The position numbers were made by a program, and so were the translations under genes. Of a stretch of 64,000 bases of DNA, positions 1-64,000 are shown one piece after another (the first letter of the stretch is position 1; each line of letters starts with the position of its first letter). The notes under the pieces were generated by a model. The model was not told the DNA's origin. It worked only from the letters and a program-made list of their open reading frames with translations, and ran no database searches. The stretch covers positions 124,001 through 188,000 of the forward strand of contig NZ_JAKWJQ010000003.1 in assembly GCF_022761015.1 (NCBI RefSeq), read 5' to 3'. This DNA comes from Humibacter sp. RRB41. Its GTDB lineage: Bacteria > Actinomycetota > Actinomycetes > Actinomycetales > Microbacteriaceae.

Positions 1-84
1 ACGCAGGCTCAGCAGGCAGGCCAGCACCACGGTTCCTCGGCGCAGTTCCTGCAGGTGTCCCGCAGTAGTGTCATCTATCTCCAT
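1..84 (-). CDS. PadR-family transcriptional regulator, N-terminal fragment
   Basis: Only the first 28 codons lie in the window; the gene runs off the left edge. The peptide begins MEIDDTTAGHLQELRRGTVV and continues into a hydrophobic LACLLSL helix, the typical opening of the PadR winged-helix domain (first helix and start of the HTH). PadR proteins are usually small ligand-responsive repressors, often of efflux genes. An in-frame ATG four codons upstream (position 96) is possible, but it lies inside the palindrome at 84-109, so I prefer the start at 84. The regulated genes are outside the window. Confidence 0.7.
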   Translation of the reverse strand, partial: MEIDDTTAGHLQELRRGTVVLACLLSLR

Positions 85-109
85 GTGACTCACCATAGTG
101 AGAGTCACA
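84..109. promoter_or_regulatory. Palindromic operator candidate at the padR start
   Basis: TGTGACTC (84-91) and GAGTCACA (102-109) form a perfect 8-bp inverted repeat with a 10-bp spacer. Inside it, CTCAC (89-93) and GTGAG (98-102) form a second nested repeat. Its position on the padR start codon suggests autoregulation. Binding is inferred, not shown. Confidence 0.5.
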
Positions 110-168
110 CACTATTGCAACACACTCGTGCTTCCCCTAGGCAGGCGCCGTCCGTGGCGACGGTGGTG

Positions 169-1620
169 CTATTCCCCGAGCGGTCCGGAGTGCGCGTCGA
201 GGAACGCGTACAGTTCCGTGTCGTCGACGCCGGGGAACGCGCCGGTCGGCAGCGGCGAGAGGATGTGCGCGTGCAGCCGTGCGCTCGGCCACGATCTGTC
301 GGACCACGTGGACTCGAGCGAGGCATCCGGCGTTCTGCAGCAGGCAGGATCGGGGCACGTCGAGACCGCGCGAACAGTGGTCTCGCGGCCGCGGAACCAC
401 TTCGCATCCGCGAACGGAACGCCGATCGTGATGGTGAAGCTGCCGGCATCCGCTCGACCGGTCTGCGTCGCGCACCAGTAGGTGCCGGCGGGAGTGTCGG
501 TGTACTGGTACAGCTCGGTCGTGCGGTTCGTCTGCGCGAAGGCGCTGCGCGCGCTCCACTTCGCGCAGACGAGCTGACCCTCGATGGCGCCCGTCACGTC
601 GGTGGGCAGCGGGAGGCCGTCGTTCTCGTAGCCCTTGTAGAGCGCGCCGTCCTCGCCGACCCGCAAGAAGTGCATGCTGATGCCCAGGTGCGCCGTGATC
701 AGATTGCTCAGTCGCAGGGATGCCGTCTCGTGCGTCACGCCGAACGCGTCGCGGAAGTCCTCGACGGCCAGGTCCTTCTCCTTCTTCGCGGTCTGCAGAA
801 AGGCGACTGCGGCGCTCTCCGGCATGAGGCAGCACGCCGCGAAATAGTTGATCTCGATGCGCTGCCGCAGGAATTCGGCGTAGCTGGTCGGGCGCTCGTG
901 CCGGAGCACCCGGTGCGCGAGTGCCTGCAGCGCCATCGAGCGCAGACCGTGTCCGCCAGGAATCGAGGCGGGCGGCAGGTAGATGCGGCCGTTCTCGAGG
1001 TCTGTGATGGAACGGGTCGAGTTCGGCAGGTCGTCGACGTAGATCAGTTGGAAGCCGAGTCGCTTCGCCATCACGCTCACCTCGCGATGTGTCAGCGCGC
1101 CAGAGAGGTGGCCGGACGCCTTCACGTGCTCCTCGGCGAGCCGCTCGATCTCTGGAAGGTAGTTGTCTTGCCCGCGCATCCACTCGCGAAGCTCGGTGTT
1201 CGCACGCCTGGCCTCCTCCGGGGTGGCGATGGCCTTGCTCGCCTGGCGGGCCAACTCGCGGTGCAGCCCGACCAGAGCCGCGAGCGTGTCGGTCGGCGTG
1301 CCCTTCGTCGGCCGTACGGAGGGCAGCCCGAGCGTCGTGTACAACGGGGACTTCTGAGCTTTGCCTAGCTCGATCTCGTAGGCCGTTCGCTCGTCCGGCG
1401 GCTCGGCGATCAGCAGGGATGCCAGGTCGACGCCGATCGCGGTGGCGATGGACTGCAGGGTCGTGAGCTTCGGTTCGCGCTTGCCGTTCTCGATCATCGA
1501 CAGCTGGCTCTGCGACATCCCGACGCGCGAGCTGACTTGCTCGAGCGTGAGACCGCTTGCGGTGCGAAAGTGTCTGATGCGATGGCCGATCGTGGCGATG
1601 TCGGCGGCGTCGGCGTCCAT
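169..1620 (-). CDS. RamB-like short-chain fatty acyl transcriptional regulator (XRE family)
   Basis: A 483-residue cytoplasmic regulator. Residues 13-68 form a Cro/CI-type helix-turn-helix (GMSQSQLSMIENGKREP is the classic recognition segment). Residues about 185-315 resemble the ImmA/IrrE (peptidase M78) domain, but the zinc motif is degenerate: LAHRVLRHE replaces HExxH. The C-terminal part matches the ScfR-type domain, with a late cysteine cluster (CPDPACC). This is the architecture of RamB, which controls acetate and gluconeogenic genes in Corynebacterium. It is divergent from pckG, a plausible target. I chose ATG 1620 over an upstream ATG because a TACCGT -10 element ends 6 nt before it, which suggests leaderless transcription. 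Confidence 0.85.
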   Translation of the reverse strand: MDADAADIATIGHRIRHFRTASGLTLEQVSSRVGMSQSQLSMIENGKREPKLTTLQSIATAIGVDLASLLIAEPPDERTAYEIELGKAQKSPLYTTLGLPSVRPTKGTPTDTLAALVGLHRELARQASKAIATPEEARRANTELREWMRGQDNYLPEIERLAEEHVKASGHLSGALTHREVSVMAKRLGFQLIYVDDLPNSTRSITDLENGRIYLPPASIPGGHGLRSMALQALAHRVLRHERPTSYAEFLRQRIEINYFAACCLMPESAAVAFLQTAKKEKDLAVEDFRDAFGVTHETASLRLSNLITAHLGISMHFLRVGEDGALYKGYENDGLPLPTDVTGAIEGQLVCAKWSARSAFAQTNRTTELYQYTDTPAGTYWCATQTGRADAGSFTITIGVPFADAKWFRGRETTVRAVSTCPDPACCRTPDASLESTWSDRSWPSARLHAHILSPLPTGAFPGVDDTELYAFLDAHSGPLGE

Positions 1621-1626
1621 TCGTTC

Positions 1627-1652
1627 ACGGTAGCAAAAGAACAACGATTCTT
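1627..1652 (-). promoter_or_regulatory. ramB-like promoter with possible operator
   Basis: On the minus strand TACCGT (1632-1627) ends 6 nt before ATG 1620. Just upstream AAGAA and TTCTT (1637-1652 region, plus-strand AAGAACAACGATTCTT) form a short inverted repeat in the -35/-10 spacer, where an autoregulator could bind. Confidence 0.4.
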
Positions 1653-1702
1653 CACGCGAGATTTCCCCGAGCGGATGCCTCATCTAGCTTCAGAGTGAAG
1701 TC

Positions 1703-3730
1703 ATGACGATCCTCCAGAGGCCACGCACCCCTAAGTCCAGCCGGGCGGATGCCGAGGGCACCGGCTCTCGCCCGGCTTCTCCTCTCGAGACCGTCGCGCC
1801 CCCTACTGGCGCTGCTGGTCCCGCTGGTCGAGTAGTGCGCGAGCTGAGTTCGCACACGTATCGAGACCCCGACGCGCCTGCCGGGGATGGTCTCGACACG
1901 CGTGCCTCCGGCGCGCTACTCGACCAGCGGGGCGGCGGCACCACCGACGCGGGGCTGGCCGCCTGGGTGGCCGAGATCGCCGAGCTGACCCAGCCGGACG
2001 AGATCGTCTGGTGCGACGGCTCTCGTCGCGAGGCGGACCGGCTCTTCAAGCTGCAGCTGGCGAGCGGGCAGCTGATCAAGCTGAATCCGGAGTGGCGTCC
2101 CGGCAGCTACCTTGCACGCACCGACCCGGCCGACGTCGCCCGCGTCGAGGCCCGCACGTTCATCTGCTCGGAGCACGAGCACGACGCGGGTCCGACGAAC
2201 AACTGGCGTGAGCCGCAGGCGATGCGCAGCGAACTCGACACCGTCTTCGCCGGCAGCATGCGCGGCCGCACGATGTACGTCGTCCCGTTCTCGATGGGGC
2301 CGCTGGGAGGCGCGATCTCGCAGCTGGGCGTGCAGCTGACCGATTCCCCCTACGTGGTCGTGTCGATGGGCATCATGACGCGCATGGGGAGCGGCGCGCT
2401 CGACCTGATCGATCAGGGGTCGCCGTGGGTGCGCACGGTGCACAGCGTTGGGTTCCCGCTCGTGGATGCCACGGGCATCCGCCGCCCTGATGTCGCGTGG
2501 CCGTGCAACGAGACGAAGTACATCGTGCAGTTTCCCGAGGATCGCGAGGTGTGGTCGTACGGCTCGGGCTACGGCGGCAACGCGCTGCTCGGCAAGAAGT
2601 GCTTCGCGCTGCGCATCGCGTCGCAGATGGCGCGGGAGGAAGGCTGGCTCGCCGAGCACATGCTCATCATCAAGGTCACGTCGCCGACGGGACGCGTGCA
2701 CCACATCGCGGCGGCGTTCCCGTCAGCGTGCGGCAAGACCAACCTTGCGATGCTCCGGTCGCACCTGCCCGGCTGGCAGGTGGAGACGGTCGGCGACGAC
2801 ATCGCCTGGATGAAGCCGGATGCCGATGGCCGCCTCCGCGCGATCAACCCGGAGCGGGGCTTCTTCGGGGTCGCGCCCGGGACGGGGGAGTCCACGAACC
2901 GTTCTGCCGTCGAGACGCTCTGGGGCAACACGATCTTCACGAACGTCGCGCTGCGCGACGACGGCGACGTGTGGTGGGAGGGACTCACCGACCAGCCGCC
3001 TGCGCACCTCACCGATTGGCAGGGCCAGGACTGGACGCCGGATTCTGGACGCCCGGCCGCACACCCGAACTCGCGCTTCACGGTCGCGGCGGAGCAATGC
3101 CCGACGATCGCCGACGACTGGGATGCCCCTGAGGGCGTGCCCATCGACGCCATCGTCTTCGGCGGACGGCGCGCAACGAACGTCCCGCTCGTGCTGCAGG
3201 CCAGGGACTGGCGGCACGGTGTGTTCCTGGGGGCGACGATCGCGTCGGAGCGCACGGCCGCGGCCGAGGGCGAGGTCGGCGAACTGCGCCGCGACCCGTT
3301 CGCGATGCTGCCGTTCTGCGGTTACAACATGGCCGATCACTGGGCGCACTGGCTGACGATGGGCGAGCGGCTCGGTGCGAACGCACCGGCGATCTTCCAG
3401 GTGAACTGGTTCCGCAAGGGTGGCGACGGTTCGTACCTGTGGCCGGGATTCGCCGAGAACATGCGCGTCATCGCGTGGATCGTGGGCCGGCTGGAGGGCA
3501 CGGCGGCCGCGGTGGACGCCCCGATCGGCAGGGTGCCGGCGCGGGCATCCCTCGATCTCGAAGGCCTTCAGCTCGACACGGATGCCGTCGACCGCCTCTT
3601 CGAGATCGACCAGGCCGCGTGGCTGGCCGAGTGCGACCTCACCGAGGACTTCTTCGGCCGCTTCGGCGCTCGCGCGCCTGCGGCGCTCACCGCGGAGCTC
3701 AGCTCTCTGCGCTATCGCCTGCGGAGCTGA
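1703..3730 (+). CDS. pckG: Phosphoenolpyruvate carboxykinase (GTP)
   Basis: Converts oxaloacetate plus GTP to phosphoenolpyruvate, the first committed step of gluconeogenesis. The 675-residue product is longer than the usual 600-610. The family core starts near residue 82 ([15 protein letters not shown]). The nucleotide-binding loop with the reactive cysteine, FPSACGKTN, lies at 339-347; [14 protein letters not shown] is also family-typical. The extra length is N-terminal: residues about 40-76 are encoded by an interspersed palindromic repeat (1821-1930) that stays open in this frame. A start inside the repeat (GTG 1835) cannot be excluded, but 1703 gives the longest uninterrupted frame. The stop codon abuts a half copy of the same repeat. 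It is divergent from the RamB-like gene, which probably regulates it. Confidence 0.95.
1821..1930. repeat. 110-bp palindromic interspersed repeat inside pckG
   Basis: Outer arms CCGCTGGTCGAGTAG (1821-1835) and CTACTCGACCAGCGG (1916-1930) are perfect inverted repeats. Inner arms TCGAGACC (1861-1868) and GGTCTCGA (1889-1896) form a second stem. The outer-arm sequence recurs at about 3730, 21790, 31076, 42331, 42368 and 54825, which marks a REP/MITE-like family. Confidence 0.85.
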
Positions 3731-3742
3731 CTCGACCAGCGG
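3730..3742. repeat. Half copy of the ACTCGACCAGCGG repeat
   Basis: ACTCGACCAGCGG starts on the last base of the pckG stop codon. Only one arm is present, so it cannot fold alone. Confidence 0.6.
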
Positions 3743-3773
3743 AGAGGGTGCGGCTTCGACAGAGGGAGCGCCC

Positions 3774-5816
3774 TCACACCAGGAGCTGGTGCTTCGCCAG
3801 ATCACGGTAGAGCGGCGTCGTCTCCACGAGCTCGGAGTGCGTGCCGGTGCCGATCACGCGCCCCTTGTCGATCACCACGATCTGGTCCGAATCGACGACT
3901 GTCGAGAGCCGGTGCGCGATGACGATCAGCGTGCGGTTCTCCGCGACCGCGTCGATCGCCTCGCGCATCAGCTGCTCGTTGCGTCCGTCGAGGCTCGACG
4001 TCGACTCGTCCAGCAGCAGGATCGGCGGTGCCGCGAGCAGCGCCCGTCCGATGGCGAGCCGCTGGCGCTCGCCGCCGGAGAGCATCACACCGTCTTCGCC
4101 CACCGGCGCACTCAGTCCGAGGGGGCTGCGCTCCAGCACATCCGTGAGGTTCACCGCGTGCAGCACGTCGATGCACTGCTGGTCGGTGGCGTCTGGCACG
4201 GCGAGGGTGAGGTTGTCGCGGATCGAGCCGGCGAGCACCGGGGCATCCTGCTCCACGTAGCCGATCTGAGCGCGGAGCTTCGCTCTGTCGACCGAACGGA
4301 TGTTCAACCCGCCCATCGAGATCGCCCCCGACGTCGGGTCGTAGAAGCGCTCGATCAACGCGAGGATCGTGCTCTTGCCTGCGCCGGACGGCCCGACCAG
4401 AGCCGTGCGCTTGCCGCGCTGAGCCGTGAAGCTCACCCCGTGCAGCACTCCTTCTTCGTGCGCCGAGTCGGATGCCGTCAGCCCGCTCACCGAGACCTCG
4501 CGCGTCGCGCCCGCCGCGGCTTCGGCCTCCGCGACGACGTCGCGCCCCTCGAACGCCTCCACCGCGTCCGCCGCCGTCGACCCGACGGTCGGCACCGCAC
4601 CCGTGTGACGACCGCGCGTGGGCACCGCCGTCTGCCCGGGCGTCTGCTCGCTCGAGTCGGCATCGAGTGCTGCCCGCGCGGCGAGCACGGCGTCGGGGTA
4701 GGAGAAGTGCACGTCGGCGAAGGCGATGGCGGGGGCATCCGGATTCACGGCAGCATTCGCCGGGCCGACGATCATGGCGCGCTGATCGGCGGGGAGGTCG
4801 TCGGCATCCTCGGAGGGAAGAGCGATGATCTCCTCGATGCGGCCGAGCGCGCCCAACGCCGAATTCACCGACGTGAAGGCTCCGAACGCCTGGCCGAGCG
4901 GCAGGATCATCATGAACAGGAACAGGATGAACGCCACCAGGCTGGCCACCGTGATGGCGCCGCTCGCGACGCGGTATCCGCCGACGCCGAGCACGACCAG
5001 GAACGACACCTGCATCGCGACACCGGCGACCGGTACGACAAGCGCCGAGATCTTCGCGACCTTCACGCCCATGCGGTAGGCGCCGGTGGCATCCTCATCG
5101 ATGATGTCGATCTCGCGGTCGGTCGCCCCTGCTGCACGGATCGTGCGCACCGAGCTGATCGCTCGCTCGACGGATGCCGCCAGGTCGCCGACCTTCTGCT
5201 GCGCTTTGAGGCTGGCGATCCTGATGCGCCCTGAGAGCAGCACGACGACGGCGATCGACACGGCGATCACGAGAACGGTGAGCCCGAGCAGCACCGGGTC
5301 GATGATGAGCATCGCGATGAGCGCGCCGATGAAGGTGAGCGCACCGCCGATCGCTTCGACGAGACCCTGCGTGAGCACGGCGCGCAGGAGAGTGGTGTCG
5401 CTGCCGACGCGCGAGACGAGGTCGCCGGTGCGCCGGGCGTCGAACTCGCTGATCGGCAGGTTGAGCATGCGAGCGACGAGTCGCTTGCGGGAGGAGAGCA
5501 CGACGTTCTCCCCGGTGCGCTGCAGCAGATAGTGCTGGTAGCCGGAGATCAGGCCGGAGACGACCACCAGCGCGACGAGCGCCCAGACCAGGCCGCCGAG
5601 AGCTTTCCCTCCCTGCACGATGCCGATCACCTGACTGACCAGAAGCGGCTGGGCGAGGCTGGCAGCGGCTCCGAGCACGCTCAGCACGACCACGAGGGTC
5701 ATGGCTCTCTTGTGCTCGAAGATGTACGGCAGCAGCTGCCGGAACGTGGCGCGCGGGCCTTCATCCTTCTTCGGCCTGCCGAACGGGCTGCGTCGTGTGG
5801 GCGTGGGGGAACTCAT
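3774..5816 (-). CDS. ABC-type exporter, fused membrane and ATPase domains
   Basis: A 680-residue half transporter of the multidrug/lipid exporter type, expected to dimerise in the membrane. Residues about 35-320 hold six transmembrane helices. The ATPase domain has Walker A GPSGAGKST (475-483), Q-loop near 523, signature LSGGE (579-583), Walker B ILLLDE (599-604) and switch His635. All catalytic elements are intact. Between the first ATPase strand (FSYPDA, about 371-376) and GVLHGVSF (about 456) lies an insertion of some 80 residues, rich in Ala, Thr, Asp and Glu, which normal relatives lack. ATG 5816 follows a GGAG five bases upstream. The substrate is unknown. Confidence 0.9.
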   Translation of the reverse strand: MSSPTPTRRSPFGRPKKDEGPRATFRQLLPYIFEHKRAMTLVVVLSVLGAAASLAQPLLVSQVIGIVQGGKALGGLVWALVALVVVSGLISGYQHYLLQRTGENVVLSSRKRLVARMLNLPISEFDARRTGDLVSRVGSDTTLLRAVLTQGLVEAIGGALTFIGALIAMLIIDPVLLGLTVLVIAVSIAVVVLLSGRIRIASLKAQQKVGDLAASVERAISSVRTIRAAGATDREIDIIDEDATGAYRMGVKVAKISALVVPVAGVAMQVSFLVVLGVGGYRVASGAITVASLVAFILFLFMMILPLGQAFGAFTSVNSALGALGRIEEIIALPSEDADDLPADQRAMIVGPANAAVNPDAPAIAFADVHFSYPDAVLAARAALDADSSEQTPGQTAVPTRGRHTGAVPTVGSTAADAVEAFEGRDVVAEAEAAAGATREVSVSGLTASDSAHEEGVLHGVSFTAQRGKRTALVGPSGAGKSTILALIERFYDPTSGAISMGGLNIRSVDRAKLRAQIGYVEQDAPVLAGSIRDNLTLAVPDATDQQCIDVLHAVNLTDVLERSPLGLSAPVGEDGVMLSGGERQRLAIGRALLAAPPILLLDESTSSLDGRNEQLMREAIDAVAENRTLIVIAHRLSTVVDSDQIVVIDKGRVIGTGTHSELVETTPLYRDLAKHQLLV

Positions 5817-6231
5817 CGGAACTCCAGTCGACGGGGGCTACGGAAGGCTATCAATCCGGCCTGCGAGCGGCGAGGGAGAGCAAGCGGAGAGGGAGTGCGC
5901 AGCGGTGCTGCTCGCGCCGCGTCCCCATCCGTCCGCGCTGGCGCCCAACTCCCGCATCCCGATCCAACCTGCTGTGTTCACATCTCGCCGCCGCGCCGGA
6001 CTTCGGAGATTTGCGGACATCCGCGGCATGTTGTCCGCCTCACGCGGCGTGTCGCGTCGGAACTCCGATTTTCGGCACGGTCGACCCCACACCGCGCCTG
6101 TCTGAGGACGTAAGACGCTCTTCGAGGCGGCGGCGTCGACGGCGCCGGACGTGGGCCGCCCGCTCGGCCCACAGCGGCGCGCCGGGCCGAGACCGGCGCG
6201 CACGAGAACACAGCCTGTCGCCCGTCTGGGT
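5817..6231. other. Divergent intergenic region, no gene seen
   Basis: About 410 bases between the divergently transcribed ABC exporter and the DrrA-like gene. An open frame continues through it into the ABC gene, but it has no family similarity and begins antisense to the exporter, so I do not call it coding. Apart from the TACGTT element at its right end, I see no known RNA or repeat here. Confidence 0.5.
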
Positions 6232-6237
6232 TACGTT
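6232..6237 (+). promoter_or_regulatory. -10 element, leaderless type
   Basis: TACGTT ends 7 nt before GTG 6245 of the DrrA-like gene. Confidence 0.4.
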
Positions 6238-6244
6238 GTTCATC

Positions 6245-7171
6245 GTGTCTTCCCCGGTGATCGTGGCGTCCGACCTCGTCAAGCAGTATGACGAGGTGAC
6301 GGCGGTCGGCGGCATCTCGTTCGAGGTGGCGCCGGGGGAGTCGTTCGGTCTGCTCGGACCCAACGGGGCCGGCAAGTCCACCACGATGCGCATGATCGGT
6401 GCGGTGTCGACCCGCACGAGTGGCAGGCTCGAGATCCTCGGACTCGACCCGGATGCCTACGGTCCCGAGATCCGCTCGCAGCTGGGCGTCGTGCCGCAGT
6501 CCGACAACCTCGATGAGGAGCTGCGGGTTCGCGAGAACCTCATCGTCTACGGTCGTTACTTCGGGCTGCCGGCCGCGCACGTGCGCAGCAAGGCCGATGA
6601 CCTGCTCGCCTTCGCGCAGCTGGAAGACAAGGCCAAGGCGAAGGTCACCGATCTCTCCGGCGGCATGAAGCGACGGCTCACGATCGCGCGTGGGCTGATG
6701 AACGACCCGCGCATCCTGCTGCTCGACGAGCCGACGACCGGTCTCGACCCGCAGGCCAGGCACATCCTCTGGGACCGGCTGTTCCGCCTCAAAGAGGAGG
6801 GCACGACGCTCGTGCTCACCTCGCACTACATGGATGAGGCCGAGCAGCTCTGCGACCGCCTGGTCGTCGTGGACAAGGGCGTGATCATGGCGGAGGGAAC
6901 TCCGGCGTCACTGATCCGTGAGTATTCGACGCGCGAGGTGCTCGAGCTGCGTTTCGGTGCCGACCACAACGCATCGATGGCCGAGCGGTTGAAGAACGTC
7001 GGCGACCGGGTCGAGGCGCTGCCCGACCGCGTGCTGATCTACACCGCCGATGGCGAGGCCGAACTCGCGGCGCTTACTGATGCTGACATCCGCCCGCTCA
7101 CCTCTCTCGTGCGCCGATCCAGCCTCGAGGATGTCTTCCTGCGGCTCACCGGAAGGAGCTTGATCGAATGA
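6245..7171 (+). CDS. ABC transporter ATP-binding protein, DrrA/NodI type
   Basis: A 308-residue soluble ATPase that energises the two ABC-2 permeases directly downstream. Walker A GPNGAGKST is at 38-46; the signature LSGGMKRR, Walker B ILLLDEPT and the switch histidine in LTSHYMDEAEQL follow in order. The C-terminal stretch of about 80 residues is the usual DrrA extension. The start GTG 6245 fits both the family N-terminus and a -10 element 7 nt upstream. The stop overlaps the next start by 4 nt (ATGA), so this is the first gene of a three-gene operon. Relatives export drugs, polyketides or lipids; the substrate cannot be read here. Confidence 0.9.
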   Translation: MSSPVIVASDLVKQYDEVTAVGGISFEVAPGESFGLLGPNGAGKSTTMRMIGAVSTRTSGRLEILGLDPDAYGPEIRSQLGVVPQSDNLDEELRVRENLIVYGRYFGLPAAHVRSKADDLLAFAQLEDKAKAKVTDLSGGMKRRLTIARGLMNDPRILLLDEPTTGLDPQARHILWDRLFRLKEEGTTLVLTSHYMDEAEQLCDRLVVVDKGVIMAEGTPASLIREYSTREVLELRFGADHNASMAERLKNVGDRVEALPDRVLIYTADGEAELAALTDADIRPLTSLVRRSSLEDVFLRLTGRSLIE

Positions 7172-8007
7172 CCACGATCAGGCTTCCCGAGAGCGAGGCG
7201 CTGAAGCGGGCGGCGGTCAAGCCACGACGCTTCGGTGCGTGGTACGTGGCGGAGCATCGGCTGCGCGTGATGCGCTCGTATGTCTCCACCGTGCTCGTCG
7301 GTGCCGTCGGCACGCCGTTGCTCTACCTCTTCGCGATGGGCGTCGGGCTCGGTGCTCTGGTCAGTGCGAACCTCGGACCTCATGCTGTCGACGGCGTGAG
7401 CTACCTCCAGTTCGTTGCCCCGGCGCTGCTGTGCTCGGCCGCCGTCACCGTGGCATCCGAGGAGCTCACCTACCCGATCATGCTCGGGTTCAAGTGGAAC
7501 CCCACCTTCATCGGCATCAGCTCCTCGCCGATCACTCCCGGCCAGATCATCGACGGCATGGTCATCGCGGTGACCGTGCGCCTGGTCGCCACGAGCGCCA
7601 TCTACTGGGCGTTCATGCTGCTGTTCGGTGCGGCACCGGCCGGTACCGCCGTGCTTTCCGTGCTGATCGCGACGCTCGTCGGCCTGGCGTTCGGCATACC
7701 TGTGATGGCATATGTGGCGACCATTCAGCAGGACACCGGTCAGATCGCCATGCTCATGCGCTTCGTGCTACTGCCGCTCACGCTGTTCTCCGGCACATTC
7801 TTCCCGCTGACGGCGATGCCCATCTACCTGCAATGGATCGGCTGGTTGTCGCCGATCTGGCACGGCACGCAGTTGGCGCGCATCGTCTCCTACGGCGCAC
7901 AGGTGCCGGCGTGGCTGATCGTCGTGCACGTGCTCTTCCTGCTCGTGCTCATCGTGCCGTTCTGGATGCTGTCGCGCCACATCGCGAAGCGGAGGCTGAG
8001 CTCGTGA
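7168..8007 (+). CDS. ABC-2 type permease (first)
   Basis: A 279-residue integral membrane protein with about six hydrophobic segments, of the DrrB/NodJ ABC-2 family. Residues near 150-190 (GLAFGIPVMAY) and the LPLTLFSGTFFPL stretch are typical of the family's fourth and fifth helices. It overlaps the ATPase gene upstream (ATGA) and the second permease downstream (GTGA), so translation is probably coupled. Together with the next gene it likely forms a heterodimeric channel. Confidence 0.88.
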   Translation: MTTIRLPESEALKRAAVKPRRFGAWYVAEHRLRVMRSYVSTVLVGAVGTPLLYLFAMGVGLGALVSANLGPHAVDGVSYLQFVAPALLCSAAVTVASEELTYPIMLGFKWNPTFIGISSSPITPGQIIDGMVIAVTVRLVATSAIYWAFMLLFGAAPAGTAVLSVLIATLVGLAFGIPVMAYVATIQQDTGQIAMLMRFVLLPLTLFSGTFFPLTAMPIYLQWIGWLSPIWHGTQLARIVSYGAQVPAWLIVVHVLFLLVLIVPFWMLSRHIAKRRLSS

Positions 8008-8837
8008 CCGGCACCGGTGTCGAGACGCGACAGCCGGCATCCGTGCGGCGCAGGCCGATCGGGTCGTTGTACGCGGGCAACGCCCGCGCTGTGATGTACC
8101 GCGGATGGCGCGCCACGAAGTCGACGAACTGGCTCGTCGTGGTCTCCGGCGTGTTCGAGCCGGTGTTCTACCTGCTCTCGCTGGGCATCGGGCTCGGGTC
8201 GTTCGTCGGTACCGTCACAGCGGGCGACGGCCGTGACATCTCATACGCAGCGTTCATCGCTCCGGCGTTGCTGGCGACCGCCGCGATGAACGGCGCGGTC
8301 TACGACTCCACCTGGAACGTGTTCTTCAAGATCCGCTTCGCGCGATTGTACGAAGGGATGCTCGCCACCTCGCTCGGCCCGCTCGACGTCGCCGTCGGCG
8401 AGATCTCGCTCGCGTTGCTGCGCGGCGGTGCCTACGCAGTCGCCTTCCTGATCGTGATGCAGGCGGTGGGGCTGAACCTGTCGTGGTGGGCGCTGCTCGC
8501 ATTGCCTGCCGTGCTGCTGGTTGCTCTGGCGTTCGCCAGCTTCGGCATGGGGATCACGAGCTACATGAAGTCGTTCCAGCAGATGGACATCATCAACTTC
8601 ATCATGCTGCCGATGTTCCTGCTGTCGGCGACGTTCTATCCGCTCTCGGTGTACCCGCCGGGCGTTCAGGTGGTCATCCAGGCTCTGCCGCTGTGGCAGA
8701 GCGTCGAACTCGTGCGCTCACTGACGACAGGGGCGGTGACGGTCGGCATCCTGTGGCATGTGCTCTATCTCGCGGTGATGGCGACCCTCGGCATGATCCT
8801 CACCACCCGCCGTCTGCGCAGACTTTTCCTGGACTGA
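8004..8837 (+). CDS. ABC-2 type permease (second)
   Basis: A 277-residue membrane protein paralogous to the preceding one, again with about six transmembrane segments and the characteristic FIMLPMFLLSATFYPLS segment. The start is GTG 8004, overlapping the previous stop by 4 nt; longer forms of this frame run antisense-like through the first permease and are not real. It is the last gene of the drrA-like operon. Confidence 0.88.
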   Translation: MTGTGVETRQPASVRRRPIGSLYAGNARAVMYRGWRATKSTNWLVVVSGVFEPVFYLLSLGIGLGSFVGTVTAGDGRDISYAAFIAPALLATAAMNGAVYDSTWNVFFKIRFARLYEGMLATSLGPLDVAVGEISLALLRGGAYAVAFLIVMQAVGLNLSWWALLALPAVLLVALAFASFGMGITSYMKSFQQMDIINFIMLPMFLLSATFYPLSVYPPGVQVVIQALPLWQSVELVRSLTTGAVTVGILWHVLYLAVMATLGMILTTRRLRRLFLD

Positions 8838-8880
8838 GTCGTCGTCCGCCGGTCCCGCCCGGCGGACAAATCGACACCGC

Positions 8881-8886
8881 TAGGCT
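8881..8886 (+). promoter_or_regulatory. -10 element, leaderless type
   Basis: TAGGCT ends 6 nt before ATG 8893. Confidence 0.5.
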
Positions 8887-8892
8887 GGCGGC

Positions 8893-9378
8893 ATGAACGT
8901 TGGGCAAGTGATCTTCGACATCCTGCACGTCGTGGCGGCGGTCTTCATCGTGGGGCCGATGGCCATTCTTCCGATGACCGCGATGCGCGCGATCAGAGCA
9001 GGCGCGACAGGTCAGGTGCGAACGCTCGCATCGTCGACCAACATCTTCAGCCTGCTGTCGTTGCTCGTCGTCATCCTCGGCTTCGGTGCGATGGGATTCT
9101 CCGACCCGAAGTACCACGTCACGATCGCATCCACGTGGATCTGGCTGTCGCTGGTCTTCTACGTGATCGCGCTCGGCCTCACGCTGTTCGTCGTGGTTCC
9201 GGCGATGCGCCGCGCTGCGGACGCGCTCGACGGTGAGGTCGCGGTCGAGGCGGAGGACCCCTCCGCTGTCGGTGAGGCGCCGGCGAAGACGGCCGGGTAC
9301 GGAGCGATCGCCGGCACGAGTGGCATCGCCAGCCTTCTGCTGGTCGTCGTGGTCGTGCTGATGGTCTGGAAGCCGTAG
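8893..9378 (+). CDS. Small integral membrane protein, DUF2269-like
   Basis: A 161-residue protein with four predicted membrane helices (about 5-30, 50-72, 82-105 and 135-158) and a cytoplasmic or periplasmic acidic loop between the last two (AEDPSAVGEAP). The pattern, with a short N-terminus and GPMAILP after the first helix, resembles DUF2269. No enzymatic motif is visible and the function is unknown. It is transcribed alone, from a leaderless-type promoter. Confidence 0.7.
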   Translation: MNVGQVIFDILHVVAAVFIVGPMAILPMTAMRAIRAGATGQVRTLASSTNIFSLLSLLVVILGFGAMGFSDPKYHVTIASTWIWLSLVFYVIALGLTLFVVVPAMRRAADALDGEVAVEAEDPSAVGEAPAKTAGYGAIAGTSGIASLLLVVVVVLMVWKP

Positions 9379-9390
9379 CCCCCGCCGCTC

Positions 9391-9816
9391 CTATTTGCTG
9401 CCGATGAACGTTCCCGTGCGCCAGGCGGAGACGATCTGCGTGATGTCCTTCGCAAGGGCGTCGTTGTCTCCGCCGCACAGGTAGGTCGTCAGCTTCGTCT
9501 TCGTGCCGTCGGTCAGCGTCAACCGAAGGTGCGTCGCGATGCCGCCGGCGCATCCGCTCGCGGCATGTTCCGTGTCGCCTGGATGCCACCCGTCGTCGTG
9601 CAGCACCCTCTGCAGCACCGTGAGGTCAGCCCGATCGGTCACGTCGTGGGTCGTGTCGTCGAAACCGGGCACGGCCTGAGACTGGCTGTACTCGGCCGCC
9701 TTGAGCGTGCCACTCCACGCCCACGGACGCGACACCACGATGATCGCCGCGATCGCGAAGGCGGCGACCACCACGATTCCTCCGGTCCAGAAGACCACGG
9801 CTCGCGTCCTGTTCAC
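9391..9816 (-). CDS. Secreted or membrane-anchored hypothetical protein
   Basis: A 141-residue protein with one N-terminal membrane helix (about 8-30) and an extracellular domain of about 110 residues. Two cysteines, in SGCAGG and LCGGD, could form a disulfide. I recognise no family. The start GTG 9816 lies 6 nt after a TAGGGT element. It converges on the DUF2269-like gene, with only 12 bases between the two stops. Confidence 0.65.
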   Translation of the reverse strand: MNRTRAVVFWTGGIVVVAAFAIAAIIVVSRPWAWSGTLKAAEYSQSQAVPGFDDTTHDVTDRADLTVLQRVLHDDGWHPGDTEHAASGCAGGIATHLRLTLTDGTKTKLTTYLCGGDNDALAKDITQIVSAWRTGTFIGSK

Positions 9817-9822
9817 ACCGTC

Positions 9823-9828
9823 ACCCTA
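9823..9828 (-). promoter_or_regulatory. -10 element, leaderless type
   Basis: Minus-strand TAGGGT ends 6 nt before GTG 9816. Confidence 0.45.
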
Positions 9829-9876
9829 TGGCCCCGACGGTTCCTGACGGCTCTGCCGCGACGAGCGCCGTCGGGA

Positions 9877-10356
9877 CTACGCGGCGGAACGCAACTCGCG
9901 CAGCACGATCGCTGTGGCGAGCGCGGCGTGCGCGGCCTCCGCGCCCTTGTCCTCCTGTGAGCCGGGCAGTCCCGCCCTGTCGATGCCCTGCTGCTCGTCG
10001 TCCAGCGTGAGCACTCCGAAGCCGACGGGCTTACCCGTGTCGAGGGCGACCCTGGTCAGTCCGTCGGTCGCCGCGGACGACACGTACTCGAAGTGCGGCG
10101 TCCCACCCCTGATGATCACGCCGAGGGCGACCACGGCATCCGCCCCCGCCTCCAGCGCAGCCTTGCTCACCACCGGCAGCTCGAAGCTGCCGGGAACGCG
10201 CACGAGCGACCACGTCGCACCGGATGCCGTCAGCTCGCGCTCGGCCCCCGCGATGAGGCCGTCTGTGATGACGGTGTGCCAGGTGCCGGCGACGACCACC
10301 ACCTTCAGCCCTGTGGCATCCAGCTTCTCGTTCTCCGGTGTGCCGGCTCCGCTCAT
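9877..10356 (-). CDS. ribH: 6,7-dimethyl-8-ribityllumazine synthase
   Basis: Condenses 5-amino-6-ribitylamino-uracil with dihydroxybutanone phosphate to lumazine, the penultimate riboflavin step. The 159-residue length is normal. Visible motifs are [10 protein letters not shown], the loop [18 protein letters not shown] with the catalytic histidine, and the [10 protein letters not shown] strand. ATG 10356 overlaps the ribBA stop by 4 nt (ATGA), so it is translated with ribBA as the last gene of the rib operon. Confidence 0.97.
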
Positions 10357-11738
10357 CGGGTCGTGCCTTTCTCGTCGGTGATCTGGTGGTCGGCGCCCGA
10401 GGGGGCGTGCGCCGCAACGTGATGGGCGATCAGCTCGTCGTCGGAGCTGGCCGCGGCATCCTGCTCGAAATCGTCGTCGAGCTCTGGAAGTTCGGAGTCC
10501 GCGACGGGGAACAGGTGGCCGAGCCGGTCGCGCTTGGTCGCCAGGTAGCGCTCGTTGAGCGCGCCGAGCCCCACGATGAGCGGCACGCGCTCCTCGACAG
10601 TGACGCCGCGCTCGGTGAGCTGCCTCACCTTGTCGGGATTGTTGGTGAGCAGCCGCACGGAGTGGATGCCGAGGTCGGCGAGAATCGCGGATGCCGCCCC
10701 GTAGTCCCGCGCATCGATCGGCAGCCCAAGAGCGAGGTTGGCGTCGAGGGTGTCGAGTCCCTCCTCTTGCAGCCGGTAGGCGCGCAGCTTGTTGATCAGG
10801 CCGATGCCCCTGCCCTCGTGGCCGCGCAGGTAGATGACGACGCCTCCGTCGCGCTGGATCGTGTCGAGTGCGGCATCCAGCTGAGGACCGCACTCGCATT
10901 TCAGCGACCCGAACGCTTCACCGGTCAGGCACTCGGAGTGCACGCGAACGAGCGCCCCTGACGCTTGCGGGTCGCCGGCGATGATCGCGACGTGGTCCGC
11001 GCCCGTCGTGCGGTCGCGGTAGGCGCGCATGCGGAACGGTCCGTGCGTGGTCGGCACGGTCGTCTCGACCTCGAAGATGACGCGCGACGACTCGGGAATC
11101 GGCGCCACCGGGTCGAGCGAGGCGTCCCAGTGGAACTCCTGCAGATAGGCGATCAGAGCCTCGATCGTGATCACCGGAACACCCTCGTGCTCGCCGAACT
11201 CGATGAGCTCCGGCAGCCGCATCATCTCGCCGTCGTCCGAGACCACCTCGGAGATCGCGCCGACCGGCGTCATCCCTGCCAGCTTGAGCAGGTCGACCGC
11301 GGCCTCGGTGTGGCCATCGCGCTCGCGCACACCGCCGTCGACAGCGCGCAACGGAACGATGTGGCCCGGCCGGTGCAGACTGCGTGGCGTGGAAGACGGG
11401 TCGGCGAGCACGCGCAGCGTGTGGGCGCGGTCGGACGCGCTGATGCCGGTGGAGAGTCGATCGGCGGCATCCACGGTGATCGTGTAGTTGGTGCCGCGCG
11501 AGTCCTCGTTGTCGACAACCATGACGGGCAGCTCGAGCTTGTCGGCCAGTTCGTTCGGCATCGGTGCGCAGATGAAGCCCGACGTGTGGCGGATCGTCCA
11601 GGCGATCCACTCCTGCGACGCGGTCTCGGCGGCGAGGATGACGTCGCCCTCGTTCTCGCGGCTCTCGTTGTCGGCGACGAGCACCGGGCGACCGGCGCGC
11701 AACGACTCGAGCGCTTCGGGGATGGTTGCCAGCGTCAT
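10353..11738 (-). CDS. ribBA: Bifunctional 3,4-dihydroxy-2-butanone-4-phosphate synthase / GTP cyclohydrolase II
   Basis: A 461-residue fusion supplying both precursors of riboflavin. The N-terminal half (about 1-200) is DHBP synthase, with the acidic motif [10 protein letters not shown] and the HTEAAVDL segment. The C-terminal half is GTP cyclohydrolase II, with the zinc cysteines in [16 protein letters not shown] and the HEGRGIGL loop. A tail of about 45 acidic residues extends past the usual end. GAGGAG precedes ATG 11738, which overlaps the ribE stop; the stop overlaps ribH. Confidence 0.97.
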
Positions 11739-12391
11739 GCGTTGCTCCTCACGTCGGAGAGTTCATCGTGCTCGGTGCGCACTGTTCCCGAAATGGCGAG
11801 CATCCGCTCGACGTGGCGGGCCAGGATGTCCGTCTCGATGTTCACGAGATCGCCGACGGCGCGCTCGCCCAGCGTGGTGGCCGCGAGTGTCTCGGGAATG
11901 AGGGAGACCTCGAACCACTGTGCTGAGGCATCCGCGTCGCTCACCGCCGAGACCGTCAGCGAGACCCCGTCGACCGCGATGGACCCCTTGCGCACGACGA
12001 GCGCGGCGAGCTCAACGGGCAGGCTGAACCGAAGCACGCGCCATGCCTCGCCCGGCGTGACCGAGAGCACCGTGGCCGTGCCGTCGATGTGTCCCTGCAC
12101 GATGTGGCCGCCGAGGCGGTCGCCCACCAGCGCCGCGCGTTCGAGGTTCACGCGAGTGCCGACGGTTGCAGCATCGAGCGTGCTCACCACGAGCGTCTCG
12201 GCCATCACGTCGGCCGTGAACCAGTCTTCGCCCTGATCGACGACGGTGAGACAGACGCCGCTGACCGAGATGGAGTCGCCATGTTTCGCGCCGTCGACGG
12301 CGAGCGGTCCCCGCACGGTGATCCGCGCCGCGTCTGCTGTGCTGTCGACGGCGATGATCTCGCCGAGTTCTTCGATGATTCCGGTGAACAT
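11735..12391 (-). CDS. ribE: Riboflavin synthase, alpha subunit
   Basis: Dismutates two lumazines to riboflavin plus the pyrimidine precursor. The 218-residue protein shows the two tandem lumazine-binding beta-barrels: MFTGIIEELG with SVSGVCLTV in the first, GSIAVDGVSLTV in the second. ATG 12391 has AAGGAG upstream; longer in-frame starts read back into ribD and lack similarity. It sits one base after the ribD stop and is coupled to ribBA. Confidence 0.96.
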   Translation of the reverse strand: MFTGIIEELGEIIAVDSTADAARITVRGPLAVDGAKHGDSISVSGVCLTVVDQGEDWFTADVMAETLVVSTLDAATVGTRVNLERAALVGDRLGGHIVQGHIDGTATVLSVTPGEAWRVLRFSLPVELAALVVRKGSIAVDGVSLTVSAVSDADASAQWFEVSLIPETLAATTLGERAVGDLVNIETDILARHVERMLAISGTVRTEHDELSDVRSNA

Positions 12392-12392
12392 G

Positions 12393-13514
12393 TCACGCTC
12401 CTTGCCGGATGGATGCTGTGCTGGATGCCTCGGCTCGCGCCGTCTCGATGAGCGAGGCGTCATCGAGGGTGGCCGGGGACGGAGTGCGCGCAACGACGAG
12501 CACGTCGTTGCCGAGCCGCTCGACCCGGTCGAGGTCGAGGGCGAGCTGGTCGGTGATGGTGTCGACGCCGATGTCGGTCAGCGCCGTGTGCGGGCCGCCG
12601 AGCAGTGTCGGCGCGAGGTAGACGTGCAGCTCGTCGACCAGTCCGGCGCGCACGAACGCACTCGCCAGAGTCGGACCGGCCTCCACATAGGCGGTGCGGA
12701 TGCCGAGCTCGCGCAGTTCGACGAGCGCCGCGCTCAGATCGTGGCCGGGGAAGAAGATCGGGGGGTGCGGATGCCTGCGCACGGCGGCATCCTGCGGCAC
12801 TGCCCGGTCGCCGAGAACGACGGGAACGGGCTGATCGGCCATCAGCTCGCCGGCGTCGCCGCGCGCCGTGAGACTCGGGTCGTCCGCGAGCACTGTGCCG
12901 GTGCCCACCACGATCGCGTCGGATGCCGCCCGCTGCTCGTGCACGTGCTGTCTGGCCGCCGTGCCGGTGATCCATCTGCTTGTGCCGTCGCCTGCCGCGG
13001 TGCGTCCGTCGAGACTGCTCGCCCACTTGAGGGTGACGTACGGGCGGCCGAGGCGCGCGGCGGTGAGCCAGTCCTGCAGAAAGCGGGTTGCGGCATCCGC
13101 TTCGACGCCATCGATCACGTCGACGCCGGCTTCGCGCAGCCGCTGCGCTCCGCCACGTGAGGCGTGGCCCGGGTCGTCGACCGCGTACACGACGCGGGAG
13201 ATGCCGGCATCGATGAGGGCCACGCTGCACGGACCGGTGCGGCCGGTGTGGTTGCAGGGTTCGAGGGAGACGACGGCCGTCGCACCCGCGGCCTCGCCCG
13301 GTGCGAGTTTGGAGAGGGCGTCGACTTCGGCGTGGGCGGTTCCGGCTCCGCGGTGCCAGCCCTCGGCGAGGACATCGCCGGCCGGGGAGAGGATGACGCA
13401 GCCCACGCGGGGGTTCACACCGCGGTCGGGACCGAGCGCGGCGAGCTGCAGCGCGCGGCGCATGGTCGGCCCATACGTCGTCGACACGCTCAGTGCGTCG
13501 CCTGTGTCGGTCAT
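12393..13514 (-). CDS. ribD: Bifunctional diaminohydroxyphosphoribosylaminopyrimidine deaminase / 5-amino-6-(5-phosphoribosylamino)uracil reductase
   Basis: A 373-residue enzyme that deaminates and then reduces the pyrimidine intermediate. The deaminase domain holds the zinc motifs HAE (GTAHAEVDAL) and PCxxxGRTGPC; the reductase domain follows from about residue 150 (YVTLKWASSLDGRTA). ATG 13514 is chosen because the frame upstream runs into the FMN riboswitch. It is the first gene of the ribD-ribE-ribBA-ribH operon and the one directly controlled by the aptamer. Confidence 0.96.
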   Translation of the reverse strand: MTDTGDALSVSTTYGPTMRRALQLAALGPDRGVNPRVGCVILSPAGDVLAEGWHRGAGTAHAEVDALSKLAPGEAAGATAVVSLEPCNHTGRTGPCSVALIDAGISRVVYAVDDPGHASRGGAQRLREAGVDVIDGVEADAATRFLQDWLTAARLGRPYVTLKWASSLDGRTAAGDGTSRWITGTAARQHVHEQRAASDAIVVGTGTVLADDPSLTARGDAGELMADQPVPVVLGDRAVPQDAAVRRHPHPPIFFPGHDLSAALVELRELGIRTAYVEAGPTLASAFVRAGLVDELHVYLAPTLLGGPHTALTDIGVDTITDQLALDLDRVERLGNDVLVVARTPSPATLDDASLIETARAEASSTASIRQGA

Positions 13515-13594
13515 CCCGGTCTTTTCGTCGATCCAGAACCTGCCGACCTGTTGGCCGGCGGGGCGGACCCCGGGGTTGTCGAACGCTGCCGACT

Positions 13595-13618
13595 GTACGG
13601 ATGCTTGCGCAACCGTAC
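13595..13618 (-). promoter_or_regulatory. Hairpin in the riboswitch expression platform
   Basis: GTACGG (13595-13600) and CCGTAC (13613-13618) pair around a loop that itself contains TTGCGCAA. It lies between the aptamer and ribD and has no U tract, so it may act through translation or Rho rather than as an intrinsic terminator. Confidence 0.45.
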
Positions 13619-13620
13619 GT

Positions 13621-13791
13621 GTGCTGCCTCCCATCCGGACTCTGCCACGAACAGCCTTCGCTGACGTGCCATCACCGTCGGTGCCGGAATTCCACCGGCT
13701 CAACCTCGACACGTCTCGACCTCTCGGTCTTCTCGTGTCTCAGTTCGCGGACTATCACCGCCGGTTCGGACTTTCACCGACCCCGGAGCAC
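13621..13791 (-). ncRNA. FMN riboswitch (RFN element)
   Basis: On the minus strand the conserved RFN segments appear in order: CTCCGGGGTCGGTGAAAGTC, ACCGGCGGTGATAGTCC, GAGCCGGTGGAATTCCGGC, CGACGGTGA and AGTCCGGATGGGAGGCAGCA. The closing P1 stem pairs AGCAC (plus 13787-13791) with GTGCT (13621-13625). FMN binding would switch off the rib operon. Confidence is high because nearly every conserved block is present. Confidence 0.95.
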
Positions 13792-13798
13792 TAGGTAC

Positions 13799-13804
13799 AC
13801 CCTA
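13799..13804 (-). promoter_or_regulatory. -10 element of the rib operon
   Basis: Minus-strand TAGGGT ends 7 nt before the first base of the riboswitch P1 stem, so transcription would begin at the aptamer. Confidence 0.5.
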
Positions 13805-13890
13805 CAGAAACGCGCACGGAGGCGTCGTATTCCCGCGTCACACGCGGTCGTCCTAGACCATCCTCCGAACGAGTGTGCTCGCGGCGCGGG

Positions 13891-14622
13891 CTACGCGAGC
13901 AGGGCGGGCAGCTCGGCGAGGCCCGTGATGCGGATGACGCCGAGATCGGCGGCCGCCGACCGCTCCTCCTCGGACACCATGGCGTCGTACCGGTCGATCC
14001 AGACGCCGGTGAGGCCGGCGCGAGCCGCACCGACGGCATCCGTTCCGAGTCGGTCGCCGATGTATGCGGCCTCGTGCGGTTTCACGCCGAGGCGTTCGCA
14101 CGCGAGCTCGAAGATGCGGGCGTCGGGCTTCGTCACGCCGACGTCGCCTGAGGCGACGATCGTCTCGAACCGGTCGCGGATTCCCATGGCGTCGATCTTG
14201 CGCAATTGAAAGGCGAGCTCTCCGTTGGTGATGATGCCGAAGTGCACACCGGGGATGATCTGCGCGAGCTCGTCGAGGCAGGGGAAGGCATCCTCGTGCA
14301 GCCGCCAGTGCTCGATGTAGCGCTCGAAGTATGCCGTCCACCACGAGGCGGCATCGTCGGGTTGCAGGGAGACGCCGTGCCGTGCCGCGTAGTCGCGCGC
14401 TCGGTGCCAGCGCTGCTTGTCGAAATCGACCTCGCCGGCGAGGTAGCGGTGGTAGTGGTGCTCCTCGAGCGCATGCCACGCGGATGCCTCGGCTGCGGCA
14501 TCCGTCACGTCGTACGGGCGCCCGAGCGAACGCGCGTGAGCCACGATCCCGTCGGCCGCGGCGCCTCGATGCGCGAACAGGGTGTCGTCGAGGTCGAAGA
14601 GCACCGCACGGATGCCCGTCAC
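13891..14622 (-). CDS. HAD-superfamily hydrolase
   Basis: A 243-residue phosphatase-type protein with the HAD motifs in order: I, FDLDDTLF (nucleophile Asp); II, IITNGE; III, the lysine in VTKPDARIF; IV, YIGDRLGTDA. The helical cap lies between motifs I and II. The set matches class-I HAD phosphatases of the YjjG/pyrimidine-nucleotidase kind, but the substrate cannot be assigned. GTG 14622 overlaps the stop of the acetyltransferase gene by 4 nt, and it ends the trpS operon. Confidence 0.85.
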   Translation of the reverse strand: MTGIRAVLFDLDDTLFAHRGAAADGIVAHARSLGRPYDVTDAAAEASAWHALEEHHYHRYLAGEVDFDKQRWHRARDYAARHGVSLQPDDAASWWTAYFERYIEHWRLHEDAFPCLDELAQIIPGVHFGIITNGELAFQLRKIDAMGIRDRFETIVASGDVGVTKPDARIFELACERLGVKPHEAAYIGDRLGTDAVGAARAGLTGVWIDRYDAMVSEEERSAAADLGVIRITGLAELPALLA

Positions 14623-15209
14623 CGCGTCACCCCGAGCAGCTCGGCCGGCCACGTGGCCGCGGCCTTTGCGGCGTCTGCACCGCGTCGCAGTTCGCCGTGC
14701 CAGGCAGGCGGATGCCCGCCGTCGCGCATCGCAAGGCGCGCCGGCGCCTCGCCGCTGTAGGCGAACCCCGATGCGGCGGCGACATGGACCGAGGCATGAT
14801 TGCCGGCCACGCACTCCCACAGCACGGTGTCGACGGGAAGCGTGTCGAACGCCCACTCGACGGCACGCCGCACGGCCTCGACCATGTAGCCGTTGCCCCT
14901 GTGCGGTGCGCCCAGCCAGTAGCCCACGTCGAGCGTGCGCGGTTCTGGCTGCACGCGCATGCCCACGACACCGATCAGGGGAGAGCCGGGCGCCTCGCGA
15001 AGCGCCCAGGTGAACTCGCGCTCGTCGCGCCATCCGTTCGGAACCAGCAACTCGAGGAAGAACACCGCGTCATTGGCGGTGTACGGCCACGGCAGCGTCA
15101 TGTAGTCGATGAAGAGCGGGTCCTGGCAGTACTCGTACACCCGCGGACGATCGACGGGAACGGGCGTGCTGAGCGTCAGTCGCTCGGTGCGGAGGATGAC
15201 CGGTTCCAC
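14619..15209 (-). CDS. GNAT-family N-acetyltransferase, RimJ/RimL type
   Basis: A 196-residue GNAT protein. It opens with ILRTERLTL, the typical RimJ/RimL strand, and has the acetyl-CoA loop GAPHRGNGYMVEAV near residue 100 and WECVAGNHASVHVAAASGF near 140. The substrate (protein N-terminus or small amine) is unknown. GTG 15209 lies 10 nt after the trpS stop; longer forms read antisense-like through trpS. Operon order is trpS-GNAT-HAD. Confidence 0.85.
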   Translation of the reverse strand: MEPVILRTERLTLSTPVPVDRPRVYEYCQDPLFIDYMTLPWPYTANDAVFFLELLVPNGWRDEREFTWALREAPGSPLIGVVGMRVQPEPRTLDVGYWLGAPHRGNGYMVEAVRRAVEWAFDTLPVDTVLWECVAGNHASVHVAAASGFAYSGEAPARLAMRDGGHPPAWHGELRRGADAAKAAATWPAELLGVTR

Positions 15210-15219
15210 GCCACGCCGC

Positions 15220-16356
<1,137 letters not shown>

Positions 16357-17193
16357 TCAGAGCGTGTAGTCGACGACGACCGGGGTGTGGTCGGAGAAGC
16401 GCTCATCGTACGTTGCAGCCTTGTCGACGGTGTAGTCGGCGACCTTGGCCGCGAGCTTCGGCGTGGCGAGCTGGTAGTCGATGCGCCAACCCATGTCGTT
16501 GTCGAACGCCTGGCCGCGCCAGGTCCACCAGGTGTACGGGCCGTCGACCTCCCCGGCACTGCGGCGTCCGAGGTCGACCCATCCGTAGCCTGCACCGGCG
16601 TTGTAGTGCTCGTCGCCTTCGGCGCCCATCAACCGGTCGAGGTACGCGCGTTCCTCCGGCAGGAACCCAGCGCGCTTGACGTTGCCCTTCCAGTTCTTGA
16701 TGTCGAGGGTGCGGTGCCCGATGTTGAGGTCGCCCATCACCACCGCGAGCTGGTCGTGTTCGGCGAGGGCCTTCATGCGGGCATCCATCGCATCGAGGAA
16801 GCGGTACTTGTACACCTGCTTCTCCGTGCCCGCCTCGCCGGACGGCACGTAGGCGCTCACCACGGTGACGATGGATCCGTCGACCTCGTAGTCGGCCTCG
16901 AGCCAGCGGCCGGCGGTGTCGAACTCCTCTTCACCGAGCTCGACGCGGTGAATGGATGCCTTGCCGCGGCTCGCCAGAGCGACTCCGGCCCGGCCCTTGG
17001 CCGTCGCCGCGTCGTGCAGCACGTCCCACTCCTCGCCGAGCAGCCCGGTGAGATCGTCGGTGGAGGCCCGCACCTCCTGGATCGCCAGGATGTCGACCCC
17101 GCGCCCGTCAAGCCAGTTCGCCATGCCGCGGCGATAGGCCGCGCGGATGCCGTTGACGTTGACGGTCGCGATACGCAGGGGGCGAGAAGGCAT
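16357..17193 (-). CDS. xthA: Exodeoxyribonuclease III / AP endonuclease
   Basis: A 278-residue DNA repair nuclease of the Exo-Endo-Phos fold. Key segments: TVNVNGIRAA with the first metal ligand Asn, AIQEVRA (metal Glu), YVPSG, VMGDLNIGH (Asp/Asn pair), WWTWRG, RIDYQLAT, and the catalytic histidine in FSDHTPVVVD. ATG 17193 begins MPSRPLRIATVNV and lies 7 nt after TAAACT; the longer frame upstream reads into the neighbouring gene. Confidence 0.95.
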   Translation of the reverse strand: MPSRPLRIATVNVNGIRAAYRRGMANWLDGRGVDILAIQEVRASTDDLTGLLGEEWDVLHDAATAKGRAGVALASRGKASIHRVELGEEEFDTAGRWLEADYEVDGSIVTVVSAYVPSGEAGTEKQVYKYRFLDAMDARMKALAEHDQLAVVMGDLNIGHRTLDIKNWKGNVKRAGFLPEERAYLDRLMGAEGDEHYNAGAGYGWVDLGRRSAGEVDGPYTWWTWRGQAFDNDMGWRIDYQLATPKLAAKVADYTVDKAATYDERFSDHTPVVVDYTL

Positions 17194-17200
17194 GCGCCCG

Positions 17201-17206
17201 AGTTTA
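17201..17206 (-). promoter_or_regulatory. -10 element, leaderless type
   Basis: Minus-strand TAAACT ends 7 nt before ATG 17193 of xthA and overlaps the end region of the BrkB-type gene. Confidence 0.4.
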
Positions 17207-18604
17207 GTCGGCGCCCCCGACGCTCCCGCGGCGACGACGACCGACCGGCGCCTGCGCGCCGGTGCCCGGATCGTACGGTCCGGAGTCAGCCCACCAACTG
17301 CGCTTCCTCGGGGGCCTCGGAGCCGGTTCGTTCTCGATCTTGTGCAGAGCTTCGCGGGCATCCCGCACCCGGCGGTTCGCGAACCACTTGGAGAGTCCGC
17401 GGAGCGCCGCGGCTTTGGCCTCTTCCTGCTGCAGTTGCGTCTGGGCGAGGAGCAGGCGCGCCTGGCGTTCGGCCACCGCTCGCTCGTAGGCGAGCTGCTC
17501 CGGGGTGAGTCTGCGGGGCTCGAGGCCGCGGTCGAACATGCCGACGGCGATCCACGCCGCGGCCAGCAGGATGATGCGGCAGATGAAGTTGAACCAGAGC
17601 AGCAGGCCGACGAAGACGGCGAACGTCGCCAGCAGCGGGTTCTTGCCGACGCCGCCGATGATGAGGCTGCTGACGACGCTCAGGGCGCTCAGCGCAACGG
17701 CGCCGAGAAGCGGTCCCACCACGAGCGAGCGCCATGGAATGAGGACTCGCGAGAGCACGCGGTACATCGCGGCGAGCGTGAAGAAGTTCAGTGCGATCGA
17801 AACGGTGAAACCGATGACGCGGTAGAGGAAGTCGCTCCAGAACGAACCCGATGAGATGCCGAACAGGCCGAGGAACGATGTGAGCGCCTCGGTTGTCACC
17901 ACCGATACCGTCGCCGACACGATCAGCACGATCCCGAACACGATCGCGAGTCCGAAGTCCGTGATTTTCTGCAGCACGTAATTGCGGGTGTCTCGGTCGA
18001 GGTCGAACATGGCGCGCACCGCTTGGCGCGTGTAGTACAGCCACGCCACGGTGGTCCACAGCAAACCGACCAGGGCGATCGCGCTCGTCCAGCCGAACGT
18101 GGTGCTGAGGCTGTCCAACGCATCCAGGCTGATGACTCCGTCCTGGGTGGAGGTCTGGATGAGCCCAGGAACGGCATCGTTGATGATGTCCACCAGCGCG
18201 TTCATCAGGCTCGGATTGCTGGTCAGCCAGATGCCGGCCACCGAGAATCCCACCCAGAGCGCGGCGAAGATCGCGAACAGCGACTGGTAGGACATGCCGG
18301 CCGTGCGCAGGTTGCCGTCGTTGTATGAAAATTGGATCCACACCCGATACGGCTTGAGTGCCTTCACCCACTGCCACCAGCCGTTCACCCTGCTGACCGG
18401 TCCGCGCAGCCTGTCCCTCAGCGGATCCGCGATCTCCTCGATGCGTTCCGTGAGCTGCTCGCGTTCTCGGGCGGCCTCGGCCTTCAGCAGCTCGACCCGA
18501 TGCTGCTCCTGCGCACCGATGACGGATGCCTGTTCCCCCGTGGCCGCGTCGTCCGCGCGCACCTCGGGCGGGGCATCCGTCGACTTCGCGTTCCGCCGGG
18601 CCAC
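17204..18604 (-). CDS. YihY/BrkB-family inner membrane protein
   Basis: A 466-residue protein with a hydrophilic, charged N-terminus (about 1-75), a membrane core of six or so helices (about 95-370) and a long basic, arginine-rich C-terminal tail. Family marks are SYNDGNLRTAGMSYQSLFAIFA split across the first helix and the TRQAVRAMFDLDRDTRNY loop. BrkB/YihY proteins have no settled function; the old label ribonuclease BN is wrong. The start is GTG 18604, 6 nt after TAGGCT. It is divergent from ptsI. Confidence 0.85.
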   Translation of the reverse strand: MARRNAKSTDAPPEVRADDAATGEQASVIGAQEQHRVELLKAEAAREREQLTERIEEIADPLRDRLRGPVSRVNGWWQWVKALKPYRVWIQFSYNDGNLRTAGMSYQSLFAIFAALWVGFSVAGIWLTSNPSLMNALVDIINDAVPGLIQTSTQDGVISLDALDSLSTTFGWTSAIALVGLLWTTVAWLYYTRQAVRAMFDLDRDTRNYVLQKITDFGLAIVFGIVLIVSATVSVVTTEALTSFLGLFGISSGSFWSDFLYRVIGFTVSIALNFFTLAAMYRVLSRVLIPWRSLVVGPLLGAVALSALSVVSSLIIGGVGKNPLLATFAVFVGLLLWFNFICRIILLAAAWIAVGMFDRGLEPRRLTPEQLAYERAVAERQARLLLAQTQLQQEEAKAAALRGLSKWFANRRVRDAREALHKIENEPAPRPPRKRSWWADSGPYDPGTGAQAPVGRRRRGSVGGAD

Positions 18605-18610
18605 GGCTTC

Positions 18611-18616
18611 AGCCTA
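18611..18616 (-). promoter_or_regulatory. -10 element, leaderless type
   Basis: Minus-strand TAGGCT ends 6 nt before GTG 18604. Confidence 0.5.
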
Positions 18617-18620
18617 GGGG

Positions 18621-18670
18621 CGATTGAGGGTTGCCTGAGCGAGCTCGCTCGCTCAGGCAACCCGATTGAG
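18621..18670. repeat. 34-bp palindromic unit flanked by 8-bp direct repeats
   Basis: The palindrome at 18629-18662 has 15-bp perfect arms starting GGTTGCCTGAGCGAG around CTCG. CGATTGAG occurs directly on both sides (18621-18628 and 18663-18670), as a target-site duplication would. It sits between divergent promoters, an unlikely place for a terminator. Confidence 0.75.
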
Positions 18671-18740
18671 TCCTTGAGCGGCGTAACCGCGATAGAGGCG
18701 TTCGCACCGCTTCGTTTGCGAACGCATGCGTCGAGCGGCA

Positions 18741-18746
18741 TAGGCT
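18741..18746 (+). promoter_or_regulatory. -10 element, leaderless type
   Basis: TAGGCT ends 7 nt before GTG 18754 of ptsI. Confidence 0.5.
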
Positions 18747-18753
18747 GGATGCC

Positions 18754-20403
18754 GTGTCGACCCAGATCACGGGCATCGGCGTCGGGCACGGCATCGCCGT
18801 TGGTCCCGCGCTGCGCATGCCCGACCCGATCGGTGAGCCGCCGGACGTCGAGTCGCAGTTGGAGGCGCTCGACGAGTACGCCCGCGTCGAGGAGGCGCTC
18901 ACCGCCGTCACCGACGAGCTCGTCGATCTCGGGCGTCGCGCGGGCGGCGATGCCGAGGGCATCCTCGAGGCGCAGTCTCTGATGGCGCAGGACCCTGCCG
19001 TCGTCGATGACATCAGGCAGCGGGTCGGCGACGGCAAGACCGCCGAGCGGTCCGTGTACGAAGCCTACGAGGGCTATGCGCGGGTGCTCGAAGGCCTCGG
19101 CGACAACCCGGCAGCGCGCGGAGCGGATGTCCGGGATGTCGCCCGTCGCGTCATCGCGCGGCTCCGCGGCGTGGCTCTTCCGGCCGTTCCGCAGTCCGAG
19201 ACCCCGTTCGTTCTCGTCGCCTACGATCTGGCGCCCGCCGACACCGCCACCCTCGACCTGTCGAAGGTGCTCGCGCTCGTCACGCGCGACGGCAGCAACG
19301 CGTCGCACACCGCCATCCTGGCGCGTAACAAGAACATCGTCGCGATCGTCGGAGCTGCGGGCAGCGACGTCATCGTGAACGGGCAGACCGTCATCGTCGA
19401 TGCCGAGTCGGGCCAGGTGGTCACCGATCCCGACCTCGCCGCGTTGGCCGTCGCCGCCGAGCGCGGAGGGCGGGTCATTGCCCCGCGCCCGCTCACCCCT
19501 GGCGCGCTTTCCGACGGAACGCCCGTTCCGCTGCTTGCCAACGTCGGATCGCCCGAGGAAGCCGCACCCGCTGTCGCCCTCGGGGCTGAAGGCGTCGGCC
19601 TGTTCCGCACCGAGTTCTTGTACCTGGATGCCCGCAGTGCGCCGTCGGTGGAGCTCCAGCGCTCTCGCTACCGCGACCTGATGTCCGCGTTCGCCGGTCG
19701 CAAGGTCGTGGTGCGCGTGCTGGATGCCGGCGCCGACAAACAACTCGCCTTCCTCGGTCACACGCACGAGGAGAACCCTGCGCTGGGGCGTCGAGGCATC
19801 CGCGCCCTGCGCGAGCACGAGGACGTGCTGCGCGATCAGCTGACTGCGCTCGTCGGCGCGCAGAGCGACACCGGCGCGGAGCTCTGGGTGATGGCGCCGA
19901 TGGTCGCGGATGTCGACGAGACGGCCTATTTCGTCAGCCTGGCGCGCTCGCTCGGCCTGGGGACCGTCGGCGTCACGGTCGAGGTGCCCGCGGCCGCAGT
20001 GCTGGCCGACCAGGTGGTTCCACTCTGCGATTTCGTCAGCATCGGTACGAACGATCTGACCCAGTACACGCTGGCCGCCGACCGCATGCTCGGCTTGGTC
20101 GCGCAGTATCAGGACCCGTGGCATCCGGCGGTGCTCCGCCTGATCAAGCTGATCGGGGATGCCGGCCACGCGTCGCACACACCGGTCGGCGTGTGCGGTG
20201 AGGCGGCATCCGACCCCCTGATGGCGATCGTGCTCGTCGGTCTGGGCGCCGAAGACCTCTCGATGTCGCCAGGCGCGATCGGCGATGTGCGGGCGGCCCT
20301 CGCCGGCGTCACCCTGGCGCGTGCCCGCGAACTCGCGGAGCGCACGTTGACCCAGACCAGCGCCGCCGCAGCCCGAGCCGTCGTCGCCGAAGCCCTGGCC
20401 TGA
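18754..20403 (+). CDS. ptsI: PTS enzyme I (phosphoenolpyruvate-protein phosphotransferase)
   Basis: A 549-residue cytoplasmic enzyme that takes phosphate from PEP and passes it to HPr. The phosphorylated histidine is in DGSNASHTAILAR (about residue 187). The C-terminal PEP-binding barrel shows GVGLFRTEFLYLD, VRVLDAGADKQLAF and the catalytic cysteine in PVGVCGEAASDP. The length is slightly under the usual 560-575. GTG start at a leaderless-type promoter. No ptsH is next to it; IIA and IIB proteins lie at 41.5-42.3 kb. Confidence 0.95.
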   Translation: MSTQITGIGVGHGIAVGPALRMPDPIGEPPDVESQLEALDEYARVEEALTAVTDELVDLGRRAGGDAEGILEAQSLMAQDPAVVDDIRQRVGDGKTAERSVYEAYEGYARVLEGLGDNPAARGADVRDVARRVIARLRGVALPAVPQSETPFVLVAYDLAPADTATLDLSKVLALVTRDGSNASHTAILARNKNIVAIVGAAGSDVIVNGQTVIVDAESGQVVTDPDLAALAVAAERGGRVIAPRPLTPGALSDGTPVPLLANVGSPEEAAPAVALGAEGVGLFRTEFLYLDARSAPSVELQRSRYRDLMSAFAGRKVVVRVLDAGADKQLAFLGHTHEENPALGRRGIRALREHEDVLRDQLTALVGAQSDTGAELWVMAPMVADVDETAYFVSLARSLGLGTVGVTVEVPAAAVLADQVVPLCDFVSIGTNDLTQYTLAADRMLGLVAQYQDPWHPAVLRLIKLIGDAGHASHTPVGVCGEAASDPLMAIVLVGLGAEDLSMSPGAIGDVRAALAGVTLARARELAERTLTQTSAAAARAVVAEALA

Positions 20404-20425
20404 GCATTACCGGCACCGGCGACCC

Positions 20426-20431
20426 TAGGCT
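20426..20431 (+). promoter_or_regulatory. -10 element, leaderless type
   Basis: TAGGCT ends 6 nt before ATG 20438. Confidence 0.5.
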
Positions 20432-20437
20432 GGACGG

Positions 20438-21736
20438 ATGGATGCACGGACCTTCCCCATCGACCAGCAGTCGGCCGAACGGCTGGCGGCCGACGGCCTG
20501 AGGCTCGGCCTTGTCGACACCTCGGATCGTGAGGCGCTCGCAAACTGGGACGAGGCCGACTATCGCGGATTCCACGACCGCCGGCCCGAGCAGGAGACGA
20601 TCGACCAGCACCAGCGACTGGCCGCATACCGCCGCACGACGGGCGTGTGGGATGCCTCCATTCCCGAGCCGGGCATCCCCGTCGCCACCGTCGCGAGCTG
20701 GGTCGACGAGCTGACTGTGCCTGGGGGCGCTGTCGACGCCTGGGCGATCAGCTCCGTCACCGTCGCACCCACCCATCGCCGACGTGGCGTAGCCCGCGCG
20801 CTCCTCGAGTCCGAGCTGCGTACCGCGGTGGCCGGCGGAGTGCCGGTCGCGTCGCTCACGGTGTCGGAGGCGACCATCTACGGTCGCTTCGGGTTCGGAC
20901 CCGCGACGCAGGTCGGCGACCTCACGATCGACACCAAGCGGGCGGGATGGAGCGGGCCTGTGGCATCCGGACGCATCGGCTTCGTCTCGCTGCAGACGCT
21001 CGCGGAGACTGCACGCGACGTGGCCGACCGAGCGCGCCGGGCAACCCCTGGCGACTTCGCGCTCGACGAGCACCTGTGGGGGAGTCTCGTCGGCACGGTC
21101 GGCGACCGCGACAAGCAGAGCGCCTCGCTGCGCGCCGTGCGCTACGACGACGAGCGCGGCGAGCCCCAGGGCTTCGCCGTCTACAAGCTCGTCGAGAACA
21201 AGAGCGACTTCTCGAAGCACACGGTCGACGTGCGCTATCTCCGCGCAGCGACCGACGACGCGTATGCGGCGATGTGGCGGTTCCTCGTCGAACTCGATCT
21301 CGTCGCGAAGGTGCGGTACGACGTCGCTTCAGCGGACGAGGCGGTGTTGTGGATGCTTCGCGACATCCGCGCGGCCTCCGTCACGCTGCACGACCACCAC
21401 TGGCTGCGCGTGCTCGACGTGAAGGCAGCGCTCGAAGCCCGCACCTACGGCCCTCCCGCGTCGCTGGTCATCCGCGTCACCGACGACCTGTCCTTCGCGC
21501 GGGGAACCTTCCGACTCGATGTGAGCGACGGCGGCTCGGCGATCGTCACCGCGACGGATGCTTCGCCCGACCTGACGATGAACGTCGCCGCGCTCTCCGC
21601 TCTCTACCTCGGCGGCGCGAAGGCGACGACACTGGCGCGTGCCGGCCGGGTCGTCGAGCACCGGCCAGGCTCTCTGTCGCGCTTCGACGCGTCCTTCCGT
21701 GCAGACACCACGCCGCACCTCAGCTTCTGGTACTGA
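20438..21736 (+). CDS. Eis-like GNAT acetyltransferase with SCP2-type C-terminus
   Basis: A 432-residue protein with the three-part Eis layout: N-terminal GNAT domain (acetyl-CoA loop VAPTHRRRGVARALL near residue 110), a second GNAT-like region, and a C-terminal sterol-carrier-like domain (FRLDVSDGGSAIV, SALYLGG). The tyrosine in ATIYGRFGFG corresponds to the general acid. The chain ends LSFWY; Eis uses its C-terminal carboxylate as general base, so an intact end matters. Mycobacterial Eis acetylates aminoglycosides and proteins; the substrate here is not known. Confidence 0.85.
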   Translation: MDARTFPIDQQSAERLAADGLRLGLVDTSDREALANWDEADYRGFHDRRPEQETIDQHQRLAAYRRTTGVWDASIPEPGIPVATVASWVDELTVPGGAVDAWAISSVTVAPTHRRRGVARALLESELRTAVAGGVPVASLTVSEATIYGRFGFGPATQVGDLTIDTKRAGWSGPVASGRIGFVSLQTLAETARDVADRARRATPGDFALDEHLWGSLVGTVGDRDKQSASLRAVRYDDERGEPQGFAVYKLVENKSDFSKHTVDVRYLRAATDDAYAAMWRFLVELDLVAKVRYDVASADEAVLWMLRDIRAASVTLHDHHWLRVLDVKAALEARTYGPPASLVIRVTDDLSFARGTFRLDVSDGGSAIVTATDASPDLTMNVAALSALYLGGAKATTLARAGRVVEHRPGSLSRFDASFRADTTPHLSFWY

Positions 21737-21742
21737 CGGCCT

Positions 21743-21802
21743 CTCGCTGATCGACGGGGTCTCGAGTAGCGTCCGCCTCGGCGCGCTACTCGGCCAGCAG
21801 GG
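21743..21802. repeat. Copy of the CGACCAGCGG palindromic repeat
   Basis: A diverged copy reading CTCGCTGATCGACGGGG, then GGTCTCGAGTAG, then GCGCTACTCGGCCAGCAGGG. It fills the gap between the Eis-like stop and the sdhB stop and may serve as a bidirectional terminator. Confidence 0.65.
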
Positions 21803-21806
21803 TTGC

Positions 21807-22571
21807 TCAGCGGTGTCCTCGCATGATCGCCTGCTTGACCTCGGCGATCGCCTGCGTGACCTGGATGCCGCGGGGGCAGGCATCCGTGCAGTTGAAGGTC
21901 GTGCGGCAGCGCCACACGCCTTCCTTCTCGTTGAGGATGTCGAGACGCACCTGCGCCTCGTCGTCGCGCGAATCGAAGATGAAGCGGTGTGCGTTCACGA
22001 TCGCCGCCGGGCCGAAGTACTGGCCGTCTGTCCAGAACACCGGGCAGCTGGAGGTGCACGCTGCGCACAGGATGCACTTGGTCGTGTCGTCGAAGCGGGC
22101 ACGGTCGGCGACGGACTGGATGCGCTCCTTACCCTCCGGCGGCGCCGAATTGGCCTGCAGGAACGGCTGCACCTCGCGGTACGACTCGAAGAACGGATCC
22201 ATGTCGACGACGAGGTCCTTCTCCAGCGGAAGGCCCTTGATGGCCTCCACGTAGATGGGCTTCTGCACGTCGAGGTCTTTGATCAGCGTCTTGCATGCGA
22301 GGCGGTTGCGGCCGTTGATGCGCATGGCATCCGATCCGCAGACGCCGTGTGCGCAGGAGCGGCGGAACGTGAGCGAACCGTCCTGCTCCCACTTGATCTT
22401 GTGCAGGGCATCCAGGATGCGGTCCGTCGGGTACATCTCGACGTCGTAGTCCTGCCAGTGCGGCTCGGAGTCCACGTCGGGGTCGAAGCGGCGGATGATC
22501 AGCGTCACGACGAACGACTTGATCGGCGCGGGAGCCTCGGGTGCAGGGGCGTCAGCGACGGCGGTGGACAT
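21807..22571 (-). CDS. sdhB: Succinate dehydrogenase iron-sulfur subunit
   Basis: The 254-residue electron-transfer subunit between SdhA flavin and membrane quinone. The [2Fe-2S] ligands are in RRSCAHGVCGSDAM; the ferredoxin-type cysteines for [4Fe-4S] and [3Fe-4S] are in CILCAACTSSCPVFW and TTFNCTDACPRGI. The ATG immediately follows the sdhA TAG stop. It is the last gene of sdhCDAB. Confidence 0.97.
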   Translation of the reverse strand: MSTAVADAPAPEAPAPIKSFVVTLIIRRFDPDVDSEPHWQDYDVEMYPTDRILDALHKIKWEQDGSLTFRRSCAHGVCGSDAMRINGRNRLACKTLIKDLDVQKPIYVEAIKGLPLEKDLVVDMDPFFESYREVQPFLQANSAPPEGKERIQSVADRARFDDTTKCILCAACTSSCPVFWTDGQYFGPAAIVNAHRFIFDSRDDEAQVRLDILNEKEGVWRCRTTFNCTDACPRGIQVTQAIAEVKQAIMRGHR

Positions 22572-24389
22572 CTAGTACTTCCTCTCCATCGGCTGGTATC
22601 GAGTGACCACGACGGGTTTCCAGTCGAGCTTGATGTGGTCAGCCGCGTTCGACGAGTGCGGGTCGCCGGTGAGGTAGGCCATGGTGTGCTTCATGTAGTT
22701 CTCGTCGTCGCGCTTCGGGAAGTCGTCGCGCATGTGGCCGCCGCGGCTCTCCTTGCGGTTGCGTGCTGAGAACACGACGACCTCGGCGAGATCGAGCAGG
22801 AAGCCGAGTTCGACGGCCTCGAGCAGGTCGGTGTTGAACCGCTTGCCCTTGTCCTGCACCTGCACGTTGCGGTAACGCTCGCGCAAGCCGTGGATGGTCT
22901 CCGTCACAGCGGCGAGCGTGTCGTCGGTGCGGAACACCTGCGCGTTGCGGTCCATCTCGTCTTGCAGTTCCTTGCGGATCGCCGCGATGCGCTCGGTGCC
23001 GGTGGAGTTGCGCAGGCCGTCGAGGAGGTCGCGAACGCCCGCGGCCGGGTCCTCGGGCAGGGGCACGAATTCCGCCGTCTTCACGTACTCGACCGCGTTG
23101 CGACCGCTGCGCTTGCCGAAGACGTTGATGTCCAGAAGCGAGTTGGTGCCGAGGCGGTTCGAGCCGTGCACGGACACGCACGCGCACTCGCCCGCCGCGT
23201 ACAGACCGGGCACGACAGTCGTGTTGTCGATGAGCACCTCGGCGTTGTTGTTGGTCGGGATGCCGCCCATCGCGTAGTGCGCCGTCGGCATCACAGGAAC
23301 CGGCTCGACGACCGGGTCGACACCGAGGTACGTGCGGGCGAACTCCGTGATGTCGGGCAGCTTCGTCTCCAGCACCTCCGCGCCGAGGTGGGTGCAGTCC
23401 AGCAGCACGTAGTCCTTGTTCGGGCCGGCGCCGCGCCCCTCGAGCACCTCTTGCACCATGCTGCGGGCGACGATGTCACGCGGCGCGAGGTCCTTGATCG
23501 TCGGCGCGTAGCGCTCCATGAAGCGCTCGCCCGTGCCGTTGCGCAGAATCGCGCCCTCGCCGCGGGCGCCTTCGGTGAGCAGGATGCCCAGCCCGGCCAA
23601 CCCGGTCGGGTGGAACTGGAAGAACTCCATGTCTTCCAGCGGGAGCTGCTTGCGCCACACGATGCCGACACCGTCTCCGGTCAGCGTGTGCGCGTTCGAC
23701 GTGGTCTTGTAGATCTTGCCGAATCCGCCGGTGGCGAAGATCACGGCCTTGCTCTGGAACACGTGCAGCTCGCCGGTGGCCAGCTCGTATGCCACGACGC
23801 CTGACGGACGACGCTGCGTCTTTCCGTCCGCGTCTTCGACGTCGGTCATCAGCAGGTCGAGCACGTAGTACTCGTTGAAGAAGTTGATGCCGAGCCTGAC
23901 GCAGTTCTGGAACAGCGTCTGCAGGATCATGTGGCCGGTGCGGTCCGCTGCGTAGCAGGCACGGCGCACGGCCGCCTTGCCGTGATCACGCGTGTGACCG
24001 CCGAACCGACGCTGATCGATCTTGCCTTCCGGCGTGCGGTTGAACGGCAGACCCATGTTCTCGAGGTCGATGACCGCGTCGATCGCTTCTTTCGCGAGGA
24101 TCTCCGCGGCATCCTGATCGACCAGGTAGTCACCGCCCTTGACAGTGTCGTAGGTGTGCCACTCCCAGTTGTCTTCCTCCACGTTCGACAGTGCAGCTGC
24201 CATGCCGCCCTGCGCCGCACCCGTGTGCGACCTCGTGGGGTAGAGCTTGGAGATGACGGCCGTCTTCGCGTGCGGTCCGGCCTCGATCGCGGCGCGCATG
24301 CCGCCGCCGCCTGCACCGACGATGACGATGTCGAACTGGTGATAGTGCACGCCGTCGATCACGGCTCCGTCTGCGATCTGTTCAGTCAC
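22572..24389 (-). CDS. sdhA: Succinate dehydrogenase flavoprotein subunit
   Basis: Oxidises succinate to fumarate in the TCA cycle and respiratory chain. The 605-residue protein has the FAD loop [10 protein letters not shown] (25-34), the covalent-FAD histidine at His55 ([10 protein letters not shown]), the active-site [11 protein letters not shown] segment and the arginine-rich [13 protein letters not shown] near the C-terminus. The length is normal and no residues are missing. Confidence 0.98.
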
Positions 24390-24449
24390 GTGGGGGTTTC
24401 CGTAGCTTTCGGTTCGTTGTGCGCCGTCGGAGGTGCGGTGCCGTCGGGC

Positions 24450-24902
24450 TTACTTGGTGATGGTCGAGCAGAAGTCGGGCAGCAGGTTCGCCGGCGCGCC
24501 AGACGGGCACGGGTCGAAGAACGTCACCGTGTAGGTGCCCAACAGAATCAGGATGACCACAGCGGCCAGGATCAGCAGCTTCAGAGTGCGGTTGATCGTG
24601 CGGTTGTGCGCGTAGTCGTTGACGATCGTGCGCATGCCGTTGCCACCGTGGATCAGCGCGAGCCACAGCATCAGACCGTCCCAGATCCGCCAGAACGGAT
24701 CGGCCCACTTGCCGGCGACGAATCCGAAGTCGACAGCCTTGATGCCCTCGCCGAGCACCAGGTTGACGATCAGGTGGCCGAAGATGAGCACGACCAGCAG
24801 CACGCCGGAGGCGCGCATGTACAGCCATCCCCACTTCTCCCAGTTCACGCCCTTCGAGCGTGCGGGGCGCGACGGGGTACGAGGTGCCTCGATCGTGGTC
24901 AC
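24450..24902 (-). CDS. sdhD: Succinate dehydrogenase membrane anchor subunit
   Basis: A 150-residue protein with three membrane helices (about 28-50, 70-90, 108-128). The histidine in LIFGHLIVNLV is a candidate heme ligand, and LIHGGNGMRTIVNDYA is the typical third-helix approach. GTG 24902 overlaps the sdhC stop by 4 nt (GTGA). A 60-base gap precedes sdhA. Confidence 0.92.
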   Translation of the reverse strand: MTTIEAPRTPSRPARSKGVNWEKWGWLYMRASGVLLVVLIFGHLIVNLVLGEGIKAVDFGFVAGKWADPFWRIWDGLMLWLALIHGGNGMRTIVNDYAHNRTINRTLKLLILAAVVILILLGTYTVTFFDPCPSGAPANLLPDFCSTITK

Positions 24903-25321
24903 GAAGCGCTCCCCTCGGTGAAGACGTTGTGCAACTGCACGGGAGCGAAGCCGAGCATCAAAACCACCCACAGCACGATGACGGTCCAGAACATGACCTT
25001 CTGGTACTTGGCGCCTTTGCTCCAGAAGTCGATCAGGATGATGCGGATGCCGTTGAGCGCATGGAAGGCGATCGCCGCGACGAGCGCGGTCTCACCGAGA
25101 CCCATGATCGGGTTCTTGTACGTGCCGATCACCGCGTTGTACGCCTGCGGGCTGATGCCGAGAACCACGGAGTCGAGAATGTGGACGAGCAAGAAGAAGA
25201 AGATCGCCACACCGGTGATGCGATGCAGCACCCACGACCACATGCCCTCACGACCCCGATACAGCGTTCCCCCGGGCCGACTCTTGGTCGGCTCGAGAGT
25301 GTCTGCCGTTTCTGCTGGCAC
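24899..25321 (-). CDS. sdhC: Succinate dehydrogenase cytochrome b556 subunit
   Basis: A 140-residue heme-binding anchor with three helices. The LHRITGVAIFFFLLVHILD segment carries the conserved HR and the heme histidine; AFHALNGIRIILID follows. I place the start at GTG 25321 because AGGGAGGG ends six bases upstream. A longer frame from 25363 would bury this ribosome binding site. It is the first gene of the sdh operon. Confidence 0.93.
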   Translation of the reverse strand: MPAETADTLEPTKSRPGGTLYRGREGMWSWVLHRITGVAIFFFLLVHILDSVVLGISPQAYNAVIGTYKNPIMGLGETALVAAIAFHALNGIRIILIDFWSKGAKYQKVMFWTVIVLWVVLMLGFAPVQLHNVFTEGSAS

Positions 25322-25440
25322 GGACAACCCTCCCTGGTCAAGTACGGTGCGCGAGCGCCTCACTCGGCGTGATCACACGCGGATTCGGCGCGCGAATCAG
25401 TCTACGTCCCGGCCACGCCACTCGCTTCCAAGGGCAGCCT

Positions 25441-25464
25441 AACTGTCTCGATGTCGAGACAGTT
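25441..25464. promoter_or_regulatory. 24-bp perfect palindrome upstream of sdhC
   Basis: AACTGTCTCGA (25441-25451) and TCGAGACAGTT (25454-25464) surround TG. It lies about 120 bases before sdhC and about 110 before the divergent arsR. The short, symmetrical, AT-ended form fits a dimeric repressor site better than a terminator. The factor is unknown. Confidence 0.5.
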
Positions 25465-25574
25465 TGCATGTGCGCGCCGGTCCCCGGCGAGACGAGGCGC
25501 TCCGCTGTCATTTATTGCCGCCCACAACGTCTGGATGCGACAACACGTGCCAGCGGACGCGCGGAACTCGGGCG

Positions 25575-25604
25575 TTGACAAGGCAGCGGCATCATGATTA
25601 GTTA
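25575..25604 (+). promoter_or_regulatory. arsR promoter
   Basis: TTGACA (25575-25580), an 18-bp spacer and TAGTTA (25599-25604). The -10 ends 5 nt before GTG 25610, so the transcript is probably leaderless. Confidence 0.65.
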
Positions 25605-25618
25605 AGTGAGTGCTTAAC
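25601..25618. promoter_or_regulatory. ArsR autoregulatory operator candidate
   Basis: GTTAAG (25601-25606), six bases, CTTAAC (25613-25618). It overlaps both the -10 element and the GTG start codon, so bound repressor would block initiation. Confidence 0.6.
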
Positions 25619-25990
25619 CAATTGGATGACGTGTTCCACGCCCTCGCCGACCCGAGTCGTCGAGCGATCGTGGAACGGCTTGCCGAGGGGGAGGCATCCG
25701 TCAGCGAGCTCGCGAGGCCGCTGCCGATGTCTCTGCCTGCCGTCATCCAGCACCTGCAGGTGCTCGAGGCCAGCGGACTCGTGAGCAGCACCAAGGCCGG
25801 ACGTGTGCGCACCTGCCGTCTCGATCTGGACGCCCTCGACCGGGCGCAGTCCTGGTTCCAGGCGCGCCGAGCCGACTGGAACCAGCGTCTCGACCGGCTG
25901 GGGGAGTACCTCGGCGGGGCGCAGGGTACGGCGGCCAACGAGCACAGAGCGGCAAGCACCGAGCGGCAAGCACCGAGTCGCAAACACTGA
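25610..25990 (+). CDS. ArsR-family transcriptional regulator
   Basis: A 126-residue winged-helix repressor of the SRPBCC-linked ArsR group. The HTH lies at about 8-75 (LADPSRRAIVERLAEGEASV, LPAVIQHLQVLEASGLV). No arsenic-type cysteine box is present. The last 15 residues come from a 14-bp tandem repeat. It is followed 41 bases later by an AHSA1-type SRPBCC gene, a very common pairing in which the ArsR protein represses the pair. GTG start, leaderless. Confidence 0.88.
   Translation: MLNQLDDVFHALADPSRRAIVERLAEGEASVSELARPLPMSLPAVIQHLQVLEASGLVSSTKAGRVRTCRLDLDALDRAQSWFQARRADWNQRLDRLGEYLGGAQGTAANEHRAASTERQAPSRKH
25948..25989 (+). repeat. Three 14-bp tandem repeats in the arsR 3' end
   Basis: AGCGGCAAGCACCG occurs at 25948-25961 and 25962-25975, followed by the diverged AGTCGCAAACACTG at 25976-25989. 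Since 14 is not a multiple of three, copy-number change would alter the ArsR C-terminus. Confidence 0.75.
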
Positions 25991-26031
25991 GCACAACGCC
26001 ACGACACGCAAGATCGATAGGAGAAACGACT

Positions 26032-26490
26032 ATGCCAGAACGATTCACAACCCACGACACGATGGTTCTCGAGCGCCGTTACGCGGCCTCGGCACCGGCG
26101 GTCTTCGCCGCATGGGCGGATGAGACGGCGAAGCGCGGCTGGTTCCTGGGCGGCGAGCCCGGCGACGGGTCCGACTACTCGCTCGACTTCAGTATCGGCG
26201 GCCACGAGATCGTGCGGAGTAGCGCCCCCGATGGCAACGACTACACCTACGTCGCGGAATACCGCGACATCGTGCAGAACGAGCGCATCGTCTACCTCAA
26301 CCACATGCTCCGCGGCGACACCCGCATCTCGGTCTCGCTGACCTCCGTCGAGTTCCTGCCTGACGACGCGGGGACCAGACTGCTGCTGACCGAACATGGC
26401 ATCTATCTCGACGGCGAGGACAAGCCCGAGTACCGCACGCAGGGCATCTCGCACCAGCTCGACGCTCTCGGAGAGACCCTCGCGCGTTAG
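26032..26490 (+). CDS. SRPBCC (AHSA1-like) domain protein
   Basis: A 152-residue START/Bet v1-type fold protein. Family marks are RYAASAPAVFAAWADE, the KRGWFLGGE segment, RDIVQNERIVY and the C-terminal GISHQLDALGETL. These proteins bind small hydrophobic ligands, but the ligand and reaction are unknown. It is probably co-transcribed with, and repressed by, the ArsR gene upstream. Confidence 0.87.
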   Translation: MPERFTTHDTMVLERRYAASAPAVFAAWADETAKRGWFLGGEPGDGSDYSLDFSIGGHEIVRSSAPDGNDYTYVAEYRDIVQNERIVYLNHMLRGDTRISVSLTSVEFLPDDAGTRLLLTEHGIYLDGEDKPEYRTQGISHQLDALGETLAR

Positions 26491-26584
26491 GCACTCTTCG
26501 CCGTCAGAGCAACTGCGACGATTGCGTCGAGACGGGGTTCGCCGGGTGGCAGCCAGGTCACGGCACGTGGTGCATGCTCGAAGC

Positions 26585-27379
26585 ATGACTCAAGGGGATG
26601 TCTCCATCGGCGTGGCCGGAACACTCGGCCCCGACGCGATCGCCCGCCTCGCACCGGCGGTCGAGCAGGCGGGGTTCCGCTCGCTGTGGGTCAACGACAC
26701 CCCAGGCGGTGACTCCATCGCCGCACTCGAGGCCGCTGCGGATGCCACGACCAGCCTCGCCCTCGCCACCGGCGTCATCCCCGTCGATCGCCGCCACGCC
26801 GACGCGATCGTCGCCGCCGTGCAACGTGCCGAGCTTCCCGAACATCGTGTGGTGCTCGGCATCGGATCCGGTGCCGCCCGCCGCGGAGCGCTCGCTCTCG
26901 TCGGCGAGGCCGTCGCTGCGCTGCACGAGGGACTCGCAGCACGCGTTCTCGTCGGCGCGCTCGGCCCGAAGATGCGCCAGCTCGGCGCCCAGCAGGCCGA
27001 CGGCGTGCTGCTGAGCTGGCTCACCCCCGATGCGGCGACGGGGCAGGCGCAGGAGGCGCACGGACGGGCACCCGGCGCCCACGTCGCGCTCTACGTACGC
27101 ACCGCGCTGGAGGCCACGGCGTCGGCCAGGCTCGCGGAGGAGGCAGCTCGATACGGCAGCTACCCGGCGTACGCCGCGAACTTCGCGCGGCTGGGCATCG
27201 CACCGCAGCAGACGGTGCTCGATGCGACCACGTTCGAGGCGGGCATCCGCCTCTACCGCGACGCCGTCGACGAGGTCGTGCTGCGCGTCATCGCCCCAGG
27301 CGATTCGGTCGACGACCACCTGCGCTTCATCGAGGCGGCCGCCGAACGGATCAGAGCTGCTGAGGTTCAGGGCCGCTGA
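26585..27379 (+). CDS. LLM-class (F420/FMN-dependent) oxidoreductase
   Basis: A 264-residue luciferase-like TIM barrel, shorter than the usual 290-340. Visible segments are FRSLWVNDTPGGDSI, LALATGVIPVDRR, HRVVLGIGSGA, GALGPKMRQLGAQQADGVLLSW and a late VVLRVIAPGDSVDDHLRF. The cofactor (FMN or F420) cannot be decided. ATG 26585 follows CATGCT by 6 nt; an upstream extension reads antisense-like through the SRPBCC gene. It converges on corA with three bases between the stops. Confidence 0.85.
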   Translation: MTQGDVSIGVAGTLGPDAIARLAPAVEQAGFRSLWVNDTPGGDSIAALEAAADATTSLALATGVIPVDRRHADAIVAAVQRAELPEHRVVLGIGSGAARRGALALVGEAVAALHEGLAARVLVGALGPKMRQLGAQQADGVLLSWLTPDAATGQAQEAHGRAPGAHVALYVRTALEATASARLAEEAARYGSYPAYAANFARLGIAPQQTVLDATTFEAGIRLYRDAVDEVVLRVIAPGDSVDDHLRFIEAAAERIRAAEVQGR

Positions 27380-27382
27380 GGT

Positions 27383-28513
27383 TCAGAGCCAGTTCCGGCG
27401 TTTGAAGACGACGTAGAGGATGACGCTGGTCAGCGCCATCAGCGCGACCGCCAACGGGTATCCGAACTCCCACGCGAGCTCCGGCATGTGCTTGAAGTTC
27501 ATGCCGTAGATGCCGGCGATCAGCGTCGGACCGAACAGGATCGCCGCCCACGACGAGATCTTCTTCACCTCTTCGCCCTGCCGGTTCGCGTTCTCGGAGA
27601 GGTCGGTCATGCGCGCGTTCTGCCGCTCGCTCACGAGCGTGGCGTTCACCGTGAGAATGTCGCGGAGCATCCGCTTGAAGTCGTCCACCCGCTCGTTGAC
27701 CTGCGTGAGGTGGTCGGCGACGTCGCGCAGATTGCGTTGCAGCTCCTGTGAGACGCCGTATTTCTGACTGCCCAGCTCGAGCAGCTCGACCACATCGCTG
27801 AGCGGATGCGTCGCCCGCTGAAAGTCGATCACCTCCGTCGACAGTTCGTAGATGCGTCGCGACACGTTCGCGTCGCCGTCGAACACCTGCTTCTCGATCT
27901 CGTCGATGTCGTTGGCGAGTCCGGAGACGACGGGGGCGTAGCCGTCGACGATCGCATCGACGATGGCGTACAGGATGCTCTGGGTCCCGAGCGTGAGCAG
28001 GTCCAGATCGTGCTCCATGCGGTGCCGCACCTGCGAGAGGTCTGGCGACTCGCTGTGCCGAACGGTGATCACGAAGTTCGGCCCGACGAAGAGGTGCACC
28101 TCGCCGAACGAGACCTCCTCCGGCACGTCCAGATAGTTCGCAGCGCGCAGCACGACGAACAACACGTCGTCGTAACGCTCCAGCTTGGGGCGCTGGTGTG
28201 CGCTGATGGCGTCTTCGACCGCCAGCTCGTGAAGGTTGAACTCGTGGGCGAGCGAGTGCAGTTCGGTTTCGCTCGGCCGGTAGAGGCCGATCCAGGCGAC
28301 GCCGTCGGGCGTTTCGTGGAGCGACCGATACGTGGCGGCGAGCGTCGTCGGTGACGAGACACGTTTGCCGTTCGCGTAGACGGCGGAGTCCACGATCGTG
28401 CTGCGAGCGGGGACAGGGTTCGCCTCGGCAGCCGAAGGCGCGACGGGCTGCGTGGCCGGGCGCGATCGCTGCATGAAGGGAAGGGGGATGACGCGGCGCC
28501 TGCGTTCGGCCAT
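27383..28513 (-). CDS. corA: CorA-family magnesium/cobalt transporter
   Basis: A 376-residue divalent cation channel. The long cytoplasmic N-terminal domain (1-310) precedes two C-terminal membrane helices; the selectivity motif is YGMNF after the first helix. The end is basic (FKRRNWL), as in the family. A Shine-Dalgarno CGGAGGCG precedes ATG 28513. It is a lone gene. Confidence 0.95.
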   Translation of the reverse strand: MAERRRRVIPLPFMQRSRPATQPVAPSAAEANPVPARSTIVDSAVYANGKRVSSPTTLAATYRSLHETPDGVAWIGLYRPSETELHSLAHEFNLHELAVEDAISAHQRPKLERYDDVLFVVLRAANYLDVPEEVSFGEVHLFVGPNFVITVRHSESPDLSQVRHRMEHDLDLLTLGTQSILYAIVDAIVDGYAPVVSGLANDIDEIEKQVFDGDANVSRRIYELSTEVIDFQRATHPLSDVVELLELGSQKYGVSQELQRNLRDVADHLTQVNERVDDFKRMLRDILTVNATLVSERQNARMTDLSENANRQGEEVKKISSWAAILFGPTLIAGIYGMNFKHMPELAWEFGYPLAVALMALTSVILYVVFKRRNWL

Positions 28514-28660
28514 GGTTCGCCTCCGTTCAGCGGCAACGGGAGTGTTGCTGAGACGTGCGAACGTCCCGTGACACCCTAAGCCCGATCGAGACGGGCGAGA
28601 CGACGCCCTCCCGACGGTGCCGGAGGAAGAGCGTCAGAGGACCGGCGTCGGTGGAACGGA

Positions 28661-29806
28661 TCAGAGGTCGAGTGCGCGCTGCAGGCGTCGACCGGAGGCC
28701 GCCCGATGCGCGATCGCCGCCTCGTAGTGCGCGAACAGGCCCGTGCAGACATCCGACCATGAGGATTGGATGACGCCCCGCCGCCCCGCCTCGCCCATGC
28801 GCCTGCGCAGTCCTCCGTCGTCGACGAGGGTCTGCACCGCGTCGCGCAGCCTGCGATCGGTCTCGATCAGAAACCCGTCGACACCGTGCGCGACGAGGTC
28901 GATCGGCCCGCCGGCGTTCGGTGCGACGACCGGGATGCCGGTCGCGTGCGCCTCCTGCACCGTCTGGCCGAACGTCTCCTCGGTGCCGGTGTGCACGAAG
29001 ACGTCCATCGCGGCGTACGCCGTCGCCAGGTCGCGGCCGCCGCGTCGGCCGAGCCAGGAGACGGGCATCCGCTTCAACGTCTTGCGAACCGCGACCTCGC
29101 TCGGTCCGTCGCCGACGATGGCGATGCGGATGCCGTCCATGCCCCGCAGCGCAGCGAACCGTTCGACCTGCTTCTCGGGCGCGATCCTGCCGACATAGCC
29201 GACGACCACCTCGCCGTCGGGCGAGAGCAGCTCCCGCAGTGCGACCGTGTCGGCGGCGGCGCGGTTGTTGGGGTGGTAGCGCTCGATGTCCACACCACGG
29301 CCCCATCTGCGCACGCGCAGCACTCCCGCCTGGGCGAGATCGTGGGCGGATGCCGTCGACGGCGCGAGCGTGAGATCGGCGCCGTTGTGCACCCACCGCA
29401 CGTAACGCCAGGCGATGTTCGTGGTCAGGCCGAGGCCGTTGCGCTTGGCGTAGCCCGCGACATCCGTCTGATAGATCGCGACGGTGGCGACGCCCAGCCT
29501 TCCGGCCGCCGCGATAGCCTGTGCCCCGAGCAGGAACGGCGACGCCGCGTGCAGCACGTCGGGTGCGAAGGAGGCAAGCAGCTGCTGCACGTGCGGGCTC
29601 GGCATGCCGAGCGGGAACCGTCGGTAGGCGATCGAAGGAACGGTGTGAACGGCGAATCCGGCGTAGTCGGCCGGCGCGTTCGGTCCTGGGCAGATCACGA
29701 TTGCCTCGTGGCCAGCTCTGGCCAGCTCGTCGAGAACGCGGCACACGCTCGTCGTGACGCCGTTCACGGTCGGGAGGAAACTCTCGCTGACGATGGCGAC
29801 CCTCAT
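28661..29806 (-). CDS. Group 4 glycosyltransferase, MgtA/PimB-like mannosyltransferase
   Basis: A 381-residue GT-B glycosyltransferase. It opens VAIVSESFLPTVNGVTTSV, has the donor-binding VGYVGRIAPEKQVERF and GDGPSE, and the E-x7-E motif in TEETFGQTVQEAHATGIPVV. The pattern matches the GDP-mannose-dependent alpha-mannosyltransferases of Actinobacteria. That fits its divergent neighbour, which makes GDP-mannose. The acceptor (a glycolipid or lipoglycan) is inferred. ATG 29806 lies 7 nt after TACCGT. Confidence 0.85.
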   Translation of the reverse strand: MRVAIVSESFLPTVNGVTTSVCRVLDELARAGHEAIVICPGPNAPADYAGFAVHTVPSIAYRRFPLGMPSPHVQQLLASFAPDVLHAASPFLLGAQAIAAAGRLGVATVAIYQTDVAGYAKRNGLGLTTNIAWRYVRWVHNGADLTLAPSTASAHDLAQAGVLRVRRWGRGVDIERYHPNNRAAADTVALRELLSPDGEVVVGYVGRIAPEKQVERFAALRGMDGIRIAIVGDGPSEVAVRKTLKRMPVSWLGRRGGRDLATAYAAMDVFVHTGTEETFGQTVQEAHATGIPVVAPNAGGPIDLVAHGVDGFLIETDRRLRDAVQTLVDDGGLRRRMGEAGRRGVIQSSWSDVCTGLFAHYEAAIAHRAASGRRLQRALDL

Positions 29807-29813
29807 GACACGA

Positions 29814-29819
29814 ACGGTA
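29814..29819 (-). promoter_or_regulatory. -10 element, leaderless type
   Basis: Minus-strand TACCGT ends 7 nt before ATG 29806. Confidence 0.45.
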
Positions 29820-29911
29820 GAAAGCCGTCGTGGCGGCCAGGTGAACCACCGCTGAACCCGGCCGGTCGTTCGTGCGTCCGTTCTGGTGCCGCCACCGGCC
29901 AGGCATCCGCC

Positions 29912-29917
29912 TATCCT
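29912..29917 (+). promoter_or_regulatory. -10 element, leaderless type
   Basis: TATCCT ends 7 nt before ATG 29925. Confidence 0.5.
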
Positions 29918-29924
29918 GAGGGGC

Positions 29925-31043
29925 ATGAGCGTATTGCCCCTGCGGGATTTCTATTGCGTCATCCCTGCCGGCGGGGTGGGGTCCAGACTCTGGCCTCTCT
30001 CCCGAGCGGATGCGCCGAAGTTTCTGCACGACCTCACCGGATCGGGTTCGACCCTGCTACGGGCCACCTGGAATCGCCTCTCGCCGCTGGCAGGGCCTCA
30101 GCGCGTCATGGTCGTCACGGGGCGTGCGCATCGCGCGGCAGTGGAGAGTCAGATCCCTGCTCTCGCCGACGCGAACGTCGTGCTCGAGAGCGAGCCGCGC
30201 GACTCGACGGCCGCCATCGGCCTCGCCGCCGCCATCCTCGAGCGTCGTGAACCGGGCGTGATCATCGGCTCGTTCGCCGCGGATCACGTGATCGGCAGCG
30301 AGCCGCTGTTCCGCGCGGCCGTCATCGAGGCGGTTTCTGCAGCGCGCGCCGGTTACATCACCACGATCGGCATCCAGCCGACCGAGCCCGCCGTCGGCTT
30401 CGGGTACATCCACGTCGGCGAGCAGCTCGACATCGAGAGCGCGCGATCGGCCAAGCGCGTGACGTCGTTCGTCGAGAAGCCCGACCTGGAGACCGCGACC
30501 GGGTATCTGTCGAGCGGCGACTACCTTTGGAACGCCAGCATGTTCATCGCGAAGGCGTCCGTGCTGCTCGAAGCGATCGGCAAGTCGGAGCCGAAGCTGC
30601 TGGCCGGTCTGCTCGAACTGGCCGAGGCATGGGATGACCCGGCGGCCAGGGGGCCGGCGGTCGACCGCATCTGGCCCACGCTCAAGAAGGTGGCGATCGA
30701 CTACTCGGTCGCCGAGCCCGCCGCCGCCGCCGGAAAACTCGCCGTCGTGCCCGGACATTTCGCGTGGGACGACGTGGGCGACTTCGCATCGCTGGCCAAG
30801 CTGAACAGCGGAGGGCGGGCATCCGATCTGGCCATTCTCGGCGAGAACGCCAGAGTGCTGTCGGATGCCTCCAGCGGCATCGTGGTCAGCCAGACCAATC
30901 GCGTGATCAGCCTGATCGGCATTCAGAACGTGGTCATCGTCGACACGCCCGATGCCCTGCTCGTCACGACCAGCGAGAACGCCCAGCGGGTCAAGGCCGT
31001 CGTCGAAGCGCTGCGGCTCACAGGCTCGACCGAGGTGCTCTAG
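29925..31043 (+). CDS. manC: Mannose-1-phosphate guanylyltransferase
   Basis: A 372-residue nucleotidyltransferase that makes GDP-mannose from mannose-1-phosphate and GTP. The pyrophosphorylase signature is PAGGVGSRLWPLSRADAPK near residue 10; SFAADHVIG, FVEKPDLETA, YLWNASMF and HFAWDDVGDF follow. It lacks the C-terminal isomerase domain of bifunctional enzymes. An upstream in-frame ATG is rejected because TATCCT sits right before 29925. The divergent glycosyltransferase is a likely user of the product. Confidence 0.92.
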   Translation: MSVLPLRDFYCVIPAGGVGSRLWPLSRADAPKFLHDLTGSGSTLLRATWNRLSPLAGPQRVMVVTGRAHRAAVESQIPALADANVVLESEPRDSTAAIGLAAAILERREPGVIIGSFAADHVIGSEPLFRAAVIEAVSAARAGYITTIGIQPTEPAVGFGYIHVGEQLDIESARSAKRVTSFVEKPDLETATGYLSSGDYLWNASMFIAKASVLLEAIGKSEPKLLAGLLELAEAWDDPAARGPAVDRIWPTLKKVAIDYSVAEPAAAAGKLAVVPGHFAWDDVGDFASLAKLNSGGRASDLAILGENARVLSDASSGIVVSQTNRVISLIGIQNVVIVDTPDALLVTTSENAQRVKAVVEALRLTGSTEVL

Positions 31044-31052
31044 CCGCGACCC

Positions 31053-31091
31053 ACCGCTGATCGGATAGCGCCCGCTACTCGACCAGCGAGG
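31053..31091. repeat. Copy of the CTACTCGACCAGCG repeat
   Basis: CCGCTGATCGGATAGCG pairs imperfectly with CGCTACTCGACCAGCG. It lies just after the manC stop, before the convergent sigma-factor stop. Confidence 0.65.
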
Positions 31092-31107
31092 TGCGTAGGG
31101 TTGCGGC

Positions 31108-31992
31108 TCACCGGCCCGACGGAGGTGAGACGACGTTCTGCACGCCCAACTCCTCCAGGCGCTTCGGATCGGCGAGCACCTCGAGTCCCACGATCCGGTC
31201 GCCGTCGATGTCGAAGGCCATGATCGAGACGACGTGGCCGCTCATCACGGCCGCGACGCCGGGCAGGCCGTCGATGAGGATCGGCGTCGAGTGCGCGGCG
31301 AGGCGGCCTGACAGCACCGCCTGCTCGGCGATGGATCGGGCACCCTCGACCAACTGCATCGTGGTGCCGTAGTCGGCCCGAAGCACCGCGCCGTCGTCGA
31401 GCAGGTTCAGAAGTGCGGCGATGTTCCCGTCTCGAGCCGCGGCGAGCCAGGCGTCGACGATGCGTCGGCCGCGTTCACGAGTCGGTCGCGCGGGCTCCTC
31501 GGCACCGCGTAGCCTCCGGCGCGCACGTGAGGCGAGCTGCCGCGCGGACTCCGGTGAACGCTCGAGCACCGCAGCGATCTCGTTGAACGAGCGCCCGAAG
31601 ACGTCGTGCAGGACGAATGCGATCCGCTCTGCTGGACTGAGAGTCTCCAGAAGCACCAGGAGCGCAACGCTCACCTGATCGCTCTCGGCCGTGAGCTCTG
31701 CCGGGTCCGCCGCGACAGCGACAGGTTCGTCCCGCCACTCTTCGACCTGCCAGGAGTGCTCGCGGGTGCGTCGCGGCGAGCGCAGCACGTCAAGGCTTAC
31801 GCGGGAGACGACGGTGGTCAGCCATGCCTCCAGGTTGTCGATGCCATCGACGTCCGCGCGCTCCAGGCGCAGCCAGGTCTCCTGCACGGCGTCGTCCGCA
31901 TCTGCTGACCCGCCAAGCAGCCGAGCGGCGATGGCTCGGAGCCGCGGCCGCTCGGTCTCGAACCGCCGCGCAAGAATCCTTCGGTCTGTCAT
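31108..31992 (-). CDS. ECF41-type RNA polymerase sigma factor (SigJ-like)
   Basis: A 294-residue ECF sigma factor. Sigma region 2 lies in about 1-85 (DADDAVQETWLRLER), region 4 in about 105-165 (LSPAERIAFVLHDVFGRSF, SPESARQLASRARRRL). A SnoaL-like extension of about 120 residues follows (VDAWLAAARDGNIAAL, VLRADYG, LADPKRLEEL), which marks ECF41. In that group the extension, not an anti-sigma factor, controls activity; a degenerate W-R-D-E-P linker motif is visible. The start is ATG 31992. Its own upstream region carries an exact ECF41 promoter on this strand, so it is probably autoregulated. Confidence 0.92.
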   Translation of the reverse strand: MTDRRILARRFETERPRLRAIAARLLGGSADADDAVQETWLRLERADVDGIDNLEAWLTTVVSRVSLDVLRSPRRTREHSWQVEEWRDEPVAVAADPAELTAESDQVSVALLVLLETLSPAERIAFVLHDVFGRSFNEIAAVLERSPESARQLASRARRRLRGAEEPARPTRERGRRIVDAWLAAARDGNIAALLNLLDDGAVLRADYGTTMQLVEGARSIAEQAVLSGRLAAHSTPILIDGLPGVAAVMSGHVVSIMAFDIDGDRIVGLEVLADPKRLEELGVQNVVSPPSGR

Positions 31993-32018
31993 GTCACATC
32001 TCCTCGGTGTCGATCGTC
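31992..32018 (+). promoter_or_regulatory. ECF41 promoter for the epimerase gene
   Basis: TGTCACA (31992-31998), 16 bases, CGTC (32015-32018): an exact match to the known ECF41 consensus TGTCACA-N16-CGTC. Its first base is shared with the sigma-factor start codon. It reads toward the gene at 32070. Confidence 0.85.
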
Positions 32019-32026
32019 GGTGTGTC

Positions 32027-32053
32027 GACGAGGGAACGACCTCGGTTGTGACA
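32027..32053 (-). promoter_or_regulatory. ECF41 promoter for the sigma-factor gene
   Basis: On the minus strand TGTCACA (32053-32047), 16 bases, CGTC (32030-32027): a second exact ECF41 consensus, reading toward the sigma gene and interlocked face to face with the epimerase promoter. Confidence 0.85.
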
Positions 32054-32069
32054 CGAAAGGACGACGACC

Positions 32070-32867
32070 ATGAACGCACCTCTGCTCGTGACGGGCGGAA
32101 CGGGAACCATCGGCAGCCACGTGGTGCCGAAGCTCCGCCAAGCAGGACGCGAAGTGAGGATCCTCTCCAGACATCCTCGTGCGAGCGAACCCGGGATACA
32201 GCATGTCGAAGGTGACGTCGTTGCGGGGAGTGGACTCGCGGAGGCGCTCGACGGAGTCGATGTCGTCCTGCATCTCGCCGGCGGCGCCAAGGGTGACGAT
32301 GTCGCGGCCGGGAACCTCGCGAGGGCGGCGAAGAGTGCCGGCGTGCGGCACCTCATCCTCATCTCTGTGATCGGTGCCGATCGGATGCCCATCGGCTACT
32401 TCCGTGCCAAAGCGCTGGCAGAGAAGGCGATCGCGGAGTCGGGCGTGCCGTGGACGGTGCTGCGAGCCGCGCAGCTGCACGAGTTCGTGCTCCCGGTCGT
32501 GCGCGGAATGGCGAAACTCCCGCTGCTTCCGGTACCCGGGGGCCTGCGTTTCGAGCCGGTACACGTCGACGAGGTCGCCGATCGGCTGACGGAGATTGCC
32601 TTCGATGCTCCGGCGGGGAGGGTCGCCGACATCGCCGGACCGGAAGTGCTCGACATTCGGCAACTCACGGATGCCTACGTGCAGACGACAGGCGGTCGCC
32701 GCCGCCCCAGCCTGCCGATTCGCCTTCCCGGCGGGATCGGCCGCGCGTACCGTTCCGGCGAGAACCTCGCTTCAGGCGGTGCTCAGCGAGGGGAGCGCAC
32801 CTGGCGCGAGTTCGTCGGCGAGCTGATGGCGGCAGCTCATGACGAGAGTCCGTCTTCGCTCATCTGA
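32070..32867 (+). CDS. NAD(P)-binding epimerase/NmrA-like protein, ECF41 partner
   Basis: A 265-residue atypical short-chain dehydrogenase. The dinucleotide loop is LLVTGGTGTIGSHVV (about 5-19); a YFRAKALAEKAI segment takes the place of the catalytic YxxxK, and VPWTVLRAAQLHEF follows. ECF41 sigma factors are typically linked to carboxymuconolactone decarboxylases, oxidoreductases or epimerases; this is the epimerase case. The physiological substrate is unknown. AAGGACGACG precedes ATG 32070, and the leader is about 45 nt from the predicted ECF41 start site. Confidence 0.88.
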   Translation: MNAPLLVTGGTGTIGSHVVPKLRQAGREVRILSRHPRASEPGIQHVEGDVVAGSGLAEALDGVDVVLHLAGGAKGDDVAAGNLARAAKSAGVRHLILISVIGADRMPIGYFRAKALAEKAIAESGVPWTVLRAAQLHEFVLPVVRGMAKLPLLPVPGGLRFEPVHVDEVADRLTEIAFDAPAGRVADIAGPEVLDIRQLTDAYVQTTGGRRRPSLPIRLPGGIGRAYRSGENLASGGAQRGERTWREFVGELMAAAHDESPSSLI

Positions 32868-33016
32868 GCATCCGGCTGTCCCATGATGCTCGAATGAAAC
32901 AAGATGGTAACGGCGACGTTAAGAACTTCGCACCGTGATCCGGCCGGTTCGTAACTTTGAGTAACGTCTCATCGACGTCTCGCGCGCTCGCGCAGATCTG
33001 CAATGTGGAGGACAAC

Positions 33017-34105
33017 GTGACATCCAAAGTTCGCAAGGTAGCGCTGGCGGGACTTGCCGCAGCGAGTGCGCTGGCACTGTTGGCGGGCTGTGGCCAGGCG
33101 CCGTCGAGCAGTTCGACGACGAAGGCCGCATCCAAGTTCCTGCCGTGCATGGTCTCCGACAACGGCGGTTTCAACGACCACTCGTTCAACCAGCTCGGGT
33201 ACGAGGGGCTCGTCGAGACCGCGAAGTCCTTGGGCACGAACTACAAGACAGCCGAGTCGAAGACGGCGAGCGACTACGCGCCGAACATCAACAGCATGAT
33301 CGATCAGAACTGCAACCTGATCATCACGGTCGGCTTCAACCTGGCCGATGGCACGAAGAAGGCGGCGGCCGCGAACACGGACACCGACTTCGCGATCATC
33401 GACGACAATTCGATCGTCGCGGCGAACGTCAAGCCGATCATCTTCGACACGGCGCAGGCCGCGTTCCTCGGTGGATACGCCGCCGCGAGTTTCTCGAAGA
33501 CCGGTGTCGTCGGCACGTTCGGCGGCATGCAGATCCCGACCGTCACCATCTTCATGGACGGCTTCGTGGATGGCGTGAAGTACTACAACGAACAGAAGAA
33601 GAAGGACGTCAAGGTCGTCGGCTGGAACGTCGACAGCCAGAAGGGCTCCTTCACCGGCGGATTCGACGCCAACGACACCGCCAAGCAGGTGGCGCAGGGC
33701 ATCATCGACCAGAACGCGGACGTGATCATGCCGGTCGGCGGCCCGATCTACCAGTCGGCAGCGCAGGCGATCGACGAGGCGAACACCTCGGGCAAGAGCA
33801 TCTCGATGATCGGTGTCGACGCCGATGTCTACAACACGGACAAGACGGTGCGTTCGATCCTGCTCACTTCGGTCATGAAGGGCATCAAGCCTTCGACCTC
33901 CGCCGTGATCAAGCAGTCGGCGGCCGGCAAGTTCTCCAACACGCCCTACGTCGGCACGCTGAAGAACAACGGCGTCGGACTCGCCCCGTTCCACGACTTC
34001 GCGTCGAAGGTGAACTCGAGCCTCGGTTCCGAGATCGACAAGATCAAGGCAGGCATCATCGACGGCTCGATCAAGGTCACGTCGCCGGCGTCGCCGAAGT
34101 CCTGA
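33017..34105 (+). CDS. BMP-family nucleoside-binding lipoprotein
   Basis: A 362-residue extracytoplasmic binding protein of the PnrA/BmpA group, which captures purine and pyrimidine nucleosides. The signal peptide ends in the lipobox LLAGC with Cys25 as lipidation site. Family marks are SDNGGFNDHSFNQLGYEG, GFNLADGTKKAA, AAFLGGYAAA, MPVGGPIYQSA and IGVDADVYNT. GTG 33017 is chosen for its GGAGG five bases upstream and correct signal peptide length. It opens the nucleoside uptake operon. Confidence 0.95.
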   Translation: MTSKVRKVALAGLAAASALALLAGCGQAPSSSSTTKAASKFLPCMVSDNGGFNDHSFNQLGYEGLVETAKSLGTNYKTAESKTASDYAPNINSMIDQNCNLIITVGFNLADGTKKAAAANTDTDFAIIDDNSIVAANVKPIIFDTAQAAFLGGYAAASFSKTGVVGTFGGMQIPTVTIFMDGFVDGVKYYNEQKKKDVKVVGWNVDSQKGSFTGGFDANDTAKQVAQGIIDQNADVIMPVGGPIYQSAAQAIDEANTSGKSISMIGVDADVYNTDKTVRSILLTSVMKGIKPSTSAVIKQSAAGKFSNTPYVGTLKNNGVGLAPFHDFASKVNSSLGSEIDKIKAGIIDGSIKVTSPASPKS

Positions 34106-34116
34106 TAAGTCCCGCT

Positions 34117-34188
34117 TCCTGAGCGAGACGCAGTCGAGTCGAAGGGCGCACGCTCGTGCCCTTCGACTCGCTGCGCTCGCTCAGGGAG
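34117..34188. repeat. Long imperfect hairpin between the lipoprotein and ATPase genes
   Basis: CCTGAGCGAGACGCAGTC...GTCGAAGGGC (34117-34147) pairs with GCCCTTCGACTCGCTGCGC...CTCAGG (34158-34188). No U tract follows. Probably a second interspersed repeat family (CCTGAGCGAG), acting here as an attenuator or processing stem inside the operon. Confidence 0.7.
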
Positions 34189-34240
34189 CTGTTCCATCCC
34201 GTTCTCAATGACGAGAACGCCGAAAGGTAGATTGACCCCT

Positions 34241-35808
34241 ATGAAGCTCGAACTTCGCGGTATCACGAAGCGATTCGGCTCCCTCACGGCGAACGATCAC
34301 ATCTCGCTCACCGTCGAACCCGGCGAGATCCACTGCATCCTCGGCGAGAACGGCGCAGGCAAGTCGACGCTGATGAACGTGCTCTACGGGCTGCTGCCGG
34401 CAGACGAGGGCGAGATCCTGCTCGACGACGAAGTGCAGCACTTCGAGGGCCCGGGCGAAGCGATGAAGGCCGGCATCGGTATGGTGCACCAGCACTTCAT
34501 GCTCATCCCGGTGTTCACGGTCGCCGAGAACGTGATGCTCGGCCACGAGAGCACCGGCTTCGCAGGCTTCCTCAATCTGAACGAAGCGCGTAAGCGTGTG
34601 CGCGAGATCTCGGCGCAGTTCGGGTTCGATGTCGATCCCGACGCACTGATCGAAGACCTCCCCGTCGGCGTGCAGCAGCGGGTCGAGATCATCAAGGCAC
34701 TGTCGCGGGACGCGAAGGTGCTCGTCTTCGACGAGCCGACCGCCGTGCTCACTCCGCAGGAGACCGACGAGCTGATGACGATCATGCGCCAGCTCCGCGA
34801 CGCGGGAACAGCCATCGTCTTCATCACGCACAAGCTGCGCGAGGTGCGCGAGGTCGCCGATCGCATCACCGTCATGCGCCTCGGCAAGGTGGTGGGGGAA
34901 GCCTCGCCCACCGCAAGCAACGCCGAGCTGGCGTCCCTCATGGTCGGCCGCTCCGTCGAACTGACCGTCCAGAAGCAGGCGGCGCGACCGGGCGACCCCG
35001 CCCTCCAGGTGCGCGGGCTCACCGTGATCGATCACATCGGACAGCTCGTCGTGAACGACGTGAGCTTCGAGGTGCGGGCCGGCGAGATCCTCGCCATCGC
35101 CGGAGTGCAGGGCAACGGTCAGACCGAGTTGACGGAGGCGTTGCTCGGTCTCCAGCAACACGTCGAGGGCGAGATAGAACTCGACGGCAACCCGCTTTCC
35201 GGGTTGAGCGTGCGCAACGTGTTGGATGCCGGCGTCGGCTTCATCCCTGAGGACCGCAACGAAGACGGACTCGTGGCAGAGTTCTCCATCGCCGAGAACC
35301 TCATGTTGGACCGCTCGGACAGCGCGCCGTTCGTCAAGGGCGGCACCCTGCAGCTCGGCTTCCGTTCCACGTTCGCCGCCGAGAAGGTCTCCGAATTCGA
35401 TGTGCGCACGCAGAGCATCGACACGGCGGTGGGCACGCTGTCTGGCGGTAACCAGCAGAAGGTCGTGTTGGCACGCGAGCTCAGCCGCGACCTGCGTCTG
35501 CTGGTGGCTGCTCAACCCACCCGCGGACTGGATGTCGGTTCCATCGAGTTCGTGCACAAGCGCATCGTGCAGGCGCGCGACTCCGGCATTCCGGTGATCG
35601 TCGTCTCGACCGAACTCGACGAGGTCGACGCCCTGGCCGACCGCATCGCGGTGATGTACCGCGGCGGCATCGTGGGCATCGTCCCCGGCGGAACCGATCG
35701 CGAGACACTCGGCATCATGATGGCCGGCGAGCAGCCCGACGACCCCAACGGTCCAGCGCCAGATCCCCACGATGACGAAGGTCGGTCCGGCACGAGAGGA
35801 GAGGCCGC

Positions 35809-35812
<4 letters not shown>
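34241..35812 (+). CDS. Nucleoside ABC transporter, double ATP-binding protein
   Basis: A 523-residue ATPase with two tandem ABC domains. The first has Walker A GENGAGKST (35-43) and Walker B VLVFDEPTAVL. The second starts near residue 250; its Walker A is the degenerate GVQGNGQTE usual in the nucleoside/ribose families, while LSGGNQQK is intact. The start ATG 34241 (MKLELRGITKRFG) fits the family; GAAAGG lies somewhat far upstream. The stop overlaps the first permease gene (GTGA). Confidence 0.93.
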
Positions 35813-37136
<1,324 letters not shown>

Positions 37137-37140
<4 letters not shown>

Positions 37141-38432
37141 CCACCACCACCGATCACACCATTCCGGATGCCGCGCCGATCGTCCTCGAGAAAACGGTCG
37201 TCAAGAGCTGGAAGACCCCGATCACCCTTTCGATCGTCGCGCTGCTGTCGATCGTGCTCTTCATCGTCTTCCGCCGCGGCGGAGACACCACATTCACGTT
37301 CGCCGGCGGACGCATCGCGCCGAGCCTCCCTCAGCTCGTGGTGCCGACCACCCTGACCTGCGTGATCCTCACGACCCTGCTCGCCGCCATGGCGGCGCTC
37401 AGCTGGTGGCTGCTCGCGCGGTTCGCGAAGGTTCCGCTCTGGTACTCGAGCGTTTTCGCGTTCATCTTCGTTGTGGCCTTCCTCACCTGGGCTGCAGGCG
37501 ACAACTCGCGGCCGCTGCCGATCACCAGCCTGCTGCTCGGGGCCGTCAGCCTGAGCGTTCCGTACATCTTCGGCGCGCTCGGTGGCGTGATCTCGGAGCG
37601 CAGCGGAGTGGTCAACATCGCGATCGAGGGTCAGTTGCTCGCCGGTGCGTTCCTCGCCGCCGTCGTGGCGAGCATGACCGGATCCGTCTGGCTGGGCCTG
37701 GTCGCCGCCGTGGTCGCCGGCGTGCTCGTGTCGTTCATTCTCGCGGCGTTCGCGATCAAGTACTACGTCGACCAGGTGATCGTCGGCGTCGTGATCAACG
37801 TGCTCGTGCTCGGGCTGACGAACTTCTTCTACAGCCAGGTGCTCGCGAAGGATGCGTCGTTCCTCAACGACCCGCCGCTGCTTCCGTCCCTCCCGATCCC
37901 CGGCCTGAGTGCAATCCCGGTCATCGGGCCCGTGCTGTTCGACCAGTCGATCATCGTGTACCTGATGTACATCGCGGTCGCCGCCGTCTACATCGGGCTG
38001 TTCCACACACGCTGGGGACTGCGCCTGCGGTCGGTGGGCGAGCATCCGCAAGCCGCAGACACCGTCGGCATCAACGTGACGGGCACGCGCTTCTGGAACG
38101 TCTCGCTCGCCGGAGCCATCGTCGGACTCGGTGGCGCCTACTTCACACTCGGCTCTGTCGGGTCGTTCAGCGAAGACATGACGGGTGGCCAGGGGTATAT
38201 CGCCCTCGCGGCGGTGATCTTCGGCAGATGGGATCCGATCAGAGCGACGCTCGCCGCGCTGCTCTTCGGCTTCGCCAGCAACCTGCAGTACACCCTCGCG
38301 GCGGTCGGGTCTCCCGTGCCGAGCGAGTTCCTGCTCATGCTGCCCTACGTCGTGACGATCCTCGCGGTCGCCGGATTCGTGGGATACGTGCGCGGGCCGG
38401 CGGCATCCGGCAAGCCCTACATCAAGTCGTGA
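37137..38432 (+). CDS. Nucleoside ABC transporter permease (second)
   Basis: A 431-residue BPD_transp_2 permease, partner of the preceding one (NupQ/YufQ type). SERSGVVNIAIEGQLLAGAF, the characteristic cytoplasmic loop, is present near residue 150, and GGAYFTLGSVGSF later. About ten helices. GTG 37137 overlaps the previous stop by 4 nt. A 65-base gap separates it from cdd. Confidence 0.92.
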
Positions 38433-38497
38433 CGATGCCGGCACGACCTGCGTGATATCGAAGCGCAGCCACTAAGACGCACAGGAGCGACCGACTC

Positions 38498-38923
38498 ATG
38501 AGTGACGATACGACGCCCTTCTCGGGCGACGTCGATTGGGGAGCACTGCGCTCCGAAGCCGAGAGCGCCATGGGAAGGGCGTACGTGCCCTACTCGCGGT
38601 ATCCGGTCGGGGCCGCCGCGCTGGCCACCGACGGGCGCATCGTGTCCGGCTGCAACGTGGAGAACGCCAGCTACGGCCTGACGCTGTGCGCCGAGTGCTC
38701 GCTGGTGTCGATCCTGCACATGACCGGCGGCGGTCAGCTCGTCGCGTTCACGTGCGTCAACGGCGAGGGTGACGTGATCATGCCGTGCGGTCGTTGCCGG
38801 CAGCTGCTCTACGAGCACTCGGTGCCCGGCATGCTGCTGGAGACCGTGTCGGGCATCCGCACCATCGACGAGGTGCTGCCGGATGCCTTCGGCCCCCGCG
38901 ATCTGGAGCAGTTTCATGCCTGA
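38498..38923 (+). CDS. cdd: Cytidine deaminase
   Basis: Deaminates cytidine and deoxycytidine to uridine and deoxyuridine. The 141-residue tetrameric type has YVPYSRYPVGAA, the CNVENASYG substrate loop, the zinc/catalytic CAE (in LTLCAECS) and the second zinc pair MPCGRCRQ. ATG 38498 is preceded by AGGAGCGA. The stop overlaps the deoA start by 8 nt. Confidence 0.96.
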   Translation: MSDDTTPFSGDVDWGALRSEAESAMGRAYVPYSRYPVGAAALATDGRIVSGCNVENASYGLTLCAECSLVSILHMTGGGQLVAFTCVNGEGDVIMPCGRCRQLLYEHSVPGMLLETVSGIRTIDEVLPDAFGPRDLEQFHA

Positions 38924-40199
38924 ATCGTTCGACGCCGTCGACCTCATACGCACCAAGCGCGACCACGGCGAGCTGTCCACGCCCGAGATCGACTGGCTCG
39001 TCGACGCCTACACGCGTGGCTACGTGGCTGACGAACAGATGTCGTCGTGGGCGATGGCCGTGCTGCTGAACGGGATGTCGCGGCGCGAGATCCGCGACCT
39101 CACGCTCGCGATGATCGCCAGCGGAGAGCGGATGAGCTTCGCGGATCTCGGCAAGCCGACGGTCGACAAGCACTCGACAGGAGGGGTCGGCGACAAGATC
39201 ACGCTGCCGCTGGTGCCGCTCGTGGCATCCTTCGGCGTCGCTGTGCCTCAGCTGTCGGGCCGCGGGCTCGGTCACACCGGTGGAACGCTCGACAAGCTGG
39301 AGAGCATCTCGGGCTGGCGCGCGGCGCTGACGACCGAGCAGCTCTTCGCTCAGCTGCGGGATGTCGGTGGCGCGATCTGCGCCGCGGGACCGGGTCTCGC
39401 ACCGGCGGACAAGAAGCTCTACGCGCTGCGCGACATCACGGGGACCGTCGAGGCGATCCCGCTCATCGCGTCGTCCATCATGAGCAAGAAGATCGCGGAG
39501 GGCACGGGCGCCCTCGTGCTCGACGTGAAGTTCGGCTCCGGCGCGTTCATGCGCAACCTCGACAAGGCCCGCGAGCTGGCGCGCACGATGGTGGAGTTGG
39601 GGCAGGATGCCGGAGTCGCGACATCCGCCCTGCTCACCGACATGAATGCCCCGCTCGGGCGTGCGATCGGCAACGCGAACGAGGTGCGCGAGTCGGTCGA
39701 GGTGCTGGCGGGTGGGGGACCGGCGGACATCGTCGAGCTCACCGTGGCACTCGCGCGCGAGATGCTGCGCCTTGCCGGTCAGCCGGACGTCGACGTCGAG
39801 GAGGCGCTCCGCTCGGGCCGGGCGATGGACTCGTGGCGTGCGCTCATCCGCGCGCAGGACGGCGATCCGGATGCCCCGCTGCCGCACCCGCGCGAGACTC
39901 ACGTGGTCACGGCGTCGCGGTCGGGCGTGGTGTCGCGTCAGGACGCGCTGGCCTTCGGCATCGCGGCCTGGCGCCTCGGTGCTGGTCGCGCGCGGCAGCA
40001 GGATCCCGTGCTGCACGCAGCGGGCATCGACCTGCATGCCAAGGTCGGCGAATCCGTCGTCGAAGGGGGCCCGCTGTTCACCCTCTCAACCGATGATCCG
40101 GTGCGCTTCGAACGGGCCATCGAGGCACTCGAGGGCGCCTGGGACATCGAGGACTTCGCCCCCGCCCGCGGTCCCCTGGTCGTCGAGCGCGTCGGCTGA
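38916..40199 (+). CDS. deoA: Thymidine phosphorylase
   Basis: A 427-residue pyrimidine nucleoside phosphorylase that releases the base and (deoxy)ribose-1-phosphate. The signature is SGRGLGHTGGTLDKLESI; the phosphate-binding KHSTGGVGDK and the SSIMSKKIAEGT segment are intact. The start is the ATG inside the cdd end, beginning MPESFDAVDLI. It acts right after Cdd on imported pyrimidine nucleosides. Confidence 0.96.
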   Translation: MPESFDAVDLIRTKRDHGELSTPEIDWLVDAYTRGYVADEQMSSWAMAVLLNGMSRREIRDLTLAMIASGERMSFADLGKPTVDKHSTGGVGDKITLPLVPLVASFGVAVPQLSGRGLGHTGGTLDKLESISGWRAALTTEQLFAQLRDVGGAICAAGPGLAPADKKLYALRDITGTVEAIPLIASSIMSKKIAEGTGALVLDVKFGSGAFMRNLDKARELARTMVELGQDAGVATSALLTDMNAPLGRAIGNANEVRESVEVLAGGGPADIVELTVALAREMLRLAGQPDVDVEEALRSGRAMDSWRALIRAQDGDPDAPLPHPRETHVVTASRSGVVSRQDALAFGIAAWRLGAGRARQQDPVLHAAGIDLHAKVGESVVEGGPLFTLSTDDPVRFERAIEALEGAWDIEDFAPARGPLVVERVG

Positions 40200-40229
40200 C
40201 AGGCACTCGCAGGTGATTCTCACAACCCG

Positions 40230-40235
40230 TAGCCT
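40230..40235 (+). promoter_or_regulatory. -10 element, leaderless type
   Basis: TAGCCT ends 6 nt before ATG 40242 of add, so add can be made independently of the upstream operon. Confidence 0.5.
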
Positions 40236-40241
40236 TGACTC

Positions 40242-41387
40242 ATGAGCGCAGACCGACCCGGCAACGCAGAACCTCCGAGTACCACGTCCGCCTACGTCGT
40301 CGACGAAGTCGACGTCGCGACCCTTCCCAAGGTGTCCCTTCACGATCACCTCGACGGCGGGTTGCGGCCCGACACGATCGTCGAACTCGCCGATGAGATC
40401 GGGCTCGACCTGCCGGAGACAGACCCGGACGCGCTCGCCGACTGGTTCGCCGAGAAGTCGAACTCCGGCTCGCTGGTCGAATACCTGAAGACGTTCGACG
40501 TCACGACCGCCGTCATGCAGACCCGCGACGGTCTGGCCCGCGTCGCACGCGAGTTCGTGCTCGACCTTGCGGCCGACGGCGTGATCTACGGTGAGATCCG
40601 CTGGGCGCCCGAGCAGCACCTCGCCCGAGGACTGAGTCTCGACCAGACCGTCGAGGCGGTGCAGAGCGGCCTGGAGCAGGGCGTGGCGGATGTGCGCTCG
40701 AGCGGCTCGAGCATCCGTGTCGGCCAGCTCGTCACGGCCATGCGCCACGCCGATCGTGCCCTCGAGATCGCCCAGCTCGCCGTCCGGCACAGGGATGCCG
40801 GCGTCGTCGGCTTCGACATCGCGGGCGCCGAGGCCGGATTCCCGCCCAGCAACCACCGTGTCGCGTTCGACTACCTCGCAGAGCAGTACTTCCCGTCCAC
40901 CGTGCACGCCGGGGAGGCGGACGGGCTCGCGAGCATCCAGAGCGCGCTCATCGATGGTCGCGCGCTCCGTCTCGGCCACGGCGTGCGCTTGGCCGAGGAC
41001 ATCACGGTCGAGCGGCAGGACGATGAGAACATCTACGTCTCTCTCGGTCGCCTCTCGCAATGGGTGAAGGATCGCGAGATCGCGCTCGAGCTGAGCCCGT
41101 CGTCCAACCTGCAGACCGGCGCGATCGAGGCGTGGGGCGACGATCTGCTCGACCACCCGTTCGACCTGCTCTACCAGCTCGGATTCCGGGTGACGGTCAA
41201 CACCGACAACCGGCTGATGAGCAGCACGACGCTGACCAGGGAACTCTCGCTGCTTGCGGACGCCTTCGGCTACGACCTCGACGACCTCGAGACGTTCCAG
41301 CTGAATGCGGCGCGGTCGACGTTTCTGCCCGTCGAAGACCGTGAGGATCTCGCAGAGGCGGTGTCGGCCGGCTTCGACGCCGCGTGA
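40242..41387 (+). CDS. add: Adenosine deaminase
   Basis: A 381-residue zinc enzyme converting adenosine to inosine for the purine nucleoside phosphorylase. Metal ligands are visible in LHDHLDGG, VHAGEADG (with catalytic Glu) and LGHGVRL. The usual NTDDP near the end is NTDNR here: the metal Asp is kept and the next residue is changed. The substituted position should not remove the metal site. Confidence 0.95.
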   Translation: MSADRPGNAEPPSTTSAYVVDEVDVATLPKVSLHDHLDGGLRPDTIVELADEIGLDLPETDPDALADWFAEKSNSGSLVEYLKTFDVTTAVMQTRDGLARVAREFVLDLAADGVIYGEIRWAPEQHLARGLSLDQTVEAVQSGLEQGVADVRSSGSSIRVGQLVTAMRHADRALEIAQLAVRHRDAGVVGFDIAGAEAGFPPSNHRVAFDYLAEQYFPSTVHAGEADGLASIQSALIDGRALRLGHGVRLAEDITVERQDDENIYVSLGRLSQWVKDREIALELSPSSNLQTGAIEAWGDDLLDHPFDLLYQLGFRVTVNTDNRLMSSTTLTRELSLLADAFGYDLDDLETFQLNAARSTFLPVEDREDLAEAVSAGFDAA

Positions 41388-41395
41388 CATTCGCC

Positions 41396-41430
41396 GGGTG
41401 CGAGGTTCGCTCAGCGCGAACCACGCACCC
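41396..41430. terminator. Terminator-like hairpin after add
   Basis: GGGTGCGAGGTTCGC (41396-41410) pairs with GCGAACCACGCACCC (41416-41430), one mismatch, 5-base loop. No clear U tract follows. Confidence 0.6.
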
Positions 41431-41480
41431 AGGCGGCCTCAGCAGGGGCGCTTTCAGCAAGCCTTGAAGCAACGGGGCGA

Positions 41481-41486
41481 TACGCT
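41481..41486 (+). promoter_or_regulatory. -10 element, leaderless type
   Basis: TACGCT ends 7 nt before ATG 41494. Confidence 0.4.
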
Positions 41487-41493
41487 TGTGATC

Positions 41494-41970
41494 ATGTCGC
41501 TTCCGCCGTTGCCCGACGCTGCCATCGACCTCGGTGTGCACGCTGGGGACTGGCGTGCCGCTGTGCGATTCGCCGGCAATGCACTGCGTCGATCGGGTGC
41601 GACGCGTGCCAGCTACACGGATCGCATGATCCAGGTCGTCGACGAGTTCGGCGCCTACATCGTGATCGCGCCTGGCCTGGCGCTCGCGCACGCACGGCCC
41701 GGTCCGGATGTGCTGACCGACGGCCTCTCGGTCGTCACGCTTGCGACGCCGGTGACGTTCGGGCATCCGCACAACGATCCGGTCAGCGTCGTCGTCGGTC
41801 TGGCCGTCGCGACCCCGGATGCCCATGTCAACTCGGTCGCGGAACTCGCAAACGTGTTCAACGACCCGCTGGCGATCCCGGCCCTCGCGAACGCCACGAG
41901 CGCGGTCGACGTGTGGCGCGTGCTGGGCATCGCGGATGCCGCAGACGACCTCGCGCAACCCGCTCTGTAG
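41494..41970 (+). CDS. PTS EIIA component, fructose/mannitol-ascorbate type
   Basis: A 158-residue phosphocarrier. The phosphorylated histidine is in IAPGLALAHARPGPD, the standard EIIA-2 motif; TPVTFGHPHNDPVSVVVGLA follows. It would accept phosphate from HPr and pass it to the EIIB made next door. The start is ATG 41494, 7 nt after TACGCT. No IIC is encoded nearby, which is unusual. Confidence 0.9.
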   Translation: MSLPPLPDAAIDLGVHAGDWRAAVRFAGNALRRSGATRASYTDRMIQVVDEFGAYIVIAPGLALAHARPGPDVLTDGLSVVTLATPVTFGHPHNDPVSVVVGLAVATPDAHVNSVAELANVFNDPLAIPALANATSAVDVWRVLGIADAADDLAQPAL

Positions 41971-42039
41971 ACGGCAGCCGGGGCCGAGCATCTCGAGACC
42001 ACGCGGCTTCGCCGTTGCGAACCGCCAAGGAGGCTTCAC

Positions 42040-42312
42040 ATGAAGATCGTCGCGATCTGCGGCGCCGGCGTCGGGACGTCGGCGATCCTGAAACTCAACG
42101 CCGAGCGCGTGCTCGATCGGCTCGGAATCTCGGCAGACGTGAGCGCGTCGGATGTGGCGAGCGTGGCGACGACGGCGTCGGATGCCCAGGTCATCCTGAC
42201 CTCGCCCGAACTGGTCGAGCGCATCCCGGCAACCAACGCCGACATCGTCGTGATCGACAACTACTTCGACACCGACGAGCTCGAGCGCAAGCTCGACGAG
42301 GCCCTGGGCTGA
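42040..42312 (+). CDS. PTS EIIB component, ascorbate/lactose type
   Basis: A 90-residue Rossmann-like phosphocarrier. The phosphorylated cysteine is in AICGAGVGTSAILKL at about residue 7. It ends in a short acidic helix (DTDELERKLDEAL). It follows the EIIA gene by 69 bases. It lacks an adjacent IIC permease, so it either serves a IIC elsewhere or has a regulatory role. Confidence 0.9.
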   Translation: MKIVAICGAGVGTSAILKLNAERVLDRLGISADVSASDVASVATTASDAQVILTSPELVERIPATNADIVVIDNYFDTDELERKLDEALG

Positions 42313-42330
42313 CTCGCTCGGTGCCTCACG

Positions 42331-42384
42331 CTACTCGACCAGCGAGGTCGCGGCACCTCCGGCCGAGTTACTCGACCGGCGGGG
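42331..42384. repeat. Two direct copies of the ACTCGACCAGCGG repeat
   Basis: CTACTCGACCAGCGAGG (42331-42347) and TTACTCGACCGGCGGGG (42368-42384) are direct, diverged copies. The second supplies the stop codon and last residues of the phosphohexomutase. Confidence 0.75.
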
Positions 42385-44104
42385 TCGCGGTGAGCACTCG
42401 CATGCCCTCGGCGAGCTCGGCGACGCGCGCCTGCGCCGCGGAACGGCGTGACTCCACGTCGCCCGCTGAGTCGTCGAACGCATCGATGTAGATCTTCAGC
42501 TTCGGTTCTGTGCCGCTCGGGCGCACCATCACGCGCGATCCGTCCGCGAGCACGATGCGCAGCACGTCGCTCGGCGGCAGGTCGGCAGAGCCGGCGCTGA
42601 GGTCGTCGATGCGCTCGACCGCAATGCCCGCCACCTCGGCCGGCGGCTGCGCGCGCAGCGCGGCCATGATGAAGCCGATGCGGTCGAGGTCGGTCACGCG
42701 CAGGGAGATCTGATCCGACGCATATGCGCCGAACCGCCGCGTGAATTCGTCGAGCCGATCGGCGATCGTGCGCCCATCGGCACTCAGTCGCTCCGCGAGC
42801 GCGAGCGCGACTGTCGCGGCGGAGATGCCGTCCTTGTCGCGCACCGTCTTCGGGTTCACCAGGTACCCCAGGGCCTCCTCGTATCCGAAGAGGAGCGCGG
42901 GAACCCGGCTCACCCACTTGAATCCGGTGAGGGTCTCTGCGAAGCGCAGGCCGTAGGCATCCGCTACGGCGCGCAGCGCGGGCGATGAGACGATGGATGC
43001 CGCCAGCACGCCATCGAGACCCGCCTCGGCCGCCTGCTCCGCCGCTGTCCACCCGAGCAGAGTGCCGACGTCGTTGCCGCTCAGGCGCCGGAACCCCTGC
43101 TCGGCCGAGTCGTCGGGGATGCCGATGGCCAGGCGGTCAGCGTCGGGATCATTCGCGATGACGAGTTGGGCGCCGCTGTCGCGAGCGAGTGCGAAGGCGA
43201 GGTCCAGGGCTCCCGGCTCCTCCGGGTTCGGGAACGACACGGTCGGGAAGTCCGGGTCCGGCTCCTGCTGCTGCGACACGGAGAGCGGTTCGGTGAGACC
43301 GGCTGCGGCGAAGACGGCGCGTGCCATCTGCCAGCCGACGCCGTGCATCGCCGTGTACACGAAACGGAATTCGGGGGTGGCAGGAGACCCGACACCACGC
43401 GGACGTGGCCCTGCGACGGCCGCGGTCGCAGCAACGTACGCGTCGACCACGGACTCGTCTGCCGTCTCGTAGGCATCCGATCGGGGAAGGTCTGCGACAC
43501 GTCCGGTGGCGATGCGCTCGATGTGCTCGGCGATCTGCGAGTCCGCCGGCGGAACGATCTGCGATCCTTCGTCTGCACCCCCGAGGTACACCTTGTAGCC
43601 GTTGTCACGCGCGGGGTTGTGGCTCGCCGTGACCATTACGCCCGCTGATGTGCCGAGGTGCCGCACCGCGAAAGCGAGCACCGGTGTCGGCAGCAGCCGC
43701 GGCAGCAGGATCGCCCGCACGCCAGCACCGGCCATGAGCTCGGCGGTGTCGCTGGCGAAGACCTTCGAGTTCTTGCGGCCGTCGTAGCCGATCACCACCG
43801 ACGGGGTCGTGCCTGCGGATGCCTGCTCGTTCAGGTAGGCGGCCAGTCCGGCGGCGGCCTGCGCCACCAGCACACGGTTCATGCGGTTCGGTCCCGCGGC
43901 GATCTCTCCGCGCAGCCCGGCCGTGCCGAATGCGAGACGAGTGTCGAATCGTGAATGCAGCTCGGCGTCGGCTTCGGCCGACCCGGCGACCGCCTCATCG
44001 AGGATCGCTTGCAGTTCGGCGCGGGTCTCGGCATCCGGATCGTCGGCAATCCACGCCGTGGCGGCCTCGAGGACGTCGGCCTTCGCGTGGTCGGCGCCGC
44101 TCAC
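42368..44104 (-). CDS. Phosphohexomutase family protein (phosphomannomutase / phosphopentomutase type)
   Basis: A 578-residue alpha-D-phosphohexomutase. The active-site serine is in TASHNP, the metal loop is DPDADR, the sugar loop GYEEALGY and the phosphate loop RPSGTEPK. The length matches the long PgcA/PmmB type. Adjacency to purine nucleoside phosphorylase suggests it isomerises ribose-1-phosphate to ribose-5-phosphate; this is inference from context. GTG 44104 overlaps the punA stop. The last five residues and the TAA stop come from an interspersed repeat. Confidence 0.9.
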   Translation of the reverse strand: MSGADHAKADVLEAATAWIADDPDAETRAELQAILDEAVAGSAEADAELHSRFDTRLAFGTAGLRGEIAAGPNRMNRVLVAQAAAGLAAYLNEQASAGTTPSVVIGYDGRKNSKVFASDTAELMAGAGVRAILLPRLLPTPVLAFAVRHLGTSAGVMVTASHNPARDNGYKVYLGGADEGSQIVPPADSQIAEHIERIATGRVADLPRSDAYETADESVVDAYVAATAAVAGPRPRGVGSPATPEFRFVYTAMHGVGWQMARAVFAAAGLTEPLSVSQQQEPDPDFPTVSFPNPEEPGALDLAFALARDSGAQLVIANDPDADRLAIGIPDDSAEQGFRRLSGNDVGTLLGWTAAEQAAEAGLDGVLAASIVSSPALRAVADAYGLRFAETLTGFKWVSRVPALLFGYEEALGYLVNPKTVRDKDGISAATVALALAERLSADGRTIADRLDEFTRRFGAYASDQISLRVTDLDRIGFIMAALRAQPPAEVAGIAVERIDDLSAGSADLPPSDVLRIVLADGSRVMVRPSGTEPKLKIYIDAFDDSAGDVESRRSAAQARVAELAEGMRVLTATPPVE

Positions 44105-44937
44105 AGTCGCTCCACGATGCGTGCAAGCAGGTCGCTGATCACCGGCTCGGCGGTCTTGCCCGCCTCGATGACCTCGGAGTGGCTCAGGGGAATGGGGGAG
44201 ATGCCGGCCGCCAGGTTCGTGATCAGCGACATGCCGAGCACCTCCATGCCCGACTGCCTGGCGGCGATCGCCTCGAGGGCCGTCGACATGCCGACGATGT
44301 GGCCACCGATGGTCTTCGCCATCTGCACCTCGGCCGGCGTCTCGTAGTGCGGGCCACGGAACTGCACGTACACGCCCTCGTCGAGCGAGGCATCCACCTC
44401 GTGTGCGATATCGCGCAGCCGCTGCGAGTAGAGGTCTGTGAGGTCGATGAACGTCGCACCCTCGAGCGGGGATGCCGCGGTCAGGTTGATGTGATCGCTG
44501 ATGAGCGCCGGTGTGCCTGGTCCCCAGGTCTCCTTGATGCCGCCGGCGCCGTTGGTGAGGATCATGACGGATGCCCCGGTCGCGGCCGCGGTGCGCACAC
44601 CGTGCACGACTCGCCGAACACCGTGCCCCTCGTAGTAGTGCGTGCGGGCGCCGAGTACCAGGGCATGCTTGCCGTTCGGCAGCAGCACCGACCTGATGGT
44701 GCCGACGTGGCCAGGCACGGCCGAGCGGCTGAAGCCGGGGATGTCCGTCGCCGGAATCGTCGCGACCGTCTCGCCGATCAGGTCAGCTGCTCTGCCCCAG
44801 CCGCTGCCGAGTGTGAGTGCGATGTCGTGTCGCTCGACCCCGCTGCGCCGCGCGATCAGCTCGGCCGCGACACGCGCGATCTCGAACGGATCGGCCGCCG
44901 GATCATCGAACGGATTGGGTGCGTCCTCGGATGCCAT
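44101..44937 (-). CDS. punA: Purine nucleoside phosphorylase
   Basis: A 278-residue trimeric-type phosphorylase that splits inosine, guanosine and deoxy forms. Phosphate-binding serine in LTLGSGWG, GARTHYYEG, the NGAGGI loop, GPHYETPAE and GMSTALEAIAAR are all present. ATG 44937 lies 7 nt after TAGAGT. A frame extending to 45165 runs antisense into lpdA and is not used. It forms an operon with the phosphohexomutase. Confidence 0.95.
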   Translation of the reverse strand: MASEDAPNPFDDPAADPFEIARVAAELIARRSGVERHDIALTLGSGWGRAADLIGETVATIPATDIPGFSRSAVPGHVGTIRSVLLPNGKHALVLGARTHYYEGHGVRRVVHGVRTAAATGASVMILTNGAGGIKETWGPGTPALISDHINLTAASPLEGATFIDLTDLYSQRLRDIAHEVDASLDEGVYVQFRGPHYETPAEVQMAKTIGGHIVGMSTALEAIAARQSGMEVLGMSLITNLAAGISPIPLSHSEVIEAGKTAEPVISDLLARIVERL

Positions 44938-44944
44938 GGCAACC

Positions 44945-44950
44945 ACTCTA
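44945..44950 (-). promoter_or_regulatory. -10 element, leaderless type
   Basis: Minus-strand TAGAGT ends 7 nt before ATG 44937. Confidence 0.5.
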
Positions 44951-45066
44951 AACAGCGCCGGGGCGTCTGACGGACCTCCGCGCTCATTGGAGCAAGTGCC
45001 CTTCTGGGCGCAAACACACGGCAGGCACGGGCATCCGGGTGGCGCACGTGGTCGCCCGGGGTTTGC

Positions 45067-45072
45067 GACAAT
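45067..45072 (+). promoter_or_regulatory. -10 element, leaderless type
   Basis: GACAAT ends 6 nt before ATG 45079. Confidence 0.45.
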
Positions 45073-45078
45073 GGACGT

Positions 45079-46512
45079 ATGGCCTTTGAGTTCGAGCGCA
45101 AGCAGAGCATCGCCGTACTCGGGGGAGGTCCAGGCGGATACGAAGCCGCCCTCGCGGGAGCCCAACTCGGGGCAGAGGTGACGCTTGTGGAGCGCGGCGG
45201 CGTCGGCGGCTCAGCCGTCATGACCGACGTTGTGCCGTCGAAGACGCTGATCGCCACGGCGGATGCCACCCGTTCGATCGGAGAGGCCGCGGACCTCGGC
45301 GTGCAATTCTTCGCCCGCAACGAGAGCGGCAAGCCGATCCGACCAGAGGTCGCGGTGAACCTCTCCGCCGTGAACAAGCGGCTCCTAGGCCTCGCACGTC
45401 AGCAGTCGGAAGACATGCGCAGCGAGCTCGTGCACTCCGGTGTGCGGATCGTGTCGGGCGAGGGACGGCTCGACGGTCCAGGCGCCGTCATCGTGTCCAC
45501 CTCGAAGGACAACGGAACGGACTTCGACCGCGTCGAGGCCGACACCGTGGTGGTGGCGGTCGGCGCAAGCCCGCGCCTGCTGCCGACCGCGATGCCGGAC
45601 GGTGAGCGCATCCTGACCTGGACGCAGCTGTACACCCTGACGACCGTGCCCGAACACCTCATCGTTGTCGGATCCGGTGTGACCGGCGCCGAGTTCGCCA
45701 GCGCCTACACGTACCTCGGCGCCAAGGTGACGCTGATCTCAAGCCGCGACAGGGTGCTGCCGGGCGAAGACGCCGATGCCGCGGCCGTGCTCGAGAAGGT
45801 CTTCAAGCGGGAGGGCATGACGGTGCTCTCCAAATCGCGCGCCGACACGGTCGAGCGCACGGAGAACGGCGTGATCGCCACGCTGTCCGACGGCCGCACT
45901 GTCGAAGGCTCCCACTGTCTGCTCGCCGTCGGGTCCATTCCCAACACGGCAGGCATCGGTCTCGAAGAAGCCGGCATCCAGCTCACGCCGAGCGGCCACG
46001 TGCGCGTCAACCGCGTCGCCCGCACGTCGGTGCCGAACGTGTACGCGGCGGGCGACTGCTCGGATGTGCTGCCGCTGGCATCCGTCGCCTCGATGCAGGG
46101 TCGAACGGCCATCTTCCACGCGCTCGGCGACACGGTGACGCCGATCGAACTGCGCAATGTGGCATCCAATATCTTCACGATTCCGGAGATCGCGACAGTC
46201 GGCTGGAACCAACGCGAGATCGAAGAGGGCATCGCGCAGGGCGACATCTACAAGCTGGCGCTCAACTCGAACCCGCGGGCCAAGATGCAGGGCATCAAGG
46301 ACGGCTTCGTCAAGCTCTTCGCGCGAACGGGCAGCGGCACCGTGATCGGCGGGGTGATCGTCGCCCCTCGCGCCAGCGAGCTCATCCTGCCGGTCACGTT
46401 GGCGGTCGAGCACCGCCTCACCGTCGACCAGGTGGCGCGGGCATTCTCGGTGTATCCGTCGCTGTCGAGTTCCATCACGGATGCCGCGCGCGCGATGCAC
46501 ATCGTGTTGTGA
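45079..46512 (+). CDS. lpdA: NAD(P)H-quinone dehydrogenase, LpdA type
   Basis: A 477-residue flavoprotein of the dihydrolipoamide-dehydrogenase fold. The FAD loop GGGPGGYEAAL (15-25) and NAD loop VVGSGVTGAEFASAY are intact. The redox disulfide CxxxxC is missing: the segment reads GGVGGSAVMTDVVPSK, as in LpdA of M. tuberculosis. It therefore cannot be a true lipoamide dehydrogenase and probably reduces quinones. The C-terminal dimerisation domain (AVEHRLTVDQVARAFSVYPS) is present. Confidence 0.92.
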   Translation: MAFEFERKQSIAVLGGGPGGYEAALAGAQLGAEVTLVERGGVGGSAVMTDVVPSKTLIATADATRSIGEAADLGVQFFARNESGKPIRPEVAVNLSAVNKRLLGLARQQSEDMRSELVHSGVRIVSGEGRLDGPGAVIVSTSKDNGTDFDRVEADTVVVAVGASPRLLPTAMPDGERILTWTQLYTLTTVPEHLIVVGSGVTGAEFASAYTYLGAKVTLISSRDRVLPGEDADAAAVLEKVFKREGMTVLSKSRADTVERTENGVIATLSDGRTVEGSHCLLAVGSIPNTAGIGLEEAGIQLTPSGHVRVNRVARTSVPNVYAAGDCSDVLPLASVASMQGRTAIFHALGDTVTPIELRNVASNIFTIPEIATVGWNQREIEEGIAQGDIYKLALNSNPRAKMQGIKDGFVKLFARTGSGTVIGGVIVAPRASELILPVTLAVEHRLTVDQVARAFSVYPSLSSSITDAARAMHIVL

Positions 46513-46524
46513 GCGCTCCGCTCA

Positions 46525-46591
46525 CAACAGCGCCATTTGCGCTTAACTGCGCCAGCCAGAGTGGCGCCATTAAGCGCAAATGGCGCTGTTG
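46525..46591. repeat. 67-bp palindrome, copy 1
   Basis: 30-bp arms starting CAACAGCGCCATTTGCGC around GCCAGAG, with two mismatches between the arms. It is 63/67 identical to copy 2 at 47755-47821 by my alignment. It lies 12 bases after the lpdA stop and could also terminate it. Confidence 0.9.
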
Positions 46592-46667
46592 ACGTGCGGG
46601 CGCATACAGTCTCGGCGTCATTGCATCCACAGGATGCCGGCACGTCGCGGATTCCACGACCAAGAGC

Positions 46668-47675
46668 GTGACTCGATTCGGGACGCCCCTCGTCGGCCAG
46701 GCTCGGGATATGAGGCTTCCATCAGATCACTCCGGCTTGCCGTTGGTCGTGTCGGAACAACGCGATCGGGTCGGCGCGTATCCGGCAGTGCGCGGCGCGA
46801 GTCGCCAAGGAGCTCTCGTGCGTCTTCGACGTGGCGTGTACGCAAGCGTCGAGGAATATCGCGGGCTCTCCCGTGAAGACAAATACCTGACTCGGGTGGC
46901 TGGTGCTGCTTCGATTCGCAATGATCCGGTGCTTGCAGGGCTCTCCGCCGCGGTGTGGCTCGGCCTGCCGCTCGTTGGTTCGGTCCCGCAATACGTGTAT
47001 CTGCTGTCACCGGCGAACAACGGGCGCAAACGAAATGGTGTGATCGAACTCCCGCGTCGCGGCCGCGAAACGGTCATCGAGCTCGACGGATTACGCACGA
47101 CGTCCATCGCCGACACTCTCATCGAGGTCTGTAGAACGGTACCGTTCGTCACCGCACTGGCGATGATCGACGCTGCGCTTCTCGTCGATCGGTTCGGTAA
47201 GGAACCTCCACTCGTCTCGTTCGACGAATTGATGGCGGCCCATCAGGAGCGAATGCCGTATCGGGGGTCCGTCCGAGTGCGTGGCGTACTCGTAGCTGCA
47301 ACAACCGCTGCTGAGAGTGCATTCGAAACGCTGAGCCGCGTCACTATCGACGAGCTCGGTTTTCCGGAGCCCGAGCTGCAATTCGAGATCGTGCTCAATG
47401 ACGGCAAGACCGTGTACTCAGACTTCGGCTGGCCGGATTATCGGGCCGTCGGCGAGGCCGACGGGTGGGGAAAGTACATCGACCCGAAGCATCCGTCCTC
47501 GGCCACGCTCGAGGAGCGAGTGCGGGCGGAGAAGCGACGCGACAATGCGATTCGCCGCACCGGCCTGACGCCGGCTCATTGGGAGTGGTCGGACGCCTGG
47601 GATCGCGAACCGCTGCGGCGCATCCTTCTGGATGCAGGCTTGCCCATCGTGCGTCGACCCAGAACGATCCGCTGA
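46668..47675 (+). CDS. AbiEi-like / DUF559-like accessory protein
   Basis: A 335-residue protein (GTG 46668; ATG 46710 is also possible). The N-terminal part resembles the AbiEi antitoxin winged helix: QGALVRLRRGVYASVEEYR, then KYLTRVAGAASI and VLAGLSAAVWLGLPL. The C-terminal part resembles the Vsr/DUF559 nuclease fold: VYSDFGWPDYRAVGEADGWG, with the Asp and Glu-x-Asp positions of a PD-(D/E)XK site. No toxin or second gene accompanies it. Its codon use is less G+C-biased than its neighbours, and two near-identical 67-bp palindromes bracket it. It was probably acquired separately; its role is unknown. Confidence 0.7.
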   Translation: MTRFGTPLVGQARDMRLPSDHSGLPLVVSEQRDRVGAYPAVRGASRQGALVRLRRGVYASVEEYRGLSREDKYLTRVAGAASIRNDPVLAGLSAAVWLGLPLVGSVPQYVYLLSPANNGRKRNGVIELPRRGRETVIELDGLRTTSIADTLIEVCRTVPFVTALAMIDAALLVDRFGKEPPLVSFDELMAAHQERMPYRGSVRVRGVLVAATTAAESAFETLSRVTIDELGFPEPELQFEIVLNDGKTVYSDFGWPDYRAVGEADGWGKYIDPKHPSSATLEERVRAEKRRDNAIRRTGLTPAHWEWSDAWDREPLRRILLDAGLPIVRRPRTIR

Positions 47676-47720
47676 GTCGGCTCTTCGACCCCGAGCGTTC
47701 GATCGTCGGTTCGTGTTCTC

Positions 47721-47744
47721 GCGTCGGCGTCGGCGTCGGCGTCC
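47721..47744 (+). repeat. Four 6-bp tandem repeats (GCGTCG)
   Basis: GCGTCG three times then GCGTCC, just after the AbiEi-like gene. Confidence 0.6.
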
Positions 47745-47754
47745 GCTCGCCCAG

Positions 47755-47821
47755 CAACAGCGCCATTTGCGCTTAACTGCGCCAGCACGAGTGGCGCAGT
47801 TAAGCGCAAATGGCGCTGTTG
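47755..47821. repeat. 67-bp palindrome, copy 2
   Basis: Perfect 30-bp arms starting CAACAGCGCCATTTGCGC around GCACGAG. It lies 30 bases before the accA3 stop on the opposite strand. Confidence 0.9.
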
Positions 47822-47850
47822 CGGGCCCGGGAACCGACGCCGGCGACGGG

Positions 47851-49611
47851 TCAGACGATGTTCAGGAGCAGGTGACCGCTCGAGACGGTCGTGCCGACCT
47901 CGGCGTTGATGCCTGAGACGGTGCCGTCCTTGTGTGCGGTCAGCGGCTGTTCCATCTTCATCGCCTCGAGCACGAGCACGAGATCGCCCTTGACGACCTG
48001 ATCCCCCTCCCCGACGGCGAGCTTCACCACGGTCGCCTGCATCGGTGCCGTGATCGAATCGCCGGTCGCGGTGGAAATCGAGTGAGACGCCGACTTACGC
48101 TTCGGAGCGTGTCCGACGGATGCTTGCCCGCCCGCGATCAGCAACCTCGTCGGCAGGCTGACCTCGACGCGCTTGCCGCCCACCTCGACGATCACGCTGT
48201 GCCGCGACTCCGCATCTGGCTGGTCCTCGGCCTCGCCGCTCCACGGCTCGAGGTCGTTCGAGAACTCCGTCTCGATCCAACGCGTGAAGATACTGAACGG
48301 ATGCCCGTCCGCCGGCGCGAACGCCGAGTCGCGCACGATCGCGCGGTGGAACGGCAAGACGGTCGGCAGGCCGGCGACCTCGAACTCATCGAGGGCACGG
48401 CGTGAGCGCTCGAGAGCCTCCTCGCGGCTGGACCCGGTGACGATGAGCTTGGCGAGCAGAGAGTCGAACGCACCGGAGATCACATCGCCGGACTGCACGC
48501 CCGAGTCGACGCGCACGCCGGGACCGGCCGCCGGCTTGAAGACGTGCACGGGGCCGGGAGCGGGCAGGAAGTTGCGCCCCGGGTCCTCGCCGTTGATGCG
48601 GAATTCGAACGAATGCCCGCGCGGCTCCGGGTCGTCGTAGTCGAGCAGGCCTCCGGAGGCGATGCGGAACTGTTCGCGCACCAGGTCGATCCCGGTGACC
48701 TCCTCCGAGACCGGATGCTCCACCTGCAGTCGCGTGTTCACCTCGAGGAACGAGACGGTTCCGTCCTGTCCGATCAGGAACTCGCAGGTGCCGGCGCCGA
48801 GGTATCCGACCTCCTTGAGGATTGCCTTCGACGACGTGTAGAGCTGGTCGCGCTGGTCGTCCGTGAGGAAGGGCGCAGGCGCCTCCTCGACGAGTTTCTG
48901 GTGGCGACGCTGCAGCGAGCAATCGCGCGTCGACACGACGACGACGTTGCCGTGGGCATCCGCAAGGCACTGCGTCTCGACGTGGCGCGGCTTGTCGAGG
49001 TACTTCTCCACGAAGCACTCGCCCCGACCGAACGCCGCGATCGCCTCGCGAGTCGCCGACTCGAACAGCTCGGCGACCTCGTCCCGTTCGCGAGCGACCT
49101 TGAGGCCGCGCCCGCCGCCCCCGTACGCGGCCTTGATCGCGACCGGCAGACCATGGATGTCGACGAAGTCGAGCACCTCCTGCGCGTTCTCGACAGGATT
49201 GAGCGTTCCCGGCGCGAGCGGAGCGCCGACCTTCTCTGCCACGTGCCGGGCGCTGACCTTGTCGCCGAGGCGCTCGATCGCGTCAGGGCTCGGCCCGATC
49301 CAGATCAGGCCGGCGTCGATGACGGCGCGAGCGAAGTCGGCGTTCTCGGCGAGGAATCCGTACCCGGGGTGCACAGCGTCTGCACCGGAGCGGCGGCACA
49401 CCGAGAGGAGCTTCTCGATGGAGAGGTAGGTGTCGGCGCTGGTGGCGCCGTCGAGTGCGTAGGCCTCGTCGGCGAGGCGTGCGTGCACGGCGTCACGATC
49501 CTGGTCCGCGTACACCGCAACCGAGGAGATCCCGCTGTCACGCGCCGCTCGGATGACGCGTACGGCGATCTCGCCGCGGTTGGCAATCAGGACCTTCGAG
49601 ATGTCTGGCAC
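47851..49611 (-). CDS. accA3: Acyl-CoA carboxylase alpha subunit (biotin carboxylase plus biotin carrier)
   Basis: A 586-residue fusion that carboxylates its own biotin and serves acetyl- and propionyl-CoA carboxylases. The biotin carboxylase domain has [31 protein letters not shown], the ATP-grasp loop [13 protein letters not shown] and [18 protein letters not shown]. The C-terminal carrier domain ends with the biotinylation motif EAMKMEQ. I prefer GTG 49611: the TTG at 49620 overlaps the last base of a TAGGCT -10 element. Partners AccD5 and AccE are at 55-57 kb and BirA at 59 kb. Confidence 0.95.
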
Positions 49612-49619
49612 AGTCTTCA

Positions 49620-49625
49620 AGCCTA
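49620..49625 (-). promoter_or_regulatory. -10 element of accA3
   Basis: Minus-strand TAGGCT ends 8 nt before GTG 49611. Confidence 0.4.
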
Positions 49626-49741
49626 TTGAGGTGTGTATGCCCCGCTTTGAATGGTGGACACAAACCTGACCCCAAGGCCTTTCGGATGCCTACAACACCC
49701 GCCCTCTCCGCCTCCCTCGCCGGTCGAGCAGCACGCGCGTC

Positions 49742-50377
49742 TCACCCCCAAAGCTCCGTCCATTCGTACCCCAGCCGCTTGACCAGCGAGCGCAGCGTTG
49801 ACAGAGACATCCCGACGACGGTGCTCGGATCGCCGTCGACTCTCGCGATGAACGGGCCGCCGAGGCTGTCGATGGTGAAGGCTCCCGCGACCTCGAGCGG
49901 CTCTCCGGTCGCGATGTACGCGTCGATCTCGCCATCCTCGATGTCGTCCGCGAACGTGACGGATGCCTCGGCCACCGCACCCGTAGCCGCTCGCGCCCGC
50001 CCACCGGTGTGATCGATCAGCCAATGTCCGGAGTGCAGCACCCCGGTGCGCCCGCGCTGCGCGTGCCACCGCTCCCTGGCGACGGATGCCTCGTGCGGCT
50101 TCCCGTGGATCACACCGTCGATGTCGAACGCGGAGTCCCCGCCGAGAATGAGCCCGTCGATCGGCTCCCCTCCGACGCTCCTGCCAACGACCGCCTCCGC
50201 CTTGGCCCTGGCGAGCAGCTGCACCATCGGCGCCGCGGCGAGCGGACCCTGCTGCGCCTCGGCCGCCGCAACGGTCGCCGGTTCGTCGACTCCTGGGGAG
50301 ATCGTCAGGGGCTCGACGCCGGCCGAACGCAGCAGAGCGAGTCGAGCGGGCGACGTGGATGCGAGGTAGAGACGCAT
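49742..50377 (-). CDS. maf: Maf-family nucleotide pyrophosphatase
   Basis: A 211-residue house-cleaning pyrophosphatase acting on non-canonical dNTP/NTPs. The opening LYLASTSPARLALLRSAGV carries the SxxR motif; LILGGDSAFDIDG and GKPHEASVARE follow, and the basic AGAFTIDSLGGPFIARVDG segment completes the site. ATG 50377 follows GAGAAT by 6 nt. Its position between accA3 and accD5 is the usual Actinobacterial order. Confidence 0.93.
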   Translation of the reverse strand: MRLYLASTSPARLALLRSAGVEPLTISPGVDEPATVAAAEAQQGPLAAAPMVQLLARAKAEAVVGRSVGGEPIDGLILGGDSAFDIDGVIHGKPHEASVARERWHAQRGRTGVLHSGHWLIDHTGGRARAATGAVAEASVTFADDIEDGEIDAYIATGEPLEVAGAFTIDSLGGPFIARVDGDPSTVVGMSLSTLRSLVKRLGYEWTELWG

Positions 50378-50448
50378 TCGCCCATTCTCGCCGACGCAGG
50401 CAGTCGGCGAGGCGAGGCTTCATGCGGAGCCGGCCCAGCGGTGTGTGC

Positions 50449-50454
50449 GACGAT
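50449..50454 (+). promoter_or_regulatory. -10-like element
   Basis: GACGAT ends 6 nt before ATG 50461, the same spacing as GACAAT before lpdA. Confidence 0.3.
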
Positions 50455-50460
50455 TTCAGG

Positions 50461-51780
50461 ATGCCTCGCCCCGACCGCCGCCGCACGTCCCGCCGGCCCG
50501 CCGCCCGCCCGAGCAACCGCTCTGCGCAGCCGCCGACGGAGCCGGTCGATCTCGAACTCGAGGTCACAGGCGTTGCGCACGGCGGGGTCTTCGTCGCCAG
50601 GCACGAAGGCCGGGTGGTGTTCGTCAGCGACACGTTGCCGGGTGAGCGGGTGGTCGCCCGCGTCTCCGACACCCGCCACGACAGGTTCTGGCGCGCGGAG
50701 ACGGTGCGGGTGCTGCAGGCATCCGAGCATCGTCGCGAACACGTCTGGAGTGCTGCTTCCATCGAGCACAGCCCCGATGAGCGCCCAGGTGGCGCCGAGT
50801 TCGGCCACATCGAGCTGGCGCACCAGCGCGAGCTCAAACGCCAGGTCATCGCCGACGCGCTCTCGCGCATGGCCGGTGTCGACGAGGCGCCGCAGGTGGA
50901 GGCGATCGCCGGTGACGACGAGCGTGACGGCACCCGCTGGCGCACCCGCGTGCGGTTGCAGATCGATGACGAGGGAACGGTCGGACCGTTCGCGTTCAGG
51001 TCGCACCACGTCATCCCTGTCGAAAAGCTGCCCCTTGCGACAGAAGCCGTCGAGCGTGCCGCGCCGCTGGGCGAACCGAGGAGCAGCGCCGGGTCCATCG
51101 ACGTCACGGTCACGAGCGAAGGCTTCGTCTCCGTCGTGCGCCGTGACGCATCCCGCACTCCGACGCACCGGCCGCAGCAGATCCATGAGCGCGTCGGCGA
51201 CCGGCGGTTCGCGCTCTCGGCGACCGGATTCTGGCAGGTGCACCGGCTCGCGCCGCGGGTGCTGACCGAGGCGGTGCAGGATGCCGTCGACCCCGCCATC
51301 TTCGACCCGCGTGCCTTCAACCTCGACCTCTACGGAGGCGTCGGTCTGCTCGCGGCGGCCATCGGCGACCGCTTCGGCCCGGCCACGCGCATCACGAGTG
51401 TCGAGTCCGACGAGGACACCACGGATCACGCGGCTGCGAACCTTGCGGACTGGCTCGGCGCGCAGACCGTCACGGCGAAGGTCGAGCACTACCTGCGCGA
51501 TCTGACGACCCGCTCCACCGAGGGCGAGCGCTCGCGTCTGCGCGACGCGACAGTGGTGCTCGATCCGCCCCGCAGCGGGGCGGGTCGCGAAGCCGTCGAC
51601 CTCATCGCCGGGCTCGCCCCAGCGCAACTGGTGTACGTGGCCTGCGACCCTGTGGCGTTCGCACGCGATCTGCGCTGGTTCCTCGACCGCGGCTACGCGC
51701 TGCGCAAGGCGCGAGCCTTCGACCTCTTTCCCAACACCCACCACGTCGAATTGGTCGCGTCGCTGGTACGGGTCGACTGA
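50461..51780 (+). CDS. TrmA/RumA-type RNA (uracil-C5) methyltransferase
   Basis: A 439-residue SAM-dependent methyltransferase. A basic N-terminus of about 30 residues precedes a TRAM-like OB fold (LELEVTGVAHGGVFVARHEG). The SAM loop is NLDLYGGVGLLAAAI, followed by VVLDPPRSGAG and the catalytic cysteine in VYVACDPVAFARDL. The usual iron-sulfur cysteine cluster of RumA is not visible. The target, 23S rRNA or tRNA uracil, cannot be decided. An upstream in-frame extension is antisense to maf. Confidence 0.9.
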   Translation: MPRPDRRRTSRRPAARPSNRSAQPPTEPVDLELEVTGVAHGGVFVARHEGRVVFVSDTLPGERVVARVSDTRHDRFWRAETVRVLQASEHRREHVWSAASIEHSPDERPGGAEFGHIELAHQRELKRQVIADALSRMAGVDEAPQVEAIAGDDERDGTRWRTRVRLQIDDEGTVGPFAFRSHHVIPVEKLPLATEAVERAAPLGEPRSSAGSIDVTVTSEGFVSVVRRDASRTPTHRPQQIHERVGDRRFALSATGFWQVHRLAPRVLTEAVQDAVDPAIFDPRAFNLDLYGGVGLLAAAIGDRFGPATRITSVESDEDTTDHAAANLADWLGAQTVTAKVEHYLRDLTTRSTEGERSRLRDATVVLDPPRSGAGREAVDLIAGLAPAQLVYVACDPVAFARDLRWFLDRGYALRKARAFDLFPNTHHVELVASLVRVD

Positions 51781-51833
51781 CTGCGGTACGCCTGGCGCCG
51801 ACGGGTGCACCGATGAGGCCACGGGCGTACGAA

Positions 51834-51839
51834 TAAGCT
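51834..51839 (+). promoter_or_regulatory. -10 element, leaderless type
   Basis: TAAGCT ends 6 nt before ATG 51846. Confidence 0.45.
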
Positions 51840-51845
51840 GAGTCC

Positions 51846-52523
51846 ATGGTGCGGGTGGGGATCGTCGACGACCACGAGTCCGTACGTCTCGGGCTTCAGG
51901 CCGCTTGTCGCGACGCCGGCTACGAGGTCGTCGCCAGCGGAGCGACGGTGGATGCCGTTCTCGATGCGCTGCCCGACGCCGGATGCGACGTGGTCGTGCT
52001 CGACCTCTCCCTCGGCGACAGCTCCAGCATCACCGAGAACGTGAAGCAGGTGCAGGCGACCGGCGCAGGGGTGCTCGTGCACAGCATCGCCGACCAAGTG
52101 GCCAGCGTGCGTGAGGCGCTCGCCGCGGGTGCTGCAGGCGTCATCCCCAAGTCGGCGCCGACGACGACGCTGATCGCCGCCATCAAGTCCGTTGCGGCAG
52201 GGGAGGTGCTCAACAACCTCGAATGGGCGAGTGCCATCGACGCGGACAGCGAGTTCGCGAAGGCGCAGCTCGGCCGACGCGAGCGTGACGTGTTGCACCT
52301 GTATGCATCCGGACTTCCGTTGAAGGCGGTCGCCGAGCAGCTCGGGGTCGCGCACTCCACGGCGCGCGAGTACCTCGACCGCGTTCGCACGAAGTACGTG
52401 GAAGTCGGAAGGCCGGCTCCCACGAAGGTCGACCTGCTGCGCCGAGCGGTCGAAGACGGCATCCTGCCGGGGCTCGCCCCCGACGGCCCTGGTGCTTCTG
52501 GCACGGCGAATGGCCGGCGCTGA
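51846..52523 (+). CDS. NarL/FixJ-type response regulator
   Basis: A 225-residue two-component regulator. The receiver domain (1-120) has the acidic pair VDDHES and phospho-acceptor Asp in VVVLDLSLGD, and the switch lysine in GVIPKSAPT. The LuxR-type HTH follows (GRRERDVLHLYASGLPLKAV, HSTAREYLDRV). It is the first of three overlapping genes, with the kinase and a membrane sensor-like protein. Confidence 0.92.
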   Translation: MVRVGIVDDHESVRLGLQAACRDAGYEVVASGATVDAVLDALPDAGCDVVVLDLSLGDSSSITENVKQVQATGAGVLVHSIADQVASVREALAAGAAGVIPKSAPTTTLIAAIKSVAAGEVLNNLEWASAIDADSEFAKAQLGRRERDVLHLYASGLPLKAVAEQLGVAHSTAREYLDRVRTKYVEVGRPAPTKVDLLRRAVEDGILPGLAPDGPGASGTANGRR

Positions 52524-53754
52524 CCTGAGCACTGCCCCGGTCATCCCGGCGGCGGCGAACGCGAATCTTCTGACCAGGGCGCGGCTCGAACGTCTTGCCG
52601 CGCGTGCCATCGCCGGATTCAGCTGGGTGTTCGGACTGCAGGTCATCCCGGTCATCGTCGTGCAGTCGCACCATCTGAACCTGGTGTACACGGCTTTGGT
52701 CGCCGCTGTGCTCTTTGCGTCCCTGGCATGGCTCGGGGTCGCGTCGCTGGTCGGCCGTACGGTGCACGCTGCCGCCATCGTGTTCTGCATCGCCTATATC
52801 GGCGCGCTCGTCTTCTGGGAGTGCGGAATCACGGATGCCGGCTACTTCGAAGGCATGCGCCCGTGGCTCTGGTATCTGCTGACGGTTGCGACGGCGTGTG
52901 CGGCGCTGGCGCTGCCGTTCGTCTGGGCGGCCGTGTACACCGTGATCGCCCCCGTACTGTACGGAGTCGTTCTGATCGTCACGGGCGGCGGGATCGACGC
53001 GCTGCAGACCGCGGTGCTGGATGCCCTCTACGCGATGATCTTCGCCTCCCTCCTGCTGGCCATCATGACGATGCTGCGTCAGGCGGCCAGCCAGGTGGAC
53101 GATCGACAGGCGGCCGCGCTGGAGCGCTATGAGATCGCCGTGCGTGCGCACGCGCTCGAAGCCGAGCGCGTCGAGGTGGATGCGATCGTGCACGACAGCG
53201 TGCTGACCACGTTGCTGTCCGCAGCCAGCGCCCAGACGGTCGAAGGTATGCGCATCGCTGCGTCCATGGCGCAGGATGCCCTTGGCCACCTCGACACGTC
53301 TGCCCCCCTCGCCCAGCCGGGTCGCGCCCTCGACGCCATTCCGATGAGCAGGCTGCGCGATCGCATCATCTCCGCGGCCAGGTCGTTCACGGTGCCGTTC
53401 TCGATCGTGCCGAGAGTGCCAGGCGACGCGCTCATCCCGGTGAGCGTGGCGGAGGCGCTGTATTCGGCGACGGTGCAGGCCATGGTGAACAGCGCCCAGC
53501 ACGCCGGCGGCGTTCTGGTGCGGCGCAGCCTCGCGATCGAGGCCGCCGACGGCGGTGTGCGCATCGTCGTGACGGATGACGGCCGCGGTTTCGACATCAG
53601 CCGCATACCTCCGGAGCGGCTCGGGCTGGAGGTGTCGATCCGCGAGCGGGTGGCACTCGCGGGCGGCGAAGCATCCATCGATTCGGTTCCGGGTCGTGGC
53701 ACGACGGTCGAGCTGTGCTGGACCCCCGATCCCGACGAGGTGACGCAATCGTGA
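52492..53754 (+). CDS. Sensor histidine kinase, NarX/DesK class
   Basis: A 420-residue membrane kinase with five or six N-terminal helices (about 45-195), a coiled linker and the HisKA_3-type histidine at about His234 (DAIVHDSVLTTL). The ATPase domain shows the N-box AMVNSAQHAGG, DDGRGFD and GGEASIDSVPGRGTTVEL. Either GTG 52492 or ATG 52510 may be the start; both overlap the regulator gene. The stop overlaps the next gene by 4 nt (GTGA). The signal is unknown. Confidence 0.9.
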   Translation: MLLARRMAGADLSTAPVIPAAANANLLTRARLERLAARAIAGFSWVFGLQVIPVIVVQSHHLNLVYTALVAAVLFASLAWLGVASLVGRTVHAAAIVFCIAYIGALVFWECGITDAGYFEGMRPWLWYLLTVATACAALALPFVWAAVYTVIAPVLYGVVLIVTGGGIDALQTAVLDALYAMIFASLLLAIMTMLRQAASQVDDRQAAALERYEIAVRAHALEAERVEVDAIVHDSVLTTLLSAASAQTVEGMRIAASMAQDALGHLDTSAPLAQPGRALDAIPMSRLRDRIISAARSFTVPFSIVPRVPGDALIPVSVAEALYSATVQAMVNSAQHAGGVLVRRSLAIEAADGGVRIVVTDDGRGFDISRIPPERLGLEVSIRERVALAGGEASIDSVPGRGTTVELCWTPDPDEVTQS

Positions 53755-54812
53755 TCACCGTCTCTCGCGGCGTGCTGGTGACGCTCACCGCCCTGTTCTC
53801 CGCGTACCACATCGTGCTCGGCATCACGTCGATGGCCGCGTACCGGCACCCCGCTCCGGCGATCGTGGCCATCGGACTGTATGCTGCGGCGACTGTGTTC
53901 TCGCTCCTCCGCACGAGCAACATCGTGATGGCGGTCTGGATCGCGGCGTTCGATCTCGCCGTGTCGGTCGCACTCCCGCTGCTGATCGCCAGCCAGCTCG
54001 ACCCCTCGCGGGAGAACGGCTACGCCACCTGGTACGTGGCAGCGGTCGGCACCCTGATGACCATCGCGATGGTGCGTCGGCGGAGTGTCTTCGCCTGGGC
54101 CGGTATCGCCTTCCTCATCGTGCACACCGTCGTGATCGCCGGCGTCGTCGCGCTCGGTTCCTACGGCGTGATCGGCAGCGTGGTGTGGGTCGCGGCCGCT
54201 GCTGTCGTCACCAGGGCACTGGGTGCGATGACGAGGGATGCCTCCCGTTTCGCTCGCGCGGAACGCCAGGTGGTCGAGTGGCACGCCGAGCAGGAGGCGC
54301 ACGTGATCGAACGTCAGCGACGGCTCGACGAGACCTATCAGCGCGCTGCACCGTTGCTCATCCGTATCGCGCAGAGCGGCGGGATGCTCACCGAGAACGA
54401 ACGCGCGGAATGCCTGCTGCTCGAAGCAGGCATGCGCGACGAGATTCGCGGTCGTGCCCTTCTCGATGACACGGTGCGCCAGTTCATCCTCGAAGCACGG
54501 CGCAGGGGAGCGAACGTCGTCCTGCTCGACGACGGTGGTCTGGACGAACTCGACGCCGACGATCTCGCCCGCATCCATGCGAAGCTCGCGGAGGCGATCG
54601 ATCACTCGCATGCCGACAAGTTCGTCGTGCGCACCGTGGAGAGCGGCTCGCCCGTCGCCGTGACGGTCGTCGGGCTCATGTCGGGCAGGCGCGTTGCCGT
54701 ATCGACGGGGGACGCCGTCGGACCTCGGGATGCCGTCGACGCGGCCGCCGCTGAGTCCGAGGGCGCCGACGACGAGGTTGAGCTCTGGCTGGAGATCCCG
54801 CGACACGAGTGA
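53751..54812 (+). CDS. Membrane sensor-like protein, third member of the two-component operon
   Basis: A 353-residue protein with about six N-terminal helices, like a sensor kinase input domain. A coiled segment (about 165-205, RFARAERQVVEWHAEQEAH) follows, then a cytoplasmic domain (EAGMRDEIRGRALLDDTVRQ, VVLLDDGGLDEL). There is no phospho-accepting histidine, N-box or G-box in the right place, so it looks like a degenerate kinase. GTG 53751 overlaps the kinase stop. It may modulate the kinase or share its signal; this is inference. Confidence 0.7.
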   Translation: MITVSRGVLVTLTALFSAYHIVLGITSMAAYRHPAPAIVAIGLYAAATVFSLLRTSNIVMAVWIAAFDLAVSVALPLLIASQLDPSRENGYATWYVAAVGTLMTIAMVRRRSVFAWAGIAFLIVHTVVIAGVVALGSYGVIGSVVWVAAAAVVTRALGAMTRDASRFARAERQVVEWHAEQEAHVIERQRRLDETYQRAAPLLIRIAQSGGMLTENERAECLLLEAGMRDEIRGRALLDDTVRQFILEARRRGANVVLLDDGGLDELDADDLARIHAKLAEAIDHSHADKFVVRTVESGSPVAVTVVGLMSGRRVAVSTGDAVGPRDAVDAAAAESEGADDEVELWLEIPRHE

Positions 54813-54824
54813 GCAGCGCGCTCC

Positions 54825-54840
54825 GCTACTCGACCAGCGA
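54825..54840. repeat. Half copy of the CTACTCGACCAGCG repeat
   Basis: GCTACTCGACCAGCGA lies 13 bases after the stop of the sensor-like gene. Confidence 0.6.
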
Positions 54841-54855
54841 GAAGCGCAAATGCAT

Positions 54856-54932
54856 CGAGGGCCGCCGGTCAATGACCGGCGGCCCTCGGAAGCCCCGAGT
54901 CGGGGCGATAACCCGAATATCGCCCCGACTCG
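54856..54932. terminator. Two adjacent perfect hairpins between convergent genes
   Basis: First: CGAGGGCCGCCGGTCA, one base, and its exact complement (54856-54888). Second: CGAGTCGGGGCGATA, 7-base loop, exact complement (54896-54932). No U tract on either side. Position between convergent operons suggests bidirectional termination. Confidence 0.65.
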
Positions 54933-55119
54933 CCCCCAAAACACTCGCCCGCTTACCCTAGTCGGCGAATGAATGGCGGTGAATCTCAGAAGAGAGACAC
55001 CTAGCAATCTCTATGATGGCCGTGCTTTCGCAAGGGGGAAAGTCGTCATTTAGGGGGACAACCGGGGGACAATACCGTGCCAAGTGTCCACCGCGGTGCG
55101 TTGCCGGGCGCGAGGCGAG

Positions 55120-55356
55120 TCAGCCGAAGCTGCGCCATGCGCCGGGGCCGTGGTGCAACGGCGTGCGCAGATTGCGCTGGCCGCGTTGCCAGGCGGACTG
55201 GCCGGCATCCGTTTGCGGGTCGTCGTGGGCGGTCTGCTCGTGCACGGCTGCCGTGAGCACCGCCGTGACTGCTGCGATCTCGGTCTCGGAGAGGCCGCTC
55301 GTCGTGATGATGAGCTGCGAGGCATCCAACTCGGGTTGTGTGCTGTGCCTGGCCAT
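55120..55356 (-). CDS. accE: Acyl-CoA carboxylase epsilon subunit
   Basis: A 78-residue small subunit found only in Actinobacterial acyl-CoA carboxylases. The conserved helix reads LSETEIAAVTAVLTAAVHE and the C-terminus WQRGQRNLRTPLHHGPGAWR matches the AccE end, which docks on AccA/AccD. It lies 31 bases after accD5 on the same strand. Confidence 0.9.
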   Translation of the reverse strand: MARHSTQPELDASQLIITTSGLSETEIAAVTAVLTAAVHEQTAHDDPQTDAGQSAWQRGQRNLRTPLHHGPGAWRSFG

Positions 55357-55387
55357 CAGGCTGCGCTCCCAGAAGACGTGCTCGGGC

Positions 55388-57022
55388 TCACAGCGGAATG
55401 TTCCCGTGCTTCTTCGGCGGCTGCGTCGCCCGCTTGGAGCGCAGCGACCGCAGCGCCTTCACCACCGCGATGCGCGTGGCGGCCGGCTCGATCACGCCGT
55501 CGAGTTCGCCGCGCTCGGCGGCCAGGAACGGGGATGCGACGTTGTAGGTGTACTCGTTCGCGAGCTTCGTGCGCACGGCGGCGACGTCCTCACCCGCTTC
55601 TTCAGCGCGCTTGATCTCGCCGCGGTACAGGATGTTCACCGCGCCCTGGCCGCCCATCACGGCGATCTCAGCGGTCGGCCACGCGAGGTTGATGTCGGCG
55701 CCGAGCTGCTTGGAGCCCATCACGATGTAGGCGCCGCCGTACGCCTTGCGGGTGATCACGGTGACCAGCGGCACGGTCGCTTCGGCATAGGCGTACAAGA
55801 GCTTGGCGCCGCGGCGGATGACACCTGTCCACTCCTGGTCGGTGCCCGGAAGGTATCCGGGCACATCGACGAGCGTGAGGATCGGAATCGAGAACGAGTC
55901 GCAGAACCGCACGAAGCGCGCGGCCTTCTCGCCGGCGTCGATGTTGAGCGTGCCTGCCATGGCGTTCGGCTGGTTCGCGATGATGCCGACCGAGCGGCCC
56001 TCGATGCGCGCGAATCCGATCACGATGTTCGGCGCGAAAAGCGGCTGCACCTCGAGGAAGTCGGCGTCGTCGACGATGTGCTCGATGATCGTCGTCACGT
56101 CGTACGGCTGGTTCGGGGAGTCGGGGATGATCTCGTTCAGCTTGCGGTCGGCATCCGTGATCTCGAGCTCCGACTCCGCGTCGTACGCAGGCGGGTCGGT
56201 GAGATTGTTGTCGGGCAGAAAGCTGAGCAGTGCGCGGGCGTAGTCCAGGGCATCCTGCTCGTCGGATGCCAGGTAGTGGCTCACACCGGAGATCTTGTTG
56301 TGCGTGAGCGCACCGCCGAGCTCCTCGAAGCCGACGTCTTCGCCGGTGACGGTCTTGATCACATCCGGGCCGGTGACGAACATGTGGCTCGACTTGTCGA
56401 CCATGATCACGAAGTCGGTGAGCGCTGGGGAGTAGACCGCTCCGCCGGCGGCTGGCCCCATCACGATGGAGAGCTGTGGGATCACGCCGGATGCTTGTGT
56501 GTTGCGCCGGAAGATCTCGCCGTACTTGCCCAGCGCGACGACGCCCTCCTGGATGCGCGCCCCACCGGAGTCGAGGATGCCGATCATCGGCACGCCGGTC
56601 TTCAGCGCGTGGTCCATGACCTTGATGATCTTCTCGCCGGCGACCTCGCCGAGCGAGCCTCCGAAGATGGTGAAGTCCTGGCTGAACACGGCGACGTTGC
56701 GCCCGTGCACGGTGCCGATGCCGGTGACGACGGCGTCGCCGTACGGACGCTTGTCCTCCATGCCGAACGCGTGTGTGCGGTGCCGCACGAACTCGTCGAA
56801 CTCCACGAATGAGCCGGCGTCGAGCAACAGGTCGATGCGCTCGCGCGCCGTCAGCTTGCCCTTGGCGTGCTGCTTCTCGATCGCGGTCTGCCCGCTGGCG
56901 GTCACGGCCTCGTGGTAGCGCAACTTCAGGTCGGCGATCTTGCCGGCCGTCGTGGTGTCTGGCGCGGCGTCGTCCTTGGGATCGGGCGCGTTGTCGGCGT
57001 CCGTGGTGGAGATGTCGGTCAC
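55388..57022 (-). CDS. accD5: Acyl-CoA carboxylase beta subunit (carboxyltransferase)
   Basis: A 544-residue carboxyltransferase that moves CO2 from biotin to propionyl- or acetyl-CoA, forming a complex with AccA3 and AccE. Oxyanion-hole glycines are in [13 protein letters not shown] and [32 protein letters not shown] and [13 protein letters not shown] are family-typical. GTG 57022 lies 6 nt after TAAGGT. The choice of AccD5 over other AccD paralogues rests on the accE/birA/maf neighbourhood. Confidence 0.93.
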
Positions 57023-57028
57023 CTGTTC

Positions 57029-57034
57029 ACCTTA
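57029..57034 (-). promoter_or_regulatory. -10 element, leaderless type
   Basis: Minus-strand TAAGGT ends 6 nt before GTG 57022. Confidence 0.45.
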
Positions 57035-57074
57035 CAAGCAGGGGTTTGCGGTGCCGGGTTGATGGAATGACACA

Positions 57075-57125
57075 AATACGAGGGTGGGATTGTGCGGAGA
57101 TCCCGCACAATCCCACCCTCGTATT
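57075..57125. terminator. 51-bp perfect hairpin after the lysozyme gene
   Basis: 23-bp perfect arms starting AATACGAGGGTGGG around AGATC. On the minus strand it follows the lysozyme stop by 11 bases and is trailed by TTTGTGT, so it probably terminates that gene before accD5. Confidence 0.75.
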
Positions 57126-57136
57126 CGGCGGCCGGT

Positions 57137-59032
57137 TCAGCCCTTGGCCACGGCTTGAGCTCCGGTCCACGCGGAGCCCGTCCAGTAGGCGGTCCAGATG
57201 CCGTTGTCCCCGCCCTGCCAGAAGACCGACGTTGCGTTCTTGCTATTGAGCGAAGCGGAGAGCGAGGTGCCCGGTCCGACATTCGCACCCAGACCGTAGT
57301 AGCCGCGCCAGCCCTTCCCGTCCCAGAACGTCTGGTAGAGCCGCGAGTCGTTACCTCGCCAGAAGACGTATTGCACTCCATTGGACGTCACGGCCACCCC
57401 GACGTCCGACTTCACGCCACCGGACGCACCCGTTGTCGGGATCCGGTGTTGCGGCGTCCACGCCTTACCCGTCCAGTTCGCTTCCCAGAGATTGTTGTCC
57501 CCGCCGCGCCAGAAGACATACGTCCAGCCCGCGCCGTCGATCCCTGATGAGATTGCCGTTCCCGGTCCGACGTCATCGGGCAGCGAGTAGTAGCGGGACC
57601 ACGTTCCGTTGGTGCGGATGGACTGGTACAGCCCGTTGTTCTGCCCCTTCCAGAACGCGTACGCCGTACCGTTGGCCGCGATCTCGAAGGTGGGACCGGC
57701 TGGAGTCGCGGTGGCTCCCGCCTGGATGATTCTGCTGATGGCCGACCACGTGGTTCCGCCGGTGCTCGTCGTTATCCACAGCGCGGAGTCGCCACCCCGC
57801 CAACCGACGATGAATTGACCGGACGCATTGACCGCGGCACTCAGGCCGTTACCCGGGCCGATCCATTTGCCGGTATCCGTCGACTTCGACCACGTGGCTC
57901 CCGTCTTCGTCTTCAGCCAGAGATCACCGTTGTTGCCCTTCCAGAACAGGTAGATCTTGCCTGCAGGCGTCTCTGCGACGGCGACATTTCGTCCGAGTGC
58001 CGGAGCAACGGCCGGTTGGGTCGTTTTGATCGGATTCGTCTTGGCGAAGGTCTGCAGTTCGAGCAGCGAACCGTTGAACACGTCTTGATCACCAGGGAAG
58101 GTACCCGAGTCGGCGTACTGCCAGAACGTGTACTGGTACCAACTGGCGGGGAGCGTTCCTGGGCCGCCGGCGACATTGGAGGTGTAGCGCGCGATGAACA
58201 GCGGGTTGTTGGCGAAGACCGCGCTGTTTCCCGTGCACTGCGTCCACCAGTCGGTCGTGCTGTAGATCGCAGGAAGCCTTCCCGTGCGCGACTGCACAGT
58301 GTTCGAGAAGTCGGAGATCCACGAGACCATCTGCGCTTGGCTCAGTCCGTAGCAGGTGGCGCCGTACGGGTTGTACTCGATATCCAGCAGTGGAGGAAGG
58401 GTCTTACCGTCCGCTGACCATCCGCCCCCGTGATCGACGAAGTAATTCGCCTGCGCATTGCCGGAGGACGTATTCGGCGTCGCAAAGTGATAGGCGCCGC
58501 GAATCAAACCGGCGGCGGCGGAATCGTTGTATTGCTCGGAGAATTCCCCGCTCGTGTAGTCAGTGGCTTCCGTCGCCTTCACATAAGCGAAACGTGCTCC
58601 GTTGTTCCAGATCGTGGTCCAGTTCGCGCGCGTCAAGGACTGCCAGCCGCTGACGTCGAGCCCGCGCGTTCCGGCCGGTGCGGCGGCCGCGAGAAGCGAC
58701 CTCGCCTGTGGCGTCGCCGCCGATTTCTCATCCAGCGGAATCGTCGATCCCATGGTGTGGTTGTGAGTGGCGTTCATCTCGGCAAGAGTCGGCGTCGTGT
58801 CATCACCCGGGACTGCCGCAGCAGTGGCCGTCGGCGTTGGTGTCGCCGTCTCGGATGGCGTGCTGCTGGGTGTGGCAGTCGCCTGAGCGGTCACAGCAGG
58901 GGTGGGCGTCGGAGTCGCATCAGACGGTGTGGTCGTCGCGAAAGCGGATGTCGGCGCCAGCACGAATACGGCGGCGCCGCAGAACGCCAACGCGAATGTC
59001 ACGATTCGACTTCTGGAATTTCGAGCAGCCAC
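57137..59032 (-). CDS. Secreted GH25 lysozyme with six-repeat lectin-like propeller
   Basis: A 631-residue secreted protein. A signal peptide (about 1-32) precedes a Thr/Pro/Ala-rich linker (33-80). The GH25 muramidase domain follows (about 118-320): RGLDVSGWQ opens it and LLDIEYN holds the catalytic Asp/Glu. After it come six repeats of about 45-50 residues, each with an F-W-(K/R/Q)-G core (LFWKGNNGDLW, VGWRGGDSALW, AFWKGQNNGLY and three more). These resemble PLL-type sugar-binding beta-propellers and may target the enzyme to cell wall glycan. GTG 59032 has GGGGGAG upstream. It may act on the cell's own wall or on competitors. Confidence 0.88.
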   Translation of the reverse strand: MAARNSRSRIVTFALAFCGAAVFVLAPTSAFATTTPSDATPTPTPAVTAQATATPSSTPSETATPTPTATAAAVPGDDTTPTLAEMNATHNHTMGSTIPLDEKSAATPQARSLLAAAAPAGTRGLDVSGWQSLTRANWTTIWNNGARFAYVKATEATDYTSGEFSEQYNDSAAAGLIRGAYHFATPNTSSGNAQANYFVDHGGGWSADGKTLPPLLDIEYNPYGATCYGLSQAQMVSWISDFSNTVQSRTGRLPAIYSTTDWWTQCTGNSAVFANNPLFIARYTSNVAGGPGTLPASWYQYTFWQYADSGTFPGDQDVFNGSLLELQTFAKTNPIKTTQPAVAPALGRNVAVAETPAGKIYLFWKGNNGDLWLKTKTGATWSKSTDTGKWIGPGNGLSAAVNASGQFIVGWRGGDSALWITTSTGGTTWSAISRIIQAGATATPAGPTFEIAANGTAYAFWKGQNNGLYQSIRTNGTWSRYYSLPDDVGPGTAISSGIDGAGWTYVFWRGGDNNLWEANWTGKAWTPQHRIPTTGASGGVKSDVGVAVTSNGVQYVFWRGNDSRLYQTFWDGKGWRGYYGLGANVGPGTSLSASLNSKNATSVFWQGGDNGIWTAYWTGSAWTGAQAVAKG

Positions 59033-59135
59033 GACGTCTTCTCCCCCTTGTGCCGATCCCCGACAGCACCCCTAAACACTACGGGTGAAGTGCACGCGAT
59101 AGTCGTGACACGGCGCACACGGAACAATTGCGTAG

Positions 59136-59141
59136 GACAAT
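59136..59141 (+). promoter_or_regulatory. -10 element, leaderless type
   Basis: GACAAT ends 5 nt before ATG 59147; TAGGAC three bases further left is an alternative. Confidence 0.4.
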
Positions 59142-59146
59142 GCAGT

Positions 59147-59923
59147 ATGGATTTTGCCCGATCGGCTGAAGTCGCTTCTCGTTTCGTGCACCTTGCGACG
59201 GCCGGTTCGACGAACGATGAAATAGCCGAGCGCGTTCGCCGAGGGGGTCGTTCGGAATGGCCCGAATTCAGCACAGTGGTCACGGATAGTCAGACCTCGG
59301 GGCGCGGCAGGCTCGGCCGATCGTGGGTGGCTCCTCCTGGAACGATGCTGGCGACCTCGGTCTTGCTCTGGCCCGGCCGCTCCGGCATCGATCGGCCGGA
59401 CGCGCTCGGCTGGCTCCCTTTGATGGCGGGGCTGGCCATGGTTCGATCCGTGCGCGGCCTCGGGGTGGAAGCCGACCTCAAGTGGCCGAACGACGTGATG
59501 GTGCGCGACGGGAAACTCTGCGGAATCCTCAGCGAATATGTCGGAGACGGCGCCGTCGTGCTGGGCGCAGGGATCAATCTGACCCTGACGACGGAGCAGT
59601 TGCCCGTGCGGACAGCGACCTCGTTGGCGATCGAGGGAGTGCAAGCCGATCCGGATGGAGTGCTTGCCGGTTACCTCGTCGAGCTTCGCTCGCTCTATGG
59701 CGCGTTCGCCAATTCTGGAGGAGATTCCGAAGCTTCGGGTCTCTTCGCCGAAGTCAGCGTTGCCTGCAGCACCATCGGAAAGACGGTTCGCGTCGAATTG
59801 CCCGGCACCGAGAGTCTCGTCGGCGTCGCCGAGTCCTTGGACGGTGACGGACGGCTCGTCGTGGACTCACCTGGACGGCGCACGGCGGTCTCAGCGGGCG
59901 ATGTGACTCACCTGCGGTATTAA
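59147..59923 (+). CDS. birA: Biotin-[acetyl-CoA carboxylase] ligase
   Basis: A 258-residue class I ligase without the N-terminal DNA-binding domain, so it does not repress biotin genes. Biotinyl-AMP site residues are in TSGRGRLGRSWVAPPG and LKWPNDVMV, and LCGILSEY follows. It biotinylates AccA3. A longer frame upstream is antisense to the lysozyme gene. ATG 59147 fits the family start. Confidence 0.94.
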   Translation: MDFARSAEVASRFVHLATAGSTNDEIAERVRRGGRSEWPEFSTVVTDSQTSGRGRLGRSWVAPPGTMLATSVLLWPGRSGIDRPDALGWLPLMAGLAMVRSVRGLGVEADLKWPNDVMVRDGKLCGILSEYVGDGAVVLGAGINLTLTTEQLPVRTATSLAIEGVQADPDGVLAGYLVELRSLYGAFANSGGDSEASGLFAEVSVACSTIGKTVRVELPGTESLVGVAESLDGDGRLVVDSPGRRTAVSAGDVTHLRY

Positions 59924-59924
59924 T
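59919..59924 (+). promoter_or_regulatory. -10 element, leaderless type
   Basis: ATTAAT ends 6 nt before ATG 59931 and overlaps the birA stop codon. Confidence 0.4.
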
Positions 59925-59930
59925 GGGCCT

Positions 59931-60488
59931 ATGGCTATGACGGACGGGTATGCGGTACCGCCTGCCGAGCGCGTGGTGGCCAGGATGCGCCAGCACGTGC
60001 GCCGCATGTTCTGGCCCTCGATCGCGCTCATCGTCATCTGCGGCGCGGCCGGCTACTTCGGCTCGATGTTCGACGGCTGGCTCGCCATCGTGGTGTGGGT
60101 GGTCGCCGGCGTACTCGCTGTGATGCTCTTTTTGCTTCCGTTCGGCAGTTGGCTGACCACGCGGTACACGGTGACGACGAGACGGCTCATCGTGCGCACC
60201 GGGCTCTTCGTGCACGAGCGCCGAGAGCTGCTGCACAGCCGTGGGTACACGGTGACACTGCGCTCGTCATGGTTGCAGTCGGCGTTCCGCAGCGGAACGA
60301 TCGCCATCGGTGCGATGGACCAGAAGACGATGGCGCAGCTGCGCGACGTGCCACATGCCCAGGCGGTCTCCGACGCGCTGCACGATCTCATGGAGAGCAG
60401 CGAGCGTATGTATCCGACGAACTGGGAGACCGAGTCCGCCGCCTCGAAGCAGGGCGGGGGCTTTCCTCAGGCGGGCGACGCGGTCTGA
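59931..60488 (+). CDS. Membrane protein with bacterial PH domain
   Basis: A 185-residue protein with two membrane helices (about 28-50 and 52-75) and a C-terminal bPH2/YdbS-type domain (LTTRYTVTTRRLIVRTGLF, RRELLHSRGYTVTLRSS). The family is common beside birA in Actinobacteria; its role is unknown. ATG 59931 is preferred over ATG 59937 because of the -10 spacing. Its last 22 bases overlap, antisense, the end of the GtrA gene. Confidence 0.85.
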   Translation: MAMTDGYAVPPAERVVARMRQHVRRMFWPSIALIVICGAAGYFGSMFDGWLAIVVWVVAGVLAVMLFLLPFGSWLTTRYTVTTRRLIVRTGLFVHERRELLHSRGYTVTLRSSWLQSAFRSGTIAIGAMDQKTMAQLRDVPHAQAVSDALHDLMESSERMYPTNWETESAASKQGGGFPQAGDAV

Positions 60489-61033
60489 GACGCCTCCACC
60501 GGATCCGTACTGCTCGCGTCCGATTCGACCGGCACAGCGCCGACAGCCCTCTTGCCAGGGGCGAACACCCAGAATTTGTACAGCACGTATCGGACGAACG
60601 TGCCGAGTACAAGGCCGACGACGTTGTTGGCGATGTTGTCGGCGAGGAGTGTGTGGAAGCCCAGCACGTATCGTGAAACGGCGATGCACAGCAGCGGAAC
60701 GCCCATTCCGATGAGGCTGGCGAGGAGGAACTCGAGGCCCTCCCGTGTGGTGTTGCGCTGACGGACCGCGGCGAAAGCCCAGTATCTGTTGCCGAGCCAG
60801 TTGACGACGATCGCGACGAGCGTCGCAACGATCGTCGCGAGAATCGGCCCGTGCGGCATACGAGACGGGTTGAAGACCGTGAGCCAGAGCGCGTTGAACA
60901 CCACGAAGTTGACGACGACGCCCACTCCGCCGACCGCCCCGAACTTGATCAACTGCAGCAGTGCCGCGCTCCTGCGCGGTCGCTGGACGGATGGTGCAGT
61001 GGGTTTCGCGTCGAGGTCGACCCTCATCGCCAT
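60467..61033 (-). CDS. GtrA-like membrane protein (first)
   Basis: A 188-residue protein with four membrane helices (about 30-50, 63-85, 100-120, 128-150). GtrA marks are LIKFGAVGGVGVVVNFVVF, NWLGNRYWAF and YVLYKFWVF. GtrA proteins are thought to flip lipid-linked sugars for cell-surface glycans. GGAGGGCGG precedes ATG 61033. It follows a second GtrA gene on the same strand. Confidence 0.87.
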   Translation of the reverse strand: MAMRVDLDAKPTAPSVQRPRRSAALLQLIKFGAVGGVGVVVNFVVFNALWLTVFNPSRMPHGPILATIVATLVAIVVNWLGNRYWAFAAVRQRNTTREGLEFLLASLIGMGVPLLCIAVSRYVLGFHTLLADNIANNVVGLVLGTFVRYVLYKFWVFAPGKRAVGAVPVESDASSTDPVEASQTASPA

Positions 61034-61100
61034 GGTGTCCGCCCTCCCGAGCCGGGTGGGAATCACCCGTGCGGACCCGAGCGTATCGGCCGATGCCAGG

Positions 61101-61132
61101 AGGCAACCTTGCAAGTCGGCAGGTTGCCTGAG
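61101..61132. terminator. Hairpin between the two GtrA genes
   Basis: AGGCAACCT (61101-61109) pairs with AGGTTGCCT (61121-61129). The GGTTGCCTGAG at 61122-61132 is the same 11-mer that starts the palindrome at 18629. Confidence 0.55.
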
Positions 61133-61149
61133 TACTCGCGAAGACGAAC

Positions 61150-61749
61150 CTATGAACTCTTCTCGGGAATGTGACGGTCGAGGCGCGCAGAGTCGGCGTC
61201 ACGGTCGAGCGCGGCTGCATCCCGGCTGGCAGCGCTGTCGTCTTCGAAGATGGACAGCGCCGCGGCTTCGGCCTCTCGTTCCTTGCGGGCGGTGAGGCCG
61301 TCTTTGCGGTGCTGCCCGTAGACCCAGTAGCGGTACATCAGGAATCGGAAAAGCGTGGCGATGACCAGGCCGATCACGTTCGCCGAGATGTTGTCGGCGG
61401 CGAGCGATGTGAAACCGAGCACGTAGTGGGAGATCCAGAGGCAGAGCAGGCTGATGCCGAGACCGGCGACGGCGATCACGGTGAACTCGGCGAGTTCGAG
61501 CATGAAGTTCTTGCGGCGATGTTCGCGGAATGTCCAGTAACGATTGCCGAACCAGGTGACGAGCGTCGAGATGGCGACCGACACGATCTTCGCGCCCAGC
61601 GGCGACTGGAAGAAGTGGTCGGTGCCCGTCGCTCCCAGGCGGAGCATGTTGAAGATCGCGACGTCGACCACGTAACCAATCAGGCCCACAACCCCGAATT
61701 TGAGGGCGTAGCGCACAAGCCGTTCGTAGACGTACTTGATGAATCGCAT
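61150..61749 (-). CDS. GtrA-like membrane protein (second)
   Basis: A 199-residue paralogue of the preceding gene, with the same four-helix plan: LKFGVVGLIGYVVDVAIFN, TWFGNRYWTF and FLMYRYWVYG. The C-terminal tail of about 45 residues is rich in Glu, Asp and Ala. ATG 61749 is the family start; the longer frame is antisense to purK. It is divergent from purK. Confidence 0.87.
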   Translation of the reverse strand: MRFIKYVYERLVRYALKFGVVGLIGYVVDVAIFNMLRLGATGTDHFFQSPLGAKIVSVAISTLVTWFGNRYWTFREHRRKNFMLELAEFTVIAVAGLGISLLCLWISHYVLGFTSLAADNISANVIGLVIATLFRFLMYRYWVYGQHRKDGLTARKEREAEAAALSIFEDDSAASRDAAALDRDADSARLDRHIPEKSS

Positions 61750-61831
61750 GGGCGGATGGTCGTTTCTCTCGGAATGCCTCGATGATTCTAAGGTCTGATC
61801 CGGTCGCCCGTGACATGAGTCCCGACACGGA

Positions 61832-61837
61832 TAGGCT
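61832..61837 (+). promoter_or_regulatory. -10 element, leaderless type
   Basis: TAGGCT ends 6 nt before GTG 61844 of purK. Confidence 0.5.
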
Positions 61838-61843
61838 TTCACG

Positions 61844-62980
61844 GTGGCCAAGACAGTCGGTGTGATCGGTGGCGGACAGCTGGCGCGGATGATGATCCCG
61901 GCTGCGCTCGAGCTGGGTGTGGACATCCGGGTGCTCGCGGAGGCCGAGGGGATGTCGGCGTCGATCGCGGCATCCGCCGTCGGCGACTACCGCGACCTCG
62001 ACACCGTGCTGGCGTTCGCACGCACCGTCGACGTGATCACGTTCGACCACGAGCATGTGCCGCAGCCTGTGTTGCGCGCGCTGGTCGATGCCGGCATCCC
62101 CGTGCATCCTGGTCCGGATGCGCTGCTTTATGCCCAGGACAAGCTGCTCATGAGAGCCAAGCTCTCCGAGCTCGGGTTGCCCGTGCCCGATTGGGCGGCC
62201 GTCGAGACGCCGGCTCAGCTGGCGGACTTCCTCGCCGATCACGGTGACCGCGCCGTGGCGAAGACCGCGCGTGGCGGCTACGATGGCAAGGGCGTGCGCG
62301 TCATCAGCACGCCGCACGACGTCGACGACTGGTTCACGGCGCTCGCCGAAGACGGGAACGGGGGAGCGCTGCTCGTCGAGGAACTCGTCGACTTCCGCCG
62401 CGAATTAGCACAGCAGGTCGCCAGGCGGCCCTCCGGTGAGATCGTGGCGTGGCCAGTGGTGGAGACCGTGCAACGCGACGGCATCTGTGCCGAGGTCGTC
62501 GCACCCGCCACGAACTCGGCAGGGCACGTCGCAGAGGTGAGTGAGGACATCGCCGTACGCATCGCCGACGGACTCGGTGTGACCGGGATGCTCGCGGTAG
62601 AGCTGTTCGAGACCACCGACGACCGCGTTCTGGTCAACGAGCTCGCGATGCGTCCGCACAACAGCGGGCACTGGAGCATCGACGGGTCGACGACGAGCCA
62701 GTTCGAGCAGCACCTGCGCGCCGTGCTCGACCTGCCGCTGGGAGCGACCGGCACCCTGCAGCCATGGGCGATGATGCTCAACGTGCTCGGGGGGCCAGAC
62801 GGCGCGACGATGGTCGACCGGTACGAGAAGGCGATGAGCGAGCATCCGACCGCGAAGTTCCACAGCTACGACAAGGTGTCGCGCCCTGGTCGCAAGGTGG
62901 GCCACGTCACCGTCTGCGGCGACGATCTCGATGAGGTGGCGTACCAGGCGCGTGGCGCAGCGGCGTTCTTCCAGGACTGA
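61844..62980 (+). CDS. purK: N5-carboxyaminoimidazole ribonucleotide synthase
   Basis: A 378-residue ATP-grasp enzyme that carboxylates AIR with bicarbonate in purine synthesis. [11 protein letters not shown] opens the protein, ITFDHEHVP and [12 protein letters not shown] form the ATP and substrate site, and [13 protein letters not shown] is the metal-binding segment. GTG start 6 nt after TAGGCT. PurE, the next enzyme, is encoded 17 bases downstream. Confidence 0.97.
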
Positions 62981-62984
62981 GACC

Positions 62985-62990
62985 TAGCCT
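62985..62990 (+). promoter_or_regulatory. -10 element, leaderless type
   Basis: TAGCCT ends 7 nt before ATG 62998; purE can thus be transcribed alone as well as with purK. Confidence 0.45.
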
Positions 62991-62997
62991 GGGATGC

Positions 62998-63510
62998 ATG
63001 CCCAGCGTGAACTCCCCGGCGTCCCCGCTCGTCTCGATCGTGATGGGGTCCGACTCCGACTGGGCCACCATGAAGGCGGCCGCGGAAGCTCTGACCGACT
63101 TCGACGTGCCGTTCGAGGTCGAGGTCGTCTCGGCGCATCGGACTCCGGAGAAGATGATCGCCTTCGGCAAGGATGCCTCCTCCCGCGGCATCAAAGTCAT
63201 CGTCGCGGGTGCAGGCGGTGCGGCTGCGCTGCCGGGCATGCTGGCATCCGTCACGACGCTTCCCGTCGTGGGTGTGCCGGTTCCGCTGGCCAAGCTCGAC
63301 GGCATGGATTCGCTGCTCTCGATCGTGCAGATGCCGGCCGGAATCCCCGTGGCCACGGTCGCGATCGGCGGCGCCAAGAATGCGGGCATTCTCGCGGCAC
63401 GCATCCTGAGCATCGGTGACGAGGCGCTCGCCGCCCGATTGGCCGACTACGCGGCCGGACTCATCGACCTCGTCGAACAGAAGAACGCGGACCTCAAAGC
63501 AGCGCTATGA
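62998..63510 (+). CDS. purE: N5-carboxyaminoimidazole ribonucleotide mutase
   Basis: A 170-residue class I PurE that isomerises N5-CAIR to [15 protein letters not shown] is the substrate loop, SAHRTPEKM carries the catalytic histidine, and [14 protein letters not shown] follows. The length and motifs are standard. The stop overlaps the next start by 4 nt (ATGA). Confidence 0.97.
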
Positions 63511-64000
63511 CGATCGCCAATCCGATCAGGTATCCCAACACCACGTCGCGTGACGTGATGACGCGGCGCGGCTGGTGGCTGGTCGCGCTCAACCTGCTGA
63601 TGCCCGGAAGCGTGCAAGCGCTCGCCGGGAACCGCAAGCTGGGCAGACTCGGCCTGATCAGCACGTTCCTGCTGTGGCTCGCGGCGATCGTGACCTTGAT
63701 CGTCTACATCGTGAAGCCGACGGCCGTCGTCGGGTTTTTCACCCAGACGCTCGCCCTCTTCGGCCTGCAGATCGTGCTCGCCCTCTACGCGATCCTCTGG
63801 GTCGTTCTGACGCTCGACACGCTGCGCCTGGTGCGGCTCGTCAAGGCACGCCCCTCTGCACGTGCGGGGATCGCCGCGTTCGCCGTTGTGCTGCTCGTCG
63901 CGGTGTCGGGTACCGCTGCGTACGGTGCTGTGCTGGCAGGCAGCGCCAGGGGTGCTCTGTCGGGCATCTTCTCCGCGAGCGCGTCGGTCGCCCCCGTCGA
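63507..64000 (+). CDS. LCP-family (LytR-CpsA-Psr) membrane protein, N-terminal part
   Basis: About 164 codons before the right edge. The start [20 protein letters not shown] leads into several membrane helices ([19 protein letters not shown], then [32 protein letters not shown] and [18 protein letters not shown]). This multi-helix N-terminus is what I recall from LCP proteins of Microbacteriaceae next to purE. LCP enzymes attach glycopolymers to peptidoglycan. The catalytic domain is off the edge, so the assignment is from N-terminus and context only. Confidence 0.65.

Follow-up and report, generated by a model that had tools for sequence, protein, structure and literature searches.

Does a pair of interlocked promoters, facing each other between a sigma factor gene and its neighbor, amount to two promoters or to one? 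Here, we address this question for a 62-bp palindrome in a 64,000-nucleotide stretch of DNA from Humibacter sp. RRB41 (hereafter the window). An earlier note on this DNA had read positions 31992-32053 as TGTCACA-N16-CGTC-N8-GACG-N16-TGTGACA, and direct reading of the window sequence confirms this string letter for letter. The palindrome sits between a minus-strand gene for an ECF41-like sigma factor and a plus-strand gene for an NmrA-like SDR protein, and the features of the region are as follows.

31108..31992, minus strand: ECF41-like (SigJ-type) sigma factor, 294 aa, with a C-terminal extension of ~120-130 aa (Pfam, models and alignment)
31992..31998, plus strand: -35 element TGTCACA of the SDR-side promoter, an exact match to the ECF41 consensus of PMC3426412
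32000..32005, minus strand: Shine-Dalgarno sequence GAGGAG of the sigma gene, within the spacer of the SDR-side promoter (sequence)
32015..32018, plus strand: -10 element CGTC of the SDR-side promoter, after a 16-bp spacer (sequence)
32018, minus strand: predicted start of the sigma transcript, a G, the 9th base after CGTC (by analogy with the S. meliloti start)
32019..32026, no strand: central N8, GGTGTGTC; elsewhere its length is mostly 8 and sometimes 9, and its interior sequence is not conserved
32027, plus strand: predicted start of the SDR transcript, a G, the 9th base after CGTC (by analogy with the S. meliloti start)
32027..32030, minus strand: -10 element of the sigma promoter, CGTC on the minus strand and GACG on the plus strand (sequence)
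32047..32053, minus strand: -35 element of the sigma promoter, TGTCACA on the minus strand, with a 16-bp spacer (sequence)
32055..32061, plus strand: Shine-Dalgarno-like GAAAGGA of the SDR gene (sequence)
32070..32867, plus strand: NmrA-like / NAD(P)H-binding SDR protein, 265 aa, the 'epimerase' type of COE partner (Pfam)

The left half of the palindrome is a rightward promoter directed at the SDR gene, and the right half a leftward promoter directed at the sigma gene, so each transcript would cross the opposite -35 element. The two facing ECF41-consensus promoters of the earlier note, one per gene, are thus both exact and oppositely oriented, and the interlock it described follows, as geometry, from the order of the elements. 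With both -35s and both -10s packed into 62 bp, the promoters of the two strands would, at the level of sequence, clash at the polymerase binding site. A -10 element common to both directions is absent from the window; the two -10s stand 8 bp apart. The sigma ATG begins at 31992 on the minus strand and its A pairs with the first T of the rightward -35, which bears out the further claim that a -35 and the sigma start codon share a base. Between the sigma Shine-Dalgarno sequence and the sigma start codon lies a start-stop AUG-UGA (31992-32000, minus strand), made by the opposing -35 (A-TGTGACA). The A of this start-stop is found at the same place in 91/113 oriented loci of the scan described below (L053-L170), and the matching T on the partner side in 75/113, so the start-stop may be a mere by-product of an extended TGTCACAT consensus. 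As for the neighborhood, 29886-31043 (plus strand), convergent with the sigma gene and 64 bp off, is by its translation what we take to be a mannose-1-phosphate guanylyltransferase-like gene, and from 32957 onward (plus strand) the translations are presumably those of a BMP-type lipoprotein and ABC transporter genes.

Could such a palindrome arise by chance or from base composition? The window contains two TGTCACA-N14..18-CGTC sites, which are the two halves and nothing else; shuffles of the window lead one to expect 0.34, and 6 of 100 reach two. Base composition predicts 1.8e-9 occurrences of the full 22-base architecture per 64 kb, and no facing pair appears in reversed or shuffled sequences of the 205 sigma loci introduced below. 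We therefore reject a chance or compositional artefact. Genome-wide, five exact TGTCACA-N15..17-CGTC sites are present, two of them being the palindrome halves, against four for the reversed-pattern control, numbers that would fit a sigma factor with few targets. When genomes of the phylum were searched with a -35 core of TGTCAC, 16-bp spacers and a center of 0-30 bp, only 2 of 396 contained a facing pair, that of the window and one with an 11-bp center. Overlap as a general trait of facing ECF promoters can also be set aside, on the strength of the sole other consensus tried: the generic facing pattern GGAAC-N15..17-CGTC occurs at 36 places in 34/296 genomes, with gaps spread over 0-29 and none at 8.

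What kind of sigma factor adjoins the palindrome? The sigma-2 and sigma-4 regions are present (Pfam PF04542 and PF08281), the sigma-4 match ends at residue 161, and the protein carries a C-terminal extension of the sort (~100 aa) that is characteristic of ECF41. Its nearest models are SigJ and SigX4, to which most of the protein aligns at scores below the curated cut-offs, and it also aligns with ECF41 proteins; SigJ is its best solved relative by sequence. No SnoaL Pfam domain was matched in the window sigma at E 0.001. At the aligned positions, in place of WLPEP, DGGG and NPDKL, the window sigma reads SWQVEEWRDEP, RADYG and ADPKRL. We take the DGGG-type and NPDKL labels to denote hallmarks of the ECF41 extension; both motifs are visible in the canonical rows of our alignment (S. 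meliloti, Paracoccus, Labrenzia, Cytobacillus and others), which carry WLPEP/DGGG/NPDKL, some with a one-letter variant. WLPEP is the linker motif of ECF41 named in PMC3426412. In lacking WLPEP, DGGG and NPDKL, the window sigma is unlike canonical ECF41 proteins. The other aligned N8 sigmas likewise lack all three, as do 100 of the 102 scan-locus sigmas among the matches listed. Hence, the ECF41 assignment of the earlier note stands as regards promoter consensus (TGTCACA-N16-CGTC before a COE-type gene), domains and extension, but not as regards the hallmark motifs, and we speak of an ECF41-like, non-canonical sigma. The genome of the window encodes five further strong SigJ/ECF41-type sigma paralogues (L006-L009 and L011).

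Is the layout kept in relatives? A match to the sigma is found in 188/199 genomes of the family. Conservation of the second promoter and of N8 in close relatives, on which the earlier note had staked its reading, is borne out by the best 6 of 30 fetched family loci besides the window (63-83% identity), all six of which keep both exact promoters and the 8-bp gap. The next relative, L028 (55%), shows only the partner-side promoter, with a 15-bp spacer, in the exact scan, and an N8 pair under relaxed cores. Altogether, the 30 fetched family loci include 7 exact facing pairs, the window's among them, and all are N8. In two genomes of the window's own genus, the facing promoters stand farther apart, by 21 bp at L326 and 20 bp at L328, which exceeds N8-N9 by roughly a helical turn.

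We also chose ECF41-type sigma loci by protein similarity, so that the motif plays no part in the choice. A set of 90 class loci came from 296 Actinomycetes genomes; the full set of 205, which covers the Actinomycetes, adds 40 class loci, 40 and 30 family loci (the window among them) and the five own-genome paralogues. With at most one mismatch per promoter, the 90 class loci comprise 14 facing pairs (13 N8, 1 N9), 2 back-to-back pairs, 23 loci with the sigma-side promoter only, 1 with the reverse promoter only and 50 with none; pairs exact in both halves number 0/90. Under relaxed cores, 57 of the 205 loci have facing pairs, namely 33 N8, 12 N9 and 12 with other gaps (12, 20, 21, 26, 30, 36 three times, 38 twice and 89 twice), and the remainder consists of 10 back-to-back pairs, 34 loci with the sigma-side promoter only, 23 with the reverse promoter only and 81 with none, it being understood that kinship among sequences inflates these and all other counts and p-values given here. 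Back-to-back divergent pairs thus occur too, also in Labrenzia and Cytobacillus.

To look more widely, genome contigs were scanned with the center left free between 0 and 30 bp and one spacer free between 15 and 17, which gave at least 118 loci, not a designed sample. Among the 118 matches listed, the center is 8 bp in 111, 9 bp in 4, 11 bp in 2 and 12 bp in 1. The N8 loci among them belong, by record title, to Actinomycetota (74), Pseudomonadota (28), Acidobacteriota (6), Myxococcota (1), Chloroflexota (1) and candidate division FCPU426 (1). The earlier note had proposed looking for the same head-to-head spacing at other ECF41 loci; the outcome is at least 111 N8 loci across six phyla, alongside the 45 N8/N9 cases among the 57 facing pairs above. 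The soil symbiont Rhizobium johnstonii 3841 (L262) is one carrier of the N8 layout. The two sets are not independent, since some scan loci come from the same organisms as genome-derived loci (L084 and L027 score alike). An ECF41-like sigma gene lies directly beside the motif in 113 of the 118 matches listed. Four of the other five adjoin a CMD gene (two with the other side at the edge of the stretch), and one has neither gene; this last locus (15-11-16) is probably a chance match.

The genes on the far side of the motif vary. Among the matches listed, the partner is a CMD gene in 60 and an SDR gene in 20; beside a sigma, 35 partners are unclassified and 2 are cut by an edge. Three of the 35 have no reading frame, and 19 frames, some of them uncertain, were scanned against Pfam. 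A family was assigned at E 0.001 to 18/19, a few of them below the curated cut-off, and to L110 none. The 18 comprise nine glyoxalase-fold and three PNPOx-like proteins and one each of NmrA, methyltransferase, ABC ATPase, MFS, YCII and DUF1059. By one partner alignment, and by their differing families, the partner proteins are mutually unrelated.

What, then, is conserved in the palindrome besides the promoter boxes? In a profile of 106 oriented scan loci, where the boxes themselves are fixed by the search pattern, the center shows preferences at the promoter edges only (A after CGTC, T before GACG), and its middle is poorly conserved. Among sigmas less than 60% identical, mean identity is 36% inside N8 and 40% inside the spacers, and the length stays 8. 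When the sigmas are clustered at 70%, 50 of 55 clusters are all-N8. The distance to the partner start has a standard deviation of 24.5 nt for CMD (38 called) and 15.9 nt for SDR (20 called), as called by a simple Shine-Dalgarno rule that is partly wrong, some values being negative. On the sigma side, 80/112 loci place the start between -1 and +3 nt relative to the opposing -35.

The two -10 elements also change together. In the 45 N8/N9 pairs, their first bases are C/C in 28, non-C/non-C in 16 (G/T 9, G/G 4, T/T 3) and C/T in 1, so that the class (C or non-C) is the same in 44/45 and the base identical in 35/45 (Fisher p 2.6e-11, relatedness ignored). A non-C -10 on the sigma side is found in 11/12 N9 pairs versus 5/33 N8 pairs (p 4.5e-6, relatedness ignored), and CGTC in 28/33 N8 pairs. 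By this co-variation, both halves look like targets of one sigma, and the autoregulation foreseen by the earlier note holds up as a prediction. Possibly the gap length follows the specificity of sigma-2, or else the distance to the start. Two of the paralogues in the window's own genome have variant facing pairs, GGTC/GGTC with N8 at L009 and TGTC/TGTC with N9 at L008; judging from these motifs, the -10s are changed alike on both sides, as if each paralogue owned an insulated two-way promoter.

It is possible that two ordinary, independent promoters simply overlap in a short intergenic space, and that N8 is ancestral and inherited, with no functional coupling. Shared ancestry does explain part of the N8 count, as follows from the distribution of the layout. 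An N8/9 pair is found beside 21/55 non-canonical versus 0/10 canonical sigmas among 65 full-length similarity-chosen loci, the window included; the N8 layout is thus not supported as a general ECF41 trait and, in our samples, appears to belong to the non-canonical ECF41-like lineage. A quick tree was built from 129 proteins, including 55 chosen through the motif; on it, 2 changes suffice for the canonical label and 21 for the N8/9 label, which is strongly clustered (shuffled mean 41.5). Among the 111 non-canonical members of this tree, 36 lack an N8/9 pair (31 with no pair, 5 with other gaps); L100 has an N8 pair beside a sigma that forms a long branch. Other observations speak against mere inheritance. 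An indel within N8 would hurt neither promoter by itself, and yet the length is still 8 in distant members, in which the inner sequence and spacers have diverged as described. Moreover, the partner-start distance varies widely, partner genes have been exchanged, and N9 goes with a non-C -10, as if the gap were tuned. On balance, we regard the independence of the two promoters as unlikely.

If the gap is tuned, what might it be tuned to? At the S. meliloti SMb20029-rpoE9 locus, transcription has been mapped to a start 9 nt downstream of the motif (PMC3616915), and the site reads CGTC-ATGGTGTC-G. The genes at this locus are arranged in tandem and its sigma is a canonical ECF41 protein; the same distance is assumed here for the non-canonical sigmas. 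Wecke et al. mapped G as the start in two organisms (PMC3426412). Of eight exact promoters outside facing pairs, taken from plasmid records of S. meliloti, S. fredii, Paracoccus, Methylobacterium, Sphingobium, Pseudosulfitobacter, Labrenzia and Ideonella, five have G at the 9th position after CGTC and the others have A, T and C, once each. A start 9 nt past CGTC, combined with an 8-bp gap, would make each predicted start coincide with the final base pair of the -10 opposite, and with starts at 32027 (plus strand) and 32018 (minus strand) the two melted regions would almost coincide.

Another explanation is that only one direction works, that the apparent opposing -10 is a conserved first transcribed GACG (+1 to +4), and that the -35 opposite it is a relic or stands there incidentally. 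Consistent with this, among the 23 class loci whose sole promoter is on the sigma side, G is the 9th base after CGTC in 91% and GACG is found there in 11, and some loci are without any recognizable opposing -35. At the same time, GACG occupies that place in 0/8 of the exact promoters outside facing pairs, and GACG as a mere start sequence is accordingly not supported. Nor is a TGTGACA placed exactly 16 bp past GACG in more than 100 loci the effect of a start sequence, and the two -10s do co-vary. We consider a single working direction quite improbable. Class loci such as L191, L192, L208 and L198 keep GACG at N8 with no recognizable opposing -35, and from their sequences they look like cases of decay or deletion of the partner-side promoter.

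Symmetry of this kind is also what one would look for in an operator. A dimeric protein, either two sigmas or a dimeric regulator, might bind the half-sites without polymerase and so form an autoregulatory switch. The dyad of four promoter boxes over 62 bp is compatible with such a role, and the sigmas carry a C-terminal extension of a kind that is regulatory in ECF41 (PMC8999054). Against this, the strongly conserved bases are known promoter elements at consensus spacing on each side, and the center conserves only the CGTCA..TGACG edges. An operator seems to us very improbable indeed.

We think it quite probable, instead, that the 62-bp palindrome is one bidirectional, self-activating promoter unit read by the adjoining ECF41-like sigma. 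Holoenzyme containing the window sigma would bind in either of two orientations, one leading to SDR mRNA and the other to the sigma's own mRNA, a positive autoregulation. The 8-bp gap would correspond to the -10-to-start distance of this type of polymerase. Both open complexes would need nearly the same melted bubble, so that the palindrome would hold only one polymerase at a time, and whichever orientation wins would set how much sigma mRNA is made relative to target mRNA. Selection on the shared bubble or on the start base would then be what fixes the gap. A stronger version holds that this is a single, indivisible promoter, with starts inside the opposite -10s, one bubble for both strands, and a gap under selection because the open complexes coincide only at 8-9 bp. 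To this version we attach a tentative degree of belief, somewhat short of even.

Mutual interference of the two promoters, which the earlier note had predicted, is plausible because both footprints overlap. In five tested bidirectional promoters of E. coli, competition is negligible at basal activity, one side is repressed when the other is strongly activated, and noise is reduced under interference (PMC12825309). At the palindrome, both directions would be raised by one and the same sigma, so that competition is expected only when sigma is abundant, and autoregulation is thus predicted to be self-limiting.

How does this unit compare with known systems? Wecke et al. in 2012 described 55 divergent loci of ECF and COE genes (PMC3426412). 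The motif precedes the sigma gene in 36 of them and the COE gene in 41, and often it is present at both. Those loci resemble the present one in the consensus TGTCACA-N16-CGTC and in a sigma adjoining a COE-type gene, here of the NmrA/epimerase type. We found no mention there of promoter overlap or of a fixed inter-promoter distance, and palindrome, symmetry and bidirectionality do not occur in the main text. Thus, the earlier note's view that the switch was undescribed for ECF41 must be narrowed: dual promoters in divergent loci were reported in 2012, but the interlocked, fixed geometry was not found in that text. Likewise, no title or opening of an abstract that we found describes the fixed facing layout, and an earlier description is possible. 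S. meliloti SMb20029-rpoE9 (PMC3616915, PMC6180224) shares the promoter consensus; unlike the palindrome, it is a tandem operon with a single promoter, a canonical-motif sigma and no facing half. The bidirectional promoters of Warman, Grainger and colleagues (PMC12825309) are also short, near-symmetrical DNA that polymerase engages in two mutually exclusive orientations. In E. coli, their divergent starts lie at preferred distances of 18, and also 10 and 23 bp. Those promoters use the housekeeping sigma and a shared -10, whereas the palindrome has two complete, separate -35/-10 sets for an alternative sigma, a gap fixed across phyla and, as one of its products, the sigma itself.

Finally, we consider what the palindrome means for this group of sigma factors. 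It is real and conserved, and it probably serves a non-canonical, ECF41-like lineage as one bidirectional unit. Bidirectional promoters are known, as are ECF loci under autoregulation; the palindrome looks like a variant of both, with a sharp, testable geometric rule. A gap that is fixed across phyla, with sequence and partners free, is direct comparative evidence of two promoters selected as one object, and the young field of bacterial bidirectional promoters gains a case with a non-housekeeping sigma, built-in feedback and testable starts. The TGTCACA-N16-CGTC-N8/9 mirror is also a compact marker: a single search with it locates both the promoter of the sigma gene itself and the target gene, and hence allows target prediction for this ECF sigma lineage. 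Should the promoter prove indivisible, sigma and target output would be coupled at every initiation event, and the palindrome would be the characteristic regulatory device of a large ECF41-like lineage, kept while its target genes change.
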